A stretch of 64,000 nt of DNA. It comes from Quercus robur (lineage: Eukaryota > Streptophyta > Magnoliopsida > Fagales > Fagaceae). Shown here piece after piece: positions 1-64,000 of this stretch. The stretch lies in NCBI RefSeq assembly GCF_932294415.1, contig NC_065541.1, forward strand, positions 66,928,695 to 66,992,694. Direction: 5' to 3'. The notes beneath the pieces were generated by a model. It searched no databases. It saw only the letters and a program-made list of their open reading frames with translations, and was not told the DNA's origin. Within the stretch, counting starts at the first letter, position 1. The number at the start of each line of letters is the position of its first letter. The position numbers and the translations under genes are program-made.

Positions 1-2739
1 TGGTTAAGAATCAGTTAGGATATATTTTAGTAGAATATATTTTATTGTCTATCAAATTTTACGGAACATTTAATTAGACTTTCAAGGTAAATTCAAGCTT
101 ATTTTTCAGAAGCAAATGTGAATATGTTTTCTTTTTTATTTGCTAGGAATAAACGTGCTATATTTTTTGTGGTTTCTGTATCCATTTCATTTTTTATTAA
201 AAAATGATACCTTTTTAATTGGAAAGATTAGAAGATATCAATTGACCTAAGTTCATTGGCCTTATTTCTCCTCTTTTACAACCACCAAAAAGTTATCTTC
301 CCGCATTGTTTTCAATCCAATTAACATGTTTTAATTATTATTTTTAGAGCGAACATGTTTAAAATCTGATTAGCAATAATCAATAGAATGGTTCTGGTTG
401 GCATGTCTATAAAAAAAGGAATCTGTGAACGCGTTATAGTTTTTGACAATGAAATTGAGTCAAATGGACGGTGGTGGATTTTCATTTTTCAAGTAATACA
501 ATAATAATCAATAGAATGGTTCTGGTTGGCATGTCACAGATAGTATGAAAACTTGTTCTATGATTACGTCCTGTATTTTACATCATTGGACATGGTAGTA
601 TAAAATTCTTTGTATATGAAAACGGGAAGATAGTATTAATTTCTTAGAATCTTTTATCAGTGCTCTAGTCGCTTTCTCTCTCAAAAAAAATGGGGGTCTC
701 AAAATAATGGCAAGCAGTGTACGGCAGGCAGTGAATCAATCAAATATTGCATTTTATTGCTTCCTGCTTTTTTAGGTACTCTGTGACTCTGTCCATGAGA
801 AATATGGTCCAGCCTGTGAGTTATGAGTTATGATTCATTTGAACATTGAAGATTGAATATCTCAAAAAAGGAAAAGAAAAAAAAGGTCTCTCTGGCTCTA
901 TATAATTAATTTATTTCATTTTTTGGGGAGTAAATTTTGGTCCAACTTGTGTTTGTCTGACTAGATTTGGATTTAACAAGTTGTTTAATCTACTCCTTAA
1001 GTACTTTCTCTTATTTTATAATAGAAGCATGTTAGTAATAAGAATTAAAAATACAAACCTATAAACTATACTTTCTTTTCCCATGAGATAAGATCATATG
1101 CTATAAACTATACTGAATTGATTAGGTAACAATACTTGCCACTTTGTTGAGACAACTGGGACAGAACCAAGTTAAAGATTCGGTACGAGAAGTGATTTTC
1201 AAGGCTGAAAAATATGAGTGTGGATTGAGAAGACCTTAACTTGATTTGGCCCCCCATTAGAGGCAGCCACTACTCATTTGTGCTCAAAGATCATATCAAT
1301 TATCAAAGTGGGCAGTGTTTAAGTGGGGAATTAAGAATTCAAGATTAGCCAAAACAGATCAAAATACTTATCCGTGGCATTAATTAGTGGGGGAAAATGG
1401 GATTAACTAAGTCAATCAAGGAGTCATTCTCGCTTTTAAAAAAAAGAAAAAAAAAAAAAAGAATCCTTAATTTTGGCCTACAAATTGAAATATTTTATCA
1501 CGTACCAACGTAGGTACACATAATGATTCTAGTAGCAATGAAGCTTTGCAAGAAGATTGAATTCCAAAAGCTCATATTTGCAACAGCTTGCAAACATAAT
1601 GGATTATTATTCTGTTTGCTAGATGATAGCATAATTAAGGTGAAAAATAGAACAAATTCTTGCCTGAGTGTTGATATGATATGACATAAAACATGGAGCA
1701 TTTGTCATTTTTTTTTCTTTGGGCCACAAGAAAGTACATGTGTCACCTTAAAAGCCCATATTTTGGAGCTTTTTCATACACAAAAGAAACTCTCTTTTTT
1801 TTTTTTCTTTAATTATTATTTATAAACTGTTGGATGAATAGAATTTAAGCTGTTGATGATAATAGAACACGCATTCAGGTCCTAATTTGATGGATTATTG
1901 GTATGGGACCTGCTGTCCAAAAGTTGTGCTAATCCGCAAAGATACTCTACCAGTATTCCTTTTTCTTTTCAGCAGAAGTGCATACAAAAATTTGCCTAAC
2001 ACAAATTTCTCATCTCACTAGAAAAAGTTTAGAAACACACAATTTCACAATTTTTTACTATAATTATGACATGACAGAGTGAGATTGGTAAAGAAAAAAT
2101 AGCAGATTCATATGTAAATAATAGTTAATTACTCATACCTCAAAGTTGTGGCAAAAAAAATTATAAAATAATATGTGATCTTAGAACTATTCTTATGATT
2201 ATGATGAGATAAATTTATTTGGTATAAAATTATATGTATATATATAATTATATATATTATAATATTTTTAAAAATTTTCAATTAATACCAAAATATTTCG
2301 TTACATTAAGCAAACTAAAATAGGTTTCAGAAGGAAATTAATAAGTTTTCTCAACCAAAAAAAAAAAAAAAAGGAAATGAATAACATTTCCCAATGCCCA
2401 CTCACGTCAGCTAGTTGCAATAAAAGCTGTGTTATTTGATGTCTCTAGCGTCAGTCAAATACAGGGAGGAGCACTGGTAAAAAGGAGAAAATGTGTGAAG
2501 AGCATCTGGGAAATAGAAAAAGGAAGAAGTAAATGTGGTTTGACATTTGATAAACTTTGATTAGATGTTGACATAATTTTGGCAAGTGAGAGGGAGAGGA
2601 ACCTTTTTTGGCAATACTTGATTTGCATCATGGGTTTTAAATGGGTTCAACCTAAAGAAGAAGAAAATACAAGATTGGGCTCAAACTCAATGTTCTGTGC
2701 TTATCAATTACGAGGGTTGGCCCAAGTTAACCCTCACCA

Positions 2740-2782
<43 letters not shown>

Positions 2783-3033
2783 AAAAGAAAAAGTACACGT
2801 GTCAAAATGAACAAGTAAAAGCGTAAAGATTCGGTTTACTTCTACTTCTAATACTTTTTAAAAAAAATCTTAATTTGTTTTAATTAGGGACTGCTATATC
2901 ATTCACTAACTAAATAAAATGTGAAGATTAAAACTCACTACCACACATCATTGTATATTTAAAATAAAAGAACATGTCCAGTTAAAAAAATACAAGAGGT
3001 AAACCACACCCAAAGTGTAAAACCTTAACCTTA
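1..3033. other. AT-rich intergenic region without a recognisable gene
   Basis: No exon-like reading frame or known protein motif was found on either strand. The short open frames here are low complexity, for example a poly-lysine run from the (A)n tract near 2741-2780. The stretch holds several A- and T-runs, a TA-rich patch near 2225-2260 and one exact direct repeat (listed separately). Confidence 0.6.
375..535. repeat. Exact 33-bp direct repeat, 128 bp apart
   Basis: Bases 375-407 and 503-535 are identical over 33 bp, both containing AATAGAATGGTTCTGGTTGG. The DNA between them is unrelated. The unit matches no element recognised elsewhere in the window. It could be a short local duplication or the two sides of an insertion. 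Confidence 0.85.
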
Positions 3034-3235
3034 TGGTCTGTTTGAGATCCACTTATTTTGCTGAAACTAAAAACTTTTTACTAAAAGTATCGTAAATAAA
3101 AGTAAAAGTTAGCTGAAATAGAACAGTGAGACCCATAAATAATATCAAAAAGTGCAGTGAAACTCATGAATAGTAACAAAAATAAACTAAATAGTAAAAT
3201 AAACTGACCTTTTAAACTAAAGCTAAAAGCACACT
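3034..3235 (+). repeat. hAT-like MITE, diverged copy
   Basis: Starts with TGGTCTGTTTGAGATCCACT and runs through the GCTGAAACTAAAAAC core also seen in the copies at 6665, 6922, 19426 and 63921. CTTAACCTTA-like sequence on both sides suggests a target duplication. It has no coding capacity. The family is very common in Fagales-like genomes (recollection). Confidence 0.6.
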
Positions 3236-4211
3236 TAACCTTAACAAGCTTGGCACTCTGACTTTTATCGTGATTTCAAGTTTCAACCTGTTTCTCAAAA
3301 AAAAAAAAAAAAAAAAGGTTTCAACCTTGTTAGATATGAAGTTTGAGATACATCATCATTATTCACAAAAGATGAATGAAAATCTGCATTTGAGATTCCC
3401 AACTTCTTTACTAGCCCAATCACGCTTTTATATGGGCAGCAGGGATGAGAATCACTGCTCCCTAAAATATCAAAAGCCAAGAGAAGCACTGCACGGTGCT
3501 AGACTATATGACTGAAAATATGAAATATACTTCAGGGTAACATTAATAGCAATGATTAATATTGATGATAAAAAAAAAAAAAAGCAATGATTTTTTTTTA
3601 TTGGTTGGAAACTTGGAATATTGAACAGCAAGTGCCACTGTAAGCCAACTGTTTATAGTAAATGAGCCAAATTCATGACTATAATTAAGTTCGACAATTA
3701 AACAAGCTAACTATTAAATAAATTGATGATAAATACCAAATAATTAAGACTACAATTAGGATAAATAGTCTAATTAACATATAAAGGAGGGCCGTTAAAA
3801 TATTATAATATGAAAAAGAAATTATATGATGTCAGTCATGCAAAATCTCCGATTTCTACCAAACAAGAAATATATATGATTACAAATTGAAGGCAATTCT
3901 AAATCCATCAGTGAAGCTCTACAAAATCCTTCTTTGGCTTTAAATTTTTTGGTTTTGGACTTCTATCAAATTAGCTCTTGTCAAAATCAGTTGCTTTGGC
4001 ACCGGACAAAGCTTCTCGAATGGCCAATAGTCTTGTAGTGGTTCTTTCTGTAGGCCTAAAACTTCTGCTTCACCAGTCTAAAGCTTGTTTAATAAGAGTA
4101 TCACAACATTTTAGTGGTACAAAAGAATTCTCAGCAACTCATTTCTCAACTACTTATTCAATCACATCACATCTTATCATAGAAATATAAATCTCATGTA
4201 CCTCAGAACTT

Positions 4212-4229
<18 letters not shown>
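3236..4229. other. Intergenic region, nothing recognisable
   Basis: AT-rich spacer with A- and T-runs. A 70-codon open frame at 3978-4190 has no recognisable motif and no splice context that would make it an exon. I see no gene or RNA here. Confidence 0.5.
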
Positions 4230-4244
<15 letters not shown>

Positions 4245-5290
4245 ACTGAATGCAGTGTCGTCTCTATGGTATTCTTTGTGTGGATGATGAAATGTTTTTC
4301 TACTTAACTCAATTGAATTAGTCATTCGCTTGGCTTAAGTTTCCAACCATATTGATATTTTTTATTACAATGTTTATGCTTGCTGGTTTCAATGCCAATA
4401 GAAATTCTTAACATCTTAACAAACCATAGTGCAGGTATAGGGGCAAATTTCATAGTTGTACTCAAAGCTAGAGCTTTACAAGTATAATTTACCATTCTCT
4501 CTGTGGAAGGACTAGAAGTCTAGAATTTAGCTTCAATTGTGTATGTACAACTTAAATATCTAAGCAGCAAATAAAACTGAGCTGCCAGGATGGCGTTAGG
4601 GGTTTAACAGTTGCGGAAGCTTTCCAATTTAGTGACATTTTGCCATCTGACCCGCTATTATTGCACCTAAATCGCATATCTGTGACTCTGAATTGTTTGA
4701 ATCTTTTCTATAACAAGTTTACCTGGAACACAATGAAATGTTTGTTGAGCAACTTTTATGTTTTTAAGTTCAGTATTATAATTTTTGGGAATTAGCAACC
4801 TTGTTATCTGGGAGTGGACAACTTAATAGTAGGATACACTGAGATTGAAACACCAATAGCCTAGTCCAATTTGTTAAATTACTTAACAAATGTAGCGTAA
4901 AGAATGTCCATTTTTCTTTTTAAATCCCCTTCTATCTCAGAAAAAGAACCTTTTATATATGGCTTAAAAGTGTATTGTAACATTCAATCATCCGCCGTAG
5001 AACTGTAGATTTTAAAATTTATAAGCTTAGATCGTACTTTGTCTTCTGTCTCTGTCATGAATGGCAAACATTATGCAAATGGGTTGAACTCATAACCTTT
5101 GTGATTTTATTTGAGTTGAAATTATATTTGCTATGATTATTAGAGCAACAACTTGAGTTGGATGAATACCAATATCATTTGAGTAAGTTGACAGGTAGAA
5201 AAGCACAACCAATGCATGCATTGAAAGTGCAAAATGTTTTTTGTTTCTCCCTTTGCTAGTCAGCAATGGGCTTTCAGCTGTGTCCTCTTT
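4230..5290 (+). repeat. Diverged duplicate of the LSF2 3' flank
   Basis: This stretch aligns in the same orientation with about 10645-11830, the 3' end and downstream flank of LSF2. Shared blocks include TTGGCTTAAGTTTCCAACCA, AATTGTGTATGTA, GCAAATAAAA followed by TGAGCTGCCA, and TTTTTTGTTTC near the end. By eye similarity is roughly 75-80% in the best blocks, with indels. No LSF2 coding exon was found next to it. It looks like an old tandem duplication that left only the 3' part, though a shared transposon-like sequence is possible. Confidence 0.75.
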
Positions 5291-5559
5291 AATCTTGTGG
5301 ATTGGGGTTATTTATTGCTTCGGATTTGGTTGAGGGAGGAGAAGGGAGAGGGTTTGGTATAGCAATCTCATATAGTGAATATAATACTGAGCTATAAATA
5401 TGGCTTTAATATATGTACAGTTTTGTTGCACAATCATCCTCTGCTTCTCTCTTTTCCTTTTCCGAAGCCATCATCAACATCGTGATGAAGAATCCCACTC
5501 AAATACTTATTATTTTATACTGCCTGCTTGCCGACCTAAAACGAGTATGGGCTAAATTT

Positions 5560-5770
5560 TTAGCTCCCAAGTCCCAACAAAATGGGCCCTTTTAATTCTT
5601 ACTCGTTTCACTAAAAACTAGGCCCACGGATATGATAAAAGCTTTAGCCCATTTCGACTTAATCTAAGTTCCTGTATCTTGGAATGACCCAATCGTATAC
5701 AATTATCTTCAACGAAAGATGAGCCTAAAATGAAAAACCTTGAATAAAATCTTCTTTTCTTAATATAAAG
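5560..5770 (+). repeat. Dispersed repeat, partner near 63.4 kb
   Basis: Aligns with about 63390-63575. Both contain CTCGTTTCACT, then GCCCAC, TCTAAGTTCCT versus TCTGAGCTCCT, and GGAATGACCCAAT versus GGAATGGCCCAAT, followed by TGAAAACCTT. Both lead into a (TA)n run. By eye similarity is about 70-75%. No coding content is recognised; it is probably an old transposon fragment. Confidence 0.65.
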
Positions 5771-6664
5771 CCTAGACTTGATCGATTGATTCATATATAT
5801 ATATATATATATATATAAAAGAATAAATTAAAAGGAAATTAATGAGGTTCCCAAACTGATGCAACCTAAGTTCTACAAAAACACTAGGCTAATAGGCAAA
5901 ATAATAAAGAAAACCTATTTAACAAACTTTTATTAAAAAACCCATCATAATTCTCCTCCATATAAAAAGTATATATAGGAATAGAATTTATCCTACTCCT
6001 TTAAGAAAAAGAAATAATAGACCTACTTCTACTTGAGAAAGGAAAAACAATTTAATTATTAAAAAAAATTAAAATTAAAATTAAAATCCCAATTCAATTA
6101 GGAAAAAGATTTTAATTGAACTTGAAAAGGGAAATAAATCCTACTTCCACATGGAAAGAGAAAACAGCATAAAGTATTAAAATATTTTCTTCTCCCTTAA
6201 CCAATTTGCATCATTATCTCCAATTTTTAGGACTAAGACTTACAAAAGAAAAAAAGAGATAGAGATAGACTCATCTCAATTACAATAGGCTCATCCCAAT
6301 TACAATAGGCAGCCCATCAAGCCACATTGTCAGACAAAAAAATTACATTATGAACAAAAGAGAAATCATCTCTAAACCAGCAGAGCTTCAAATTGGGCTA
6401 TTGACAAATTAGTTCCATCAGGTTGGCGGTTTCTGATCAAGTCTTGAATAGCCCTCATCAGGTAGTGAATGGCTAGAATTTGACCTTCATATATATACCA
6501 GCAAGATTGTCACCGTTTCTCCCCAAAAAAATATTAAATTAAAAACTAAAATAAATAATAAAGAAAGAAAGGAAATGTCTTCTAAAAAAAAAAGAAATGA
6601 AATGGAAGATGTCACCAATGTCCTACATAAAAACCTTTTAAAATGTGTGTGTATATATATATAA

Positions 6665-6919
6665 GGTCCGTTTGGATTGAACTTATTTTTGCTGAAACTG
6701 AAAACACTGTAGCAAAATAATTTATAAATGTGTGAATAGTATCGTGGGACCCATTTTTAATGAAAAAATTGTTGAAAAGTGGAATTTGTGGATCCATAAA
6801 CAGTACACAAATGCACTGTTCACGGTTGACTTGGTCAAATAGTGTGGCTGGAACCAAAAAAAAAAAAAACTTGAAAACGCAACAAAACTTTCAGCCACTT
6901 TCAGCCCAATCCAAACACT
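6665..6919 (+). repeat. hAT-like MITE, first of a tandem pair
   Basis: Begins GGTCCGTTTGGATTGAAC and ends with the inverse form CAATCCAAACACT. The interior carries the family core GCTGAAACTGAAAACACTG. It is followed two bases later by another copy of the same family. No coding capacity. Confidence 0.75.
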
Positions 6920-6921
6920 TA

Positions 6922-7207
6922 GGATCCGTTTAGATTGAACTTATTGTTGCTGAAACTGAAAACTGAAAACACTGTAGCAAAATAATTTTTAAATGTGTAA
7001 ATAGTACCGTGAGACCCATTTTTAATATTTTTTAATACGTAAACAGTGTATGCACAGTGCATAAACAGTACATACACAATTCATAACAGTAAATATTGTC
7101 TCCCAAAATCAACAAATGCGGCAAAAAATAAAAAATAAAAAAATAAAAAGGAAAAAATGCGCTTTGAGAAAATGCAGACGCTGGATAATTGCTATCCAAA
7201 CGCCCTC
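6922..7207 (+). repeat. hAT-like MITE, second of a tandem pair
   Basis: Begins GGATCCGTTTAGATTGAAC and ends GCTATCCAAACGCCCT, so the tips are inverted relative to each other. It lies about 270 bp before the LSF2 start codon, so it is part of the LSF2 upstream region and may carry promoter or leader sequence. Confidence 0.75.
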
Positions 7208-7479
7208 ATAGAGACACACACATGATTCTCAAAAAAAATAAAAAGACACACACACACATAAAATCTAGCACGTTTTCAAAAAAAAAAAAAATCTAGCACT
7301 AAGCAAGGTCATTATAGTCAAATCATCTGAGACAAGTTAGCTCCTACATAAAATCTAGCACCCCATTCAGCCAAAAAAAAAAAAAAAAAATCTAGCACCC
7401 CAATCACCCGTGAGTCAGACAAACAAAGTTAAGAACTAAAGAGGTACAGTAGCTTGGAAGTTGTAGTCGAGCGTGTAAA

Positions 7480-10078
7480 ATGGGTAGTATCGGTAACAGC
7501 TTGTTTTCTTATTCAGTTCTCAAAGCTCCTCTTGAAAACAAGAAGATATTGATGAACTCTGCATGCTATTCCTTTGTGTCCATTTCCAAGAGTAGCTCAA
7601 GCTTGAGAAAGATTAATTGTAAACTACCTGAGACTCAGACTGGGATTCAGCAGCACAGACACACAAGCAAAAAAGCCTCCGATTCAAAGACCAACAAGAT
7701 GGAAGAGTACAACATTGCTATGAAGGGGATGATGAGGAACCCTTATGAGTATCATCATGATCTTGGTCAGCTCTCTTCTATTCCCTTTTTCTTCTTCTTG
7801 ATAATAATTCACATTTCATTGTCATATAGGATTTTGGTCCACCTATATGTGTGGCTGTATAGTTATCTTCTTTCAAGTTTCAAAATATGAGATCCAGGTT
7901 AACTCAACTAGTAAAATCTCCTGTCATCAAATAAAGATTTTGAATTTGAAACTCATTAGTAGAACGAATGCTATAAGTTTCAAATCATATTGTGTATATA
8001 TAAAAGAAGAGGCTTTAATATTGGTAAGTTTGTTACCAGGAAATGAAAAAATTAACGGTGGTAGTGGCATGGTGAGTTCAATTTATGGAATAGACAGACT
8101 GGTTTATGAATTTTGTTACATTGGCATATAGTAGCTATGTGTCTTCTATTAATTGTTTGGTTTTACAGCTATTAGCAAATGTTTCATTCAGGTCTTTAAT
8201 AACTCAATTCGAATTGGCATTATGAGAGTCTTTTCTTTTTTCCCTTTTTCGATTTGGCCTTTCTATGTTAGTCTATAGTTGAGCTTTAAGATAGTGATAC
8301 CTTTTAGAGAAGTAAATAAAAGTAATGGTGTTAATTGACTCTTTTACTCTAGCTTCTTCTCCTCCCCCACCCTACAAAAGATAAAGGTGCTAGAAGAGCA
8401 ACTTTTTTAAGTATTTGTCATGCCAGTTTGACAGGAAAATATAGTTTTCTTGACCAACAAAAACAGTTTGAAAAGGTACCAATGAAAAAGTTCTGCATTG
8501 CACTATTATCATTTTTTTTTTTTCTTCACAAAAAAAAAAAAAAGATTCTTTTTTCCTTTTCTTTTCAGCAAAGGAATTTGACTGTTTGAACAACTTATGA
8601 TGCAATAATATTCATTCATACATAGCATAATCATATATGCAGCAGCTGACAAAGCCATTTTGCTGGACGTTATTGATAATATAGGTTCTGAGATCTGTTT
8701 ATTTGAGTAAAAGTAGCTAATTAGAGCAATATCTCTTTGTCAGAATAACAGTGACAATGATTTGAGGAAAGGGAGAAATAGAGAGGTTTGATTTATGGTA
8801 TCTGGGTTTTGCCTTTGATATAAATGACCATGTGGATAACTCATTTGAATGAACATCTCAGACACAGAAAAAAAGAGTTCCGTGTTTTTTATTCAGGTTT
8901 CCTCACTGATCAATGTGCAGGCATGAACTATACCCTGATAACTGAAAATCTAATAGTGGGCTCCCAGCCACAGAAACCTGAAGATATAGATCACCTAAAA
9001 AAGGAAGAGAATGTGGCATATATTTTGAACTTGCAGCAGGACAAGGATGTTGAATATTGGGGAATTGACCTGCAGTCAATAATAAAAAGATGCAAAGAAC
9101 TTGGAATCCGTCACATGAGGAGGCCTGTAAGTAAATTTTTCTTGTAGCACTACTTTTTAAATGATAATAGATACAAGTGATTTGGCATAAACTGAAGTCC
9201 TACACTGCTGAATTAATATGATTTTCTAGGCATTTGATCTACTTGGAATCAAAACTTTGGAGAAAGATTATGCTCAAAACTCAAAATTCTTTGGGATGAA
9301 TGATTTGTTAAGTTTTTTCTTTAGTATTGGTGGAAACCCATAGATAAATTGATTAATCAATCACATTGAGATCTGAGAGATCTATGGTGTTTTGAGTAAT
9401 TGAGTTACTATATATGAATTGTAGGCAAGAGACTTTGATCCAGATTCATTGAGAAGTGGATTACCTAAAGCTGTTTCATCACTGGAATGGGCCATTTTTG
9501 AGGGGAAAGGAAAAGTGTATGTGCACTGCACTGCTGGATTGGGGAGGGCACCAGCTGTTGCAATCTCTTACATGTTCTGGTTTTGTGGGATGAATGTGAG
9601 TCTTTCACTCTTTTGTATATTGTCATACCTTTTTCTTGAAAAGATATGTGCATAGTCTCTATGTTCATTCCTTCACATGCTCTGGAAAATACAGCACTTT
9701 CTACATTTATAGCAACTTAGTTTTGAGGCTGAGTTGAAGTTTAAAATGTTACATGAAACTGATTTGAATTCGGAAGTATGCATATTGAACTGAGTATAGA
9801 GATGTTTGAAAGGTTTCTTAGATAGACGATTTTTAAGAAGTTGCAACATTTTTTTATTTGCGGCAATGTGACAGTTGAATACAGCATATGATACACTAAC
9901 TGCAAAAAGGCCTTGTGGCCCCAATAAGAGAGCAATACGTGGAGCTACTTATGATCTAGCTAAGAATGATCCATGGAAAGAGCCTTTTGAGAATCTTCCA
10001 GAAAATGCATTTGAGGGTATGGCAGATTGGGAGAGGAACTTGATTCAAGACCGTGTCCGTTCCCTCCGTGGAAGTTGA
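7480..10078 (+). CDS. LSF2: Phosphoglucan phosphatase LSF2, chloroplastic
   Basis: LIKE SEX FOUR 2 removes phosphate from starch glucans, mainly at the C3 position, in the plastid stroma, helping night-time starch breakdown (known for the Arabidopsis protein). Coding exons are 7480-7765, 8921-9126, 9425-9595 and 9875-10078, giving 288 aa against 282 in Arabidopsis. Residues 1-60 are Ser/Lys-rich and transit-peptide-like. Next come the family-typical PYEYHHDLG and the dual-specificity phosphatase domain: general-acid Asp167 in ARDFDP, and the CX5R loop HCTAGLGRAP with nucleophile Cys199 and Arg205. The C-terminal block beginning NDPWKEPFE is the LSF2/SEX4-type C-terminal extension. There is no carbohydrate-binding module, as expected for LSF2 rather than SEX4. 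All introns are GT-AG. Everything needed for catalysis is present. Confidence 0.96.
7889..8010 (+). mobile_element. tRNA-derived SINE in LSF2 intron 1
   Basis: Contains a box-A-like TTAACTCAACTAGTAAA and a box-B-like GAATTTGAAACTC about 30 bp downstream, the layout of plant tRNA-derived SINEs also seen at 10548, 29663 and 46139. It lies inside LSF2 intron 1 in the same orientation. It is old and diverged, with no clear target duplication. Confidence 0.55.
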
Positions 10079-11100
10079 GCACTTAGGTAAGTACTTCTTC
10101 TTTTAATTTTTTTATATCAGAATTCTCCTTTTAAAATTAAAATGCCTTCAGCCTAATCTGAAATTTCACAGCTGTGCTCCTAATATATTGGAGCTGGTCA
10201 TTCCAAGGACTATATGTTTGAGTAATAAGCAGATGTACTTGATGTGAGCATGACTTCTCTTTAGTCACCTTCTAAAGAAGTGAAATATGTCTTTCTTAAA
10301 AATGTAGTTTAAGTTGCTGCGACATTTGGCCTTTGATATTCAACATGCTTACTGGATTTCCTCAAACACCTGCAAAACACATGTATGACCTAAATAAAAC
10401 GAAAAAAGAAAAAAAGAGAGACTCATGGAATTTAATTTAATTCCATATGGGATGTCTTTCTGAACTCCCTTAACTTTTAACTTTTTTCTTGCAACCTCTT
10501 CATGTGTTCATTATTGCTACATCTTATATTTGCCAGCAATGCCAAGATCCTTGTAGCTTAGTAGCATTTTTCTGGTCTCCTTTATGAGGAGAACCAAGGT
10601 TTGAACCCTCCTTCTCCCACTTGTTGTAGCTGTCACAAGTACAGTAAACAATGCAGTATTGTCTCTATGATGTAGTATTCTTTGCATGGATGATTGAAAT
10701 GTTTTTCTACTTCTCTTTAACTCATTTGAGTTTGCTGAGTCATCATTTTACCGGAGCCAAACCAAATGAATTTGTCATTTTCATCCAAAAAAATTAGTCA
10801 TGTGCTTGGCTTAAGTTTCCAACCATATTGATATTTTGATACAATGTTCATGCTTACAGGTTTCCATGCCATTAGAAATTCCCAGCATCTTATCAACAAT
10901 AAATAGCAAGATAATGAAACATAGAGTGGGTACAGGGGCAATTTCAGGCCTGCACTCAAAGTTGGAGCTTTTCAAGTATACTTTACCAGCCTCTCTTGGA
11001 AAGAATTAAAATCTAGCTTTAATTGTGTATGTATGATTTATGATTCAAATAATGTATTTAAGAAGCAAATAAAATTGAGCTGCCAAGATGGCACTGGGGG
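10079..11100 (+). other. LSF2: LSF2 3' UTR, probably spliced
   Basis: Nine bases after the stop, CTTAG is followed by GTAAGTACTT, a strong donor. A fitting acceptor, TGCTTACAG, lies at 10851-10859, and an AATAAA signal is at about 11066. This suggests an intron in the 3' UTR and a last non-coding exon of roughly 10860-11090. The diverged copy near 4.4-4.6 kb covers this last exon. The splice is inferred from sequence only. Confidence 0.5.
10548..10650 (+). mobile_element. tRNA-derived SINE fragment
   Basis: Shows box-A-like GTAGCTTAGTAGCA and box-B-like GGTTTGAACCC separated by about 40 bp, as in tRNA-derived SINEs. It lies in the presumed 3' UTR intron of LSF2. Its body differs from the SINE at 29663, so it may belong to another subfamily. 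Confidence 0.55.
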
Positions 11101-12064
11101 TTTAGCAGTTGCAATAGTTTTTGACATTTGGTCATCTGACCAATTATTTATCTATATAATCTTGGTCATCTGACCAAGATGGCACTGGGCTTCATTTTAA
11201 TACAATTCCAATTCCGTTATTTATCCAAAAAAAAAAAAAAAAAAATTGTCTATATAATCTATAAAAGGCGAAGACATTTGAGTTTTTTTGGACTTCAGAA
11301 AATTTTGCCACCTCACTTTGGAGGCTTCACAATTTTTTACATCAGCATTAATAATTTATTAATACTGACAAATCACAATTATCAATCTATCAAAACAAAT
11401 CACAATTATGTACCATATTCAAAGTAGAGTCCATGTTGGTCTCTAAATCCTATACGATTAAAAGAACTAGGCTAAGCTCAACCCATACATCTATATAAGA
11501 AGCAACAACCCTCATAAAAATTAATGTTTTAGAACTTAACAATAAGTAATGTTAAATTTTCTCTTTTTGAGCAAAATAAAATAAATAAATAGATGAGTTT
11601 GGATTCATTAAATATATGTGTAACATGTAACAAATTTGAGATTAAATTGCTAAAATTTAGTAGAATTTGGAACAAGATTGAGATCTATATATTTTGATTA
11701 ATTCAGATTTAGAATAAGTACCCTCTCATTCTTAAGTGCACTTAAGTAGACCAAATGGACAGAAGTGCAAGAATCACTTTGCTTTTTTGTTTCCCCTTCT
11801 ACTAGCCAGCTAGCAATGAGAGCATTCAATGGAGGTATTAGATGGTGCGAATCAAGAGTGTACATGCATCGCGTATCTTAGTACAATTGGCCTTTTTGTG
11901 CCAGATCATTGATGAATTAATAACCATCATTATTTCCAGTGAAAAGAAATGAAAGAAAAAAAGTGTACATCTATGAATCTGCTTGTAGAACATTTCAAAA
12001 CTTTAAAATTTTATATTTGTATCCTATATCCTGCAACTAATGTACATTAAAATTTTACAACATT
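11101..12064. other. Intergenic region between convergent LSF2 and the TLC-like gene
   Basis: AT-rich spacer between the 3' ends of the two genes. The first part repeats CATCTGACCAAG and GATGGCACTGGG over short distances (11090-11190), a small local duplication. The section around 11716-11830 pairs with the upstream duplicate near 5.2 kb. No gene is seen. Confidence 0.5.
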
Positions 12065-15000
12065 TTAGGAAGTGGGGGAAGTTTGTAGCTTTGAAAGCTG
12101 TGCTTGACGGCGTCCTAAATGGAATGCAGTGACTATCCACAATAAGCACACCTGAGTAGTGGAAGCAAAGGTGAATAAATTCTCCAGAATCTCACCTTAA
12201 CCAAAAAGAATATAAGGAACAAAAAAGAAGAGAGAAGTAAAGTTAACTATACACATACAGGTAAGGCATATATTGAGACAGTTGACGTTCTCCCATTGAG
12301 AGTGCTAGAAAGTAGCTTGTACATCCCTGCAGCGGTAGCATCTCCAAGTCTTTGAACAACTACATCTATACACACCTGCAGTAGTATATACTCAGAGAGT
12401 GTATTGATGAGCTTTGCTATTAACCCTTTATGTGTGGCATCCAATTAATGTAGCATAAGTCACACACTGAAACAATGTATTCCTATAACAGATGGCATGT
12501 TATGAAGCCATGTTTTCTCTTTAGATCAAAGCCCTATCTCAACTTGAGGAACCTCTAAAACTAAATTCAGGACTTCTGAATTTACATAAACACAACCAGC
12601 TGCCAAAAGTTTCTATGTGATTAAAACAAAAACAAAAATAAATTCTGGGAAAAAAGGGGTCATGCCTTTGCTTTGTATTTCTCATCCTGAGAGACAACTG
12701 TAAATAGGAGTTCTCTTCCAGGCCTGGTCACAACATAAGTAACAACCTGCACAATAATAAAGTCGGAATTTTTAAAACCTACTTAACAATCATATATTGA
12801 CCTTCAACTTCAGCCATCTTTCTTCCTAAACACAACATAATTTCCCTTTAAGAATGAATATGTGGAGAGTGAAATTTAGTCAACAATAAAACCAGAGGAT
12901 GACTGCAGAATGAGTAAAAAATGGGTCTAAGAAGGAAAACACAACTCGCATTTACACAAGACATACCTTTCGCAAGGTCTCAGACACAGCAATGGCTACC
13001 CAAGTTGGCCAAATGGCAATAGCAATCAAATTTAAGAATGAAACAAAAGGAGCAGAGCAAAGAGCTATAGTAACCCCAGCAACAGTAAGAACGCGCCCCT
13101 GTATTTTAACAAATGAAAGCAACATAAATAACAAAAGTTAAATAGATGATGATACATTTATTTCATTAACTTGCAGGACATATATATTACTTGGAGATAT
13201 TGATCCTATGTCCTATTGAATTTAAAAAATGCAACGTCTGGGCACAATACATAAAACTGCAGAAAATTTATACAACTTTAAGATGATTTAGCTCCTAGGA
13301 AAAATGTCTTTATTTTTCCTTCAAAAAGTTACGTATTTTTTCTCAAAGATGCCTTAAAATGCATGGAAACTCATTACATGTCAAGAAATAGGAATAGGAA
13401 TCACAATTCCAATATATTTAACAAACATTAGTACGTGTACAACTGCAGTTGACAAAATGAGTTTTGCATAAAACAATAATTAAATTGCTAAGGAAACTGA
13501 TATATGGCACTTCCTAGATCTCCAAGCGTACTGCCACCTCTCAAGGTTAGAAGTCTTGATTTTGTACTAGAGTCAGTCATTATGGATTTTCAAAACTACT
13601 AACAGAAACTCAACAATACATTAAAAGCCTGAAGAATTTTAAGTCAGCAGAATATAGGTACCATCTAGATTTACCACACCTGGGCCCCTCCAAATTCACC
13701 CAAACTAAAAATAAAAAAGACATTGAAGGATTAGGGTCATCATTCGTATGGTTGTGTACTTTGGAAGGCAATTAGACTTGGATGGGGATTCTTCTCTAGA
13801 TTTGGGGGGCTTGGTTTAGGTGATGGCAGAAGAATTAGGTTCTGGGAGGATGTGTGGTGCTCTGATAGGAGTGTAGCATCCTTATATCCTATGTTGTTTC
13901 AGCTAGTAGTTAGCAAAGAGACCATGGTGTTGGATTACATTGAGATGAGAAATGGAGGAATCCAGTGGATCCCCATGTTTGTGAGATGTACTCATGATTG
14001 GGAGCTAGAAATTTTGCTCATTTTTTTCCCAAAGTCTCTATTCATTCCAGCTCCAAATAGGAATGGATATACAACCTGCATACTCCTTAGATTCTTCTTT
14101 TGTACATTTGTTTCTTTGTTACCTCTATATAAAAAAGGGAGGAGGGGTGGAGAAAGAGAGAAATTCCATTTAAGAGGTTTACAGCATATAAACATAGATA
14201 TATATATCCATCAGCTGCCAACCAAATACTTGTCCTTTTTTCAGGCCTTAAATGAGCTATATTTTATAATGTTCTCAAAAGGCCTATTAGTTTCATTATT
14301 GAAGACAAAACCTCAAATTCAGATATAAGCATAAAACTAACCATGAGGCATGCACCCTCAGGAGGCAAAGATCTAAGTAAGTTCTTTAGACATTATTTCT
14401 CATATTCTTTGTTGTAACACCATGATATAACATCTAAATGACAGCCGAAATTCATCTTATAAATAACATACCGTCAAGGTAAGTTGTCCGGCAAGAATAA
14501 AAGCAGCAATGAAACTATTTATCTGGGCAAACAATCTTCTTCTCTCAACAGAGCTAGTAATAGTTGCAGCGATTACGCTCGCTTTCTGCAGAAGCAGAAA
14601 ATGAATACAAATTCAAATTAATAATTACAAGTGCAACAGTGGTTGATAAATTAAGCACAGAAAATTCAACCCAACTGAATTCAACCAAGGTGTAGATCCC
14701 AACTGAAAATCAAGCACTAAAAACATGACTTTGGACATGGACAGGAATTTCTGTACAGACACAAATCCATATCTGGTGTGGGTTGCTTGTGCATGAAAGA
14801 AGACATGTCTTCTTTTTAACAGATTAACATAATATGTGCTAGCTATTATAATGTATGGTAATCAATACCAATAAAAGAGAAAACATAAAAAATTTAAAAA
14901 AAAAAAATGTAAATGGAATGAGAAAAGATTTAGTCTGATCCCAAAAAGAGGACAGTAAACAAAGTTGGCTAGAAAAATATCAAATGAGTAAGCCATTTCT

Positions 15001-18000
15001 TATGCTTCCTTTCCCTTTCCTCATTCTTCCTAAGAATCAGAGGGAGGTAAAGATGGCAAAGGAAAAAGAAAATTGTACTTCAGCTTTTTAAGCACACAAA
15101 GAACAATTCATGTAAGTCCAAATCACACAACATATATTGAGAGGTTTATTCTAGAATCAAAGTACATTTTTTGCGACTGAGAAATATCTTACTTGGAAAT
15201 AGAAGAATGAAGAGACAACTGCACTAAGCCACAGGAACAAAGACACGTACAACAAATAAGTTGAAGACAATATGAGCCGGAGTCCATCTAAGATGGTCCA
15301 AAGCTGAGGCTTTGCCATGGAACTCGGAAACTTAGGAGAAGAATTTCTGAGAGGTTGTGCAGTCTGCCGATCACCATGAACCTCGTTTTGTTGATCAAGA
15401 TCAGCTTCCCTAGAAACAAAAAAGAAACCAAGTCAAGAAATATGAGGTTTAGCCCTTACATCCCTGATCCAACCCATGCTTTCCAATAAATTATAACAGA
15501 TCAGTTTGAACCTTCTTTGAGAAAGCTTTTTAAACAGTTACCCAGAAACTGAGTTGAAGTTTCCAGGCATGGCTTGGGTATCAAAATCAGAAGGGCAAAA
15601 AATCTTGTCATTTATATATTTATTATTCAGATTACATAAACCACATGTCAGCATATAGATTCAAGGCCGTTTAACTACATTGAGGCTAGGACTGATATGA
15701 TAGGAAATACGCAAGCCCACCCCCCCCCCCCCCCCCCCCCCCACAAAAGAAAAAAAGCAAATAAATGAAAGAAGAAAAGAACGAGAAATTATGAACACAA
15801 CCTAGAGAATTTTACCATCTTTTAGTCACTTATGCAATCAAAAAATTAGAGATATAGCTGACCTGATGGGAGTTAATTCCTCAGGAAGATGGGAATTATG
15901 GGATACATCCTTGTTTATCCCTTTTGATGACTGTGCAGCAAATTCCATTAGCAAAGCAGCAAATAGGAGTAGAACTGCAAGGAATCAACCTTGGATTAAA
16001 ACCCACCGAAAACAAGAAGGAAAGAGAGTTAAGCAAATTTACAATTTCCAAGGAGCTGAACAAGCAATCTTACATGGCCCCAACCAAGCCATTCCGGTGG
16101 CAAACAATGACCCAAAAAGCTGGCCAAGTGTGGCACCGGCACCAATGAACCCAAACAATCTTGAACCTGACTGAATACAGAACGAGTTAAATATGTATCA
16201 AAATATCAACTTGTTATCAGATATCTTGTGGCAGCAAACAGACCTCGCTGTCCATGACATCAATCACTCTTGCCCAAGTTGAAGAAATTGTTATTAGATT
16301 AAGCAGAGCAACCTTCAAAAAAGCAAAAATTCCCATGAAGATCTAAATTTTGGAAATACTCTACAATATCTAAAAGTCAAAAAATAATAAATAGACCTTA
16401 AAAAATAAGATTAATTTCATACCCAAAGGAAGAATGCAACTCTCACTAAAATATAAAACCATCCATGGTTATCCCATTGTACAGAGTATGTAGAATTAGC
16501 ATCAACCTTTTGTTCCTCTTTTGAAGTAGAGGATGTAGCCACTGATCCCTAGACAAGGGGGGAAAAAGAGCAAATTAGTGCGGGATGAAAACAGAATCAA
16601 ATTTGGGGAGTGAGCAAGCAGCTCAATAAAAAACAATTATTTTATAATAAGATTCTAATCTTACCTTTAATTTGGATAATGAATATCCAGCCGATGAGGA
16701 AAGCCATAGAATGAAGAATAAAACAAGTGATATGCTAAAAAACCTGTGTATCAAAACCAATGCCTGGAATTTCAAGAAGCAACTATTACAGGAGGATATG
16801 TGAAGAAACATAACTTAAAACTAAAGGGAAAACCAAAACAATAAAAAAATCTACTGACTTCAAAATGAATTTTCCTTTTTTTTGCTTTTATAAATGAAAA
16901 TTAATTCACGAAGATAACCAGATGCAGAACAATTAGATACCACCAAAACTAATGATTTCAAACACCTTATTTGGTTATAGGTGAATTTGAATGGCTATTG
17001 GCTACCCCAAAAGAAGTGATTATTGTTCAACTAATGAGAAAACTACACTACTCATTACCATTGTGGGCAATGAAAATAATGGGGCATGGGCGGTATGTAA
17101 TCAATGACCACACCTATGTGCTCTTATGATCAGAGTTTAAGATCAAAAGATGTGGGGAACAGCAATGACAACAGAGCATAAGACACTTAGTCATGGTTAG
17201 AGGGTAAGGCACATGAAAAACACACATAGGTTGACTATCTCTTTTGGAAAGCCCAAAGAAATTGAATTGGGGTAGCTAAAATCCAGCAAACTAAACAAAT
17301 AAGTATGGTTAATCCTCTCAAGAAAACACAAAAATGATTATAGACATTGCAATCACCAGTTTTGCCCACTGAAACCATAACATTGCACATTGATACAAGC
17401 ATGTTCTAAAATACAGAGTTTGAACACATAGTATGCATTGTCCAGTACATGGCAACATAATTACTTGGATATTTTACAAGCCAAAAACAAGTCATTTATC
17501 ATTGACAAGCTAATATTTATTAAGTACACCACATATCATAGTCCTCTTCATCAAAATCATCATTTACCTCAGCATTGTCATTGTACATCTCATACACATT
17601 CACCCACATCACATAAGCTAACTAAAAACATACAAAACCCAATTCATCACCCCATCTTCTATTTTGCATTCATTTTCCCTTTCCTTACATTAATTCTTAA
17701 AATTTATCACAAAAACATAAGTGGGCCAATCATAAAACCAATCCAAGAAACTCATACACTTGAATATATATACTAATTAAATGGTGGGTTCAATTCATAC
17801 ATACCTTGCCTTTGGAAAGACTAGGCAAAGAGAAAATGAAAGTGGAAAGAGGAGCAGCAATCAAAGTAAGCACCAAGGACCCCACAAAGAGACCCGGCAG
17901 GTTTGATATGCCCAATGAGATTGCACCATCATCACGCAAAGGAAGCACCACGAAGTAGGCGCTCAAGATCTAAAGCTCAAAAAATAACAACGACCCAGTT

Positions 18001-18018
18001 GAGTGAAAATTGAGAATA

Positions 18019-18053
<35 letters not shown>

Positions 18054-18205
18054 ATATGTGATAAAGGTGAATGAATGAATCAGAGGGGGAGGCTTACGAA
18101 GAAGAAGCAAGAGGAGGAGTGGAGCAATATGGAAGTCTCGTGAGGGTGCACTGTAACGAATATGGAGAGGATCGCATCTAAGCGGGGCCTGCTTATCATG
18201 TTCAT
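12065..18205 (-). CDS. TLC/NTT-like (ADP,ATP carrier-type) multi-pass membrane protein
   Basis: Thirteen exons read on the minus strand: 18205-18098, 17969-17805, 16763-16665, 16548-16423, 16312-16244, 16170-16074, 15974-15863, 15409-15193, 14585-14472, 13098-12967, 12746-12666, 12375-12259 and 12151-12065. They sum to 1524 nt (507 aa) with every phase matching. The protein has about ten to twelve hydrophobic helices split by a polar loop (about residues 250-300). LFGFIGAGATLGQLFGSL and the C-terminal TRPGRELLFTVV, KYKAK, and VDVV-like VQRLGDATAAG blocks match the bacterial/plastid TLC nucleotide-transporter group of the major facilitator superfamily. Transport of ATP/ADP or another nucleotide is inferred from family; substrate and compartment are unknown. 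The splice site after exon 11 is GC-AG (see findings). A LINE fragment and a 23-base C-run lie in its introns. The start is the first ATG of the frame; Met3 is an alternative. Confidence 0.85.
13747..14035 (+). mobile_element. LINE fragment (region after the reverse transcriptase)
   Basis: One frame reads through LWKAIRLGWGFFSRFGGLGL, GDGRRIRFWEDVWC and THDWELEILL, the conserved segment C-terminal to the reverse transcriptase of plant L1-type LINEs, before the zinc-finger (zf-RVT) part. It lies in the intron between exons 9 and 10 of the TLC-like gene, in antisense to it. Only this internal piece is recognised; neither the polymerase core nor a 3' tail is seen, so it is an old truncated copy. 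Confidence 0.85.
15720..15742. repeat. Poly-C run of 23 bases
   Basis: An uninterrupted run of C lies in the intron between exons 7 and 8 of the TLC-like gene (a G-run in the transcript). Such runs are rare in AT-rich plant introns, are length-variable, and are prone to sequencing and assembly error. Confidence 0.95.
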
Positions 18206-19425
18206 CGTGTTTGGTTGTCGCTGTAAAAGACAATAACGGAGGAACTTTGTGAGTTTTATTGAACATTTACTCCAGCTCCATGGTCAAAGGACTCAGAGCA
18301 GACATGACTTTGTATAATATATAGTCTTTTGTCCCTACCATTTCTTTTTTTTTCTTTTCTTTTTTCAGTAACGTTATAAACATAATGTTTTTTCACTTTT
18401 ATTTTTTGGAAAAACATTTAATATAATGAGAAACAAAAAATAATAACTAAACAACTCATGAACAAACTCTCTAAATTCCCGCTTATATTAAAAACTGATT
18501 GGTGTGATCTAATGATAAAGAGCTATCATCAGGAGTGAACGCTGTAAAATGAAACTCTCTAAAAATAAAAATAAAAAAAAAACTCCAAATTATATGATAA
18601 TGAAATGAAAAAAAATTAAGTATAAACTCCAGATTGTTTGAGTTCAACACCATTGTTTGGTGGTGAACTCAATCTTAAATTGTGTTCAAATTAAAATTAA
18701 ATAAATAATTTTATTTTAATACTGACATTGTTTGATGATGAACTAAAGTGGTTATGGTTGAAAATGTTATAACATGAGTACAAAAAAGATATAAGCCCTT
18801 TTTTTTTTATAATATTTATAAAGTGGTGTTCTAGCCTTTTTTTTTTTTTTTTTTCAAACTATTTCATTTCCTACTCGAAACATTCTCAAAAATCATATGA
18901 GCTTATAGTATGGTGGATTAAACTAGGGGAAACAACAACCCCAACCTTTTTTTTTTTTTTTAATCCTTTATAATATTTATATCTATTAAACATTTTTAAA
19001 GATATAGCCTCTAGGTTTATGTCACCGCCAGACCAATAAACCCACCACTTTAGTATTCCTGTGGGGGTGACCTAATTAATTTGAATTCAACAAAAACTAG
19101 AATATTGAATTGAATCAGGTTTGGAAGTATAGTTGAATGAACTCTGGTACATTGGTGAAAATATATTTTAGCGAAAAAAATAAAAAGGCCAAAAGATACA
19201 CAGTTCATGAAATGAAAAGGCCAAAAATAAAAGGGGCACGATTGGTTTAGATGTTATAAAGATCATGTATACTATTATTATATTAAAAATGACAAAAATT
19301 TTTCTACACTTTCCAATATATTATATAACAATTTATAAGATTATCAACGTGTAACGTTTAAACTAATCAAACAATTTATTAAAAAAGTTATGTAACTAAA
19401 GTTACATATGGATGATCCTTTCAAC
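18206..19425. other. Upstream region of the TLC-like gene, with a SINE remnant
   Basis: Intergenic DNA between the divergently transcribed TLC-like and macro-domain genes. The first 100 bp should hold the 5' UTR of the TLC-like gene. The rest is AT-rich with T-runs at 18799, 18839 and 18948. Apart from the SINE fragment, nothing coding is seen. Confidence 0.5.
18489..18590 (+). mobile_element. SINE, 3' portion only
   Basis: Reads AACTGATTGGTGTGATCT, then AATGATAAAGAGCTATCATC, GAAACTCTCT and an A-rich tail. This matches the 3' half of the full SINE at 29663-29814 in reverse complement. The tRNA-like head is missing, so the copy is 5'-truncated. Confidence 0.75.
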
Positions 19426-19610
19426 CTAGTTTGCGTTTAGATATGGCTTATTTTGCTGAGAACTCAAAACTTATTGTTGAAAACACTGTAACAAAATATT
19501 TTTTTATTGCTCAAATTTATTGTTTACCCACAATTTGCACTTGGGAACCAGCCAAAAATGCAGCTTACCAAAACGTAAACGTAAATGCAACTTACCCAAA
19601 CGGAGCTCTA
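19426..19610 (+). repeat. hAT-like MITE, diverged copy
   Basis: Starts TTTGCGTTTAGATATGGC, carries the family core GAAAACACTGTAACAAAATA and ends CTTACCCAAACGGAGCTC, giving inverted tips. It lies in the shared upstream region of the TLC-like and macro-domain genes. Confidence 0.65.
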
Positions 19611-19674
19611 GTGTGTAAATATAATTTGAGTTAAAAATAGATAAACCATAGTGTATTTTGGTAAAATAAATAGA

Positions 19675-20058
19675 GGGTAAATTGTAAATTACACCCCTAA
19701 AGTTTGAGATGTCTAGATTTTACATCCTAAAGTTTCAAAATTATGATTTTATTCCCTGAAGTTTGAGAGTGTTTGGATTTTATACCATACATTTTAGAAT
19801 TTGGGTTTTACTCCCTAAATTTCAGGGATGTTTGGATTTTACTATCTAATATTTGGAAGTGTTTGGATTTTACACCCTAAAATTTTAGAATTTTGGGTGT
19901 AAAATTCAAACACTTCCAAACTTTAGGGGATAAAATCCATATTTTGAAACGTCAGGTGTAAAATTCAAATTCTAAACTTTCAATTTACCCCCTAAACTTT
20001 CAAAGTGTAAAATCTAAACTTGTCCAAGTATAATTTTCAATTTACCCCCTAAATAAAA
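19675..20058. repeat. Fold-back repeat with internal repeats
   Basis: The left half repeats the motif GTTTGGATTTTA with ACCCTAAA-type spacers at least four times. The right half carries the inverse, such as GTGTAAAATTCAAACACTTC and ATTTACCCCCTAAA. The two halves can fold into one long imperfect hairpin centred near 19895. It probably is a fold-back MITE; transcripts of it would be double-stranded. Confidence 0.7.
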
Positions 20059-20131
20059 ATGTTAACAAACAAGCAGGTGACACGTGGGCAATAGTAGAGA
20101 GGCGCGGGCAAGAATATTGGTCAATTCCTCG

Positions 20132-20304
20132 AAGAGAGATGCTACGTCCACAATATTTTTATAACAAATCACAGGTGGTTAGTTGTTATTGGTTCAAATT
20201 TAAAACTAATGCTAAGATTACTTTTTTACCCCAATAATAACAACTAGTAACAACCTACCACTTAGGATTTGTTGTAAAAATATTGTAGACATGTCATTTC
20301 TCTT
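20132..20304. repeat. MITE with about 40-bp terminal inverted repeats
   Basis: The left end AAGAGAGATGCTACGTCCAC and the right end, read inverted, AAGAGAAATGACATGTCTAC continue in parallel through CAATATTTTTA and ACAAATC. CCTCG on both sides is a likely target duplication. The same family occurs at 62352-62546, at 62556-62640 and as an old relic at 21355-21500. The element ends 200 bp before the macro-domain start codon. Confidence 0.75.
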
Positions 20305-20503
20305 CCTCGAACTGCAGAGAGATCAAAAGAAAAGAGAGCATTGAAGATTTAGGGCTCGTTTAGTAATGTTGTATTTTTTTTAAAATAGGCGTAGTAAAAA
20401 AGCGTGTGAAATTACGTGTAATATTATTTATACACAAAAAAAAATTGTTTTTCAAACCACCTACCAAACAGCCCCTTATAATCCCAACCCCACCCTCCTC
20501 CCG

Positions 20504-20824
20504 ATGAGTAGCACTTGGTGCAGAGGACGATCACTACTCGTAGCTTCCAGAACCCTCAAAACAACACCAACGAAAACAATCAAAACTATCATCACTTCTT
20601 CAACGCTGAAGCTGAACCCGAATCCTACTTCTACAAGATTCTTCCACTATCGAACCCGTCTCACTCATTCATCACCACCGTTTTTAATGGCTGCTGCTAG
20701 GGTTTCCAATGAAGGAGGAGACGGCGTCGTTCGCTTCCCTCTGTCTCCTTCCGCAGCTCTCGTTATTCAGAAGGGAGATATCACCAAATGGTTCGTTGAC
20801 TCCAAAACCGATGCCATTGTCAGT

Positions 20825-20858
<34 letters not shown>

Positions 20859-23282
20859 ACAACATTGTTTATGTATATAATATATGACTGAGCAAATCGA
20901 TTAAGTTCTCGTTATTTATAATGGCCAAACAAATTGTTGATTAATCTGTGTGTTTAACTGCGTATTGATTGATATTGTCGATCTTAGTGAAATGCCTAAA
21001 ATATCATGACCCATGTTCTATTTTCATCATTTTCGACCCTGAAATTTTAAAATGTACTACATTTCGACACACACATACACATACCCACCAAAAAAAAACA
21101 CTAACAGAATTGGATGGAAGGAAGAAATGGAATATGTATTGTATTTTGATTTTGAATTGTGATTCCATGTTACCAGTTATGCTATCAATTTAAATTAATA
21201 GGTTCAGTGACCACCCTGACTTGAAAAAAAAATGTATATATATACTTTAAAATATATATATTATATACTAAATTAACCTATTTTGACCATCTTAATAAAA
21301 TTTTTGAACACCTTTACTTGAGAATAATAAGAATTTGAGTTCAATAAATATAAGAGTTTTCACAATAATTTCACAATAAATTTTATGTGATAAGCTGTTA
21401 CTAATTCTAATTCGGGTTCAATATTGACGTGTTTTACTCACTAATAATAGGCTAACAACTTGTTGCATAAGATTTGTTATGAAATTGTTGTAGTCACTTT
21501 ATTATTCTCATATCAGCATTTTCAATTTGCAATTTATCTTTTTTTTCTTATTCTCTTTGATAGTACAAAAAAATTATATTATTTCATGTATTTGAATGTT
21601 TTTTTTTGTGACGTTATGTATTTGCATGGTTTTTTTTTTTTTTTTTTGTGACGTTAATATGTTCGAATTCTCTCTTTATAAATTTTGAATAATTTAGTAA
21701 TTACCCTAAAAAAAATTCCTAGGGTCGCCACTGACCTATATGGTCGTGGAGCCCACATGTTGTGAGAGGAAGGATTCATATATTGGATGTATGAGGTAAT
21801 TGTTGCAATGGGTGCCATTGTTACCTGATTGCATAATTAGGGATTCAGAAGCTACTTTATCTAGTTTCTTATTTGCAATGAATTATCAATTACTATGAGT
21901 TCCAGTGCGTCTTTCTTCATTATGAGGGACATGTTCTGCAGGTTAATCCAGCAAATGAGCAAATGCTTGGAGGTGGGGGTGCAGATGGGGGTAATACATT
22001 AATCTCTTATGGGTATTTGTTGTAATAGCAATAAGACAACGACCATAACTTTGATACTTCTGTGTTTTTTTTTCTTCAGCTATACATAGAGCTGCTGGTC
22101 CAGACCTCCTTCAAGCTTGTTATAAAGTTCCAGAAGTCAGCCCTGGAGTTCGTTGCCCCACAGGAGAAGCAAGGCTTACCCCGTAAGCTCTTATGGCCTA
22201 AGTTCTGTTTTTTACTTACGGCATTGTTTTAACTTGTATGTCAGAAACACATATCAATAGACTAACTAGTTGTATCATAACTATGCAGAGGTTTTAAATT
22301 GCCTGCATCTCATGTAATTCACACCGTTGGACCCATCTACAATGCTGATAGTAACCCTCAAGCCTCTCTGAGAAATGCATATAGGTACTTCTTGTGTATG
22401 TTGCTGCTATTATAGTTAGCATGTTTTATTTGTCACTGTTAAAGATGATTTCTTTTTGCCAAATCAATTACAGGAACAGCTTGAGTGTTGCCAAAGAAAA
22501 CAGCATTCAATATATTGCATTTCCTGCCATATCCTGTGGTGTGTATGGGTAAGCTGAACAGCTGTCACTAACAAGGTGTTTCAAGCACAGGATTACACAT
22601 ATTTCTTATAACATAGAAAAACAGCTTATCTTCTTGGTTGCTTTTATTGAGTCCTAACATCTGTTGCCCTTAATGACAAGAATTTCGAATGGAGAATTCA
22701 TTTACCTAAGTGATGTGGACTGAGTCAATTAAATTTTTGACCTTTCAATAACTCATGCTTTAACGTGCTCTTAATTCAGTTCTAATCAATAACATGAGGA
22801 AAATTACCAATGTTCTTCATAATTTTGGCAACAAAAACATTATGAAAATTACTTGCTCAGTTGAAGTTATAAATGACTGAGGTATAGTTGTGGATTCTAA
22901 TTTCTCCTCTTTAGATGTCCATAAAAAGTGTATGAAAATTATATCTTTTTTATATTCCTTATCATATCTTTCAGATATCCTTTCGATGAAGCTGCGACGA
23001 TAGCTATATCTACAGTTAAAGAGTCCTCAAATGACTTTAAAGAGGTATTCCTCTATTTTTTTCTTCTTCTTTTTTTTTTTCTTTTTTTTTTTTGCTTTGG
23101 ACTCCACATTTCCAGTATCTTCACTTATTTTATGTGGCAAAGTTGTTTGGTTCTTATAAATGTGCAATTTCTTGTGAACTGGCATTTACATGATGTATTG
23201 TTTGCAGGTACACTTTGTTCTATTCTCTCCAGATATTTACAATGTGTGGTTGAACAAGGCAAACGAAGTGCTGAAAGATTAG
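20504..23282 (+). CDS. Macro-domain protein (ADP-ribose-1''-phosphate / O-acetyl-ADP-ribose hydrolase type)
   Basis: Seven exons: 20504-20818, 21942-21990, 22080-22182, 22289-22384, 22474-22548, 22975-23044 and 23208-23282. They join in frame to 260 aa. Residues 1-60 are rich in Ser, Thr and Arg with almost no acidic residues, like an organelle-targeting peptide; Met62 (MAAARVS) is an alternative start for an untargeted form. The macro domain runs from about residue 75 to the end. It shows the MacroD-type ligand loop NPANEQMLGGGGADG followed by AIHRAAGP, VIHTVGP, and the second loop AISCGVYGYP. These are the residues that bind ADP-ribose and activate water in this class. Plant homologues are annotated as Appr-1-p processing enzymes. 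A (CT)n run begins eight bases after the first donor. Confidence 0.93.
20827..20854. repeat. (CT)14 microsatellite beside a splice donor
   Basis: A pure CT run starts eight bases into intron 1 of the macro-domain gene, just after GTCAGTGC. Length changes here would alter the sequence next to the 5' splice site. Confidence 0.9.
21355..21500. repeat. Old MITE relic in macro-gene intron 1
   Basis: The left part TTTTCACAATAATTTCACAA and the right part GATTTGTTATGAAATTGTTG are inverted copies. The middle has the GTTACTAATTC...GGTTCAA layout of the MITE at 20132. It is strongly diverged, so the family assignment is tentative. Confidence 0.5.
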
Positions 23283-24403
23283 TCTGTTATATCAGCTAGC
23301 TATGGAGAGAATTATGGGCACTTGCCTATCATATCTATATGTGCAGCTGTTCTACTTTGAAGTTGATGGTGGCTTGTGTATGGAATTTCCATATATAAAA
23401 CTTAAATATCTAAGGTTGATAAAATTTAAGTGACAACTACTTTTGAGAAGATGTCCTTTCTCTTGGAAAAACGGATCATGCTAATTATGTGTCATTGTAA
23501 ATTATACCTGTTTGAATGCTAGTTGAACTTCTTTCTCCATAATGCCCCTATTATGTGCATCTAATAATAAGAAACAGGTTCTCAAATCTTAATACATTGT
23601 GTTGCTTTTGTTCCATAGCATTAGTGTTGATTTTCTGTTCTTGTTATTTTGAACAAACAAACATCAAATCCATACCATTACTGAAAATTCTGTAAGTAGT
23701 TGATTATCATGCAGGCATATCTGACAGCTTCCTTTCATGTTAAATAGGTTTTTCTGGTCAAGACCATAACCAACTATATTAAGTTTCAATCTGATTGTGA
23801 ACTTGAAACTCAGGTTGTCTTTCTGGCTTCTTGCCTACTTGACAGTAAAGGGTTAGCAATCCTGATTATTCAACAGATAATTAGCGTTCTGCTTTCTGGC
23901 TTCTTGCCTACTCAATCCTGATTTTTCAACAGAGAATTAGCGTTCTTTAATAAATCATGAGCAGGCCATGAAAAACATCCCATGAGGTTCATGGAAAACC
24001 AGAATTATCGCAATAGCTGGAAACTGTAAAGTCGATAATCTTTTCCCGGTGGACTGATATTGTTATGATAATAGGCCACATGGCCAAAGCCATCTGTTTT
24101 GGGGTTTTCACAAAATAAAGTTTAGGCCACTGAGCCGCTTCAAGAACATGTAACAGAAGAAAAGCTGGCTATTCAAAACTTCCAAATCTACACGGCTGTG
24201 CCAAGCTCACAAATTTTCTTAATCAATTCTAATGAAAGAGAATGGGCATTCCACCCATTACGTACAGAGAGAACCAAGGATTTCGGTCTTGGTCCACCAA
24301 CAAAAAGATAACAAATAACAAACATACAGATAACTTGAGAACAGCCACTGCAACTCCAAAACAGCCCACTTTGTTACTCATTACTGAAACTAGAATTTCA
24401 GAA
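23283..24403. other. Intergenic region between convergent macro and reticulon genes
   Basis: Holds the 3' UTRs of both genes and a small tandem duplication (listed separately). No further gene is seen. The two genes converge with about 1.1 kb between stop codons. Confidence 0.55.
23818..23945. repeat. Tandem duplication, two units
   Basis: The block CTTTCTGGCTTCTTGCCTAC followed by AATCCTGATT, TTCAACAGA and AATTAGCGTTCT occurs twice. The first unit has about 18 extra bases (TGACAGTAAAGGGTTAGC). It is local and non-coding. Confidence 0.8.
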
Positions 24404-27400
24404 CTATGAATCCTTGTTCTTAGAAAAACTCCGGGGGAGTCTGCTAAAAACACCATCATCCACTATTTTATAGTGCTTTGAAAATTGTCGTTGGATTATT
24501 CCGCAATACCTATCAACAGGTTCCTCATATTTGCTGTACAACGCAGGAACTGTAATTGATATGATGGTTCCTGTTGCCATCGAATTAGAGAAAAGTGTAA
24601 GTAGAGCATCAAAAACTGAGGAACTTATTTGTAAATCAACCTCTCTCTCTCAAGAAAAAGAAAACGAAAAAGAAAAAGAAAAAGAAATTAAAAAAAAAAA
24701 AATTTTGATGAGTGTCTTATGCACCTAATTCCGTGTGTATAAGAAAAAAGCAGTTGGCTGGAAAGTTTTTGGCGAGCTCAAGTCAGAAAAATAGTTTACT
24801 TAAGTTAAATGGGAGCTCATTTTGTTGCCAAGACATGATGGATGTCTTATGCTGACCATGCAAGAATGGTTAATTTTCAAATTGGCCTCAAGTTTGAAAG
24901 AAAAATCTGGATTGTCACATGTGATCTACAGTAGCACACACTAGCAGGGGCAAGCAAAACATCCCATGACATGGCAAGACAGATATATTGCTAAAGGTTG
25001 AAAATCTAAGGTCAGTTGGCAGATATACATACGACAGTAAGCCACAGTGCATCTTTTTAAGACAAAGGAAGAACAAAGGCGTAAAAAAGAGACAGAAGAT
25101 TTTCCTATATAATAACTGGGCCAAATTATGTGATGATATACACATAATATGTACATTGATAGATACATAATGACTTTAAAAGGAAAAGGTTAGAAAAAGA
25201 AAACAATAAGCAGCACACACACACAGAGGAACGAGTTACACAACATCAGCCACCGCACTTAAGTGACAGACTAAGGATGAATTTGCATACCAATATATGC
25301 AAGAGTGAAGAAAGAGAAGTAGCTACCGATGACAGACAAGAGCCACATACAGACCACCACCTGTAATACATAATAGTATGTGAGAGAATTCCTTAAATGA
25401 ATCAGCAAGGTACACAATGCACAATTAAAAGAAGATTCCCATGGTTTCAGTGGGATCAATAATAGATCCCAAGAACCTATTTAAATAGCAGAGAGCTCCA
25501 TAAATCATGCAGGGGATTGGAACCCAAATACAGTGGTTTGCACTACCTGCCCTGCAAACCAAATAGAACAAACATTGATACCAAATTGTTGTCTAAGAGA
25601 AAATTAAACACAGTTGAGTTGCAGTGCAGTTTCTGAAACAGAAAATTCTTGTCTTTCTTCGGGGAAAGGCTCTGCACAGGTACTCATGGTCACCCCTGCC
25701 CATTTTTGGACATTTCCCCACATCTCTGCCCCCTCTTGGCATATTTAAACCATTTTTTTTGGGCACCAATAAATGTAGGTTGATTATCATTTTGACAATG
25801 GATGAATAATTGTCATCTACAAATCATGATTGCCTCATATTTGCCCCACTATGGTTGCAACACCTCAGCCATACAGCTTAGCATGTTTGAATAATTATAC
25901 TGTAAATCTAGACTGACCTTGAAAAAAAGTCTAAAATCCTTGCCAAGAGTGATGTCGTGAGCCATATGCAGAACATTATTGATTTTAACACGAAATGATG
26001 CTGCAGCATTATTAACCATTTCCTCTGATAATACTAGCTCCGGTAATGTTTGTAATTGTCTGCTCAAGAATGGAAACAGTTCTCATGATGAAAATAGTTT
26101 TGGCTCTATAATAGTAGAGAGATATAATCAATTAGCAGATCAAGGGTAAGATTACCTATCTCTGATAACGTTATAGTTGGCCCAAAGAAATAATAGTATG
26201 ATTAAAATCAGCAACACATCTGAACAAATTGATAAGAATGATAATCCAGACCGCTCAAATAGGAGCCATGCAACTGTAGCAACAACAATGACACCAAAAG
26301 AAGCAGTCCGCCGCTTCCACAATAGAATATCAGCAGCTAAAATAAAAATACAGATAGTCAAGTAAAATGATATCAACTAGAGAACACATTTAAATATATG
26401 CCAGAAGGCTGTAGCTGGTGAAAAATAATATGAAAATTTACATTACTAGTTTGCTGCAGGTTTTGATGGCAAATTGTAATTGCTAATAAAAGAAAGTGGT
26501 ACATATTATAAATGCTCAACACGTCATAATCCAGCTAATTAGAGTTGGTAATAAAAAAAATTCAAATGGATTGAAGGCAGGGGGATGAGAAACATAAAGA
26601 TAATGTAAAGGTCAAATCCAAATAACAAAAAAAAGAGGACCCAGAAAAAGAGTTGGTCTGTAAAGGATAGGAAGTTTTTCAATGGTAAGGTACACAGGAT
26701 TTGTTCTCATCTCAAATCAGGCACCCCTTCTATCTCCTACATATTTAAAGTACTGTAATGCAAATCCAACTGCTTTTGCATGAAAGAAAAATGCAGCAAA
26801 CAGTCAAGCCATTCGAAAAGGCTGGTATCTTTTAGCCGAAAGAGAGAGAGGAAAAAAAAAAAAAAGAAGAAGATGAAAAGGCTGGTCTCAGCAAATAAAT
26901 ACAAACTTTCAATCAGAGGAGAGCAAAAAATTTTCCTGTACATGATGGATTAAAAGAGAAAACCAACAGCAGTTGTGATTGCAAAGAAGGAAGCAACATA
27001 AATCCAAGTTGTGCTAAAAACATTGATTCAAAATATAGAAACTCCGTATAATCTCTCTTTTTTTCTTTTTTTCTATAAGCAAAAACTGTGATATATAATC
27101 ATTGATACAATGGCATTTACTACACATCATTAATACTATCACTTTTAGAGAGAATACATCAAGAAGAGTTTTGCCAAGGTGAATCACTGGAAGAAATAAA
27201 AGAAGACAACTTCAATTAAACCTAGGTACAACACACAGGCCCGTAAGGCAAACTTTGTGATATAATGGACTCGTATGACATAACATAAATGGTGGTTGCT
27301 ACTACAATATCATCCATAACTAGGAGTTACATTCTACCCCTTTTTTCCAGTACTATTCTTTTCTTCCTATCTTCTCATATGATGTGTATTTATCACCATC

Positions 27401-28430
27401 TGTTTAGATTTCAGCCAGTCTTGCATTGTTTAATTTCTAAATTTCCTATACCAGGGTGAGGGTACCATAGCAATCTACACATACAATTAATAATGAACCA
27501 AAGTGGCACCACTCCTCTTTAACATAACTTTCAGAAAATCCAGTTGCCTTCTATTGATGGTCTAACACCATGGTATGATTGCAGATGTTAGGATTGAGAA
27601 TTGGGAACTTTTAACGGGCAGAACAAGCCACTGCAAAAGGCCCTTGAGTACGTTCAAACAAAACAATCTATTGCACAAATACCTTCTCCATTCATGATTG
27701 CCCCCATCCAATTTTACCTAACAGGTACCATCTCTTCTATCGTTTTCATATTTTTAATTAAAACTGTTTTGCCCATTAAAAGTTTCCAATTCTCAATCCT
27801 GTGCATCATCCTGAATGATAAATTAAAGAAAGACATGATAGCACAAAACACAAAGTTAAAAAATTTGGAAACAATTACTAATCCATCAAAGTCTGCAACA
27901 TGATACCCAATTATGTTCCTTTTTCACATTGGTCAAGAACCCACTAACTTAATTAGAGAATAAGATGCAATCACCAATTTTTTCAATTCATAAAACTTAC
28001 ATTAAGGGAAGGAATTGAACTCCAGCACAAATTGTCTAAGCCGCAATAACACACTAAAAAAGACACAAACTTGCAAAGAGTGATCGCATCAACGGTTGTG
28101 TTTAAAATTGAAAATGCACGAAAGCCCACTTCATATAACACCCAAATCTGTTCTTCATTAGAAGTAATCAAAAATTCCCTTCATCTTAAAACCACTATAA
28201 ATCATAAATCCCAAATGTAAAGGACGCAACTTTAACATATGAAAATGAAATAAAGTCAGTCAAAAATCTTTTTTTTTTTTTTTACCTTTACCTCCACCCA
28301 TAAAACTGTGGATTGTGCCTCGGTAAGCTGACTCTCCTGGGCTACCTGAAGATGTTGAAGATGTGCAAGCTGTGGCCTTTCTTGCGTCCCCATCATCCTC
28401 AATGTTACACAAGTCCTCTGGACTTTCCAT
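24404..28430 (-). CDS. RTNLB16: Reticulon-like protein, RTNLB16 type
   Basis: Five exons on the minus strand: 28430-28286, 26336-26156, 26059-25918, 25360-25291 and 24570-24404, joining in frame to 234 aa. Residues 1-45 are acidic and Ser/Thr-rich ([17 protein letters not shown], then [10 protein letters not shown]). The reticulon homology domain begins at [14 protein letters not shown]. Two long hydrophobic hairpins follow: about residues 58-105 ([26 protein letters not shown]), then a polar loop with [13 protein letters not shown], and about residues 157-182 ([20 protein letters not shown]). The tail [17 protein letters not shown] is typical. Reticulons wedge into the ER membrane and curve it. 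The MGGGKAAD entry and the closeness to LSF2 point to RTNLB16; the symbol is from memory. Intron 1 (1.9 kb) holds no recognisable gene. Confidence 0.92.
24655..24705. repeat. (GAAAAA)n-like microsatellite
   Basis: A-rich simple repeat (AAAGAAAACGAAAAAGAAA and continuing) in the last intron of the reticulon gene. Confidence 0.85.
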
Positions 28431-28959
28431 GAAAACCCAGAACTAATACAACCCCAGAGAAGTTGAACCCCCCAGAAGGAGAAAGATGAGGCAATAACTT
28501 GAATTGGGCAACTGAGAATTTTTCAAGTTGGTTTCAAAATTTTTGAAAGCTGAGAATAACTTTTCATTTTGTGTAAGAGACTCCGAGTTGGGATCAGAAT
28601 CCTGGAGTAGTCAACTTCACGCTTTCCGAGGTGAATACGTGGCCAGTTCTAAAAGAAACTAAGAAATGGTCAAAGTCGACTTTACAAGCTCCGCGGTGAT
28701 AATATTGAACTGAAAGGTTTTGTTGAGGCGATACTATATTTGGTCGCCTTGAAAGGCTACGAATAGCCAAGATAATTTTTATAAACTTTTTTTTTTTTTT
28801 TTTTGGGATGGGTTTTATAACCAAAAAATAACCCTATACTTTCACTTGGGTCAAATTCAAACCCTAAAACTTCGCAAAAAATTTCATAAATACCGATATA
28901 GAAAGTTGTGAATGATAGATAACAGTGTGATGTTCATAATAAAATATTGTTAACTCAAT
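28431..28959. other. Upstream region of the reticulon-like gene
   Basis: Contains the likely 5' UTR and promoter of the reticulon gene. No other gene is seen. A T-run lies at 28788-28804. Confidence 0.5.
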
Positions 28960-29860
28960 TATTATGAAAACTAGTATGTAATTTTGTGCATATACACGAA
29001 TACATTTAAAAACAATCAGAATTATATATATATATATATATATATAATTTAGAATCTAATTAGATCTAAACTCTTTTATTTTTGCATTCAATAATTTACT
29101 TGCCACAAAAATTTTTAAATTAGATAGAACACATGTGCAAAATTGAACTCCATTTAAAATTCAATTTAGAATCTAATTGAATTTAGACTCTTCAATTTTT
29201 GCACCTAATAATTTACTTAACACTCAAATTTAAAAATTAGATGAGATACGTGGCGCAAAATTAGATTCCAGTTTAGAATTTAATTGGATTTTCTCTTAGC
29301 TTTGGCTATTTATATATATATATATATATATATATGACTTATACTCTTGAATTGTTTTTAGTTATACAAAAAAAATGGCTCATAAATATAAAATCATTCA
29401 AAAATTATAATTTTTTTATGGTTTCCTTATATTAGACTCCTCGTTTTTTACACTAAATTAACTCATTTGACACAAAAATTAAAAAAAAAAACTTGATTAG
29501 ATGAGACACATGGCACAAAATTAAACTTTAATTGAAATCCAATTTTTATATTGAATTAACTCACTTGACACAAAAATTTAAAATCTTAGATTAGATGGGA
29601 CACATAGCGTAAAATTATACTCTAATTTAATTCCAATTTTAAATCTAATTAGATTTTCTCTTTTTTTTTTTAGAGAGTTTCAACCTATGGGTTCCGCTCC
29701 TGATAATAGCTCTTTATCATCAGACCAAGACACCAATCAGTTTTTGGTGTAGGCGGGGATTGAACCCCAGATCTCTTATACAACCATCAGAGATTTTACC
29801 AATTGAGCTAACTGGATTTTCTCTTAGTTTTACCTATTATTATATATATATAGACTAGTC
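28960..29860. repeat. Dispersed AT-rich repeat, copy 1
   Basis: Matches 47100-47850 almost base for base outside microsatellites, beginning with ACATTTAAAAACAAT after GTGCATAT. The interior repeats a unit built on AATTAGATG(A/G)GACACATGGC and AAAATTTAAA four or more times. Two (TA)n runs occur in the same places in both copies. There is no coding capacity and no clear terminal repeats. It is a non-autonomous element of unknown class. Confidence 0.85.
29663..29814 (-). mobile_element. tRNA-derived SINE inserted in the dispersed repeat
   Basis: Read on the minus strand it starts AGTTAGCTCAATTGGTAAA (box A), then GGGTTCAATCCC (box B), then AACTGATTGGTGTCTTGG, and ends with an A-rich tail (T-run at 29661-29671 on the plus strand). 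GATTTTCTCTT occurs on both sides (29652-29662 and 29815-29825) as a target duplication. The sister repeat at 47.1 kb lacks the SINE, an empty site. It is the best-preserved SINE in the window. Confidence 0.9.
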
Positions 29861-30424
29861 GGTAACTAGAGCAATGCTTGAGAAAGTTAGACATAATCCT
29901 TTTTGTCTAAATAAGAAATTTGATAATTATGATAACCAACGAACATTTATTATAATCATAATGCCAAGAATATTGTAGTTTTGTCACCTTTTGAGTATTT
30001 TTAAATAAAATATTTAGGATTTAAATTCTCTCTTTTCTATTGCAACTATCGAATTATAAACAAACGAAATCAACAAATACTTTCAACGGTCTTTCTTAGA
30101 TTTTAGAAGTTTGAAATTGGAAGCGTTTTTCGTTTCTTAAAGTAGAGACTAAGAGACTAAGATTGTCTATCTATGAGATATTAGTATGTAGAATACAGAA
30201 GCTCCACCGACTTACCCTCCTTAATTCTCCAACCATGAAACTTGCTTGCTTTCTCCCCCTAAACTGTGACATATTACCACCATCAACCTCCACAAAATTG
30301 TGTTGTTCAAAGACAAATTTGTGATAAAGAAATCAGGTTACGAATAGTAAAGAGAAAGAGAATGTAGAGATAATGAAATTCAAATTTTGACCGGACCTAA
30401 AAGTAGAGGTTTTAAATAACTAGC

Positions 30425-31171
30425 AGATGGAGATGATGATTTTGGCCTTAAAACTCATCAACCCAAAGGAAAGTGGGAATTCTCCTTTTTCATCAATTTC
30501 TAAAACATGACACTTTTCTACTACTATTTTTGGTAGGTGAACTTCCACGCAACTTTTGAAGTGTTTAATACTAATACCGATTATCAACAATGATGAGCCA
30601 TAAAATATATCATTGTTCATGTATCAACCCACGATTATTCTTACTTTGGTTGAATATGGCTTAGATGTTGGTTGAACTTCAACAAATATGAATTTTGAAC
30701 AATAGTATGTTTCACATCAAATGAGAGGAAAATATTTCGTTTTTTCTTTTTCTTTTTAATGATAGAAAATATATGCCAATATTGATGTCAATAAGACTAA
30801 CATTTTAGCTAGGTTACAAATTACATGTTAAGCTTCCTTCATCAAATCACCTGTTTTATTTATTATGATATGCAATCTTTTCATCACCTTCATATTTATT
30901 TTTCTCAATCATGCTGTTTCACATTCTCTTGATATTTTATTTGATAAAAGTTGAATACATTCTCATGTAACGTCCAAGTCCAATTGGCTCGACCATAATC
31001 CAATTGATGATCATGGTTTGCACTAAACACTTCAAAAGCAACATGGAAGTTCTCCTACCAAAAATAGTTGTAGAAAAGTGTAGTTTCTAATATTTTGATT
31101 TAAAAGAGAATTCACACTCTCTTTTGGGCTAAAGAGTTTTAAGTCCAAAAGCATCATCTCCATATTTATAA
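30425..31171. repeat. Inverted repeat, about 150-bp arms, 450-bp spacer
   Basis: Bases 30425-30575 match the reverse complement of 31023-31171. Shared blocks in the minus-sense reading are AAACACTTCAAAAG, TGGAAGTTC, CTACCAAAAATAGT, GTAGAAAAGTGT and CATCATCTCCAT. By eye about 75-80% identical. The left arm on the minus strand stays open for 67 codons, but I recognise no protein. It may be part of an unclassified element or an inverted duplication of a gene scrap. Confidence 0.75.
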
Positions 31172-31365
31172 TGGTAGTTGTTCTTTAGGTTGTTGATGAT
31201 TTGTACATAGTGCTTTCTGAACTCCCTAGGTGTTAATGTGTAAACTAGATTGAATATGAGTGATTGAACAAGTAATTTAATTGGCATGTTACAGGAGAGA
31301 TTAAGCATTCAATATACTCTAAGATCATAACGAATCAAAGAGTTGAAACATTTGATATATATATA

Positions 31366-32130
31366 TGTAGGGACGCGATTCTCAAACGGCCCAACAATGA
31401 CGTTGGGCTCGCGCGTGAAGGATCCCTCACAATAAAATTTGTAGAGAGTGGGCTTGAAAGGCTAGCGTTTGGTCACAGGGCGTTGGTCCGAACCGGATTT
31501 TAAGGAACTCAGATAAGAAAAGGCTTCAGCCTGGATATCTAAGCCCCACAGCTTTATAACTTGAGGGATTGGACTCCTCGGATCAGGTCCGAGGAGCACT
31601 AATGTTTTTCTCCGGTTATCCGGCGGTGGATTTTTCGTGGTGGTGTACATATATTATCCAGGCATTCTCATCCCTGGAGTTTTTCCCAGGAAGTGAGATG
31701 GGGATCCCATTCTAATTAGTTTACCTTTCCTTTTATACTAGCCTACGTTTGCTGTCCCTCGTCCACGTGTAGGGTCAACTTTTCCAGGACTGATGTTTGT
31801 CCCGTCAATCTAATCCCAGAATTGTTGGGGATGATTAATAAAGCCTAAAAATCAGGTTCTGTTAGGTGTAAAGTCTTATCAGTGAAGGGTATTAAGGACA
31901 ACTTCCCTGAAATATTTTAGATCTTCTTACGGATTTGTTCTTATAGTTCTCTTTTACCCCTCTTGTCAAGGGAGCTTTAGGCTTGCCGAGGACTAAACCG
32001 TCCTCGGCTGCATATCTGGGCCATCCCCAGCCTTATACTTTTAAGCTTGGGCCATAACTTTTTTTTCAGCTTGGGCTTGCGGGCTCCCCACGAGCAAGTG
32101 GGCCTGGCCTATAAACTATCGGGCCCCACA
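31366..32130 (-). mobile_element. Solo LTR, same family as the element at 40.7 kb
   Basis: Bounded by TGTAGGGACG and GGGCCCCACA, with ATATA on both sides (31361-31365, 32131-32135). It shares AATAAAATTTGTAGAGAGTG, the paired GCCGAGGAC...GTCCTCGG motif and the end GGCCCCACA with the LTRs at 40733 and 43400. Sense runs on the minus strand. The 5-bp duplication is in TA-rich DNA and so is weaker evidence alone. No internal region remains, so it is a recombination remnant. Confidence 0.85.
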
Positions 32131-32824
32131 ATATATATATCATATTAAATCTTAAGAACTTGTCAACATGCAATGATTCCAAATAGTAAATTAATCTCAA
32201 AATTCAATCATCAATCTATAGAAAGCACATGGATAATCCCAAGAACACATGTTAAAAATATTAGGTTTCACCTCTAATCCTAGCTAGAGATTTAGCCACA
32301 CATAGTTACGCAAAAGAAATCAATGCTAAACCTCTAAAAGAAGAAGAAAAAAATATTAAAAAGAGTTCTAGGACTTTTCCTCTTCTATTGTGTCAACCTC
32401 CTCCGAAAGCTAAAGAGAAAATCCCACAAATTTAGGATGTAAAATCCGTGATTTTTGGAATTGTATCTGCTGTCAACTTCCATCCCACTTTTGGCCTCCA
32501 AAACGAATTTTTTTTTTTTTTTTTTTGGAATTTGTGTTAAGCTAAAAAGTTGAAGATTTTCTACTATTGGACATTTGTGTAACAAGTTATGGCAAAAATA
32601 CTAAAACAGTGCAAAATGTATCCATGTTAGGATTTTTACAATTTTGGCTTGAACGAATATTTTTCTTCCCTTTTTAATTCCAGTACATTTTTTTTTTTTT
32701 AAACTTCTTTAATGCTCAAAAGTCATGCCCCAATTGATCTTGACCCTTGGATTCTCTTGGTTCCATGTCAGCATGATCAGTTGGCTAGTTTTAATCTCCC
32801 TTAAGGGGAAAATACACATTAAGA

Positions 32825-32857
<33 letters not shown>

Positions 32858-33168
32858 AAAGAGATATCTTTTAAACTCATATATTTACGTGTAATTAAAA
32901 ATAAAATTTTTGTGATATTGCCTATTGAAACTAAAATAATAGTGTAAATTTAAGCAATCAACTGGGACTCGTGGAAGTATTGTTGCTTATTAAACCTCCA
33001 ACTCTTTTGGTTGCATTCGTGGGTATCTTGGACTTCTTTGAGGCCATTGATCTGGGTGGATTGGAGACATGAAGATTTCTAGGATGGACTCCAACCAAGT
33101 GTTCTTGACATTTGTACCAAATAAAAAATAAAAAATTCATAAGAGATAAATAACATCATTGCGATACA
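32131..33168. other. Intergenic region, nothing recognisable
   Basis: AT-rich spacer with T-runs at 32509-32526 and 32689-32700 and a (TA)n run near 32835. Short open frames lack motifs. Confidence 0.5.
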
Positions 33169-34948
33169 GTGTACCAAATGATCAATTTATATTGATTGAT
33201 ATGGAAGTGAGTACAGTTATCTATATAACTCTTTAAAATGATAGAATAAAATAAACTCCTTTGATTTGATCTCTAAGAAGCTTTACAATCCAAAGAGCTA
33301 TGAAGCATGATCTTGAATCTTGCGTTATTGTCTTCGAGTTTAATGAGTAGTTGAACGTATGTACTTGATTTGATGCAAGAGATGTTGGATTAATCTCGTA
33401 CCAAATCAAAGGAACATGATGGAAAATCCTTACTTTGATTTAAAGAAATAGGAATGAGCATTGATTTTGAGGGAGCTATGATGCTCTTTTGGACTTAAAG
33501 ATGACTCTTTATTTTGACAGAGTGTCAAAAGGGTTTTTCTCTCTAAGGCTGCGTTTGGTTCAATGTAAATCGAATTCTGAGTGTAAAATGAATGCAGGGG
33601 AAAGTGAATTCCCGTAAGGAAAATGAAATCCGAGTGTTTGGTTCTGTAATGGAAAATAGTCCAGAAAATGATTTCCGATGTTTGGTAACATTCTGAAAAT
33701 GCTATTTTCCTACAAATTTTTCACATTATCTTAGCTCCCAAACAAATTTTATAACAGAAAAATTCAAAATATACACTTAACACAACCAAAAATCAAAATA
33801 AAAACATCTTTTATTCACAAACTTGGTGAGAGGAGGAAGAAAGAGTGAGAGATTGAGGGAAAGAGAGATAGATCGGGAAAGAGAGGATCGAAGTGGATGG
33901 AGGCGGCGACAGCCAGATCGGGTGGGTTTAGGGGTGGAGTGGAGTGGGCTGGTGGTCGGTGGCGGCCAGTGGGGGTTTGAGGAATGGGTTTGCGGAATGG
34001 GTTCGTCAAAGTGTTGGGTTCGTCGGAGTGGTGGGTTTGTAGGAATAGGTTTAAGGAATGGGTTTTCTGGGTTTCAGGGATGGGTGTGGTGGGATGCAAC
34101 CAAATCGGGTTGAGTTTGAACAAGAAAAAATGGAGGGGACGATGAAGCTGGAGGGGACTTCAGACGACGCCTTGTGGTTTGGGCATTGCTCGACGAAGAT
34201 GGAGGGGACTTCCGACGAGGGTGGGTTTGAACAGATGGGTTTACACAAGCAACAAAAAGGAAGGAAGAGGAATAGAGCACTCATCGTTGTGTGGATGGGA
34301 CGAGGACACCGATCTGACTGGTGAGGATGAGCTTCAGGTGGTGTGTGCTTGAGCTCAGTCTCAGTCTCTCTCTTCTAGGTGTGTTTTCTAGAAAATGGTT
34401 GAAGGTAAAATCAAAGCATAAACGATTTTATGCTTTTGGTGGATTATTTTACGGTCAACGGATTGCTGATTTTCTGTTGACCATTTTTTCCGTGGGTGCC
34501 CAAACACACACAAGGGTGTAAAACAGTTTCCTAAAATTGAAATCATGTGAAACAAACGCATATCTTTTTTCTTCTCATACGAAAGGCCTATATTTATAGG
34601 CGACTCAATGGTCATTGATTTGGAAATTTCACTTAGTATTTATTGAGATTTAATTACAAATTTTGAATTTGAATTTAATTTTGGTCGTGTATTTAATAAG
34701 AACTTTCCATGTGCATCTTTTATTCTGACATTGCCACATGGCTTTCATATTTCACACAACCCCATGGCTTGGACACATGTCATTTCTATGTGCATCATAG
34801 TAACTCATGGGCTTGCCATGTGGCTTGATTTTGTTTGTTGATTGTCCGCTATTGACACATCATCAAATGGAAATTAACTGGATCACAAATATTTGATCAT
34901 GATCGATCAGACGAACGTGAATACATCATAAAATTTTGATTTCTACAG
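33169..34948 (+). mobile_element. Possible Copia-type solo LTR split by a DNA transposon
   Basis: The outer parts 33169-33548 and 34562-34948 read together like one LTR, from TGTACCAAATG to TTTCTACA. The right part has GGCGACTCAATGGTCATTGA and AAGAACTTTCCATGTGCATC, phrases I associate with Copia LTRs of woody plants. No clear target duplication was found, so the borders and class are tentative. An insertion at 33549-34561 divides it. Confidence 0.4.
33549..34561. mobile_element. Non-autonomous DNA transposon with GC-rich core
   Basis: Starts GGCTGCGTTTGGTTC and ends GAAACAAACGCA, so the tips are inverted. The flanks look like parts of one LTR. The core (33830-34320) is unusually GC-rich for this window, with GGTGGGTTTG-type repeats and long open frames on both strands that are low-complexity shadows. 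The GC-rich core may be captured host DNA, but I recognise no protein. The superfamily (hAT or Mutator) is unresolved because no target duplication is clear. Confidence 0.55.
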
Positions 34949-34961
34949 CAGCATCAGCAAT

Positions 34962-35045
34962 AGCTAGCCGAAGCGAAAAGCTAAGGTTCCTAAACCGACT
35001 ACGAGTATGAGCGAAGCAAGGAGCTAAGGTTCCTAAACCGGCTAC
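34962..35045. repeat. Short tandem repeat, two units
   Basis: AGCTAAGGTTCCTAAACCG occurs at about 34979 and 35022, each preceded by GAAGC and followed by (A/G)CTAC. Unit length is about 43 bp. Function unknown. Confidence 0.75.
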
Positions 35046-35367
35046 TATTATGGGATTGTTGTATGAGTATATAATGTATTGTACCATTGTTTAATAATAG
35101 ACTTATTGAGTTGGGCTTAGTTTCTTAGTGTTTTTTACAGTTTGGGTTTTTGTCCTATAAGGTCTCTGTATGGGTGTGTATATTCTTCACTGCATCAAAA
35201 ATGTTTGTCCATGAACAATGTCAAACTTGAATTTTGATTGCTTAACTATCCAGTTAATATTTGATTAAAATTATTATTAAGCTATTCTAAGGATCTAGCC
35301 TCATTTCTTAATATTGTATTAAAATTGACCCATTGGTTGCTATTGCATTTTGCAAATTAAAGCTTTA

Positions 35368-35855
35368 GGGCATGTTTGGTAGATTGTAATAGGTGCTGTA
35401 ATGTAATAGTTATTCCTATGGTTTAGTTATTCTTTAGTTTGGTTCTGTTTTTATTACAAAGAATAGTCATTCCTTATGAATAGCTATTCTTCAAAATGAG
35501 GAATAACTATTCCTATTTAAAAGGTTGTATTAGCTATTCCTTAATAAGTGCAATAATTTCAAAACTTAATATATTTCCAAATAAACAAACTTTCCACATA
35601 TATCTAACAATTATAAAAATAAAAAATCATAAAAAATAATACATATCTCTCTTAAATTTAAAAATAAGAATTTTTAAAGAGATATAATTGTATGAGTAAG
35701 ATTTTTCCTAAAATAAATGTTAAGTTTCATTCTAATATTATAACTCATAACCAACTAATGAATATGTTTAGTTATTACATTACAACGCATTTTATTGCTA
35801 GTAATAAAGATTACAATTCCTGTCGTAATCCTCATTCAGTGTACCAAACGTACCC
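35368..35855. mobile_element. Tourist-like MITE (PIF/Harbinger type)
   Basis: Starts GGGCATGTTTGGTAGATTG. Its end, read inverted, is GGGTACGTTTGGTACACTGA. TTA flanks both ends (35365-35367, 35856-35858), the classic 3-bp target of PIF/Harbinger elements. The interior repeats TAGTTATTCCT and AATAGCTATTC in both orientations. There is no transposase. Confidence 0.75.
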
Positions 35856-36212
35856 TTATTATTTTCAGTCACAATCATTAGTAGTAGTTGAAAAAAAAGT
35901 TATGTTCGCCTTAGAATGACGTAACACTCATATTTACAATACATGATATAGTAATAATAGACTTCAATAATATGTAAGGGCAAAACTTAGATATAGTATC
36001 TTAGGTACAGTACATTAGGTTCCCTACTTAAAATTTTGACATCTGTCCAATTTACAACCCAAACAAACGGCGTTAAAACTAAAAATTATTTTCTTTTCTT
36101 TTTTTTTCTTCTTCTTCTTTTTCCTGTACTGCAACTGCAAGAGAACCTATGGCTTCATATCTTGGCATTGTAGGATCTGTGCCTTCTGTTGAAGAATAAA
36201 TAGATATCATCA

Positions 36213-36416
36213 TCAAAAGCAAACAAAAAAGCCACAGTAAAAAAATAAGGAAGAAAGGGGAAAAAAGCAGAAAGCTTCCTTCTTAGACTCGCTCTTGATC
36301 TTTGAGCCCAACGACTCGCCTCTTCTCAAAATCATCACCTTCTCCATCGCCGGACCGGTCTTCACCACTCTCAGATCGTCCGCAGAGCTCAACCTCTTCA
36401 AGACCGATGGCTCCAC
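36213..36416 (-). pseudogene. Captured gene fragment of unknown family in the outer element
   Basis: On the minus strand the frame reads MEPSVLKRLSSADDLRVV, then AMEKVMILRRGESLGSKI and KSESKKEA before becoming low complexity. The charged, motif-like ILRRGESL phrase and higher GC content look like real plant exon sequence, not random DNA. I recall similar phrases in small uncharacterised plant proteins but cannot name a family. The frame has no domain, and its position inside a MULE explains it as captured DNA. Confidence 0.45.
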
Positions 36417-37439
36417 TGTGGTGACATACCTTTTCTTCTCCTACCGGACTACCAATTTCCGGCTAGATCTAGTGTTAGAATAGTTAAAGTTAGGGTTTCC
36501 ATAGTTTCTCCGGCGATAAAAAACCGTTGGCTTCTTTATTTTCTCCTTTCTTCTTTATTTTTTTGCTGGAGATTTTTTGTTCGCTTTTGGTGAGCACCGT
36601 GGGAAAGTAGAAAGCTTAGCTTTTGATGGGCTGAGATGAGAACAAGTTTACAGCTGATGGACTTCTTTGTTTTCCTTTTTGTTCTCTCAAAAGGAGTACC
36701 TCCACATCCACCATCTTCATGGTTATTTTTATTATTTTATATGGTTTTAGTTGTAGTGAGCCAGTGACTATTGGATTTATTTGGATTTCCCACGGTGATT
36801 TTGGCTTTTTACTTTATTTGGAGTAGAAAGCATAGCTCATCTCTTTATTCTTCAGCGGAAGGCACAAATCCTAGAATTCGAAAGATTTGATATGGCGTAA
36901 ATGCTCTTTTCGTCCCTACATTTTGGGGTAATTTCTATTTTGGTCCCTACATTTCTATTTTGCCACTTTTAGTCCCTAATCTAATTAACACGTGTTATTT
37001 TAGTCCTTTCCGTTAGCCAACAGACAAAAATAGTTGACGTGGCTGACGGAAGAATTAAAATATTATTAAAAAAGCCACATCAGATAAAATAATATAAAAA
37101 ATTTCTAACTATCTTATTTTTTTTATTAAAAAAAAAAGAAAAGAAAATAAATAAATTTATTTTGTTTCTCTTTTTTTGGGGAGAACATGAAGAATCTAGA
37201 ACATGTATTCTTCCCGTCAATCATGTTCTTCATTTTCTTCCTAGCAAACCTTGCCCAGAAATTTAAAAAATCAATATTTTTTGTTTTCTCTTTTCTTATA
37301 TTTCCTTAGCAACAAAGCCCATAAAATCAGTCAGATTTACAAACACAAAGACATGCCCACAAATTTACAAAACACAAACACATTCAACAATTACTCTATC
37401 ATTATTTCACGTTCCCATTACACAAAGACCTTCAAGGAT

Positions 37440-37775
37440 TCAAAATACCTTCAACAAACCCAAGTCTTTACACGCCTTAATCCAAATTTACAGACCCAAG
37501 CAAACCCAAATAGCAAAAATCCCAAACTCAAGATCGCTTTCCTCTTCCTCACCAACTCCGACCTCCACTTCGCCCCTTTCTGGCAGCAGTTTTTCCAAAA
37601 TGCCCCTTCCAAAAACCCCTACAACGTGTATGTCCATGCCAATCCTTCCGTCAACGTCACTCGCCCTAAGGGCACCGTCCTTACCTACCGTGGCTCACCG
37701 ACGCTCATCTCCGCCACGCGCCGTTTGCTCGCCATCGCCGTCATCGACAATCCAGCCAACGCATTCTTCTTCTTC
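37440..37775 (+). pseudogene. Captured GT14 (Core-2/I-branching-like) glycosyltransferase fragment
   Basis: The frame reads LKIAFLFLTNSDLHFAPFW, then YNVYVHANPSVNVTRP and SPTLISATRRLLAIAVID. These match the N-terminal catalytic-domain start of plant GT14 proteins (DUF266/BC10 type), normally about 380 aa with one N-terminal membrane anchor. Only some 90 residues of the enzyme are present. The piece between NVTRP and SPTLIS is shorter than in the family, and the sequence after NPANAF turns into unrelated DNA. The upstream part of the open frame (37251-37440) is not GT14-like. It is a transduplicated fragment, not a working gene. Confidence 0.85.
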
Positions 37776-38059
37776 TTTTTTCTGTATCGGATCTCCTTGG
37801 AGTTCGAATTCAGGTTGATGGAGCCAGATCTGTCTCTGGGAGCCATTTGGGTTTGTAAAAGTTTTGGAGATTTGGATTTGTTTGGAACAAGTGAAAGAGT
37901 CAGAAACAGTGTTTGAGGAAAGGAAGGAAGTGAGGGTGTGGGTTTTTATAGAGGTAGGTTAGAGAGAGAGAGTGTGCGTTTAAGAGGGTGTGGGTTTTGT
38001 GTTGTTGTGATTTGGGTCTGTGTTTGTGTTTGATCTCTGTTTTTTCTTTTTCTTTTTCT

Positions 38060-38375
38060 TTTTTCGTTTGTGTTGTTGTAATCTGGGTTTGAGTTATTGG
38101 TTGCTGGGTTTGTGTTCTTGTAATATGGGTTTGAGTGTTTAATCTTCTTTTTTTTTTTTTTTTTTTTTTTTTCTTTTTTCGTTTGTGTTGTTGTAATCTA
38201 GGTTTGAGTTATTGGTTGCTGGGTTTGTGTTCTTGTAATCTGGGTTTGAGTGTTTGATCTCTGTTTTTTTTTTTTCCTTTTTCGTTTGCGTTGTTGTAAT
38301 CTGGGTTTGAGTTATTGGTTGCTAGGTTTGTGTTCTTGTAATCTGGGTTTGAGTTCTTCGTTGCTGGGTTGGATT
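38060..38375. repeat. Tandem repeat, three units of about 100-120 bp
   Basis: Each unit has TTCGTTTG(T/C)GTTGTTGTAAT, GGGTTTGAGTTATTGGTTGC and GTTTGTGTTCTTGTAAT, separated by T-runs of different length. It lies in the right half of the inner Mutator-type element. Internal tandem repeats near the ends are common in MULEs. Confidence 0.85.
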
Positions 38376-38782
38376 GGGAAGAACAATGAAAATTAATAAT
38401 GATAAGTAATATGTTTTTAAAAAAAATTAAATTAGATTTAAGGTTTTTTTTTTATTTTAATAATATTTTAATTGTTATATCAGTGCCACATCAGCGTCAC
38501 GTCAGCCAATAGAATGTTCTGTTAGCCACATAAGCTATTTCCATCTATTGGCTGACGGAAAGGACTAAAATAACACGCGTTAATTGGATTAGGGACTAAA
38601 AGTGGTAAAATAGAAATGTAAGGACCAAAATAGAAATGACCCCAAAATGTAGGGACGAAAAGAGCATTTATGCCATTTGAAATCTGAAGTAGTTGTTAAA
38701 TTGGACTAATGTCAAAATTTTAAGTAGGGAACCTAATGTACTATAGCTATGGTACTGTACCTAAGTTTTGCCCAATATGTAA

Positions 38783-39061
38783 ATAGTACATAATATTATT
38801 TACAACATAAAGTGTGTACAAGAGATTATATCAATGGGGATACCATCATATTTAAAATATGTTTCTTATTTTCCAATTTTATTTAAGTAAACTTTATGCA
38901 CATGCACAGGTCAAGATTGAATAGTTAAAATTAATTCGTACTTAGTTATCTTTTACCAAAGCAAAAAAAAAAAAAATGTAAATATTTGTCATTTTGAATG
39001 AAAATTTTTTAATTTAGGTTTTTAAAAAAGTAGTAGTTTTATTTTTATAATTTTATAGTTA
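38783..39061. other. Short spacer to the next elements
   Basis: AT-rich DNA right of the outer Mutator-type element. Nothing recognisable. Confidence 0.5.
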
Positions 39062-39148
39062 ATATTAGGAGGATTTGAACCATGATTCTCTTAATAAATG
39101 ACAGCGTGTTATGTCATTTGCCAATGCCTTACGGCTGCTCCACCACCT
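39062..39148 (-). mobile_element. tRNA-like SINE fragment
   Basis: Read on the minus strand, GGTGGAGCAGCCGTAAGGC is followed by GGTTCAAATCC (box-B-like) and an A/T-rich tail. The spacing suits a tRNA-derived SINE, but the body differs from the SINE at 29663. Confidence 0.4.
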
Positions 39149-40184
39149 GTCGCGGCGACGCCTGCGCGCCTTTCATCTCATCTTGGCCTCAGTGCAAGAG
39201 ATGATATATGGAGGTGTGTCATACCTCAGGTATGCGACTGGAATATGAGTCGATTTTAAGAAAATTACCAAAGGTAAGTGAAGTCACCACCAATCATTGA
39301 GTTTTTCTAAGGTATGACTAGTCACCTAACTTTATTTGATTTTATTACCGATCCTAGGTTAAGAAAAATGGCATTTTTCCTAATCTAATGTGAATGGGCA
39401 AAAAATCTTGATTCTTGAATTCGGAAGTCTGGTTACGTGTGGGAAATGTGTTAGGCACCCCAAAACACCTGTCCAAAGACCGTCCTTTGTTTTGGTAAAA
39501 TTGTAATTTTTAGACATTACCAATTGAAAACGAGCTATTGGCATTAGCTTATGGGGCTTTGAACGTGTTGGGATTTCAGGTTTGATTTTGGAATGGATAT
39601 GGTCTGGATCAATGCTTTCTAAGTGTATTTGAAGTCGTTACCAAATTTCCATAGCGAAAATCTGGCAGCATTTCATCGTATTTTCGTGGCGGAAATTTAT
39701 GGCCTCGGGAAGCGTGCTAATGTGTTTTTCAAGTTTTCTATATATTTTAACCATTTTAACTCCGATTTCCACCCATGAATAGTCGTCGGAAAGGGAATTT
39801 GATAATCTTCGCTATGGCATTGGTCCCAACTTGTTGTATCAATCAAATCAAAATTAAGGTTTCTAGTGCCCTTGGGAGTCAATCTCGGGTTAAACTTGGT
39901 CAAAGTTGACGAAAATGACCAAGTAGCTCGGGTTTGATGTAGAAACATGAAAAATGTTGTTTTGGGATAATTTTGACCGACTTTGACTTTCAGTCAACCC
40001 AGGGTTGACTAGGGGCATTTTGGTCAATTTAACAAAAAAAAAACACTTTGAGTGCTCCGATGTCCGAACGGGTTGTGCCACGTCAATCTAGATTCTTCCC
40101 CGTACCCATGGAGAAAATATAATATTTTTGGAATTTTCAAGGTCTAGTACACAAATTGAGGGTGGACAAAATAAGGTGCCTACA
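39149..40184 (+). mobile_element. Probable LTR (Gypsy-like), fossil
   Basis: Runs from TGTCGCGGCGACGCC to AAGGTGCCTACA, a TG...CA pair. GTTAGGCACCCCAAAACACC and GGACAAAATAAGGTGCCTAC are phrases I associate with LTRs of plant Gypsy elements. No target duplication or internal region was found beside it, so it is a remnant of uncertain extent. Confidence 0.45.
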
Positions 40185-40732
40185 TCATTGAACTACAAGA
40201 TTATTGATAAAAGACAACAGTTAATGCAATAAACCATTTAGGTACTTGAAATCATTTAATTTCGTTGTTAATCATTTGTTAGAATATGTAGATTAATCAT
40301 CCAAAATAGCTTCATTTTAGTAAGAAATTTAAGTAAGTTTCTTAAATTATTTATGTAATTGGTTTTTATTTCCTATCTTAATTTTTGTGTTGGTGGTATA
40401 ATCAACTTCAATAATATGTGTTATATTTTTAAAAACAAAAGTGATTAAAATTTAGTTGTTACAAAAATCTATATTAAAAATATACAATATTTAGAGACAC
40501 AGCAAATTTGAATATATGGCGTTCGTTTTATGAGTTTTATATCTTACCGTCGTCGAAAAGTATGAGCGCAAGTTAATTTGGCATTAAAAACATGCATGTA
40601 GATGAATTTAATGTTACCATATCATGAACACAAGCATGTATTTGGTGAAGAAAAAAAAAATTACAAAGAGTTTAATAACAATTTTTGTTTTATTCCAAAA
40701 TATTCCAGCTACAGTAACTAAACAAATACTAT
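40185..40732. other. Spacer, nothing recognisable
   Basis: AT-rich DNA between two LTR-type elements, without coding or repeat signals I recognise. Confidence 0.5.
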
Positions 40733-43700
40733 TGTAAGGATTCAATTTGTAACGACCTCAAATTGGTGTATTGAGTTCGAACGTTAAAGGCCCAAACAAT
40801 AAAATTTGTAGAGAGTGGGCTAAAAGGCTAGGCCTTGGTGAATGAACAGCCGTTAGTCATGGTGTTCGTGATGATCGTTTAGAGGTGAACTGTGCTTGCC
40901 CAAGAAAACTTTCTCCTCGGTACGGCCTGGGTGGCTCTGGTTCTTAGCCCTGGTCCCAGCCCCCTTTTCTGGATTGCTTTCTTCTCCTTTTATACTAGCC
41001 TTTCCCTTCCCTTCAACTTCCACGTGTAGGTTCAGCTTTCTAGGGCTGATACTTGTCCTATCAGCCCATACCCAAAGTGGTTGGGGGTAGTTGTAAAAAC
41101 TTAAAAGCATGGTTCTGTCAGGCACAGAGTACTTAATTGCAATAATGGCAGTCTTTCCCTTATCCTTTGTTGCCACACTGTTCAGGGGTCCTTTCCCCAT
41201 CAATGCGAATGTGTTTAGCTTTTCATTGAACAGCTCCTATACTGTACTCGCCCTTTCTTCTAGGAGCGCTTTGGGATGCCGAGGACAGAATCGTCCTCGG
41301 TTATATCTCTAGGGCATTTGGACTTCCGTTGCATGTCCTCTGCAACGCCTCTCCTTGACGCGGGCCTTGGGCCCTAATATAAAGTGGGTCGGGATGACAA
41401 ATTCTCTGGCCCCACAATAGCCCCTCAAAATCCTGTTGTCCAACTCCTCGGACGGAGAGGAGGATTTTGGTGACGTCAGGCCTATGTCATGGTTTGCCAA
41501 GACTTGTCCTTTATCAATGCTGGAGCCTTGTCGTTTGCCTGGGACATGCCCCTAGTTGTGAGACATTCTTTTGGTTTACCCACGCCGCGCTCCTGCTGTT
41601 TCGGTACACGAGGCGCGCCTTTAATAAGGTCTCTTTACGAGGCGACGCAAATCCAACGGCTAAAGACTGCTTTGGGAATTGAGCGGGACTTATCTCGTTT
41701 GTAGTTTTTCTTGGAGATTTATACAGATTAAATGCCGTCAGGCTTGCCCTCCATATAAGAAGCACGATGGGAGGTCATTTCCTTTATGTACAGACCCTTT
41801 AAGCTTTTCAAATCCCTAACCCTCCAATTGTGCTCAAAGTCCCCACCACTAGTGTGACTGAGCCCTAGGGAGTGATATGGTCAAGGCCAGGATGAGGGTG
41901 AAGGGACCACACCCTTTCCAGAAGCCTTGGGTTTCTTCGAGATTCAAGATGGCCTGGTCAGGGCAAAGGAGACAAAGACTCAAGACACTTCTTCCCCCTG
42001 ATAAGGCAAGAAAGGAGCATTTTCTTCCTTCAGCCAAAATTCGAAGCAAGTGGAGGTCGCATTAGATTTTTGGTGCGACAGCACTGAGATTTCTCATTGC
42101 CGATACCATCCGTTCTCGCTCGATTGCCGCTAATATGATGCTTGCTATATTGCAGTTAGGGCTGGTATGGGGATTTGGCATCCCCGCTTCTTCTTTTCTT
42201 CCATCACTGGTGCCACCCAGGCGCCTCTGCTTCTTCTTCTCTTCCATCACTGGTGCCATCCAGACATGCTTAGTTGCTGCTAGAGCAAAATTGAAGGATT
42301 TATCGTTCCCATGTATCCCCCCCCTTTTTTTTTTCTTTTTGCTTCTGTAGTTAACTTCTGGTATAGGCTTGTTTAAACCCCTTTTATTGTACGCTGTACT
42401 ACTTCTTTGTCTAATAAAAGATGACTTTATCCCATTTTGTGTGTTCTTTCTTTTCCGCACTAATTATTTTGTGATGGATGTGCTGGTGTCCTTTTCTTTC
42501 GAACAGTACTTAGGGCCGAAACCCTTGTTAACAAAAAGCTATCACTTTGAACTTATTAAAACTGACGGGCACAATAATGTCGACTTGAAGTAGGTTAACC
42601 ATATGAGACTAACCGGGATAATAGCTGAACGTTCTGTATTGCATATGGGGTGATCACCCGAGGATGGGTAACCTAAAATGAACTATCCGAGAGGGTCGCC
42701 GGGCACTAAGGTGCTTTGCCACGTTCCTGACGACATTCATAACCTTAACTTGCTTTTGGTATCCGGTTCGAGGACCGAGGTATGACTGTACCGGGTCTAA
42801 ACATTCGGTTGTGTTAGTTTCCTTAGAGTTGGGGGTCCGAGGACCGTGCGGGATCTCCATTCTGTCTAGGACTTAAGCCATTTTCTAGTGACTAGTTTCC
42901 CCATAGGTTTGAGTCCGAGAATCATGCAAGACCTTGATTCTATCCAAAACTTATATTTTTTGAAGTAGTTGGTTTCCCCATAGGTTTGAGTCCGAGGACC
43001 ATGCAAAACCTTGGTTCTGTCCAAAACTTATATTTTTTGAAGTAGTCGGTTTCCCCATAAGTTTGAGTCCGAGGACCATGCAAGACCTTAATTCTGTCCA
43101 AAACTTATATTTTTTGATCCCTTGGGGATTAACCCCTTGGCATATGTGTGGGCCTTAAAATTTATGTTAGAAGCCCCTAGAACTGCCCGTGCCACTGGCG
43201 CTTTGAAGTGTAGCCTTGAGTGGGAGCTGAGTTAGGGCAACAACCGCGTGTTGTTGGAAATGATGGAGTGGCTTTCGCATAGCTTGCACCACTACCAAAA
43301 TTATTTCTCTCGAGGGGCCCTTGTTGACAGGGGCTTGATCCTTCCACGACTAACCGCCACCTACGCCAATGCACAAGCCTTCCCACAGACGGCGCCAATT
43401 GTAAGGACTCAATTTGTAACGACCTCAAATTGGTGTATTGGATTCAAACGTTAAAGGCCTAAACAATAAAATTTGTAGAGAGTGGGCTAAAAGGCTAGGC
43501 CTTGGTGAACGGACAGCCGTTAGTCATGGTGTTCGTGATGATCGTACAAAGGTGAACTGTGCTTGCCCAATAAGACTTTCTCCTCGGCACGGCCCTGGTT
43601 CTTGGCCCTGGTCCCAGCCCCCTTTTATGGATTGCTTCCTTCTCCTTTTATACTAGCCTTTCTCCTCCCTCCAATGTCCACATGTAGGTTTAGCTTTCTA

Positions 43701-44073
43701 GGGCTGATACTTGTCCTATCAGCCCATACCCAAAGTGGTTGGGGGTGGTTGTAAAAGCTAAAAAGCATGGCTTTGTCAGGCGCAGAGTATTAATTGCAGT
43801 AATGGCAAACTTTCCCTTGTCCTTTGTCGCCACACTGTTCAGGGGTCCTTTCCCCATCAATGCGGAGGTGTTCGGCTTTTCCTTGAACCGCTCCTGTACT
43901 GTACTCGCACTTTCTTCTAGGAGCGCTTTGGGATGCCGAGGATAGAATCGTCCTCAGCTATATCTCTAGGCCATTTGGACTTCCGTTGCATGTCCTTGGC
44001 AACGCTTCTCCTCGGCGCGGGCCTTGGGCCCTAATGTAAAGTGGGCTGGGATCACAAATTCTCTGGCCCCACA
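40733..44073 (-). mobile_element. Whole non-autonomous LTR retrotransposon (TRIM/LARD-like)
   Basis: Two LTRs, 40733-41416 (684 bp) and 43400-44073 (674 bp), lie in direct orientation and are about 93% alike by eye in the first 200 bp. ACTAT flanks the element on both sides (40728-40732, 44074-44078). The ends are TGTAAGGA and GGCCCCACA. Beside the right LTR, read on the minus strand, lies TGGCGCCGTCTGTGGGAA, a primer-binding-site-like sequence; beside the left LTR lies the purine-rich TTTTGAGGGGCTATTG. The element therefore runs on the minus strand. The 2-kb interior shows no gag or pol motif, so it would depend on a partner. LTR similarity suggests insertion a few million years ago. It lies 230 bp beyond the dead polygalacturonase gene. 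Confidence 0.92.
42893..43123. repeat. Tandem repeat of 77 bp, three units, inside the LTR element
   Basis: Three units beginning GGTTTCCCCATAGGTTTGAG and continuing CCAAAACTTATATTTTTTGA follow each other at 42893, 42970 and 43047. More diverged units with GTCCGAGGACC precede them. They lie in the 5' (primer-site) half of the interior of the LTR element. Confidence 0.9.
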
Positions 44074-44300
44074 ACTATCTACAACAGCACTCTAGATCAT
44101 AGCAGCTTTTAGTAAAAGGCTGAACTCAAACAAATCTAAAAATTACTATCCAACATTCCACAATTTCATTTAAATAAAGAAAAAGGGAACATGATAGACT
44201 GAAGTAAATGAAATTCTACTTAGAATAGAACTCCTATAACCTATTTGCAAATAGTATTTCCTCATTTTGCATTAGTTACAATAGCTTGGGAGGCATTTTA

Positions 44301-46418
44301 TTATTGTTTGCTGGTACAAGCATGAGGATTCTGCTTGCTCGAAACGGTGGGCTTGACATTAACACAAGTGGAAGTAGCAGATGCTCCTGCTCCCTTGTAT
44401 GCGAGATCAATGTTAGCAACCGCCACTTGTTGGCATGGTACGCTGTTACTGCAAATAAGCTTCACAGCTCCTTTGTTGAAGAAGTGCCTCTAATGTTCTT
44501 GAAGCTAACATTGCTGATCTTAACTTTCAAGGGAGACTGAAAGCAAAACAAACAAACAAAAACCCACACAAGAATTTGATATTAGCGTCTGTAATTTGTT
44601 TTTCTTTTTTTAACTTTTAACATCAAAATGAGTGTATATATTTGTGATGTTTGTAATAACCTTGTTTGAGCATTGATTGTTTGGGCAGTAGCCTTGATCA
44701 ATGAGGATAGGATTGGCAACATTGTTCATGATAATATTCTCGAAATGCATATCAGAAGCACTCCCAGGAAGGCAAGAAGGCCATGTTTTGATTCTAACAC
44801 CTTCTTTGTATTGCTAAGGGTGCCACCAATTACTCTGATTCCTAAAACAGGTTGTTCATTCTAGTACCTTCCAAGGCTTCCAACACTGATACCATGGCCA
44901 GGTCCACAAGTTACTTGGTTAGCAACAACATCTTGGGTTCCATCACCAATGGAGATGCAATCGTCACCTATTCCAACGTTGGCATTGGTGATGATGATCT
45001 TAGATGAATGTCCGATGTGAATTCCATCAGTGTTGGGGCTATCTCCGGGTGCAGTTATGGTAACATGTTGGATTTGCAAGTTCTTGCATCCCATAACGTT
45101 TATGTGGAAAAATTTGTTGTCCTTCGATTTAATGTCACGGACTATTGAATTTGTGACGAAATTGAACCTTATATTCTGTTCATGTTTACAAGTTAGAAAA
45201 ATCAAAACATCAAATATTAATACCATGGTTTCATTTAAATATTCTCCTAACAATATTTTCATTTAAATATATTATAGTAAAATGCTAACGCTTCTTTGAA
45301 TTACTATATTAAAAAAATTACAAATATATATCAATGAATGTGGTTGGTACTACTTTAACAATATTATATAATAATAAAAAATTCTTTTTGGACAAAAAAA
45401 TTTGTCACAGCTTGATGTTACATGCGAGTATGATTGGTGAACCATCGCTTTCACCTTTAACTACCACTTTTTCTCCATTACACACAGTTGCACAGGTTAG
45501 GGTCATGGCATAGAAGTTGTGTCCATATTCCGTATTTGGACTTTCTCATATATAAATTTGGAATTATCTTTTTTGGTGAGTTGTGACACCTCACTATATA
45601 AAGCTTACATCAAATTATTAATAATATGATAATATCCTTAACATCATTAAACAAATAAGTGCTTGAATTAGTATTTCGTGATGGTTAAAGTTCTTAAAGT
45701 TGTAGTGTCTATATATATCTACATAAATATAATGGAAATTTAAATGCTAATTATTAAGATTGAAATCTTACGATAGGAAGTGTTTTGCAGCTGTACTTTT
45801 TGTTACAATTATTTTTTTGCTATGCCGTTTGTCCTTTGCCATCAAAAACTCCACCACCTGACACAGTGAGATTGTTGATACGTTGAAAAGAAACCCAAAA
45901 GTCTTTACCGTTGAAGGAGGCAACGTCTGATGGGGCCTGTAGGGTGCCTTGAAGGTGAAACTCAATAGCACCTTTGCATGGACCTAATAAAGTCACTACA
46001 CCTAGTTTGTATGTCCCTACTGAAATCACAACTTTACTTCCTGCTACTGCGCATGCAGCTTTTCAAGCTTTTGTCCAAGCCTGATAAACACATTATGAAA
46101 AATCGAAATCAGTATATTACAATCTTTTTTCATGTTAATGTTTTATCATCTGGTCAAGACACCAAAGAGTTTTTAGTGTAAGCAGAGTTTGAACTCAAGT
46201 ACTTTTATTTGACATTAAAAGACTTTACTAGTTAAGTTAACTAGAACTCACTTTTCATGTTAATTAGGTATAGTTAATTGTGCTACACATATTTATACCT
46301 GGGTGATATCAACATTAGGTTGTCCTCCATACGATTTAACATCAAATACTTGCCCGACACTGGTGGATGCCAACAACAATAGCAAGGAAATTGTTACAAT
46401 GCTCAAATTCTTTCCCAT
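44301..46418 (-). pseudogene. Polygalacturonase (GH28, exo-PG type) pseudogene
   Basis: Four exon-like blocks on the minus strand: 46418-46299, 46080-45772, 45175-44661 and 44536-44301. They would give the normal family length of about 390 aa. The first encodes a signal peptide (ISLLLLLASTSVG) and VFDVKSYGG. The GH28 motifs are all visible: NTDGI, GDDC, GHG and RIK. Such enzymes trim pectin in the cell wall, often in pollen. The gene is dead: TGA at 46063-46065 and TAG at 45820-45822 replace conserved Trp codons, TAG at 44861-44863 follows SLGRY, and a base is missing near 44803 and near 44468. Splice sites are still intact, so loss is fairly recent. A SINE sits in intron 1. Confidence 0.93.
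46139..46253 (-). mobile_element. tRNA-derived SINE in polygalacturonase intron 1
   Basis: On the minus strand TAGTTAACTTAACTAGTAAAG (box A region), GAGTTCAAACTC (box B) and AAAAACTCTTTGGTGTCTTG follow in order, the same plan as the SINE at 29663. It is more diverged than that copy. Confidence 0.7.
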
Positions 46419-47099
46419 TATATTATTCTTTATTTCGCTGCCATTGCCAATTTGTTGTACGGTATGATGGTTTCCCTATTTGGTTTGAAGCTATTTATAA
46501 TACAGTACTTGACCTCATCACCATTAAAGCTATCCAACTGATATTAACTAATTTTATGCATGGTTGCTAAGAACTCTCCTGTTTACACTTCAACTTCTAT
46601 ACTATTATTAGCTTTCATGCTTCCTCCTTCACTAATTAATTAATAGTTTATCGTTATAATCAAATTGTTTGACCAGTTAAGATTAAATCAATTTCATTGA
46701 CTATGGAAGGATAAATTTTTAACAACTTTATGTTTGAATTATGCTAATAACACTAAAGGGTTATAAAATGTCTTTTTTTTGGTCCATTATTCTATAAGAT
46801 AAGATTATTACTACTATATATCACCCTAACTTTTTAGCCTTAAATGGAAATCTCTTAGCCACCTGAAATCTGTTCATTTTCTCCTTGAAGCAAATTGAAT
46901 ACTTCCCATTAGAGAGGGGGGAAAAAGTCTAGAAAAATAATCATCTCTGAAAACTATACAAAGTTAGTATAGGTAGCATGCTGGTCTATAGTGTAAAATA
47001 GAAAATAAAGAAAATACTATATAGGAGAGGTTGAACTCACCTTTTCAATTATTATATTTATCATTATTACTATAATTAGTTTACAAATCTTTGTCAATT
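46419..47099. other. Upstream region of the polygalacturonase pseudogene
   Basis: AT-rich, no coding sequence recognised. It would have held the pseudogene's promoter. Confidence 0.5.
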
Positions 47100-47850
47100 A
47101 TTATATACTAATGTGTAACCCCGTGCATATGCAATGATACATTTAAAAACAATTAGAATTACATATATATAATTTAGAATCTAATTAGATCTAGACTCTT
47201 TTGTTTTTGCATTCAATAATTTACTTGCCACAAAAATTTAAAAATTAGATGGAACACATGCGCAAAATTGAACTCCAATTAAAATTCAATTTAGAATCTA
47301 ATTGAATTTAGACTCTTCAATTTTTGCACCTAATAATTCACTTGACAGACAAATTTAAAAAATAGATGAGATACGTGGCGCAAAATTAGATTTCAGTTTA
47401 GAATTTAATTGGATTTTCTCTTAGTTTTGGCTATTAATATATATATATATATATATATGACTTATACTCTTGAATTGTTTTTAGTTATACAAAAAAAAGG
47501 CTCATAAATATAAAATCATTCAATAATTATATTTTTGATGGTTTACTTATATTGGACTTCTTGTTTTTTACACTAAATTAACTCATTTAACACAAAAATT
47601 AAAAAACTTGATTAGATGAGACACATGGCACAAAATTAAACTCTAATTGAAATCCAATTTTTATATTGAATTAACTCACTTGACACAAAAATTTAAAATC
47701 TTAAATTAGATGGGACACATGACATAAAATTATACTATAATTTAATTTCAATTTAAAATCTAATTGGATTTTCTTTCAGATTTACCTATTATTATTATTA
47801 TTATTATTGTATATATATATATATATATATATATAGATTATTATATTTGC
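47100..47850. repeat. Dispersed AT-rich repeat, copy 2
   Basis: Sister of 28960-29860 in the same orientation. It shares the motif order from ACATTTAAAAACAATTAGAA to the (TA)n run at the end but lacks the SINE found in copy 1. High similarity by eye points to recent spread or a recent common source. Confidence 0.85.
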
Positions 47851-48429
47851 AAAAGTACTTGTGCTATCGCTACCTTCACAATCAAAATCTCTATCATACT
47901 TATGTGCAATGAATCAAACATCTGACATCAATACACAAAAAAATAAAAATTATTTTACTCAACACGTATATCTTGCACCCATTGTAAACTGTAGTGACAG
48001 CAAATAAACACATATCATCGTCTCAACGATTATTGGAGTAATGTACTTGGTCTTTCCCTCTCTTTTTTTTAATATCTTTTTGGAGGAGACTACTGACATT
48101 TATTTTTATACCCTAAACACCTTTCTTTATTTCACTTTCTGGCTGATCTATTGCATTCTTCCAGTTTTGGTTAAAAATAATTTTGGTGTTTCTCAAATTG
48201 GCATAAAGGTGGTAATGGCCTTTTTTTTGGGGGGGTTGGGGAGAGCCAAATGTGAGGTGGAAAATGGATGATTTTGTAGTGGTCTTGATCCGGCTTCAAT
48301 GCCCCTTGTTTCACAACTAGCAGACAGATGGTTTCAAGGTTCTTGTAGTTTACTCTTTCTGTTTTTTTCTTTTCAACCACAGTATTTGATAAGCTAGATG
48401 CTAATTTAACAATTAATCTACAAAACTCT
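47851..48429. other. Intergenic region, nothing recognisable
   Basis: Open frames near 48041-48271 are hydrophobic, low complexity and have no motif. No gene is supported. Confidence 0.45.
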
Positions 48430-48715
48430 TGATTTTATTGTTAATTTACTTGTAAAGAAAGTTGTTACTTCCATTGAAATTCTAATTACCAAATGAGTTC
48501 TCACAAGCACTACACATAATACTCAGTAGTTGATAATTTACTTAAGAAATTTGTTGCTTCCATTTAAATTTTAACTTCTCATTGAGTCCTTATAAGCAAT
48601 ACTCATAATACATAGTTGTTGGTGATCTCCTTGTAAAGAAAATTGTTACATCTTGTTAAATTCTAACTGCTTGATGAGTTCTCATAGGCAATACACGCAC
48701 AGTAATACTGATACA
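48430..48715. repeat. Diverged tandem repeat, three units of about 90 bp
   Basis: Units share TTTACTTGTAAAGAAA-type starts, GTTGCTTCCAT or GTTACTTCCAT, GATGAGTTCTCATA and CAATACTCATAATAC-type ends. By eye they are about 75% alike. Non-coding. Confidence 0.75.
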
Positions 48716-50299
48716 TTAATAAATTGATTGATAATTATAACCGCATCTACAAATGTCCGTTTGACATTACTTTTTAAAGTTGGATTTTAACTATAGAGTT
48801 TTTTGTAATATAAAGGCTTAACTAAAAAACTCTTTTGGTGTTTGAAAGTTGACAAATTACATGATTCTAAAAAAAAAATATATATATATATATATATATG
48901 TGAGAGAGAGAGAGAGAGAAATTACAATGAACAAAGCACTAAATTTATGAATTTATATAAAGAATAAAGAATTGTTGAATTTTTTTTTATACAAAAAATT
49001 CAAAAATTCGGTTTTACTCAGAACCTCCTTCAAACTCTTTAAAAAAAAATGACCAAATTATTATTATTATTATTTTTTTTATTCAATAGTTATAGTTACA
49101 ATGGGGTGGAAAGAATTTAAACCCTAGACGTGTCACGTTTGTATTAAAAATACTTAAAAATATTAATTAAATTATAAGGCTATTGTAAACATTTGACAAT
49201 TTTTTATTAAAAAAAAAAAAGCTTTTAAGATTCTTAAAGCACCTTAACATCCCTTCTAAACTCTAAAGACTCATTGTATTATCTCAAATATATATATTTA
49301 TATTTATATATATATATATATATATTTTGATTGGTCAAAAACATCACACAAGTATTTATATTATATTAACTTCAACTCTATTTTATTGTTGAAATTAAAG
49401 TGTGTTTGGAAGAGCTTATTTTCATTGGTTCATTGAGCTTAAAAATACTACTCAAATGTATTGTTATACCTAGAAAAATAAAATAAAATATTTAAAAATC
49501 ATACATAAGCTAAAATAAACTAAAAAAACTGAAGAAGAAAAATCAATATGATTTTATGAATAATCATCTAGTCCAAAGAATTTTTTTTTAGAAGCTCTGA
49601 TTAGAAAGTTTGTGCACAAGCACGAGCACAAGCATAGGTGGTGTCTGCTCCATGCCTCCATCCACGCCTGACAAGTAATCACTCAAGACAACTAGTAAAT
49701 TATTATTAATGGTGAAATAAATTAAAATTTTGGGGTTCAAAAGGAAAAAAATATAAATAAGAGGAATCCAGATCTTCACAATCTGGATCCCACCTTTTTT
49801 ATTTTTAAATGTTGAAGATTTGGATTATATATTTTTTTTACTCTCTCAAAGCAAACACGGATTTTCAACTTACGAGTTCCAACTTTTTTTCAGAAAGCGA
49901 ATATTTGGATTCCACTTTTTTTTTTTAATGAAAATATGAATTTTGAACTTTCGGATTCCACTCCCCTCTCTCTCTCTCTGAACCAGCTTTATATCTCTCT
50001 ATGTTTTATGTTTTTCCTTCTCTCATTTAATTATTCTATCTCTCTCCAAGTATTGGTGTTGTAATTGATGTTGTACTCATTCCAATTGTGTAATACTAGT
50101 AGTAGTAGTATGAAAGATGGGAGAGAGGAAGAGATTGAAGGAGATAAGACCTAAGAGAGAGGAAATAAAACTTACCAATAATAATAATATGCAAATTGCC
50201 TTTGGTTTATCCATCCAAAGGAATACGAATCTTTTTTGTTTTTTTGTTTTTTTTTAGAACAAAAAAAAAAAATCAAAGAGATATTGATGAAATGAAATA
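48716..50299. other. Intergenic region with simple repeats
   Basis: Contains (TA)n followed by (GA)n at 48880-48918, more (TA)n near 49305, and AT-rich filler. No gene or classified element was found. Confidence 0.5.
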
Positions 50300-50926
50300 T
50301 GTGGGGCCAGAGAATTCGCGGCCCAGGCCCACTCTACATTAGGGCCCAAGACCCAAGTCGAGGAGAGCCATTGCCGAGAACGACCTTATGCTCGGCACCT
50401 CACGAACTGCCTGAAGAAATGGGCAAACTAAGTATAGGGACAGGGCAAGGGAAAAAGCTGCCAACATCATAATACAAAACCCTGTATCTGACAAGCCCAT
50501 ACTCTAGACCATGCCCTTTAACTTTCCCAACGACCCCAAACCACTCTAGGAATGGGTTAACAGGACAGGTCTGCACCCCAGAAAAGTGAAACTGACACAT
50601 GGACTCTAAAGGGGGAAACAAACACTAGTATAAAAGGGAAAACCCCCCAGAAGAAAAGGGATCCCCTAAAAAAGGAAAAAAAGAAAGGATATAAAGCTCC
50701 TCGGACGCCGTCCGAGGACTTAAGTCCTGCAACCCGTACTAATGGAGGGCTTAGCTAGTCAAGCCAAGCCCGCCCATATAAGAGCTTCCATAGAAGCCAC
50801 GATTAAACCGCCCACCTGTGCCCAATGTCATGCCTTTCAAGCCCACTCTCTACAAATCATATTGTTGGGACCCTTTGCATACGAGCCCAACGTCATTCAT
50901 GGATCGTTACAAATCGTGTCCCTACA
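50300..50926 (+). mobile_element. Solo LTR, same family as the element at 40.7 kb
   Basis: Runs from TGTGGGGCCAGAGAATTC to GTGTCCCTACA with AAATA on both sides (50295-50299, 50927-50931). The beginning matches the inverse end of the LTRs at 40733 and 43400, so this copy is in the opposite orientation. It shares the CTCCTCGGACG and GTCCGAGGAC motifs. No internal region remains. Confidence 0.88.
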
Positions 50927-51822
50927 AAATATATCCACAATGTAATGAGCTTCCATTTATAAACAGATAGGAAAAAAAAAATGAATCTTACCCTATATGG
51001 TAAGGACTCAAGCTTTCTAGGATATAAATTTTATTACATAGATAGTATCAAATTATCAATCACAGAAAAGAAAAGAAAAATCTGTTAGATGAAATTATAG
51101 ATTGATGTGGTCATCAATCACAGTATAAACTAAAAAAAATATATATATATATATATATTATATTAAAAAAAAATTAACGGGTTGAAAATTCAGCAATTAG
51201 ATTCATTCATTCATTCTACGAGACCGTAGGACCCGAATGACTGGACACCGACACAAACAATAAAACCCAACCTCCATCTTTGATCAAAACCGCGTTACCT
51301 TTCTTTCTTTTCTTACTCTCTTTCCTCTCAATTCATTCTCTGAATCTAAATATCTTTTAGAATCATTTGCCACTATTATTCTTTACAATCACCCAACTTT
51401 TTCAACCCCACTGGTCGTCCTTGCACCTCTGAAAAAGCAAAGCAAAAAAACAAAACAACAAAACCCAGTTCCGACATTGTATTGTATTTTTTATTTTTTA
51501 TTTTTTTTTCAAATACCTCATAATTATTAAATTTAGTTTGGTTTGGTATACTACTATCAAATTAGTACAAATTCACCAAACCAGACACATACAGTCTGTT
51601 TTAACTTTAGTGGCACTTCTTTTCTTCACAAAGTGACTGCTTGCCTAACCAAGAAAGTTTTCTTTTTATCAAAAATCAAAGACCACCCCACAATCCCATT
51701 TTTACTCACACCCAGATCGGATCAGATCGAAAGCTTTGGTTTTTATCAAACACCCACTTCCAGTTAGTGGAATTTGAGGTGGGTTTGTGATTAGAGAGCC
51801 CAGTAACAGGAAATCAAAGAGG
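50927..51822 (+). other. Upstream region and 5' UTR of the nucleotide-sugar transporter
   Basis: Pyrimidine-rich stretches (51298-51345) typical of plant leaders precede the start codon. No separate gene is seen. The transcription start cannot be placed from sequence alone. Confidence 0.5.
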
Positions 51823-54800
51823 ATGGGTGAGGGTGAGCGATTCCAGCTGGGAACAGTTGGGGCGTTGTCTCTGTCCGTAGTTTCTTCTGTGTCCATTGTG
51901 ATTTGTAACAAGGCTCTAATGAGCTCATTGGGTTTTCATTTCGGTAAGTTTAAGGTTTTTTGTTTCACAACCTCGTTTTCTGCTAGATATTTTGGTCAAA
52001 CGTGGCATTTGTAGTTTTCTGTCTGATTCTTTTGCCAAGTTACAATCTTGTTAATAAATTATAGTTAAGATATGTGCTTTTGTGTTTCATTTAGTTTTGA
52101 CCTTATTGGGTATGTTTCTTTCTTTGTAATTTGATTTTTATTGATGTAGTTAAGTGTCTAAGTGGGGATATGAGGTTGGCGAGTTATAAATAATAGTATA
52201 TCAAGTAGAAAGGGATCAATCTAAATTGTTGTAATTTATGCATTGAAGTACCAAAATGGGAGATCTTTCATGCTAACTGTATTTATTAATGGTGACGGTG
52301 GGACATTCGAAGTGGCTCCATGGAATTAGAGCATCCCTCCCCTCTTCTTTGATGATTATAAATCGAAGAATTTTAAAGTTCTAATAGCTAATCTCATTTG
52401 GTGATATATTGGTAACTGATATATAATCTCCGATGAGCCATCTGGTTCTGTGTTCAATTATATGTATAAGAAAATTACTGAATTTTAGACTTCACTAATT
52501 CATAGTAGAAATTTTTTACTAGGTTATGGTGACTAGGGATTTTTTTCCCGATGAGTGATGAATAAAGGTATTTTCTGATGAATTAGTATTTTTTTTTAGC
52601 CCAAGTTATCTTCAAAGGATCCCTCATATTTTTATTATGAAAATTTCATGCCGACCCAAGTATCTTGGATGTATTAGAGACATATTCTGGCATATCTAAA
52701 ATAATCAGATTTATAATTTAGTATATCCTGGTATATCCATATCAGTATTTGTTGTGCATTTTGGAGTCCATGAGTTTACTAGACCTAGTCTAATAAATTT
52801 GATTTTGATTTTTACTATAGCATATTAGCTTGACTTAGTTCCACTGTTTGCCAAAACAAGATTATTGAATGATAAGTTCACATATTTTCATAATTGGTAT
52901 ACTTTGGGATCCCCTATATAGAATGAAAGACATAAGTGGATGACCAGTTTCTTACCATCTAAATATGAAGAAATCACAAGGTTCATCTTTGTAGTTTCTT
53001 GTTGAAGCAAGAGTTGACACATCCGGTTATCACTGCAGTTTTTTGTTGCCTTGATTTGTTCACTAGGATGGTATCCCGTCTCCCAATAAATTTAAGACCA
53101 CTTTGTTGGTCTAGATCACCTGTTGCCTGAATCAGACAAAGGTGGGGGTAATTATGGGCGGGCAATGACTTGGCAATTCTCTAATGACTTTGAGCGACTG
53201 TTCAATAGTCACACACGTAGTCCCGGTTGTGTTGTTATGAGCATATGAGACGTTAGCACTTCCGTTGGACATGCCAATTGTGATGTAAAGCCCTCAACTA
53301 GATTATCCTTTCCAGAAAAATGTTTGGAATTATTATTCTCATTCTACTAATTCAAAAAAGAAGAAGATTAGTCTCATTCTGATCATATTGTTACAGTCAT
53401 GATGATAATGGTTTGCTTTGTTAGACCTTACGACTTAAGGTGTATTAACATCTTTTATCCTCTCATATTTCTGCAGCTACAACTTTGACAAGCTGGCATC
53501 TTCTAGTCACCTTTTGTTCTCTTCATGTGGCTTTAAAGATGAAATTCTTTGAACACAAAGCTTTTGACCAAAGTGCTGTAATGGGCTTTGGCATTCTAAA
53601 TGGGATCTCCATTGGGCTTTTGAATTTGAGCCTGGGTTTCAATTCTGTTGGATTTTATCAGGTACTATTGTTATTCTTACTCTATTTTGAATTTTACATA
53701 TATATGTGTCCTGTGTTCTTTTAGCCTTTCTTATTAAGTTTAAGAAATTCTGAACTACTCCTTTTTAAATCCAGATGACCAAGCTGGCAATCATTCCTTG
53801 CACTGTAGTCTTGGAGACCCTTTTCCTTGGCAAGAGATTCAGGTTTCTCGAGACACTTTTACACTCTTATGACTAAGATGCTGATATACTGATGCACTCA
53901 CCTAAAATAATTATTAGTTCATCATGAACTTGAACATTATGCTCTGTCAACTACATTATTTTCATCTGAACGTAAAATTCCCTAATTTGGCTACTCTCTG
54001 TGATTGTGTACTTGTAAGTAGTAACCTTATGGGATGCTTTCCAAGGTCCTATCATTTAGTTGCACATGTCATCTCAAACTGTATTGCAACCTTCTAGTTG
54101 TGATTGTTCATCCCAAGGAATGGGGTTGAAAACAGAATGTTGATGAGTTTCTTAGCACCAGAATTGTTTGATTTATCAACTTTTCAGGCCATATGATTTG
54201 GAAGCCCGATGGATGTTTTATAAAGAGGACATTTTTCACTGAAATTGTAAAATTGTTGTGATTCTTGTGGAGCACTATATTATTCCAATATCATTATTGA
54301 TTCAACAGTAACTCAAATTCTTCATGCATGTATTGTGGGGTTCTTTTGTGAATTTGTGTTTGTTTTCAATGCATGTCATGGTTATCTTCAGTTATTATAA
54401 GACTACTATCTGTTGCTAATTTTTCAAGGTCACTCATGTTCGAATTTGATGTATAACTGTCTTGGCATTCTCTATAAGGTTACATACCATAGAAATCATT
54501 TGTAAGGTTACAAGTAAAAAGGTAGTTCTTTAGTTGTGCTCAAGCTAATTATTATGGTTTCTGGATATCAAATTGTCTTCCCCTCCCTTTGGGGAGACAT
54601 ATTGCATTTCTTCAAGGCATAAGTACCAACCACTTGCTATAGTTTTTAAATCCTTCTTTAGCATTTAGTGCTATCTAGGGTCTTATCATATTATGCTGTC
54701 ACATCTTTGCTTTCACCTCAACTCTCTTGTGGTTTAGCACTTTTTGTTGTGGTAATGCTTCCCACCTGAATTAAATTTTTAGTGATGATCAGTCTTTGTT

Positions 54801-55675
54801 GCTCACGTCTGGCAAACATTGTCCTGAAACTATATGTGTTCTAAAGAACATGATTGCTACTGTTATGGATATGCATCTCAGTGCATCAAGCGCTTCTTTT
54901 CTATCCTTTTAATTCTTTGAGCATGGATTGCCAATATTGTCTCCTCAACTGCTGCTGTCTTTTATTAAGTTTGCAAACATGTGACCTCTTTTCTGAACCA
55001 ATTTAAATGCATTTTGGTTTCTTCAGCTATGAAATAATCTGGTCTCTGATTTGTAATTTATTGAAACTGTACTTATATGTTCTTTATTTTTATTATTGTT
55101 GCAGTAGGACTATTCAGCTTACACTCATTATCCTCCTTCTGGGTGTTGGGATTGCAACAGTCACAGATGTGCAACTTAATGCTTTGGGCTCTATCCTATC
55201 TCTCCTTGCAATTGTTACAACATGTGTTGCTCAAATTGTATCCTTGATGAAGTTACCTTAATTGAAAATCCACGTGCACACCACCTTTTGTTAAGAATCG
55301 TTGAGACATGTTGAATTAAAAAGAATTTAATCTTTTGAGCTTAGGCATTGATGCTTTAGCTTGTTTATCTTTGCTGGCAATAGTCTTGCATGGACAACAC
55401 ACTTCTATTATTTTTGCCTTGTTTAAGAACTTAACTAATTCATTTCAGATGACCAATACCATCCAGAAGAAGTTTAAGGTTTCTTCAACCCAACTTCTAT
55501 ATCAATCTTGCCCATATCAAGCAGGCACCTTGTTGATCACTGGCCCATTTTTGGATGGGCTTTTGACTGATCAGAATGTATTTGCTTTCAAATATACCAG
55601 TCAAGTAGTGGTGAGAATCAAAAAATTTCTGAGACTGACCCCTTTTTTCTTTCCCTCCTTATCTTTGAAATTATT

Positions 55676-55713
<38 letters not shown>

Positions 55714-56275
55714 TACAGGCATTCATCATCCTATCCTGCCTGATATCTGTCTCTGTAAATTTTAGCACATTTCTTGTAATTGGAAAGACATCCCCAGTCA
55801 CCTATCAGGTGCTTGGACATCTGAAGACTTGCTTGGTATTGGCATTTGGTTATGTCTTACTTCATGACCCATTTAACTGGAGGAATATTTTAGGGATTTT
55901 GATTGCACTAATTGGGATGGTTCTATATTCCTACTTTTGCACTCGTGAGAGTCAGCAAAAGGCTAATGAAACAGCAGCACAACCATTTCAGGTTCTGTCC
56001 ACTTTTGTCAATTCTTGTCTTATTCTATCAATATGCACGCTTTACTTCCTAGAAATTTCATTTACTGTTAAATTTTAATGCTAACATGCTTTGTGAACTC
56101 TCTCTCTCTCTCTCTATTTATTTATTTATTTTCTAAAAACAATTCTGAATGATGCCAGGTAGTGGAAGGTGAAGCTGATCCTCTGCTGAATGCGGAAAAT
56201 GGGAAAGGAGGATTAACTGATGCTGTTGTCCCAAAAGCCCCTGTGTGGAATTCAAACAAAGATTTGCATGCATGA
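51823..56275 (+). CDS. UXT: UDP-xylose transporter-type nucleotide-sugar transporter (UXT)
   Basis: Seven exons: 51823-51943, 53477-53661, 53775-53842, 55105-55237, 55449-55610, 55719-55991 and 56159-56275, joining in frame to 352 aa, the usual UXT length. It has about ten hydrophobic helices with both ends expected in the cytosol. Family blocks are SVSIVICNKALMSSLGF, FATTLTSWHLLVTF, MTNTIQKKFKVSSTQLLYQS, GKTSPVTYQVLGHLKTCLVL and HDPFNWRNILGI. These place it in the triose-phosphate/nucleotide-sugar translocator family, nearest to Arabidopsis UXT1-3, which bring UDP-xylose into the Golgi for xylan synthesis (known for those proteins). Which of UXT1, 2 or 3 it matches is not decided. Intron 5 ends with a (TC)n run directly before the acceptor. 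Confidence 0.93.
55681..55711. repeat. (TC)n microsatellite forming a polypyrimidine tract
   Basis: A pure TC run of 31 bases ends seven bases before the exon 6 border (TATTACAG). It therefore is the polypyrimidine tract of intron 5 of the nucleotide-sugar transporter. Confidence 0.9.
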
Positions 56276-56867
56276 AAGATTGTTCATACACTGAAGAGAA
56301 TCAGATCTCAAATTCGCGATCAAACTAAAGGAGAAAGTCACTTAAATGAAAATAGGGGGGGAAATAGTGCTACTGTGAGAGCAATGGCAATATCTGTGGC
56401 ATAAACAGATTTTCCATGTGGTACATCTGCAATCTGCCCAGGTGTGAGCCTTCCTTTTCCTTATTAGTGTTGGTTTAGCATTATATTAAGTTGATATCCC
56501 ACCAGTTAGCTCAAACGATGACTGCATATAATGGGTATTGTTGTTTTCCTGGCCAAACAAATATGGTTCAGCCTTGTAATCATTTTTTTAATGAAATCTT
56601 ATTGCCTGTTATATATGGAAAATTTGAATTCTCTGCGTTCTTTAATGAAATATAAGTTTCAAATTGGGTTATTTATTATTATGTAGATGAGGATATTAGC
56701 CTTTTCCCCCCCTTTTCCATAGAAGTCTGCTTGGGCCTATGGGCTAATATAGAAGGTAGCCTTCTCCCACCCTTAGGATCTGATTCTTGGTCTCTGGTAT
56801 GATCTTTTGTTCCAACCTGTCCTAATGTTTTCAGTATTTTCCTTGTTTATCTAATTGTTCTTCAAAT
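56276..56867 (+). other. 3' UTR and downstream flank of the nucleotide-sugar transporter
   Basis: Follows the stop codon. ATGAAATCTTATTGCC near 56591 and TAATGAAATATAA near 56643 could be polyadenylation regions. No other gene is seen. Confidence 0.5.
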
Positions 56868-56882
56868 AAAAAGCTGACAATA

Positions 56883-58275
56883 GTGGTCGAGGTTTCGAGG
56901 TGAGTGGGTATTATCATTCTCTATCCCCTTCTACTGTCGTTTCTTTCTTTCCCATGGAAAATGGTGTGGCAATCGAAGGTTCCTCCTCGGGTAGCTTTTT
57001 TCTCCTGGACTGTTGCTTTAGGCAAGATTCTAACTACGGATAATCTTCGAAAGAGGCATTTTGTTGTTCTTGAGTGGTGTTATATGTGCAAAAGGTGTGG
57101 GGAATCTGTAGATCATCTCCTCTAGGGGTGTGCAGAAAACCCACCAACCTGCCAAACCTGACCCAACCCAACCCGACTCACTGGATTGGGTCAGTTTTTA
57201 AGGCTTGGTGGGTTGGGTTGGGTTACCAAAAAATTTTTTATAGCAGGTCGGATTGGGTTTAGGTCATAAAATTACAAACCCGCCAAACCCGACCCGACCC
57301 GACCCACCCATATTTAATATATATTTAAAATATATTTTATATTTAATAATTTAAAAAAAAAAAATCAATTGTAGGGCACTTATATATATATATTATAAAT
57401 TTAATAATTTAAAAAAAAAAAAACCAGCTGTAGAGCAGCATTTCCTCAATTCCTCCTAATAATACTAATTTAATATATATAAAATATATTATATAATTAA
57501 TAAATTTTTTTAAATAACCAATTCTTCCTATCCTGTATAAAAGCCAATTAGTTCACACAAATCCTAATAAATTACTATTGTTGTTTAGTCATTAGTGTTG
57601 AGCCTTTAAGGAGTTACATTAATACTAATCTTTAGGTTTTTTTAATATATTACTATTTATATTTTTTTTCTACTCAATTTAATAATAATAATAAAAAAAA
57701 TTGTCAAACCCATGGGTCAACCCGACCCATGTGGATTGGGTTGGACTTATGTGATGGGTTGGGTTAGGTTGGGTTGAATTTTTTTTGACCCACTATGGTG
57801 GGTTGGGTCAAAAAATCCCCTCAACCCGACCCAATCCGACCCATGCACACCCCTAATCTCCTCCTTCATTGTCCTATAGCATATGAGATGTGGAGTATGG
57901 TCTTTTGCTTGTTTGGTATTTGTTGGGTGATGCCGCAAAGGGTAGTGGATTTGTTAGATTCTTGGTCATGCAATTTCAGGCGACATCGCAATATAGCTAT
58001 GTGGAGGATTGTGCCGTACTGCTTGATGTGGTGTATCTGGCAGGAACGGAATACTAGAAGTTTTGAGGGATGCGAACAGTCCATTCTTGAGTTTAAGTTT
58101 TTTTTCTTTTTTACTCTTCTCGAATTGTGTTTAGTTTTACCATCTTTTTCTTGTCTCTCCCTTCCTGTTTTGCTTGATCATTGTAATTTGGTTTCTTGAT
58201 GTTTTTGCCTCTTTAGTACATTTCCTATGTCCTGGGCTGTGTTTTTATTTAATAAAATTTTTATGTTACTTATCA
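56883..58275 (+). mobile_element. 5'-truncated LINE with 15-bp target duplication
   Basis: AAAAAGCTGACAATA occurs at 56868-56882 and 58276-58290. Between them lies the 3' end of an L1-type [49 protein letters not shown] and WCIWQERNTRSFE form the zinc-finger zf-RVT domain after the reverse transcriptase. It ends in TTACTTATCAAAAAA. It is truncated at the 5' end, as usual for LINEs. A hAT-type MITE was inserted into it later, at 57123-57855. Leaving out that insertion and one 8-bp duplication, the LINE frame reads straight through VDHLLLHCP. Confidence 0.93.
57123..57855. mobile_element. hAT-type MITE (733 bp) inside the LINE
   Basis: Starts TAGGGGTGTGCA and ends TGCACACCCCTA, a perfect 12-bp inverted pair. 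ATCTCCTC occurs on both sides (57115-57122, 57856-57863), the 8-bp duplication of the hAT superfamily. The subterminal parts are full of AACCCAACCCGACCC and GGGTTGGGTTGG-type repeats in opposite orientation, so the ends can fold together. The AT-rich middle is non-coding. Confidence 0.96.
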
Positions 58276-58290
58276 AAAAAGCTGACAATA

Positions 58291-58380
58291 ATTTTCTTAT
58301 ATTTTTTGTTACTTCATGCTCCTTGTTTAACAAATTTTTTCTTACTTATCAAAAAAAAAAAAAAAAAAACTGACAATAAA
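58291..58380 (+). mobile_element. Second short LINE-like 3' tail
   Basis: Ends in CTTACTTATCAAAAAA plus a longer A-run, the same 3' signature as the LINE just upstream, followed by CTGACAATA, a third copy of part of the target sequence. This suggests a very short second LINE tail, or a tail duplication, landed next to the first. Confidence 0.55.
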
Positions 58381-58524
58381 ATAGAATGAAATGAATGATT
58401 TTTATTTTTGGGGCGAGGGGGGAATGTGAGGAATGAAACAGGAGGTTTTTGCCATTAGAAAGTCTAGGACTATCGCATATCATGGTGCCAGTACAAGTAG
58501 TTTAGCAGCTTCAAGGGACCAAAC

Positions 58525-59931
58525 TCAGCTAAGGAGATTGACTTCCAAATCATTATTCTCACCTTCAGTGGCCAAAGCCAGATCCTTGGCCCTTATAGCC
58601 TGCTGCTTCCAATCAGTTGAAACCAAAGTGTAGATCATCATGCACATACATGATATCTGAGCTGCCGCAAGACCAAACCACAACCCCATAAAGCCCTTTC
58701 TGAATCCAAAACTCATGAGAACTGCAACTGGCATACCAATTAGATAGAAGGAGCCAAAATTAATATAAGCACCCACCTTAGCCCGTGCAGAGCCTGTGAG
58801 GACTCCACATGCAGCTGTCTGGGGACTATTGCCTAGCTCACAAAAGCCTAATACAGGAAGGGCAGTTGATGTTAGAGCAAGGACATTTGGCTCACATGTA
58901 AATAGCTTGCCCCACTCATCTCTAACTGCAATTGTAAAAGCAAAAGCCAGTATACCGCACACAATCGCCACAATGAGTCCAATTATTGTTGTCTGTCGAG
59001 CCTGCGCAGGCTGCCCAGCCCCCAACTTTTGGCCAACACATGTTGATAAACCCAAGCCAAGAGAGTGAGGAAACACATAGAGCAATCCTGTTGTTTGTAT
59101 GAGGATTCCCATTGCAGCCACACTTGCCTGTGGATCACTAAGTAGACCGCACAATAGGAGCATTATCTCATACCACCACCACTCCAAACAGACAGAGAGA
59201 ACGCTTGGCACTGCAAGGGCTAGCAATGGTTGCCAGCCTTGAGAGCATTCATGTTTTGCTTTCCCATCCCAAGGTTTTAGTGCTGTCCTTGATTGGAAAA
59301 GGTAAACTAGCAAAGCAAGGTACAGGTTTAAGGTAGTCCAGGATGAGGCTAGAGCAACACCCCTTATCCCCATATTCAAATATGTTACAAGATAGTAGTT
59401 GATAGGGAGGTGGAGAATTATTGCACAAACAGCAGATATAGTGAGGGCTTTGGTTAGATTTTGTGTCCTTATGAAAATCTTTAAGGGATGGAGGAGGACT
59501 TGGGCTAGTAAATCAGGAAGAGAATATGTTATATAAGCCTTGGCCACAGACGTAATGTTTCGATCTTGACCTAACCATAGAAGGATGGGTTCCATGTTCA
59601 ACCACAAAAGAGAAATTGGAATGGCTGCAAGAAAGAGGAGATACTGAGTCCTTTTGTATGTTTGGCAGAAAACTTCCCATTTTTTTGCTCCATAAGCTTG
59701 AGAACAAATTGGTTCCATCCCCAACGCCAGGCCTTTCAGAACAGAGTAGCCTGTAATATTTGCAAATCCAACTGAAAGTGAGCCCCCAGCTAATTCAGCA
59801 TCCCCAAGATATCCCAAGAAGACTGTGGAGATGATTGCCTTGGGATATAAAAGCAAGCTTGAGGCTACTATGGGCCATGCAATTTTACAGAGTGATGTCA
59901 GCTCCTCTGCTACCTGCATAAATTCATACAC
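58525..59931 (-). CDS. DTX53: MATE transporter, DETOXIFICATION 53 type
   Basis: One uninterrupted frame of 468 aa on the minus strand with twelve hydrophobic helices, the full MATE fold. Blocks TVFLGYLGDAELAGGSLSV, FANITGYSVLKGLALGMEPI, CSQAYGAKKWE, SVCLEWWWYEIMLLLCGLL and ELGNSPQTAACGVLTGSARA are typical of the plant MATE clade that includes DTX48-56. MQVAEELTSLCKIAWPIV and the whole C-terminal half agree best with Arabidopsis DTX53 as I remember it. MATEs export organic compounds by ion-coupled antiport; the substrate is unknown. The annotated start is MYEF; Met5 (59919) fits the family start MQV better. The same ATGCAG also resembles a splice acceptor, so a short upstream exon is possible. 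Confidence 0.92.
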   Translation of the reverse strand: MYEFMQVAEELTSLCKIAWPIVASSLLLYPKAIISTVFLGYLGDAELAGGSLSVGFANITGYSVLKGLALGMEPICSQAYGAKKWEVFCQTYKRTQYLLFLAAIPISLLWLNMEPILLWLGQDRNITSVAKAYITYSLPDLLAQVLLHPLKIFIRTQNLTKALTISAVCAIILHLPINYYLVTYLNMGIRGVALASSWTTLNLYLALLVYLFQSRTALKPWDGKAKHECSQGWQPLLALAVPSVLSVCLEWWWYEIMLLLCGLLSDPQASVAAMGILIQTTGLLYVFPHSLGLGLSTCVGQKLGAGQPAQARQTTIIGLIVAIVCGILAFAFTIAVRDEWGKLFTCEPNVLALTSTALPVLGFCELGNSPQTAACGVLTGSARAKVGAYINFGSFYLIGMPVAVLMSFGFRKGFMGLWFGLAAAQISCMCMMIYTLVSTDWKQQAIRAKDLALATEGENNDLEVNLLS

Positions 59932-61750
59932 AGTATTAGGTAATTCAAGATATACTAAGACATCTGTTCAAAATATTACTTATCAAAAAAAAAAAAAGAA
60001 AAAAAGTTCAGAATATGATTTACCATAATGCTAAGAAAACTGATAGCCACACAGAAAAATTCACACTGTTATGTCGATTTTGCCTGTAGGTGGGATGAAC
60101 AATCTTTTCACTATTTTGAAAGGATTAGGGTTTTCTTGGCTTCTTGGTTTACACCTACTCCAAATTAGAATACTCTTGTAACCCCAGAACCATCTCTTAG
60201 CAGAGCCTTATTTCCCGCACCATGAAGAGCTTGTAAAACCCTTCCGTAAATCAACATACTCTGTATCCACCCACCAAATTCATTATAAAACTGTGATAGT
60301 ATTGATCAACAAATTGGTTCTCTATTATGAATGGAGAGGCACAAGTCACGATGCTGTGCACGTGGTGGGCAGTTGCGGAAACTGACAAATGTGGTAGTTG
60401 GATTTAACTTTTGACTCCCGGAATTTTCGTTCATACAATCATGTGTCAATTTGATGAGGTCTTTCTGGTGAGATGAAATAGTGATTTTGCTTCATCTGTT
60501 TGGAAAGATGTCCCATCTGTATTTGCCAACCTGGTGACAAGTGATTGGAATTGTTTCCATTAATTGTCCTCGATTTGATTTTTATATAATGGCATCACCT
60601 TTATTTGTACTTTCCCTCTTTTACAATTTGAAGTTTACCATATATGACTTTCAAAGGGTAGAAATCCTAGTTTGCAATTGAATGGATATCCAGGCTGTGA
60701 ATCGTGCATCAATTAGGTTTTTTTTATAGTTGAATTGTACCATTTATTAGTTTGATCATGTTATTAGAGTATTAACCTCAACACCGCTCTCTGATTATGC
60801 ATTACTGTCAATTAGTGTTTGGACCCTGGTGGATTTTTTTTTTTTTTTGGTGTATTTAGATGACTAGTGAATCAATTAGTAAGCTTTGTTAGCCTCTGGT
60901 ATGAGTGTTTGGTGCTTCTTTAGTAGTTATTATACAAGTAGTTTGATTTTCAGTGCTTTTTAGCATTTGATGAGAAAATCATAGTTGGTTCTCAAGTAAG
61001 GAAAAACACTATTACCACTTATCCAAAAAAAATAAAAGGAAAAACACTATTACCAAAAGAGTTATGGAGCTTACATGGAAATTTTGAGTTGTTCATTCAT
61101 GTTGGACAGCTTTTAGTTGAAATGCAATGGATTCCACCAACTTTGGCAAAAATGTGGTCTACTGTATAGTTGACTTCATGTCTAGTTGAATCTGTCAGGA
61201 TTTGATTGTCGGTCATGAGCTTATAACTAAATTTTGCATATGCATTTACTCATATGCTATCTGCAAAATAGATCCACAGTTCTGGACAACAAATTATGCA
61301 GTACATCATTTGGGTTGTATCCAGATTCTACTTTACAAAAGAGGAAGACAAATTCGTGAAGCTAAACAAAGGGAAATGCTTTTTCCAGTCACAATGACCA
61401 ACCACAAACACCTTCTATTTTGTACTTCAGACTGGATTTTTTTTTACCTTGTATTTGCTATTCTATAAAGCTGATTGATGATTGATCCATATCCAGAAGA
61501 AAATGCAGGGAAGCCTGAGAATTAGAAACGCCCAAATTGAGGTTGCTTGATTGCTTGTGGTCATGGCTACCCATTTGCTGGAAACTGGGTGAAAATCAAG
61601 GCAAGAATTGCTTGGAAGTTGCAAAACCAGGAGGAGAGAATTCTGCTTAGAGGGAACAATGCCCCCCTTTTTGCTTGGGAATTTCCAGACCTGGAAAAAA
61701 AAAAACATTTAACTTAGCAAATAAAGAATTTTCTGTTAAAACAAGAATTT
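59932..61750. other. Upstream region of the MATE gene, no other gene recognised
   Basis: The region probably holds the MATE promoter and leader. It contains an A-rich tail with CTTATCAAAAAA at about 59979 (another LINE/SINE-type tail) and AT-rich filler. Open frames at 61202-61468 and 61463-61708 show no motif. No exon with good splice context was found. Confidence 0.45.
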
Positions 61751-61907
61751 TTATGAGGCATTCAGATTGGGTACTTCGGAATTTTCCGGTAGTGATCCAA
61801 GAGGCTGTTCTTTGCTAATATCTGGAGCAGTCGAAAGTTTATCCGCCTCTAGAATCCTCTCAAGTCTGTCCATAGATTCAGCATTATCAGGAACAATTAT
61901 GAGAAAC
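61751..61907 (-). CDS. Possible last exon of an unidentified gene
   Basis: On the minus strand an acceptor (CACCAACAG) is followed by an open frame reading FLIIVPDNAESMDRLERI, LEADKLSTAPDISKEQ and ending PNLNAS at TAA (61751-61753). The mix of charged and aliphatic residues and the good acceptor look like real coding sequence. I do not recognise the protein. A second possible exon on the same strand is at about 62642-62701 (ELDRQSKSKATVLVLKQDA). The remaining exons, if any, would lie beyond, but none was recognised up to the window end. Confidence 0.4.
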
Positions 61908-62351
61908 CTGTTGGTGCAAATTGAGAAAGTTCAGATTTTTGCATGATAGTTTTAACTGAGAGGGTGTGAGTTAGAGAGGCTGGCTCATTGTCCATCATAT
62001 TAAGCAAGATGTCACTCTCTTATCCTGCTGGCAAATTATACCATATCTTCCAGTGTTAATCTCCATTTCTGCTAAATTTAATTGACAACCCAAGTTACTG
62101 TCTATGTTAGAGATTTTAAAAGCATTTCTGTATTTGCCAATGCCATCCCCCCCGGACTTTAAGAGGAAATATAATACTAAAATATATTTGACACTGCCAT
62201 TTTTATCACCACTGTTTGAAAGTTACCATGTTACACCGCACTAGGATTCAGTTGAAATGGCACTCAAGCCTTTTTTGGTTAGTGTCCAATTGTTTTTACC
62301 AAAATGGTATGTTTAATTTGAAGTTTGTCAGAAAACATATTTGAACAAAGA

Positions 62352-62546
62352 GAGTTGCTACATACACAACATTTTTACAATATCTTTACAACAAATCATA
62401 GATAGTTAGTTGTTATGTTAGTTGTTATTGGTTCAAATTTGAACCTAATATTAAAATTACTTTTTTGCCCCAACAATAATAACCTGTCACTTAAGATTTG
62501 TTGTAAAAATATTGTGAAAATGTTGTAGATATATCATTTTTCTTTG
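62352..62546. repeat. MITE, complete copy (family of 20132)
   Basis: The left end AAAGAGAGTTGCTACATACA and the right end, inverted, AAAGAAAAATGATATATCTA continue in parallel through CAACATTTTTACAA. TTGAAC lies directly before it and again after it. The interior has GTTGTTATTGGTTCAAATTT, as in the copy at 20132. Confidence 0.8.
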
Positions 62547-62555
62547 AACAAAGAG

Positions 62556-62640
62556 AGATTTTATCGTTCATAACATTTTTACAATATTTTCACAACAAAT
62601 CATAAGTGGGAAGTTGTTATTAGTTCAAATATGAACCTAA
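62556..62640. repeat. MITE, truncated second copy
   Basis: Begins AGAGATTTTATCGTTCATAA and follows the family to GTTCAAATATGAACCTAA, then stops abruptly at 62640 where exon-like DNA begins. Its right half is missing. Confidence 0.75.
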
Positions 62641-62701
62641 GCTGGCATCTTGCTTCAAGACAAGCACTGTAGCTTTTGATTTGGACTGCCTATCCAGTTC
62701 A

Positions 62702-63149
62702 CTCAAGAAAGGCAACCAAAACAACGGTTGGTAGAACACTACTCACTCCTTTTTGGGCCAAAAGGAACTGAGGGAGGTGAGTTTAACTGACAGAAATTGA
62801 AAAATCCTACTCAACTAACCCCAATTTGATCAACAACTCAAGTAGATATAAATACATGAATTTGTAGATACATTTTAAATTCTAATTATATGGGATTGGA
62901 ATACTTGTGGCATTTGTTCCTCCCTTGCCTCATCTTTTTTTTTTTTTTTTTAATAATAAAATAATTTCATATTACAACGAGAGAAAATATTTGAATTATG
63001 GATATTTTTATTGAGAACACTAGCGAAGTTACAAGGCTGTTAGCAAATAAGGCCTGTGAATCTTAAACCTATTTTTGGAGTACAAACCTTTTTCCCCTTG
63101 ATTTAACAAAATGTACAATTCAATTTGGAATTGAGTGCCTTAATATAAT
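62702..63149. other. Spacer, nothing recognisable
   Basis: AT-rich DNA with a T-run at 62937-62952. No coding or element signal was recognised. Confidence 0.45.
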
Positions 63150-63290
63150 TATGTGCGAGTTTCCGTTCAAATCTACCAAACCAAGTCCAAAGGCAATTCC
63201 ACCCAATTAATACTGATTACGTGTGAGTTTCAGTTCAAGCCTACCAAACCAAGCCCAAAGGAAATTCCACCCAATTGATACTGACTTGCA
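63150..63290. repeat. Tandem duplication of about 70 bp
   Basis: GTGCGAGTTTCCGTTCAAAT and GTGTGAGTTTCAGTTCAAGC each lead into CTACCAAACCAAG, CCAAAGG and ATTCCACCCAATT(A/G)ATACTGA. The two units are about 88% alike. Non-coding. Confidence 0.88.
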
Positions 63291-63389
63291 AATCCTAAAC
63301 ATTTGTTTTGTATTTGGAAATGATTTTTTCTATGGTGGCTAATGCTTCCCACAGGGACAGGGTAAACTACTGCAATTGGTATGACAACA

Positions 63390-63575
63390 ATTTGGCTGTA
63401 TGGGCCTCATTCTCACTCGTTTCACTCAAACTATGCCCACAGAGATAATAAGAGCTCTAGCTCTTTTCTACTAAATCTGAGCTCCTACAGCTAGGAATGG
63501 CCCAATTGTATGCAATTGTCTTAAAACTTAATAGTAGAAGATCCTGAAATGAAAACCTTAAACTTAATTGATTTG
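63390..63575 (+). repeat. Dispersed repeat, partner of 5560-5770
   Basis: Same block order as the copy at 5560: CTCGTTTCACT, GCCCACAGAGATAATA, TCTGAGCTCCT, GGAATGGCCCAAT and TGAAAACCTTAAA. Non-coding. The two copies lie 58 kb apart in the same orientation. Confidence 0.65.
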
Positions 63576-63920
63576 TGTTCATCAACGTCTCTCCTTTAAC
63601 TTTTAGACCAAGAATTCGAAATAATGTCTCTCAAATGGTTATGTTTCCTTTATATATATATATATATATATATAATCCATAGCTCTTTGAGCCCCTAATT
63701 ATTCACTTGTATGTATAGTCCTCGTGCTTGATGGTAACTTGCAAGCATTTTTTGTGCTTTTATCAACAAACTTAGACATGTTTTTTTGTTTTCTTTTTCT
63801 TTTTCAAATGACATTTTTTATATGTGGGAAATGAAAATAATTGTCATCTTCCCTAAAAAAATTGAAAAAGAACTTGTTGCGCATGAAATTTGGTCTAGAT
63901 TCCTTTTTTGTTAGTTATAG

Positions 63921-64000
63921 GGTCTGTTTGGATACAACTTATTTTTGCTGAAATTGAAAACTGAAAACACTGTAACAAAATAATTTTTAAATGTGTGAAT
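63921..64000 (+). repeat. hAT-like MITE, cut by the window end
   Basis: GGGTCTGTTTGGATACAACT followed by GCTGAAATTGAAAACTG matches the copies at 6665 and 6922. The element continues beyond the window. Confidence 0.8.

Follow-up and report, generated by a model that had tools for sequence, protein, structure and literature searches.

Two nested elements and their borders

The window, a stretch of 64,000 nucleotides from Quercus robur, harbors two elements with inverted ends, one lying inside the other and each flanked by a 9-bp target duplication. Their coordinates are as follows.

35978-38773: outer element, with inverted ends and flanking 9-bp duplication
35969..35977: outer target duplication, left copy, AATATGTAA, 9 bp
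35978..36054, plus strand: left terminal arm of the outer element, inverted, 77 bp, complementary to the right arm at 69/77 positions
38697..38773, minus strand: right terminal arm of the outer element, inverted, 77 bp
38774..38782: outer target duplication, right copy, AATATGTAA, 9 bp
36894-38674: inner element, with inverted ends and flanking 9-bp duplication, 1781 bp
36885..36893: inner target duplication, left copy, ATTTGATAT, 9 bp
36894..37051, plus strand: left terminal arm of the inner element, inverted, 158 bp, complementary to the right arm at 142/158 positions
38517..38674, minus strand: right terminal arm of the inner element, inverted, 158 bp
38675..38683: inner target duplication, right copy, ATTTGAAAT, 9 bp
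38026..38354, no strand: tandem array within the inner element, period 115, 3.0 copies

The two copies of the outer duplication (AATATGTAA) are identical over 9/9 positions, those of the inner one (ATTTGATAT and ATTTGAAAT) agree at 8/9, and both pairs lie exactly at the borders of the arms. The alignment score between the arms is 124 for the outer element and 252 for the inner one, against maxima of 32.5 and 46 respectively in 300 shuffles per element, made by permuting non-overlapping 2-mers. Random pairs of 9-mers from the window were identical in 27 of 400,000 draws and alike at eight or more of the nine positions in 160 of 400,000; for pairs taken from the AT-rich flanks the counts were 18/400,000 and 284/400,000 (overlapping draws skipped). 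Moreover, a scan of duplication lengths from 8 to 11 bp, with end shifts of up to 3, listed 9 bp as the sole solution for each element.

The ends of the two elements show no mutual match at E 0.01, and no second copy of either end family was found within the window at the same threshold. Those of the inner element open with two 31-bp units, which agree at 26/31 positions in the left end and at 23/31 in the right one, the left pair corresponding to the first 61 bp of the element plus one flanking base. With 158 bp, these ends fall within the 100-500 bp given for TIR-MULEs in the available part of PMC3903597, and the 77-bp ends of the outer element lie below this range unless its interrupted second arm (see below) is counted.

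The inner element sits within the outer one, 99 bp from its right end, indicating that it entered the outer element, which came first. Once the inner element and one copy of its duplication are removed, the outer element measures 1006 bp. The K2P distance between the arms is 0.11 for both pairs, but dating from this value was rejected, since the two arms of a pair may already have differed when the element inserted. The original prediction had described the nesting of two inverted-end elements from different end families and the insertion of the inner into the outer, with ends of about 80 bp and a perfect 9-bp duplication for the outer element, and ends of about 140 bp and an 8/9 duplication for the inner one. 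All of this holds, the ends measuring 77 and 158 bp and the coordinates being exact to the base.

Cargo of the two elements

Inside 35978-38773 there are 17 stop-to-stop frames with a length of at least 60 aa; a Pfam search of every one returned no transposase at E 1 or better, and both elements are therefore non-autonomous. A match to DUF6658 at 38209-38451 on the minus strand (E 0.0066, 16.7 bits against a cut-off of 27) and a few other matches below cut-off (E 0.06 or worse) were set aside as low-complexity noise. The following segments lie between the ends.

About 37533..37769, plus strand: fragment of a Core-2/I-branching glycosyltransferase domain (PF02485, Pfam), profile positions 1-92 of 250, in the inner element
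37781..37950, minus strand: putative promoter, leader and start of an ERF-type gene in the inner element, with TATAAA at 37945-37950, ATG at 37844-37846 and 22 codons, MAPRDRSGSINLNSNSKEIRYR
36155..36264, plus strand: left half of the second inverted arm of the outer element, pairing with 36839-36890 and 36540-36593
36540..36593, minus strand: inner of the two right-hand blocks of the second arm, in inverted pairing with the left half
36839..36890, minus strand: outer of the two right-hand blocks of the second arm, in inverted pairing with the left half
36594..36838, no strand: sequence confined to the right half of the second arm, 245 bp
36264..36554, minus strand: exon-like DNA in the outer element, reading as 97 codons interrupted by a single in-frame TAG (36441-36443)

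The inner element matches PF02485 with an E value of 8.6e-11 and 42.3 bits, against a curated cut-off of 23.4. The match lies in a 223-aa open frame, and its 79 residues span 92 profile positions, so that some residues are missing from the fragment. The GC fraction reaches 0.56 at 37530-37765 versus 0.30 in the flanks. Capture of host gene DNA is shown by this match, for the inner element only. A protein search of viral contigs (seven stretches) confirmed no relative of the glycosyltransferase piece, and three esterase chains returned from the PDB at E 2.5 or worse were taken as chance.

The neighboring minus-strand segment faces the PF02485 fragment, with its ATG 104 bp downstream of the TATAAA. 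In ERF repressors the motif KEIRYR stands immediately ahead of the AP2 domain, and we take the TATA-like box, the ATG and the 22 codons of MAPRDRSGSINLNSNSKEIRYR to come from the 5' end of an ERF-type gene that breaks off directly ahead of that domain. Beyond these codons the frame continues into lysine codons and then into antisense glycosyltransferase DNA, ending after 53 codons. It has no match in Pfam, where none would be expected given that the AP2 domain is absent from this piece, and none in the PDB at E 10. The inner element is probably a chimera of two donors, of which the glycosyltransferase is identified by the profile match and the ERF-type gene is our presumption. Its cargo falls short of a full gene and, at about 240 bp, is close to the 305-bp median of Pack-MULE cargo given in the part of PMC8277862 at hand.

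The outer element contains a second inverted arm, whose main blocks pair at 37/44 and 46/54 positions (score 79.5 versus a maximum of 42.5 in 300 shuffles). The 245 bp confined to its right half include a 16-nt direct repeat (15/16) at 36606-36621 and 36822-36837. Between the second arms, the GC fraction is 0.48 at 36280-36530 versus 0.30 in the flanks, and the minus-strand reading from 36554 to 36264 (RRRNYGNPNFNYSN...SADDLRVVKTGPAMEKVMILRRGESLGSKIKSESKKE) is putatively a fragment of a PNRC-like plant gene. This stretch has no Pfam match in the scanned minus-strand frame at 36213-36440, which lies beyond the 37-aa part above the stop, no relative was confirmed among viral contigs in a protein search of 30 pattern stretches, and the plus-strand frame had a single PDB match, at E 0.2, taken as chance.

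The outer element is probably also a Pack-MULE, carrying what we presume to be a decayed PNRC-like fragment. It is less likely, although this reading keeps some weight, that it is simply a non-autonomous MULE or MITE whose long arms are interrupted and which has captured no host gene, the inner element alone being a Pack-MULE. The second arm, which spans much of the interior, the in-frame stop in the exon-like stretch and the lack of a match of the cargo in Pfam, the PDB and viral contigs would all suit such an element, whereas the GC fraction of 0.48 against 0.30 and a 97-codon frame with one stop, whose resemblance to a plant PNRC-like protein we presume, speak for captured DNA. Of the contents originally predicted, the absence of a transposase (0/17 frames) and the presence of exon-like, GC-richer DNA in both elements (0.48 and 0.56) were recovered; captured host DNA, claimed for both, was found in the inner element but is shown by no database match in the outer one.

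Class assignment

Mutator-like elements have target duplications of 8-11 bp, hAT elements of 8 bp, and CACTA, PIF and Tc1/mariner elements of 2-3 bp. We infer Mutator membership from structure alone, namely the inverted ends and the 9-bp duplications. The latter (9/9 for the outer element, 8/9 for the inner) have the 9-bp length of Mutator-like elements (TIR-MULEs) and depart from the 8 bp of hAT, the outer repeat being 9/9 over 9 bp and a 9-bp solution existing for each element. A table row in PMC2528002 gives 3 bp for PIF. In addition, the inner element displays two marks of a Pack-MULE, a host gene fragment between its ends and no transposase of its own. It is very likely that the locus comprises two nested non-autonomous Mutator-like (MULE) transposons with different end families, the inner one a Pack-MULE.

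A different superfamily for either element or for both, hAT for instance, with a duplication of unusual length, appears very unlikely. The superfamily is deduced from structure and no transposase is tied here to either end family, which leaves some room for this reading, but the best duplication is 9 bp at both borders and long arms are typical of MULEs in the passages of PMC3310237 and PMC3903597. It is scarcely credible that the glycosyltransferase stretch was left behind by a gene resident at this site, between unrelated repeats. Such an origin would agree with the position of the stretch in a 223-aa open frame but not with a PF02485 match cut at profile position 92 of 250, nor with the 158-bp inverted ends and the 8/9 duplication at their border. 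Searches of viral contigs with the outer-end pattern gave 10 stretches, the longest match to the left end being 26 nt at 92% (5/10), taken as chance; the inner-end pattern gave none.

Pack-MULEs have been described in rice, and also in tomato, Arabidopsis and others. The two nested Mutator-like elements resemble them by their inverted ends, 9-bp duplication and lack of transposase and, for the inner one, by a short host-gene fragment inside, but only one of the three cargo pieces in this nest has a database match. For example, the tomato element PM-ZIBP-1 has 944 bp, a 9-bp duplication and 87% end identity, as given in part of PMC3310237. A transposon within a MULE has a parallel in the excerpt of PMC3903597, where 36% and 41% of the candidate coding-MULEs in maize and rice contain nested insertions; the hosts there encode transposase, whereas neither element does here and the inner one, at least, holds DNA of host origin. 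MULEs with multiple or extended TIRs, as presented in the passages of PMC3310237, likewise have extra inverted sequence inside the terminal repeat, and acquired sequence can join extended TIRs; the second arm of the outer element differs in being a distinct interrupted inverted stretch and not a copy of the end. Grapevine transduplications are also dicot Mutators with host gene pieces, for example cellulose synthase exons and introns, but involve other donor genes, and nesting is not mentioned in these passages of PMC2528002.

A text search of the literature with the end strings and the putative protein motifs matched nothing save one 13-mer in unrelated work, and exact phrases for nested Pack-MULEs were not found among the literature listed, neither of which proves absence from print. 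As far as the parts of these papers at hand go, nested MULE insertions are already known from PMC3903597, both Pack-MULEs and extended ends from PMC3310237, and the capture of genes in dicots from PMC2528002, and the present locus is one more clean instance, not a new principle.

Proposed history and genomic surroundings

The 1006-bp outer element landed first, in an AT-rich stretch, followed by the 1781-bp inner element inside it, 99 bp from its right end. Any movement of either element would depend on a transposase encoded elsewhere, which would recognise the inverted ends of that element and cut the target with a 9-bp stagger. The inner element holds the glycosyltransferase fragment, joined tail to tail with what we take to be an ERF-type promoter, leader and first 22 codons. 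This cargo was most likely gained by template switching or gap filling during repair, both described as capture models for Pack-TIRs in the excerpt of PMC8277862. It would most likely have no effect, or give rise to low levels of antisense or small RNA if promoters located in the ends drive transcription.

It is also conceivable, if rather doubtful, that the nest is a composite, the outer element having moved again with the inner one as cargo and up to three host-gene pieces in a 2.8-kb unit. Both outer ends are still present, and the perfect outer duplication, next to an inner one with a mismatch, fits a later last jump of the outer element, one base being weak evidence. A precedent is provided by rice MULEs, of which 107 continued amplifying with a MITE inside according to the passages of PMC3903597. 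In such a composite the inner element may, in addition, supply a captured promoter and start codon of its own.

The route for shuffling gene pieces named in the original prediction is known for Pack-MULEs as a class. Taking the two elements as successive Mutator-like insertions, the locus would be a compact and well-bordered case of gene-fragment capture, in which fragments from unrelated host genes were united and the order of insertion is readable. Such a nest could help to date capture and to test whether nested capturing elements travel as a unit.

Other features are present elsewhere in the window. Inverted arms of about 160 bp (77-85%) surround 737 bp at 30427-31163, perhaps another transposon, with no duplication seen in the 15 bases on either side. 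Direct repeats of about 690 bp, 91-93% alike, occur at 40731-41417 and 43398-44074 (2657-2667 bp from start to start) and look like a short LTR-type element, without a Pfam match in the two frames scanned (40853-41236, and 42062-42463 on the minus strand); within it, at 42881-43111, a 77-bp unit occurs three times in tandem, the copies being 84-86% alike. Part of a polygalacturonase-type gene of glycosyl hydrolase family 28 lies at 44861-45262 on the minus strand (E 4.3e-37), and a MatE transporter with a 480-aa open frame at 58525-59967, also on the minus strand (E 1.2e-70), both in keeping with plant DNA, presumably from a eudicot. Finally, a small MITE-like near-palindrome is located at 19833-19939, with 49-bp arms, 84% complementary, and a 9-bp loop.
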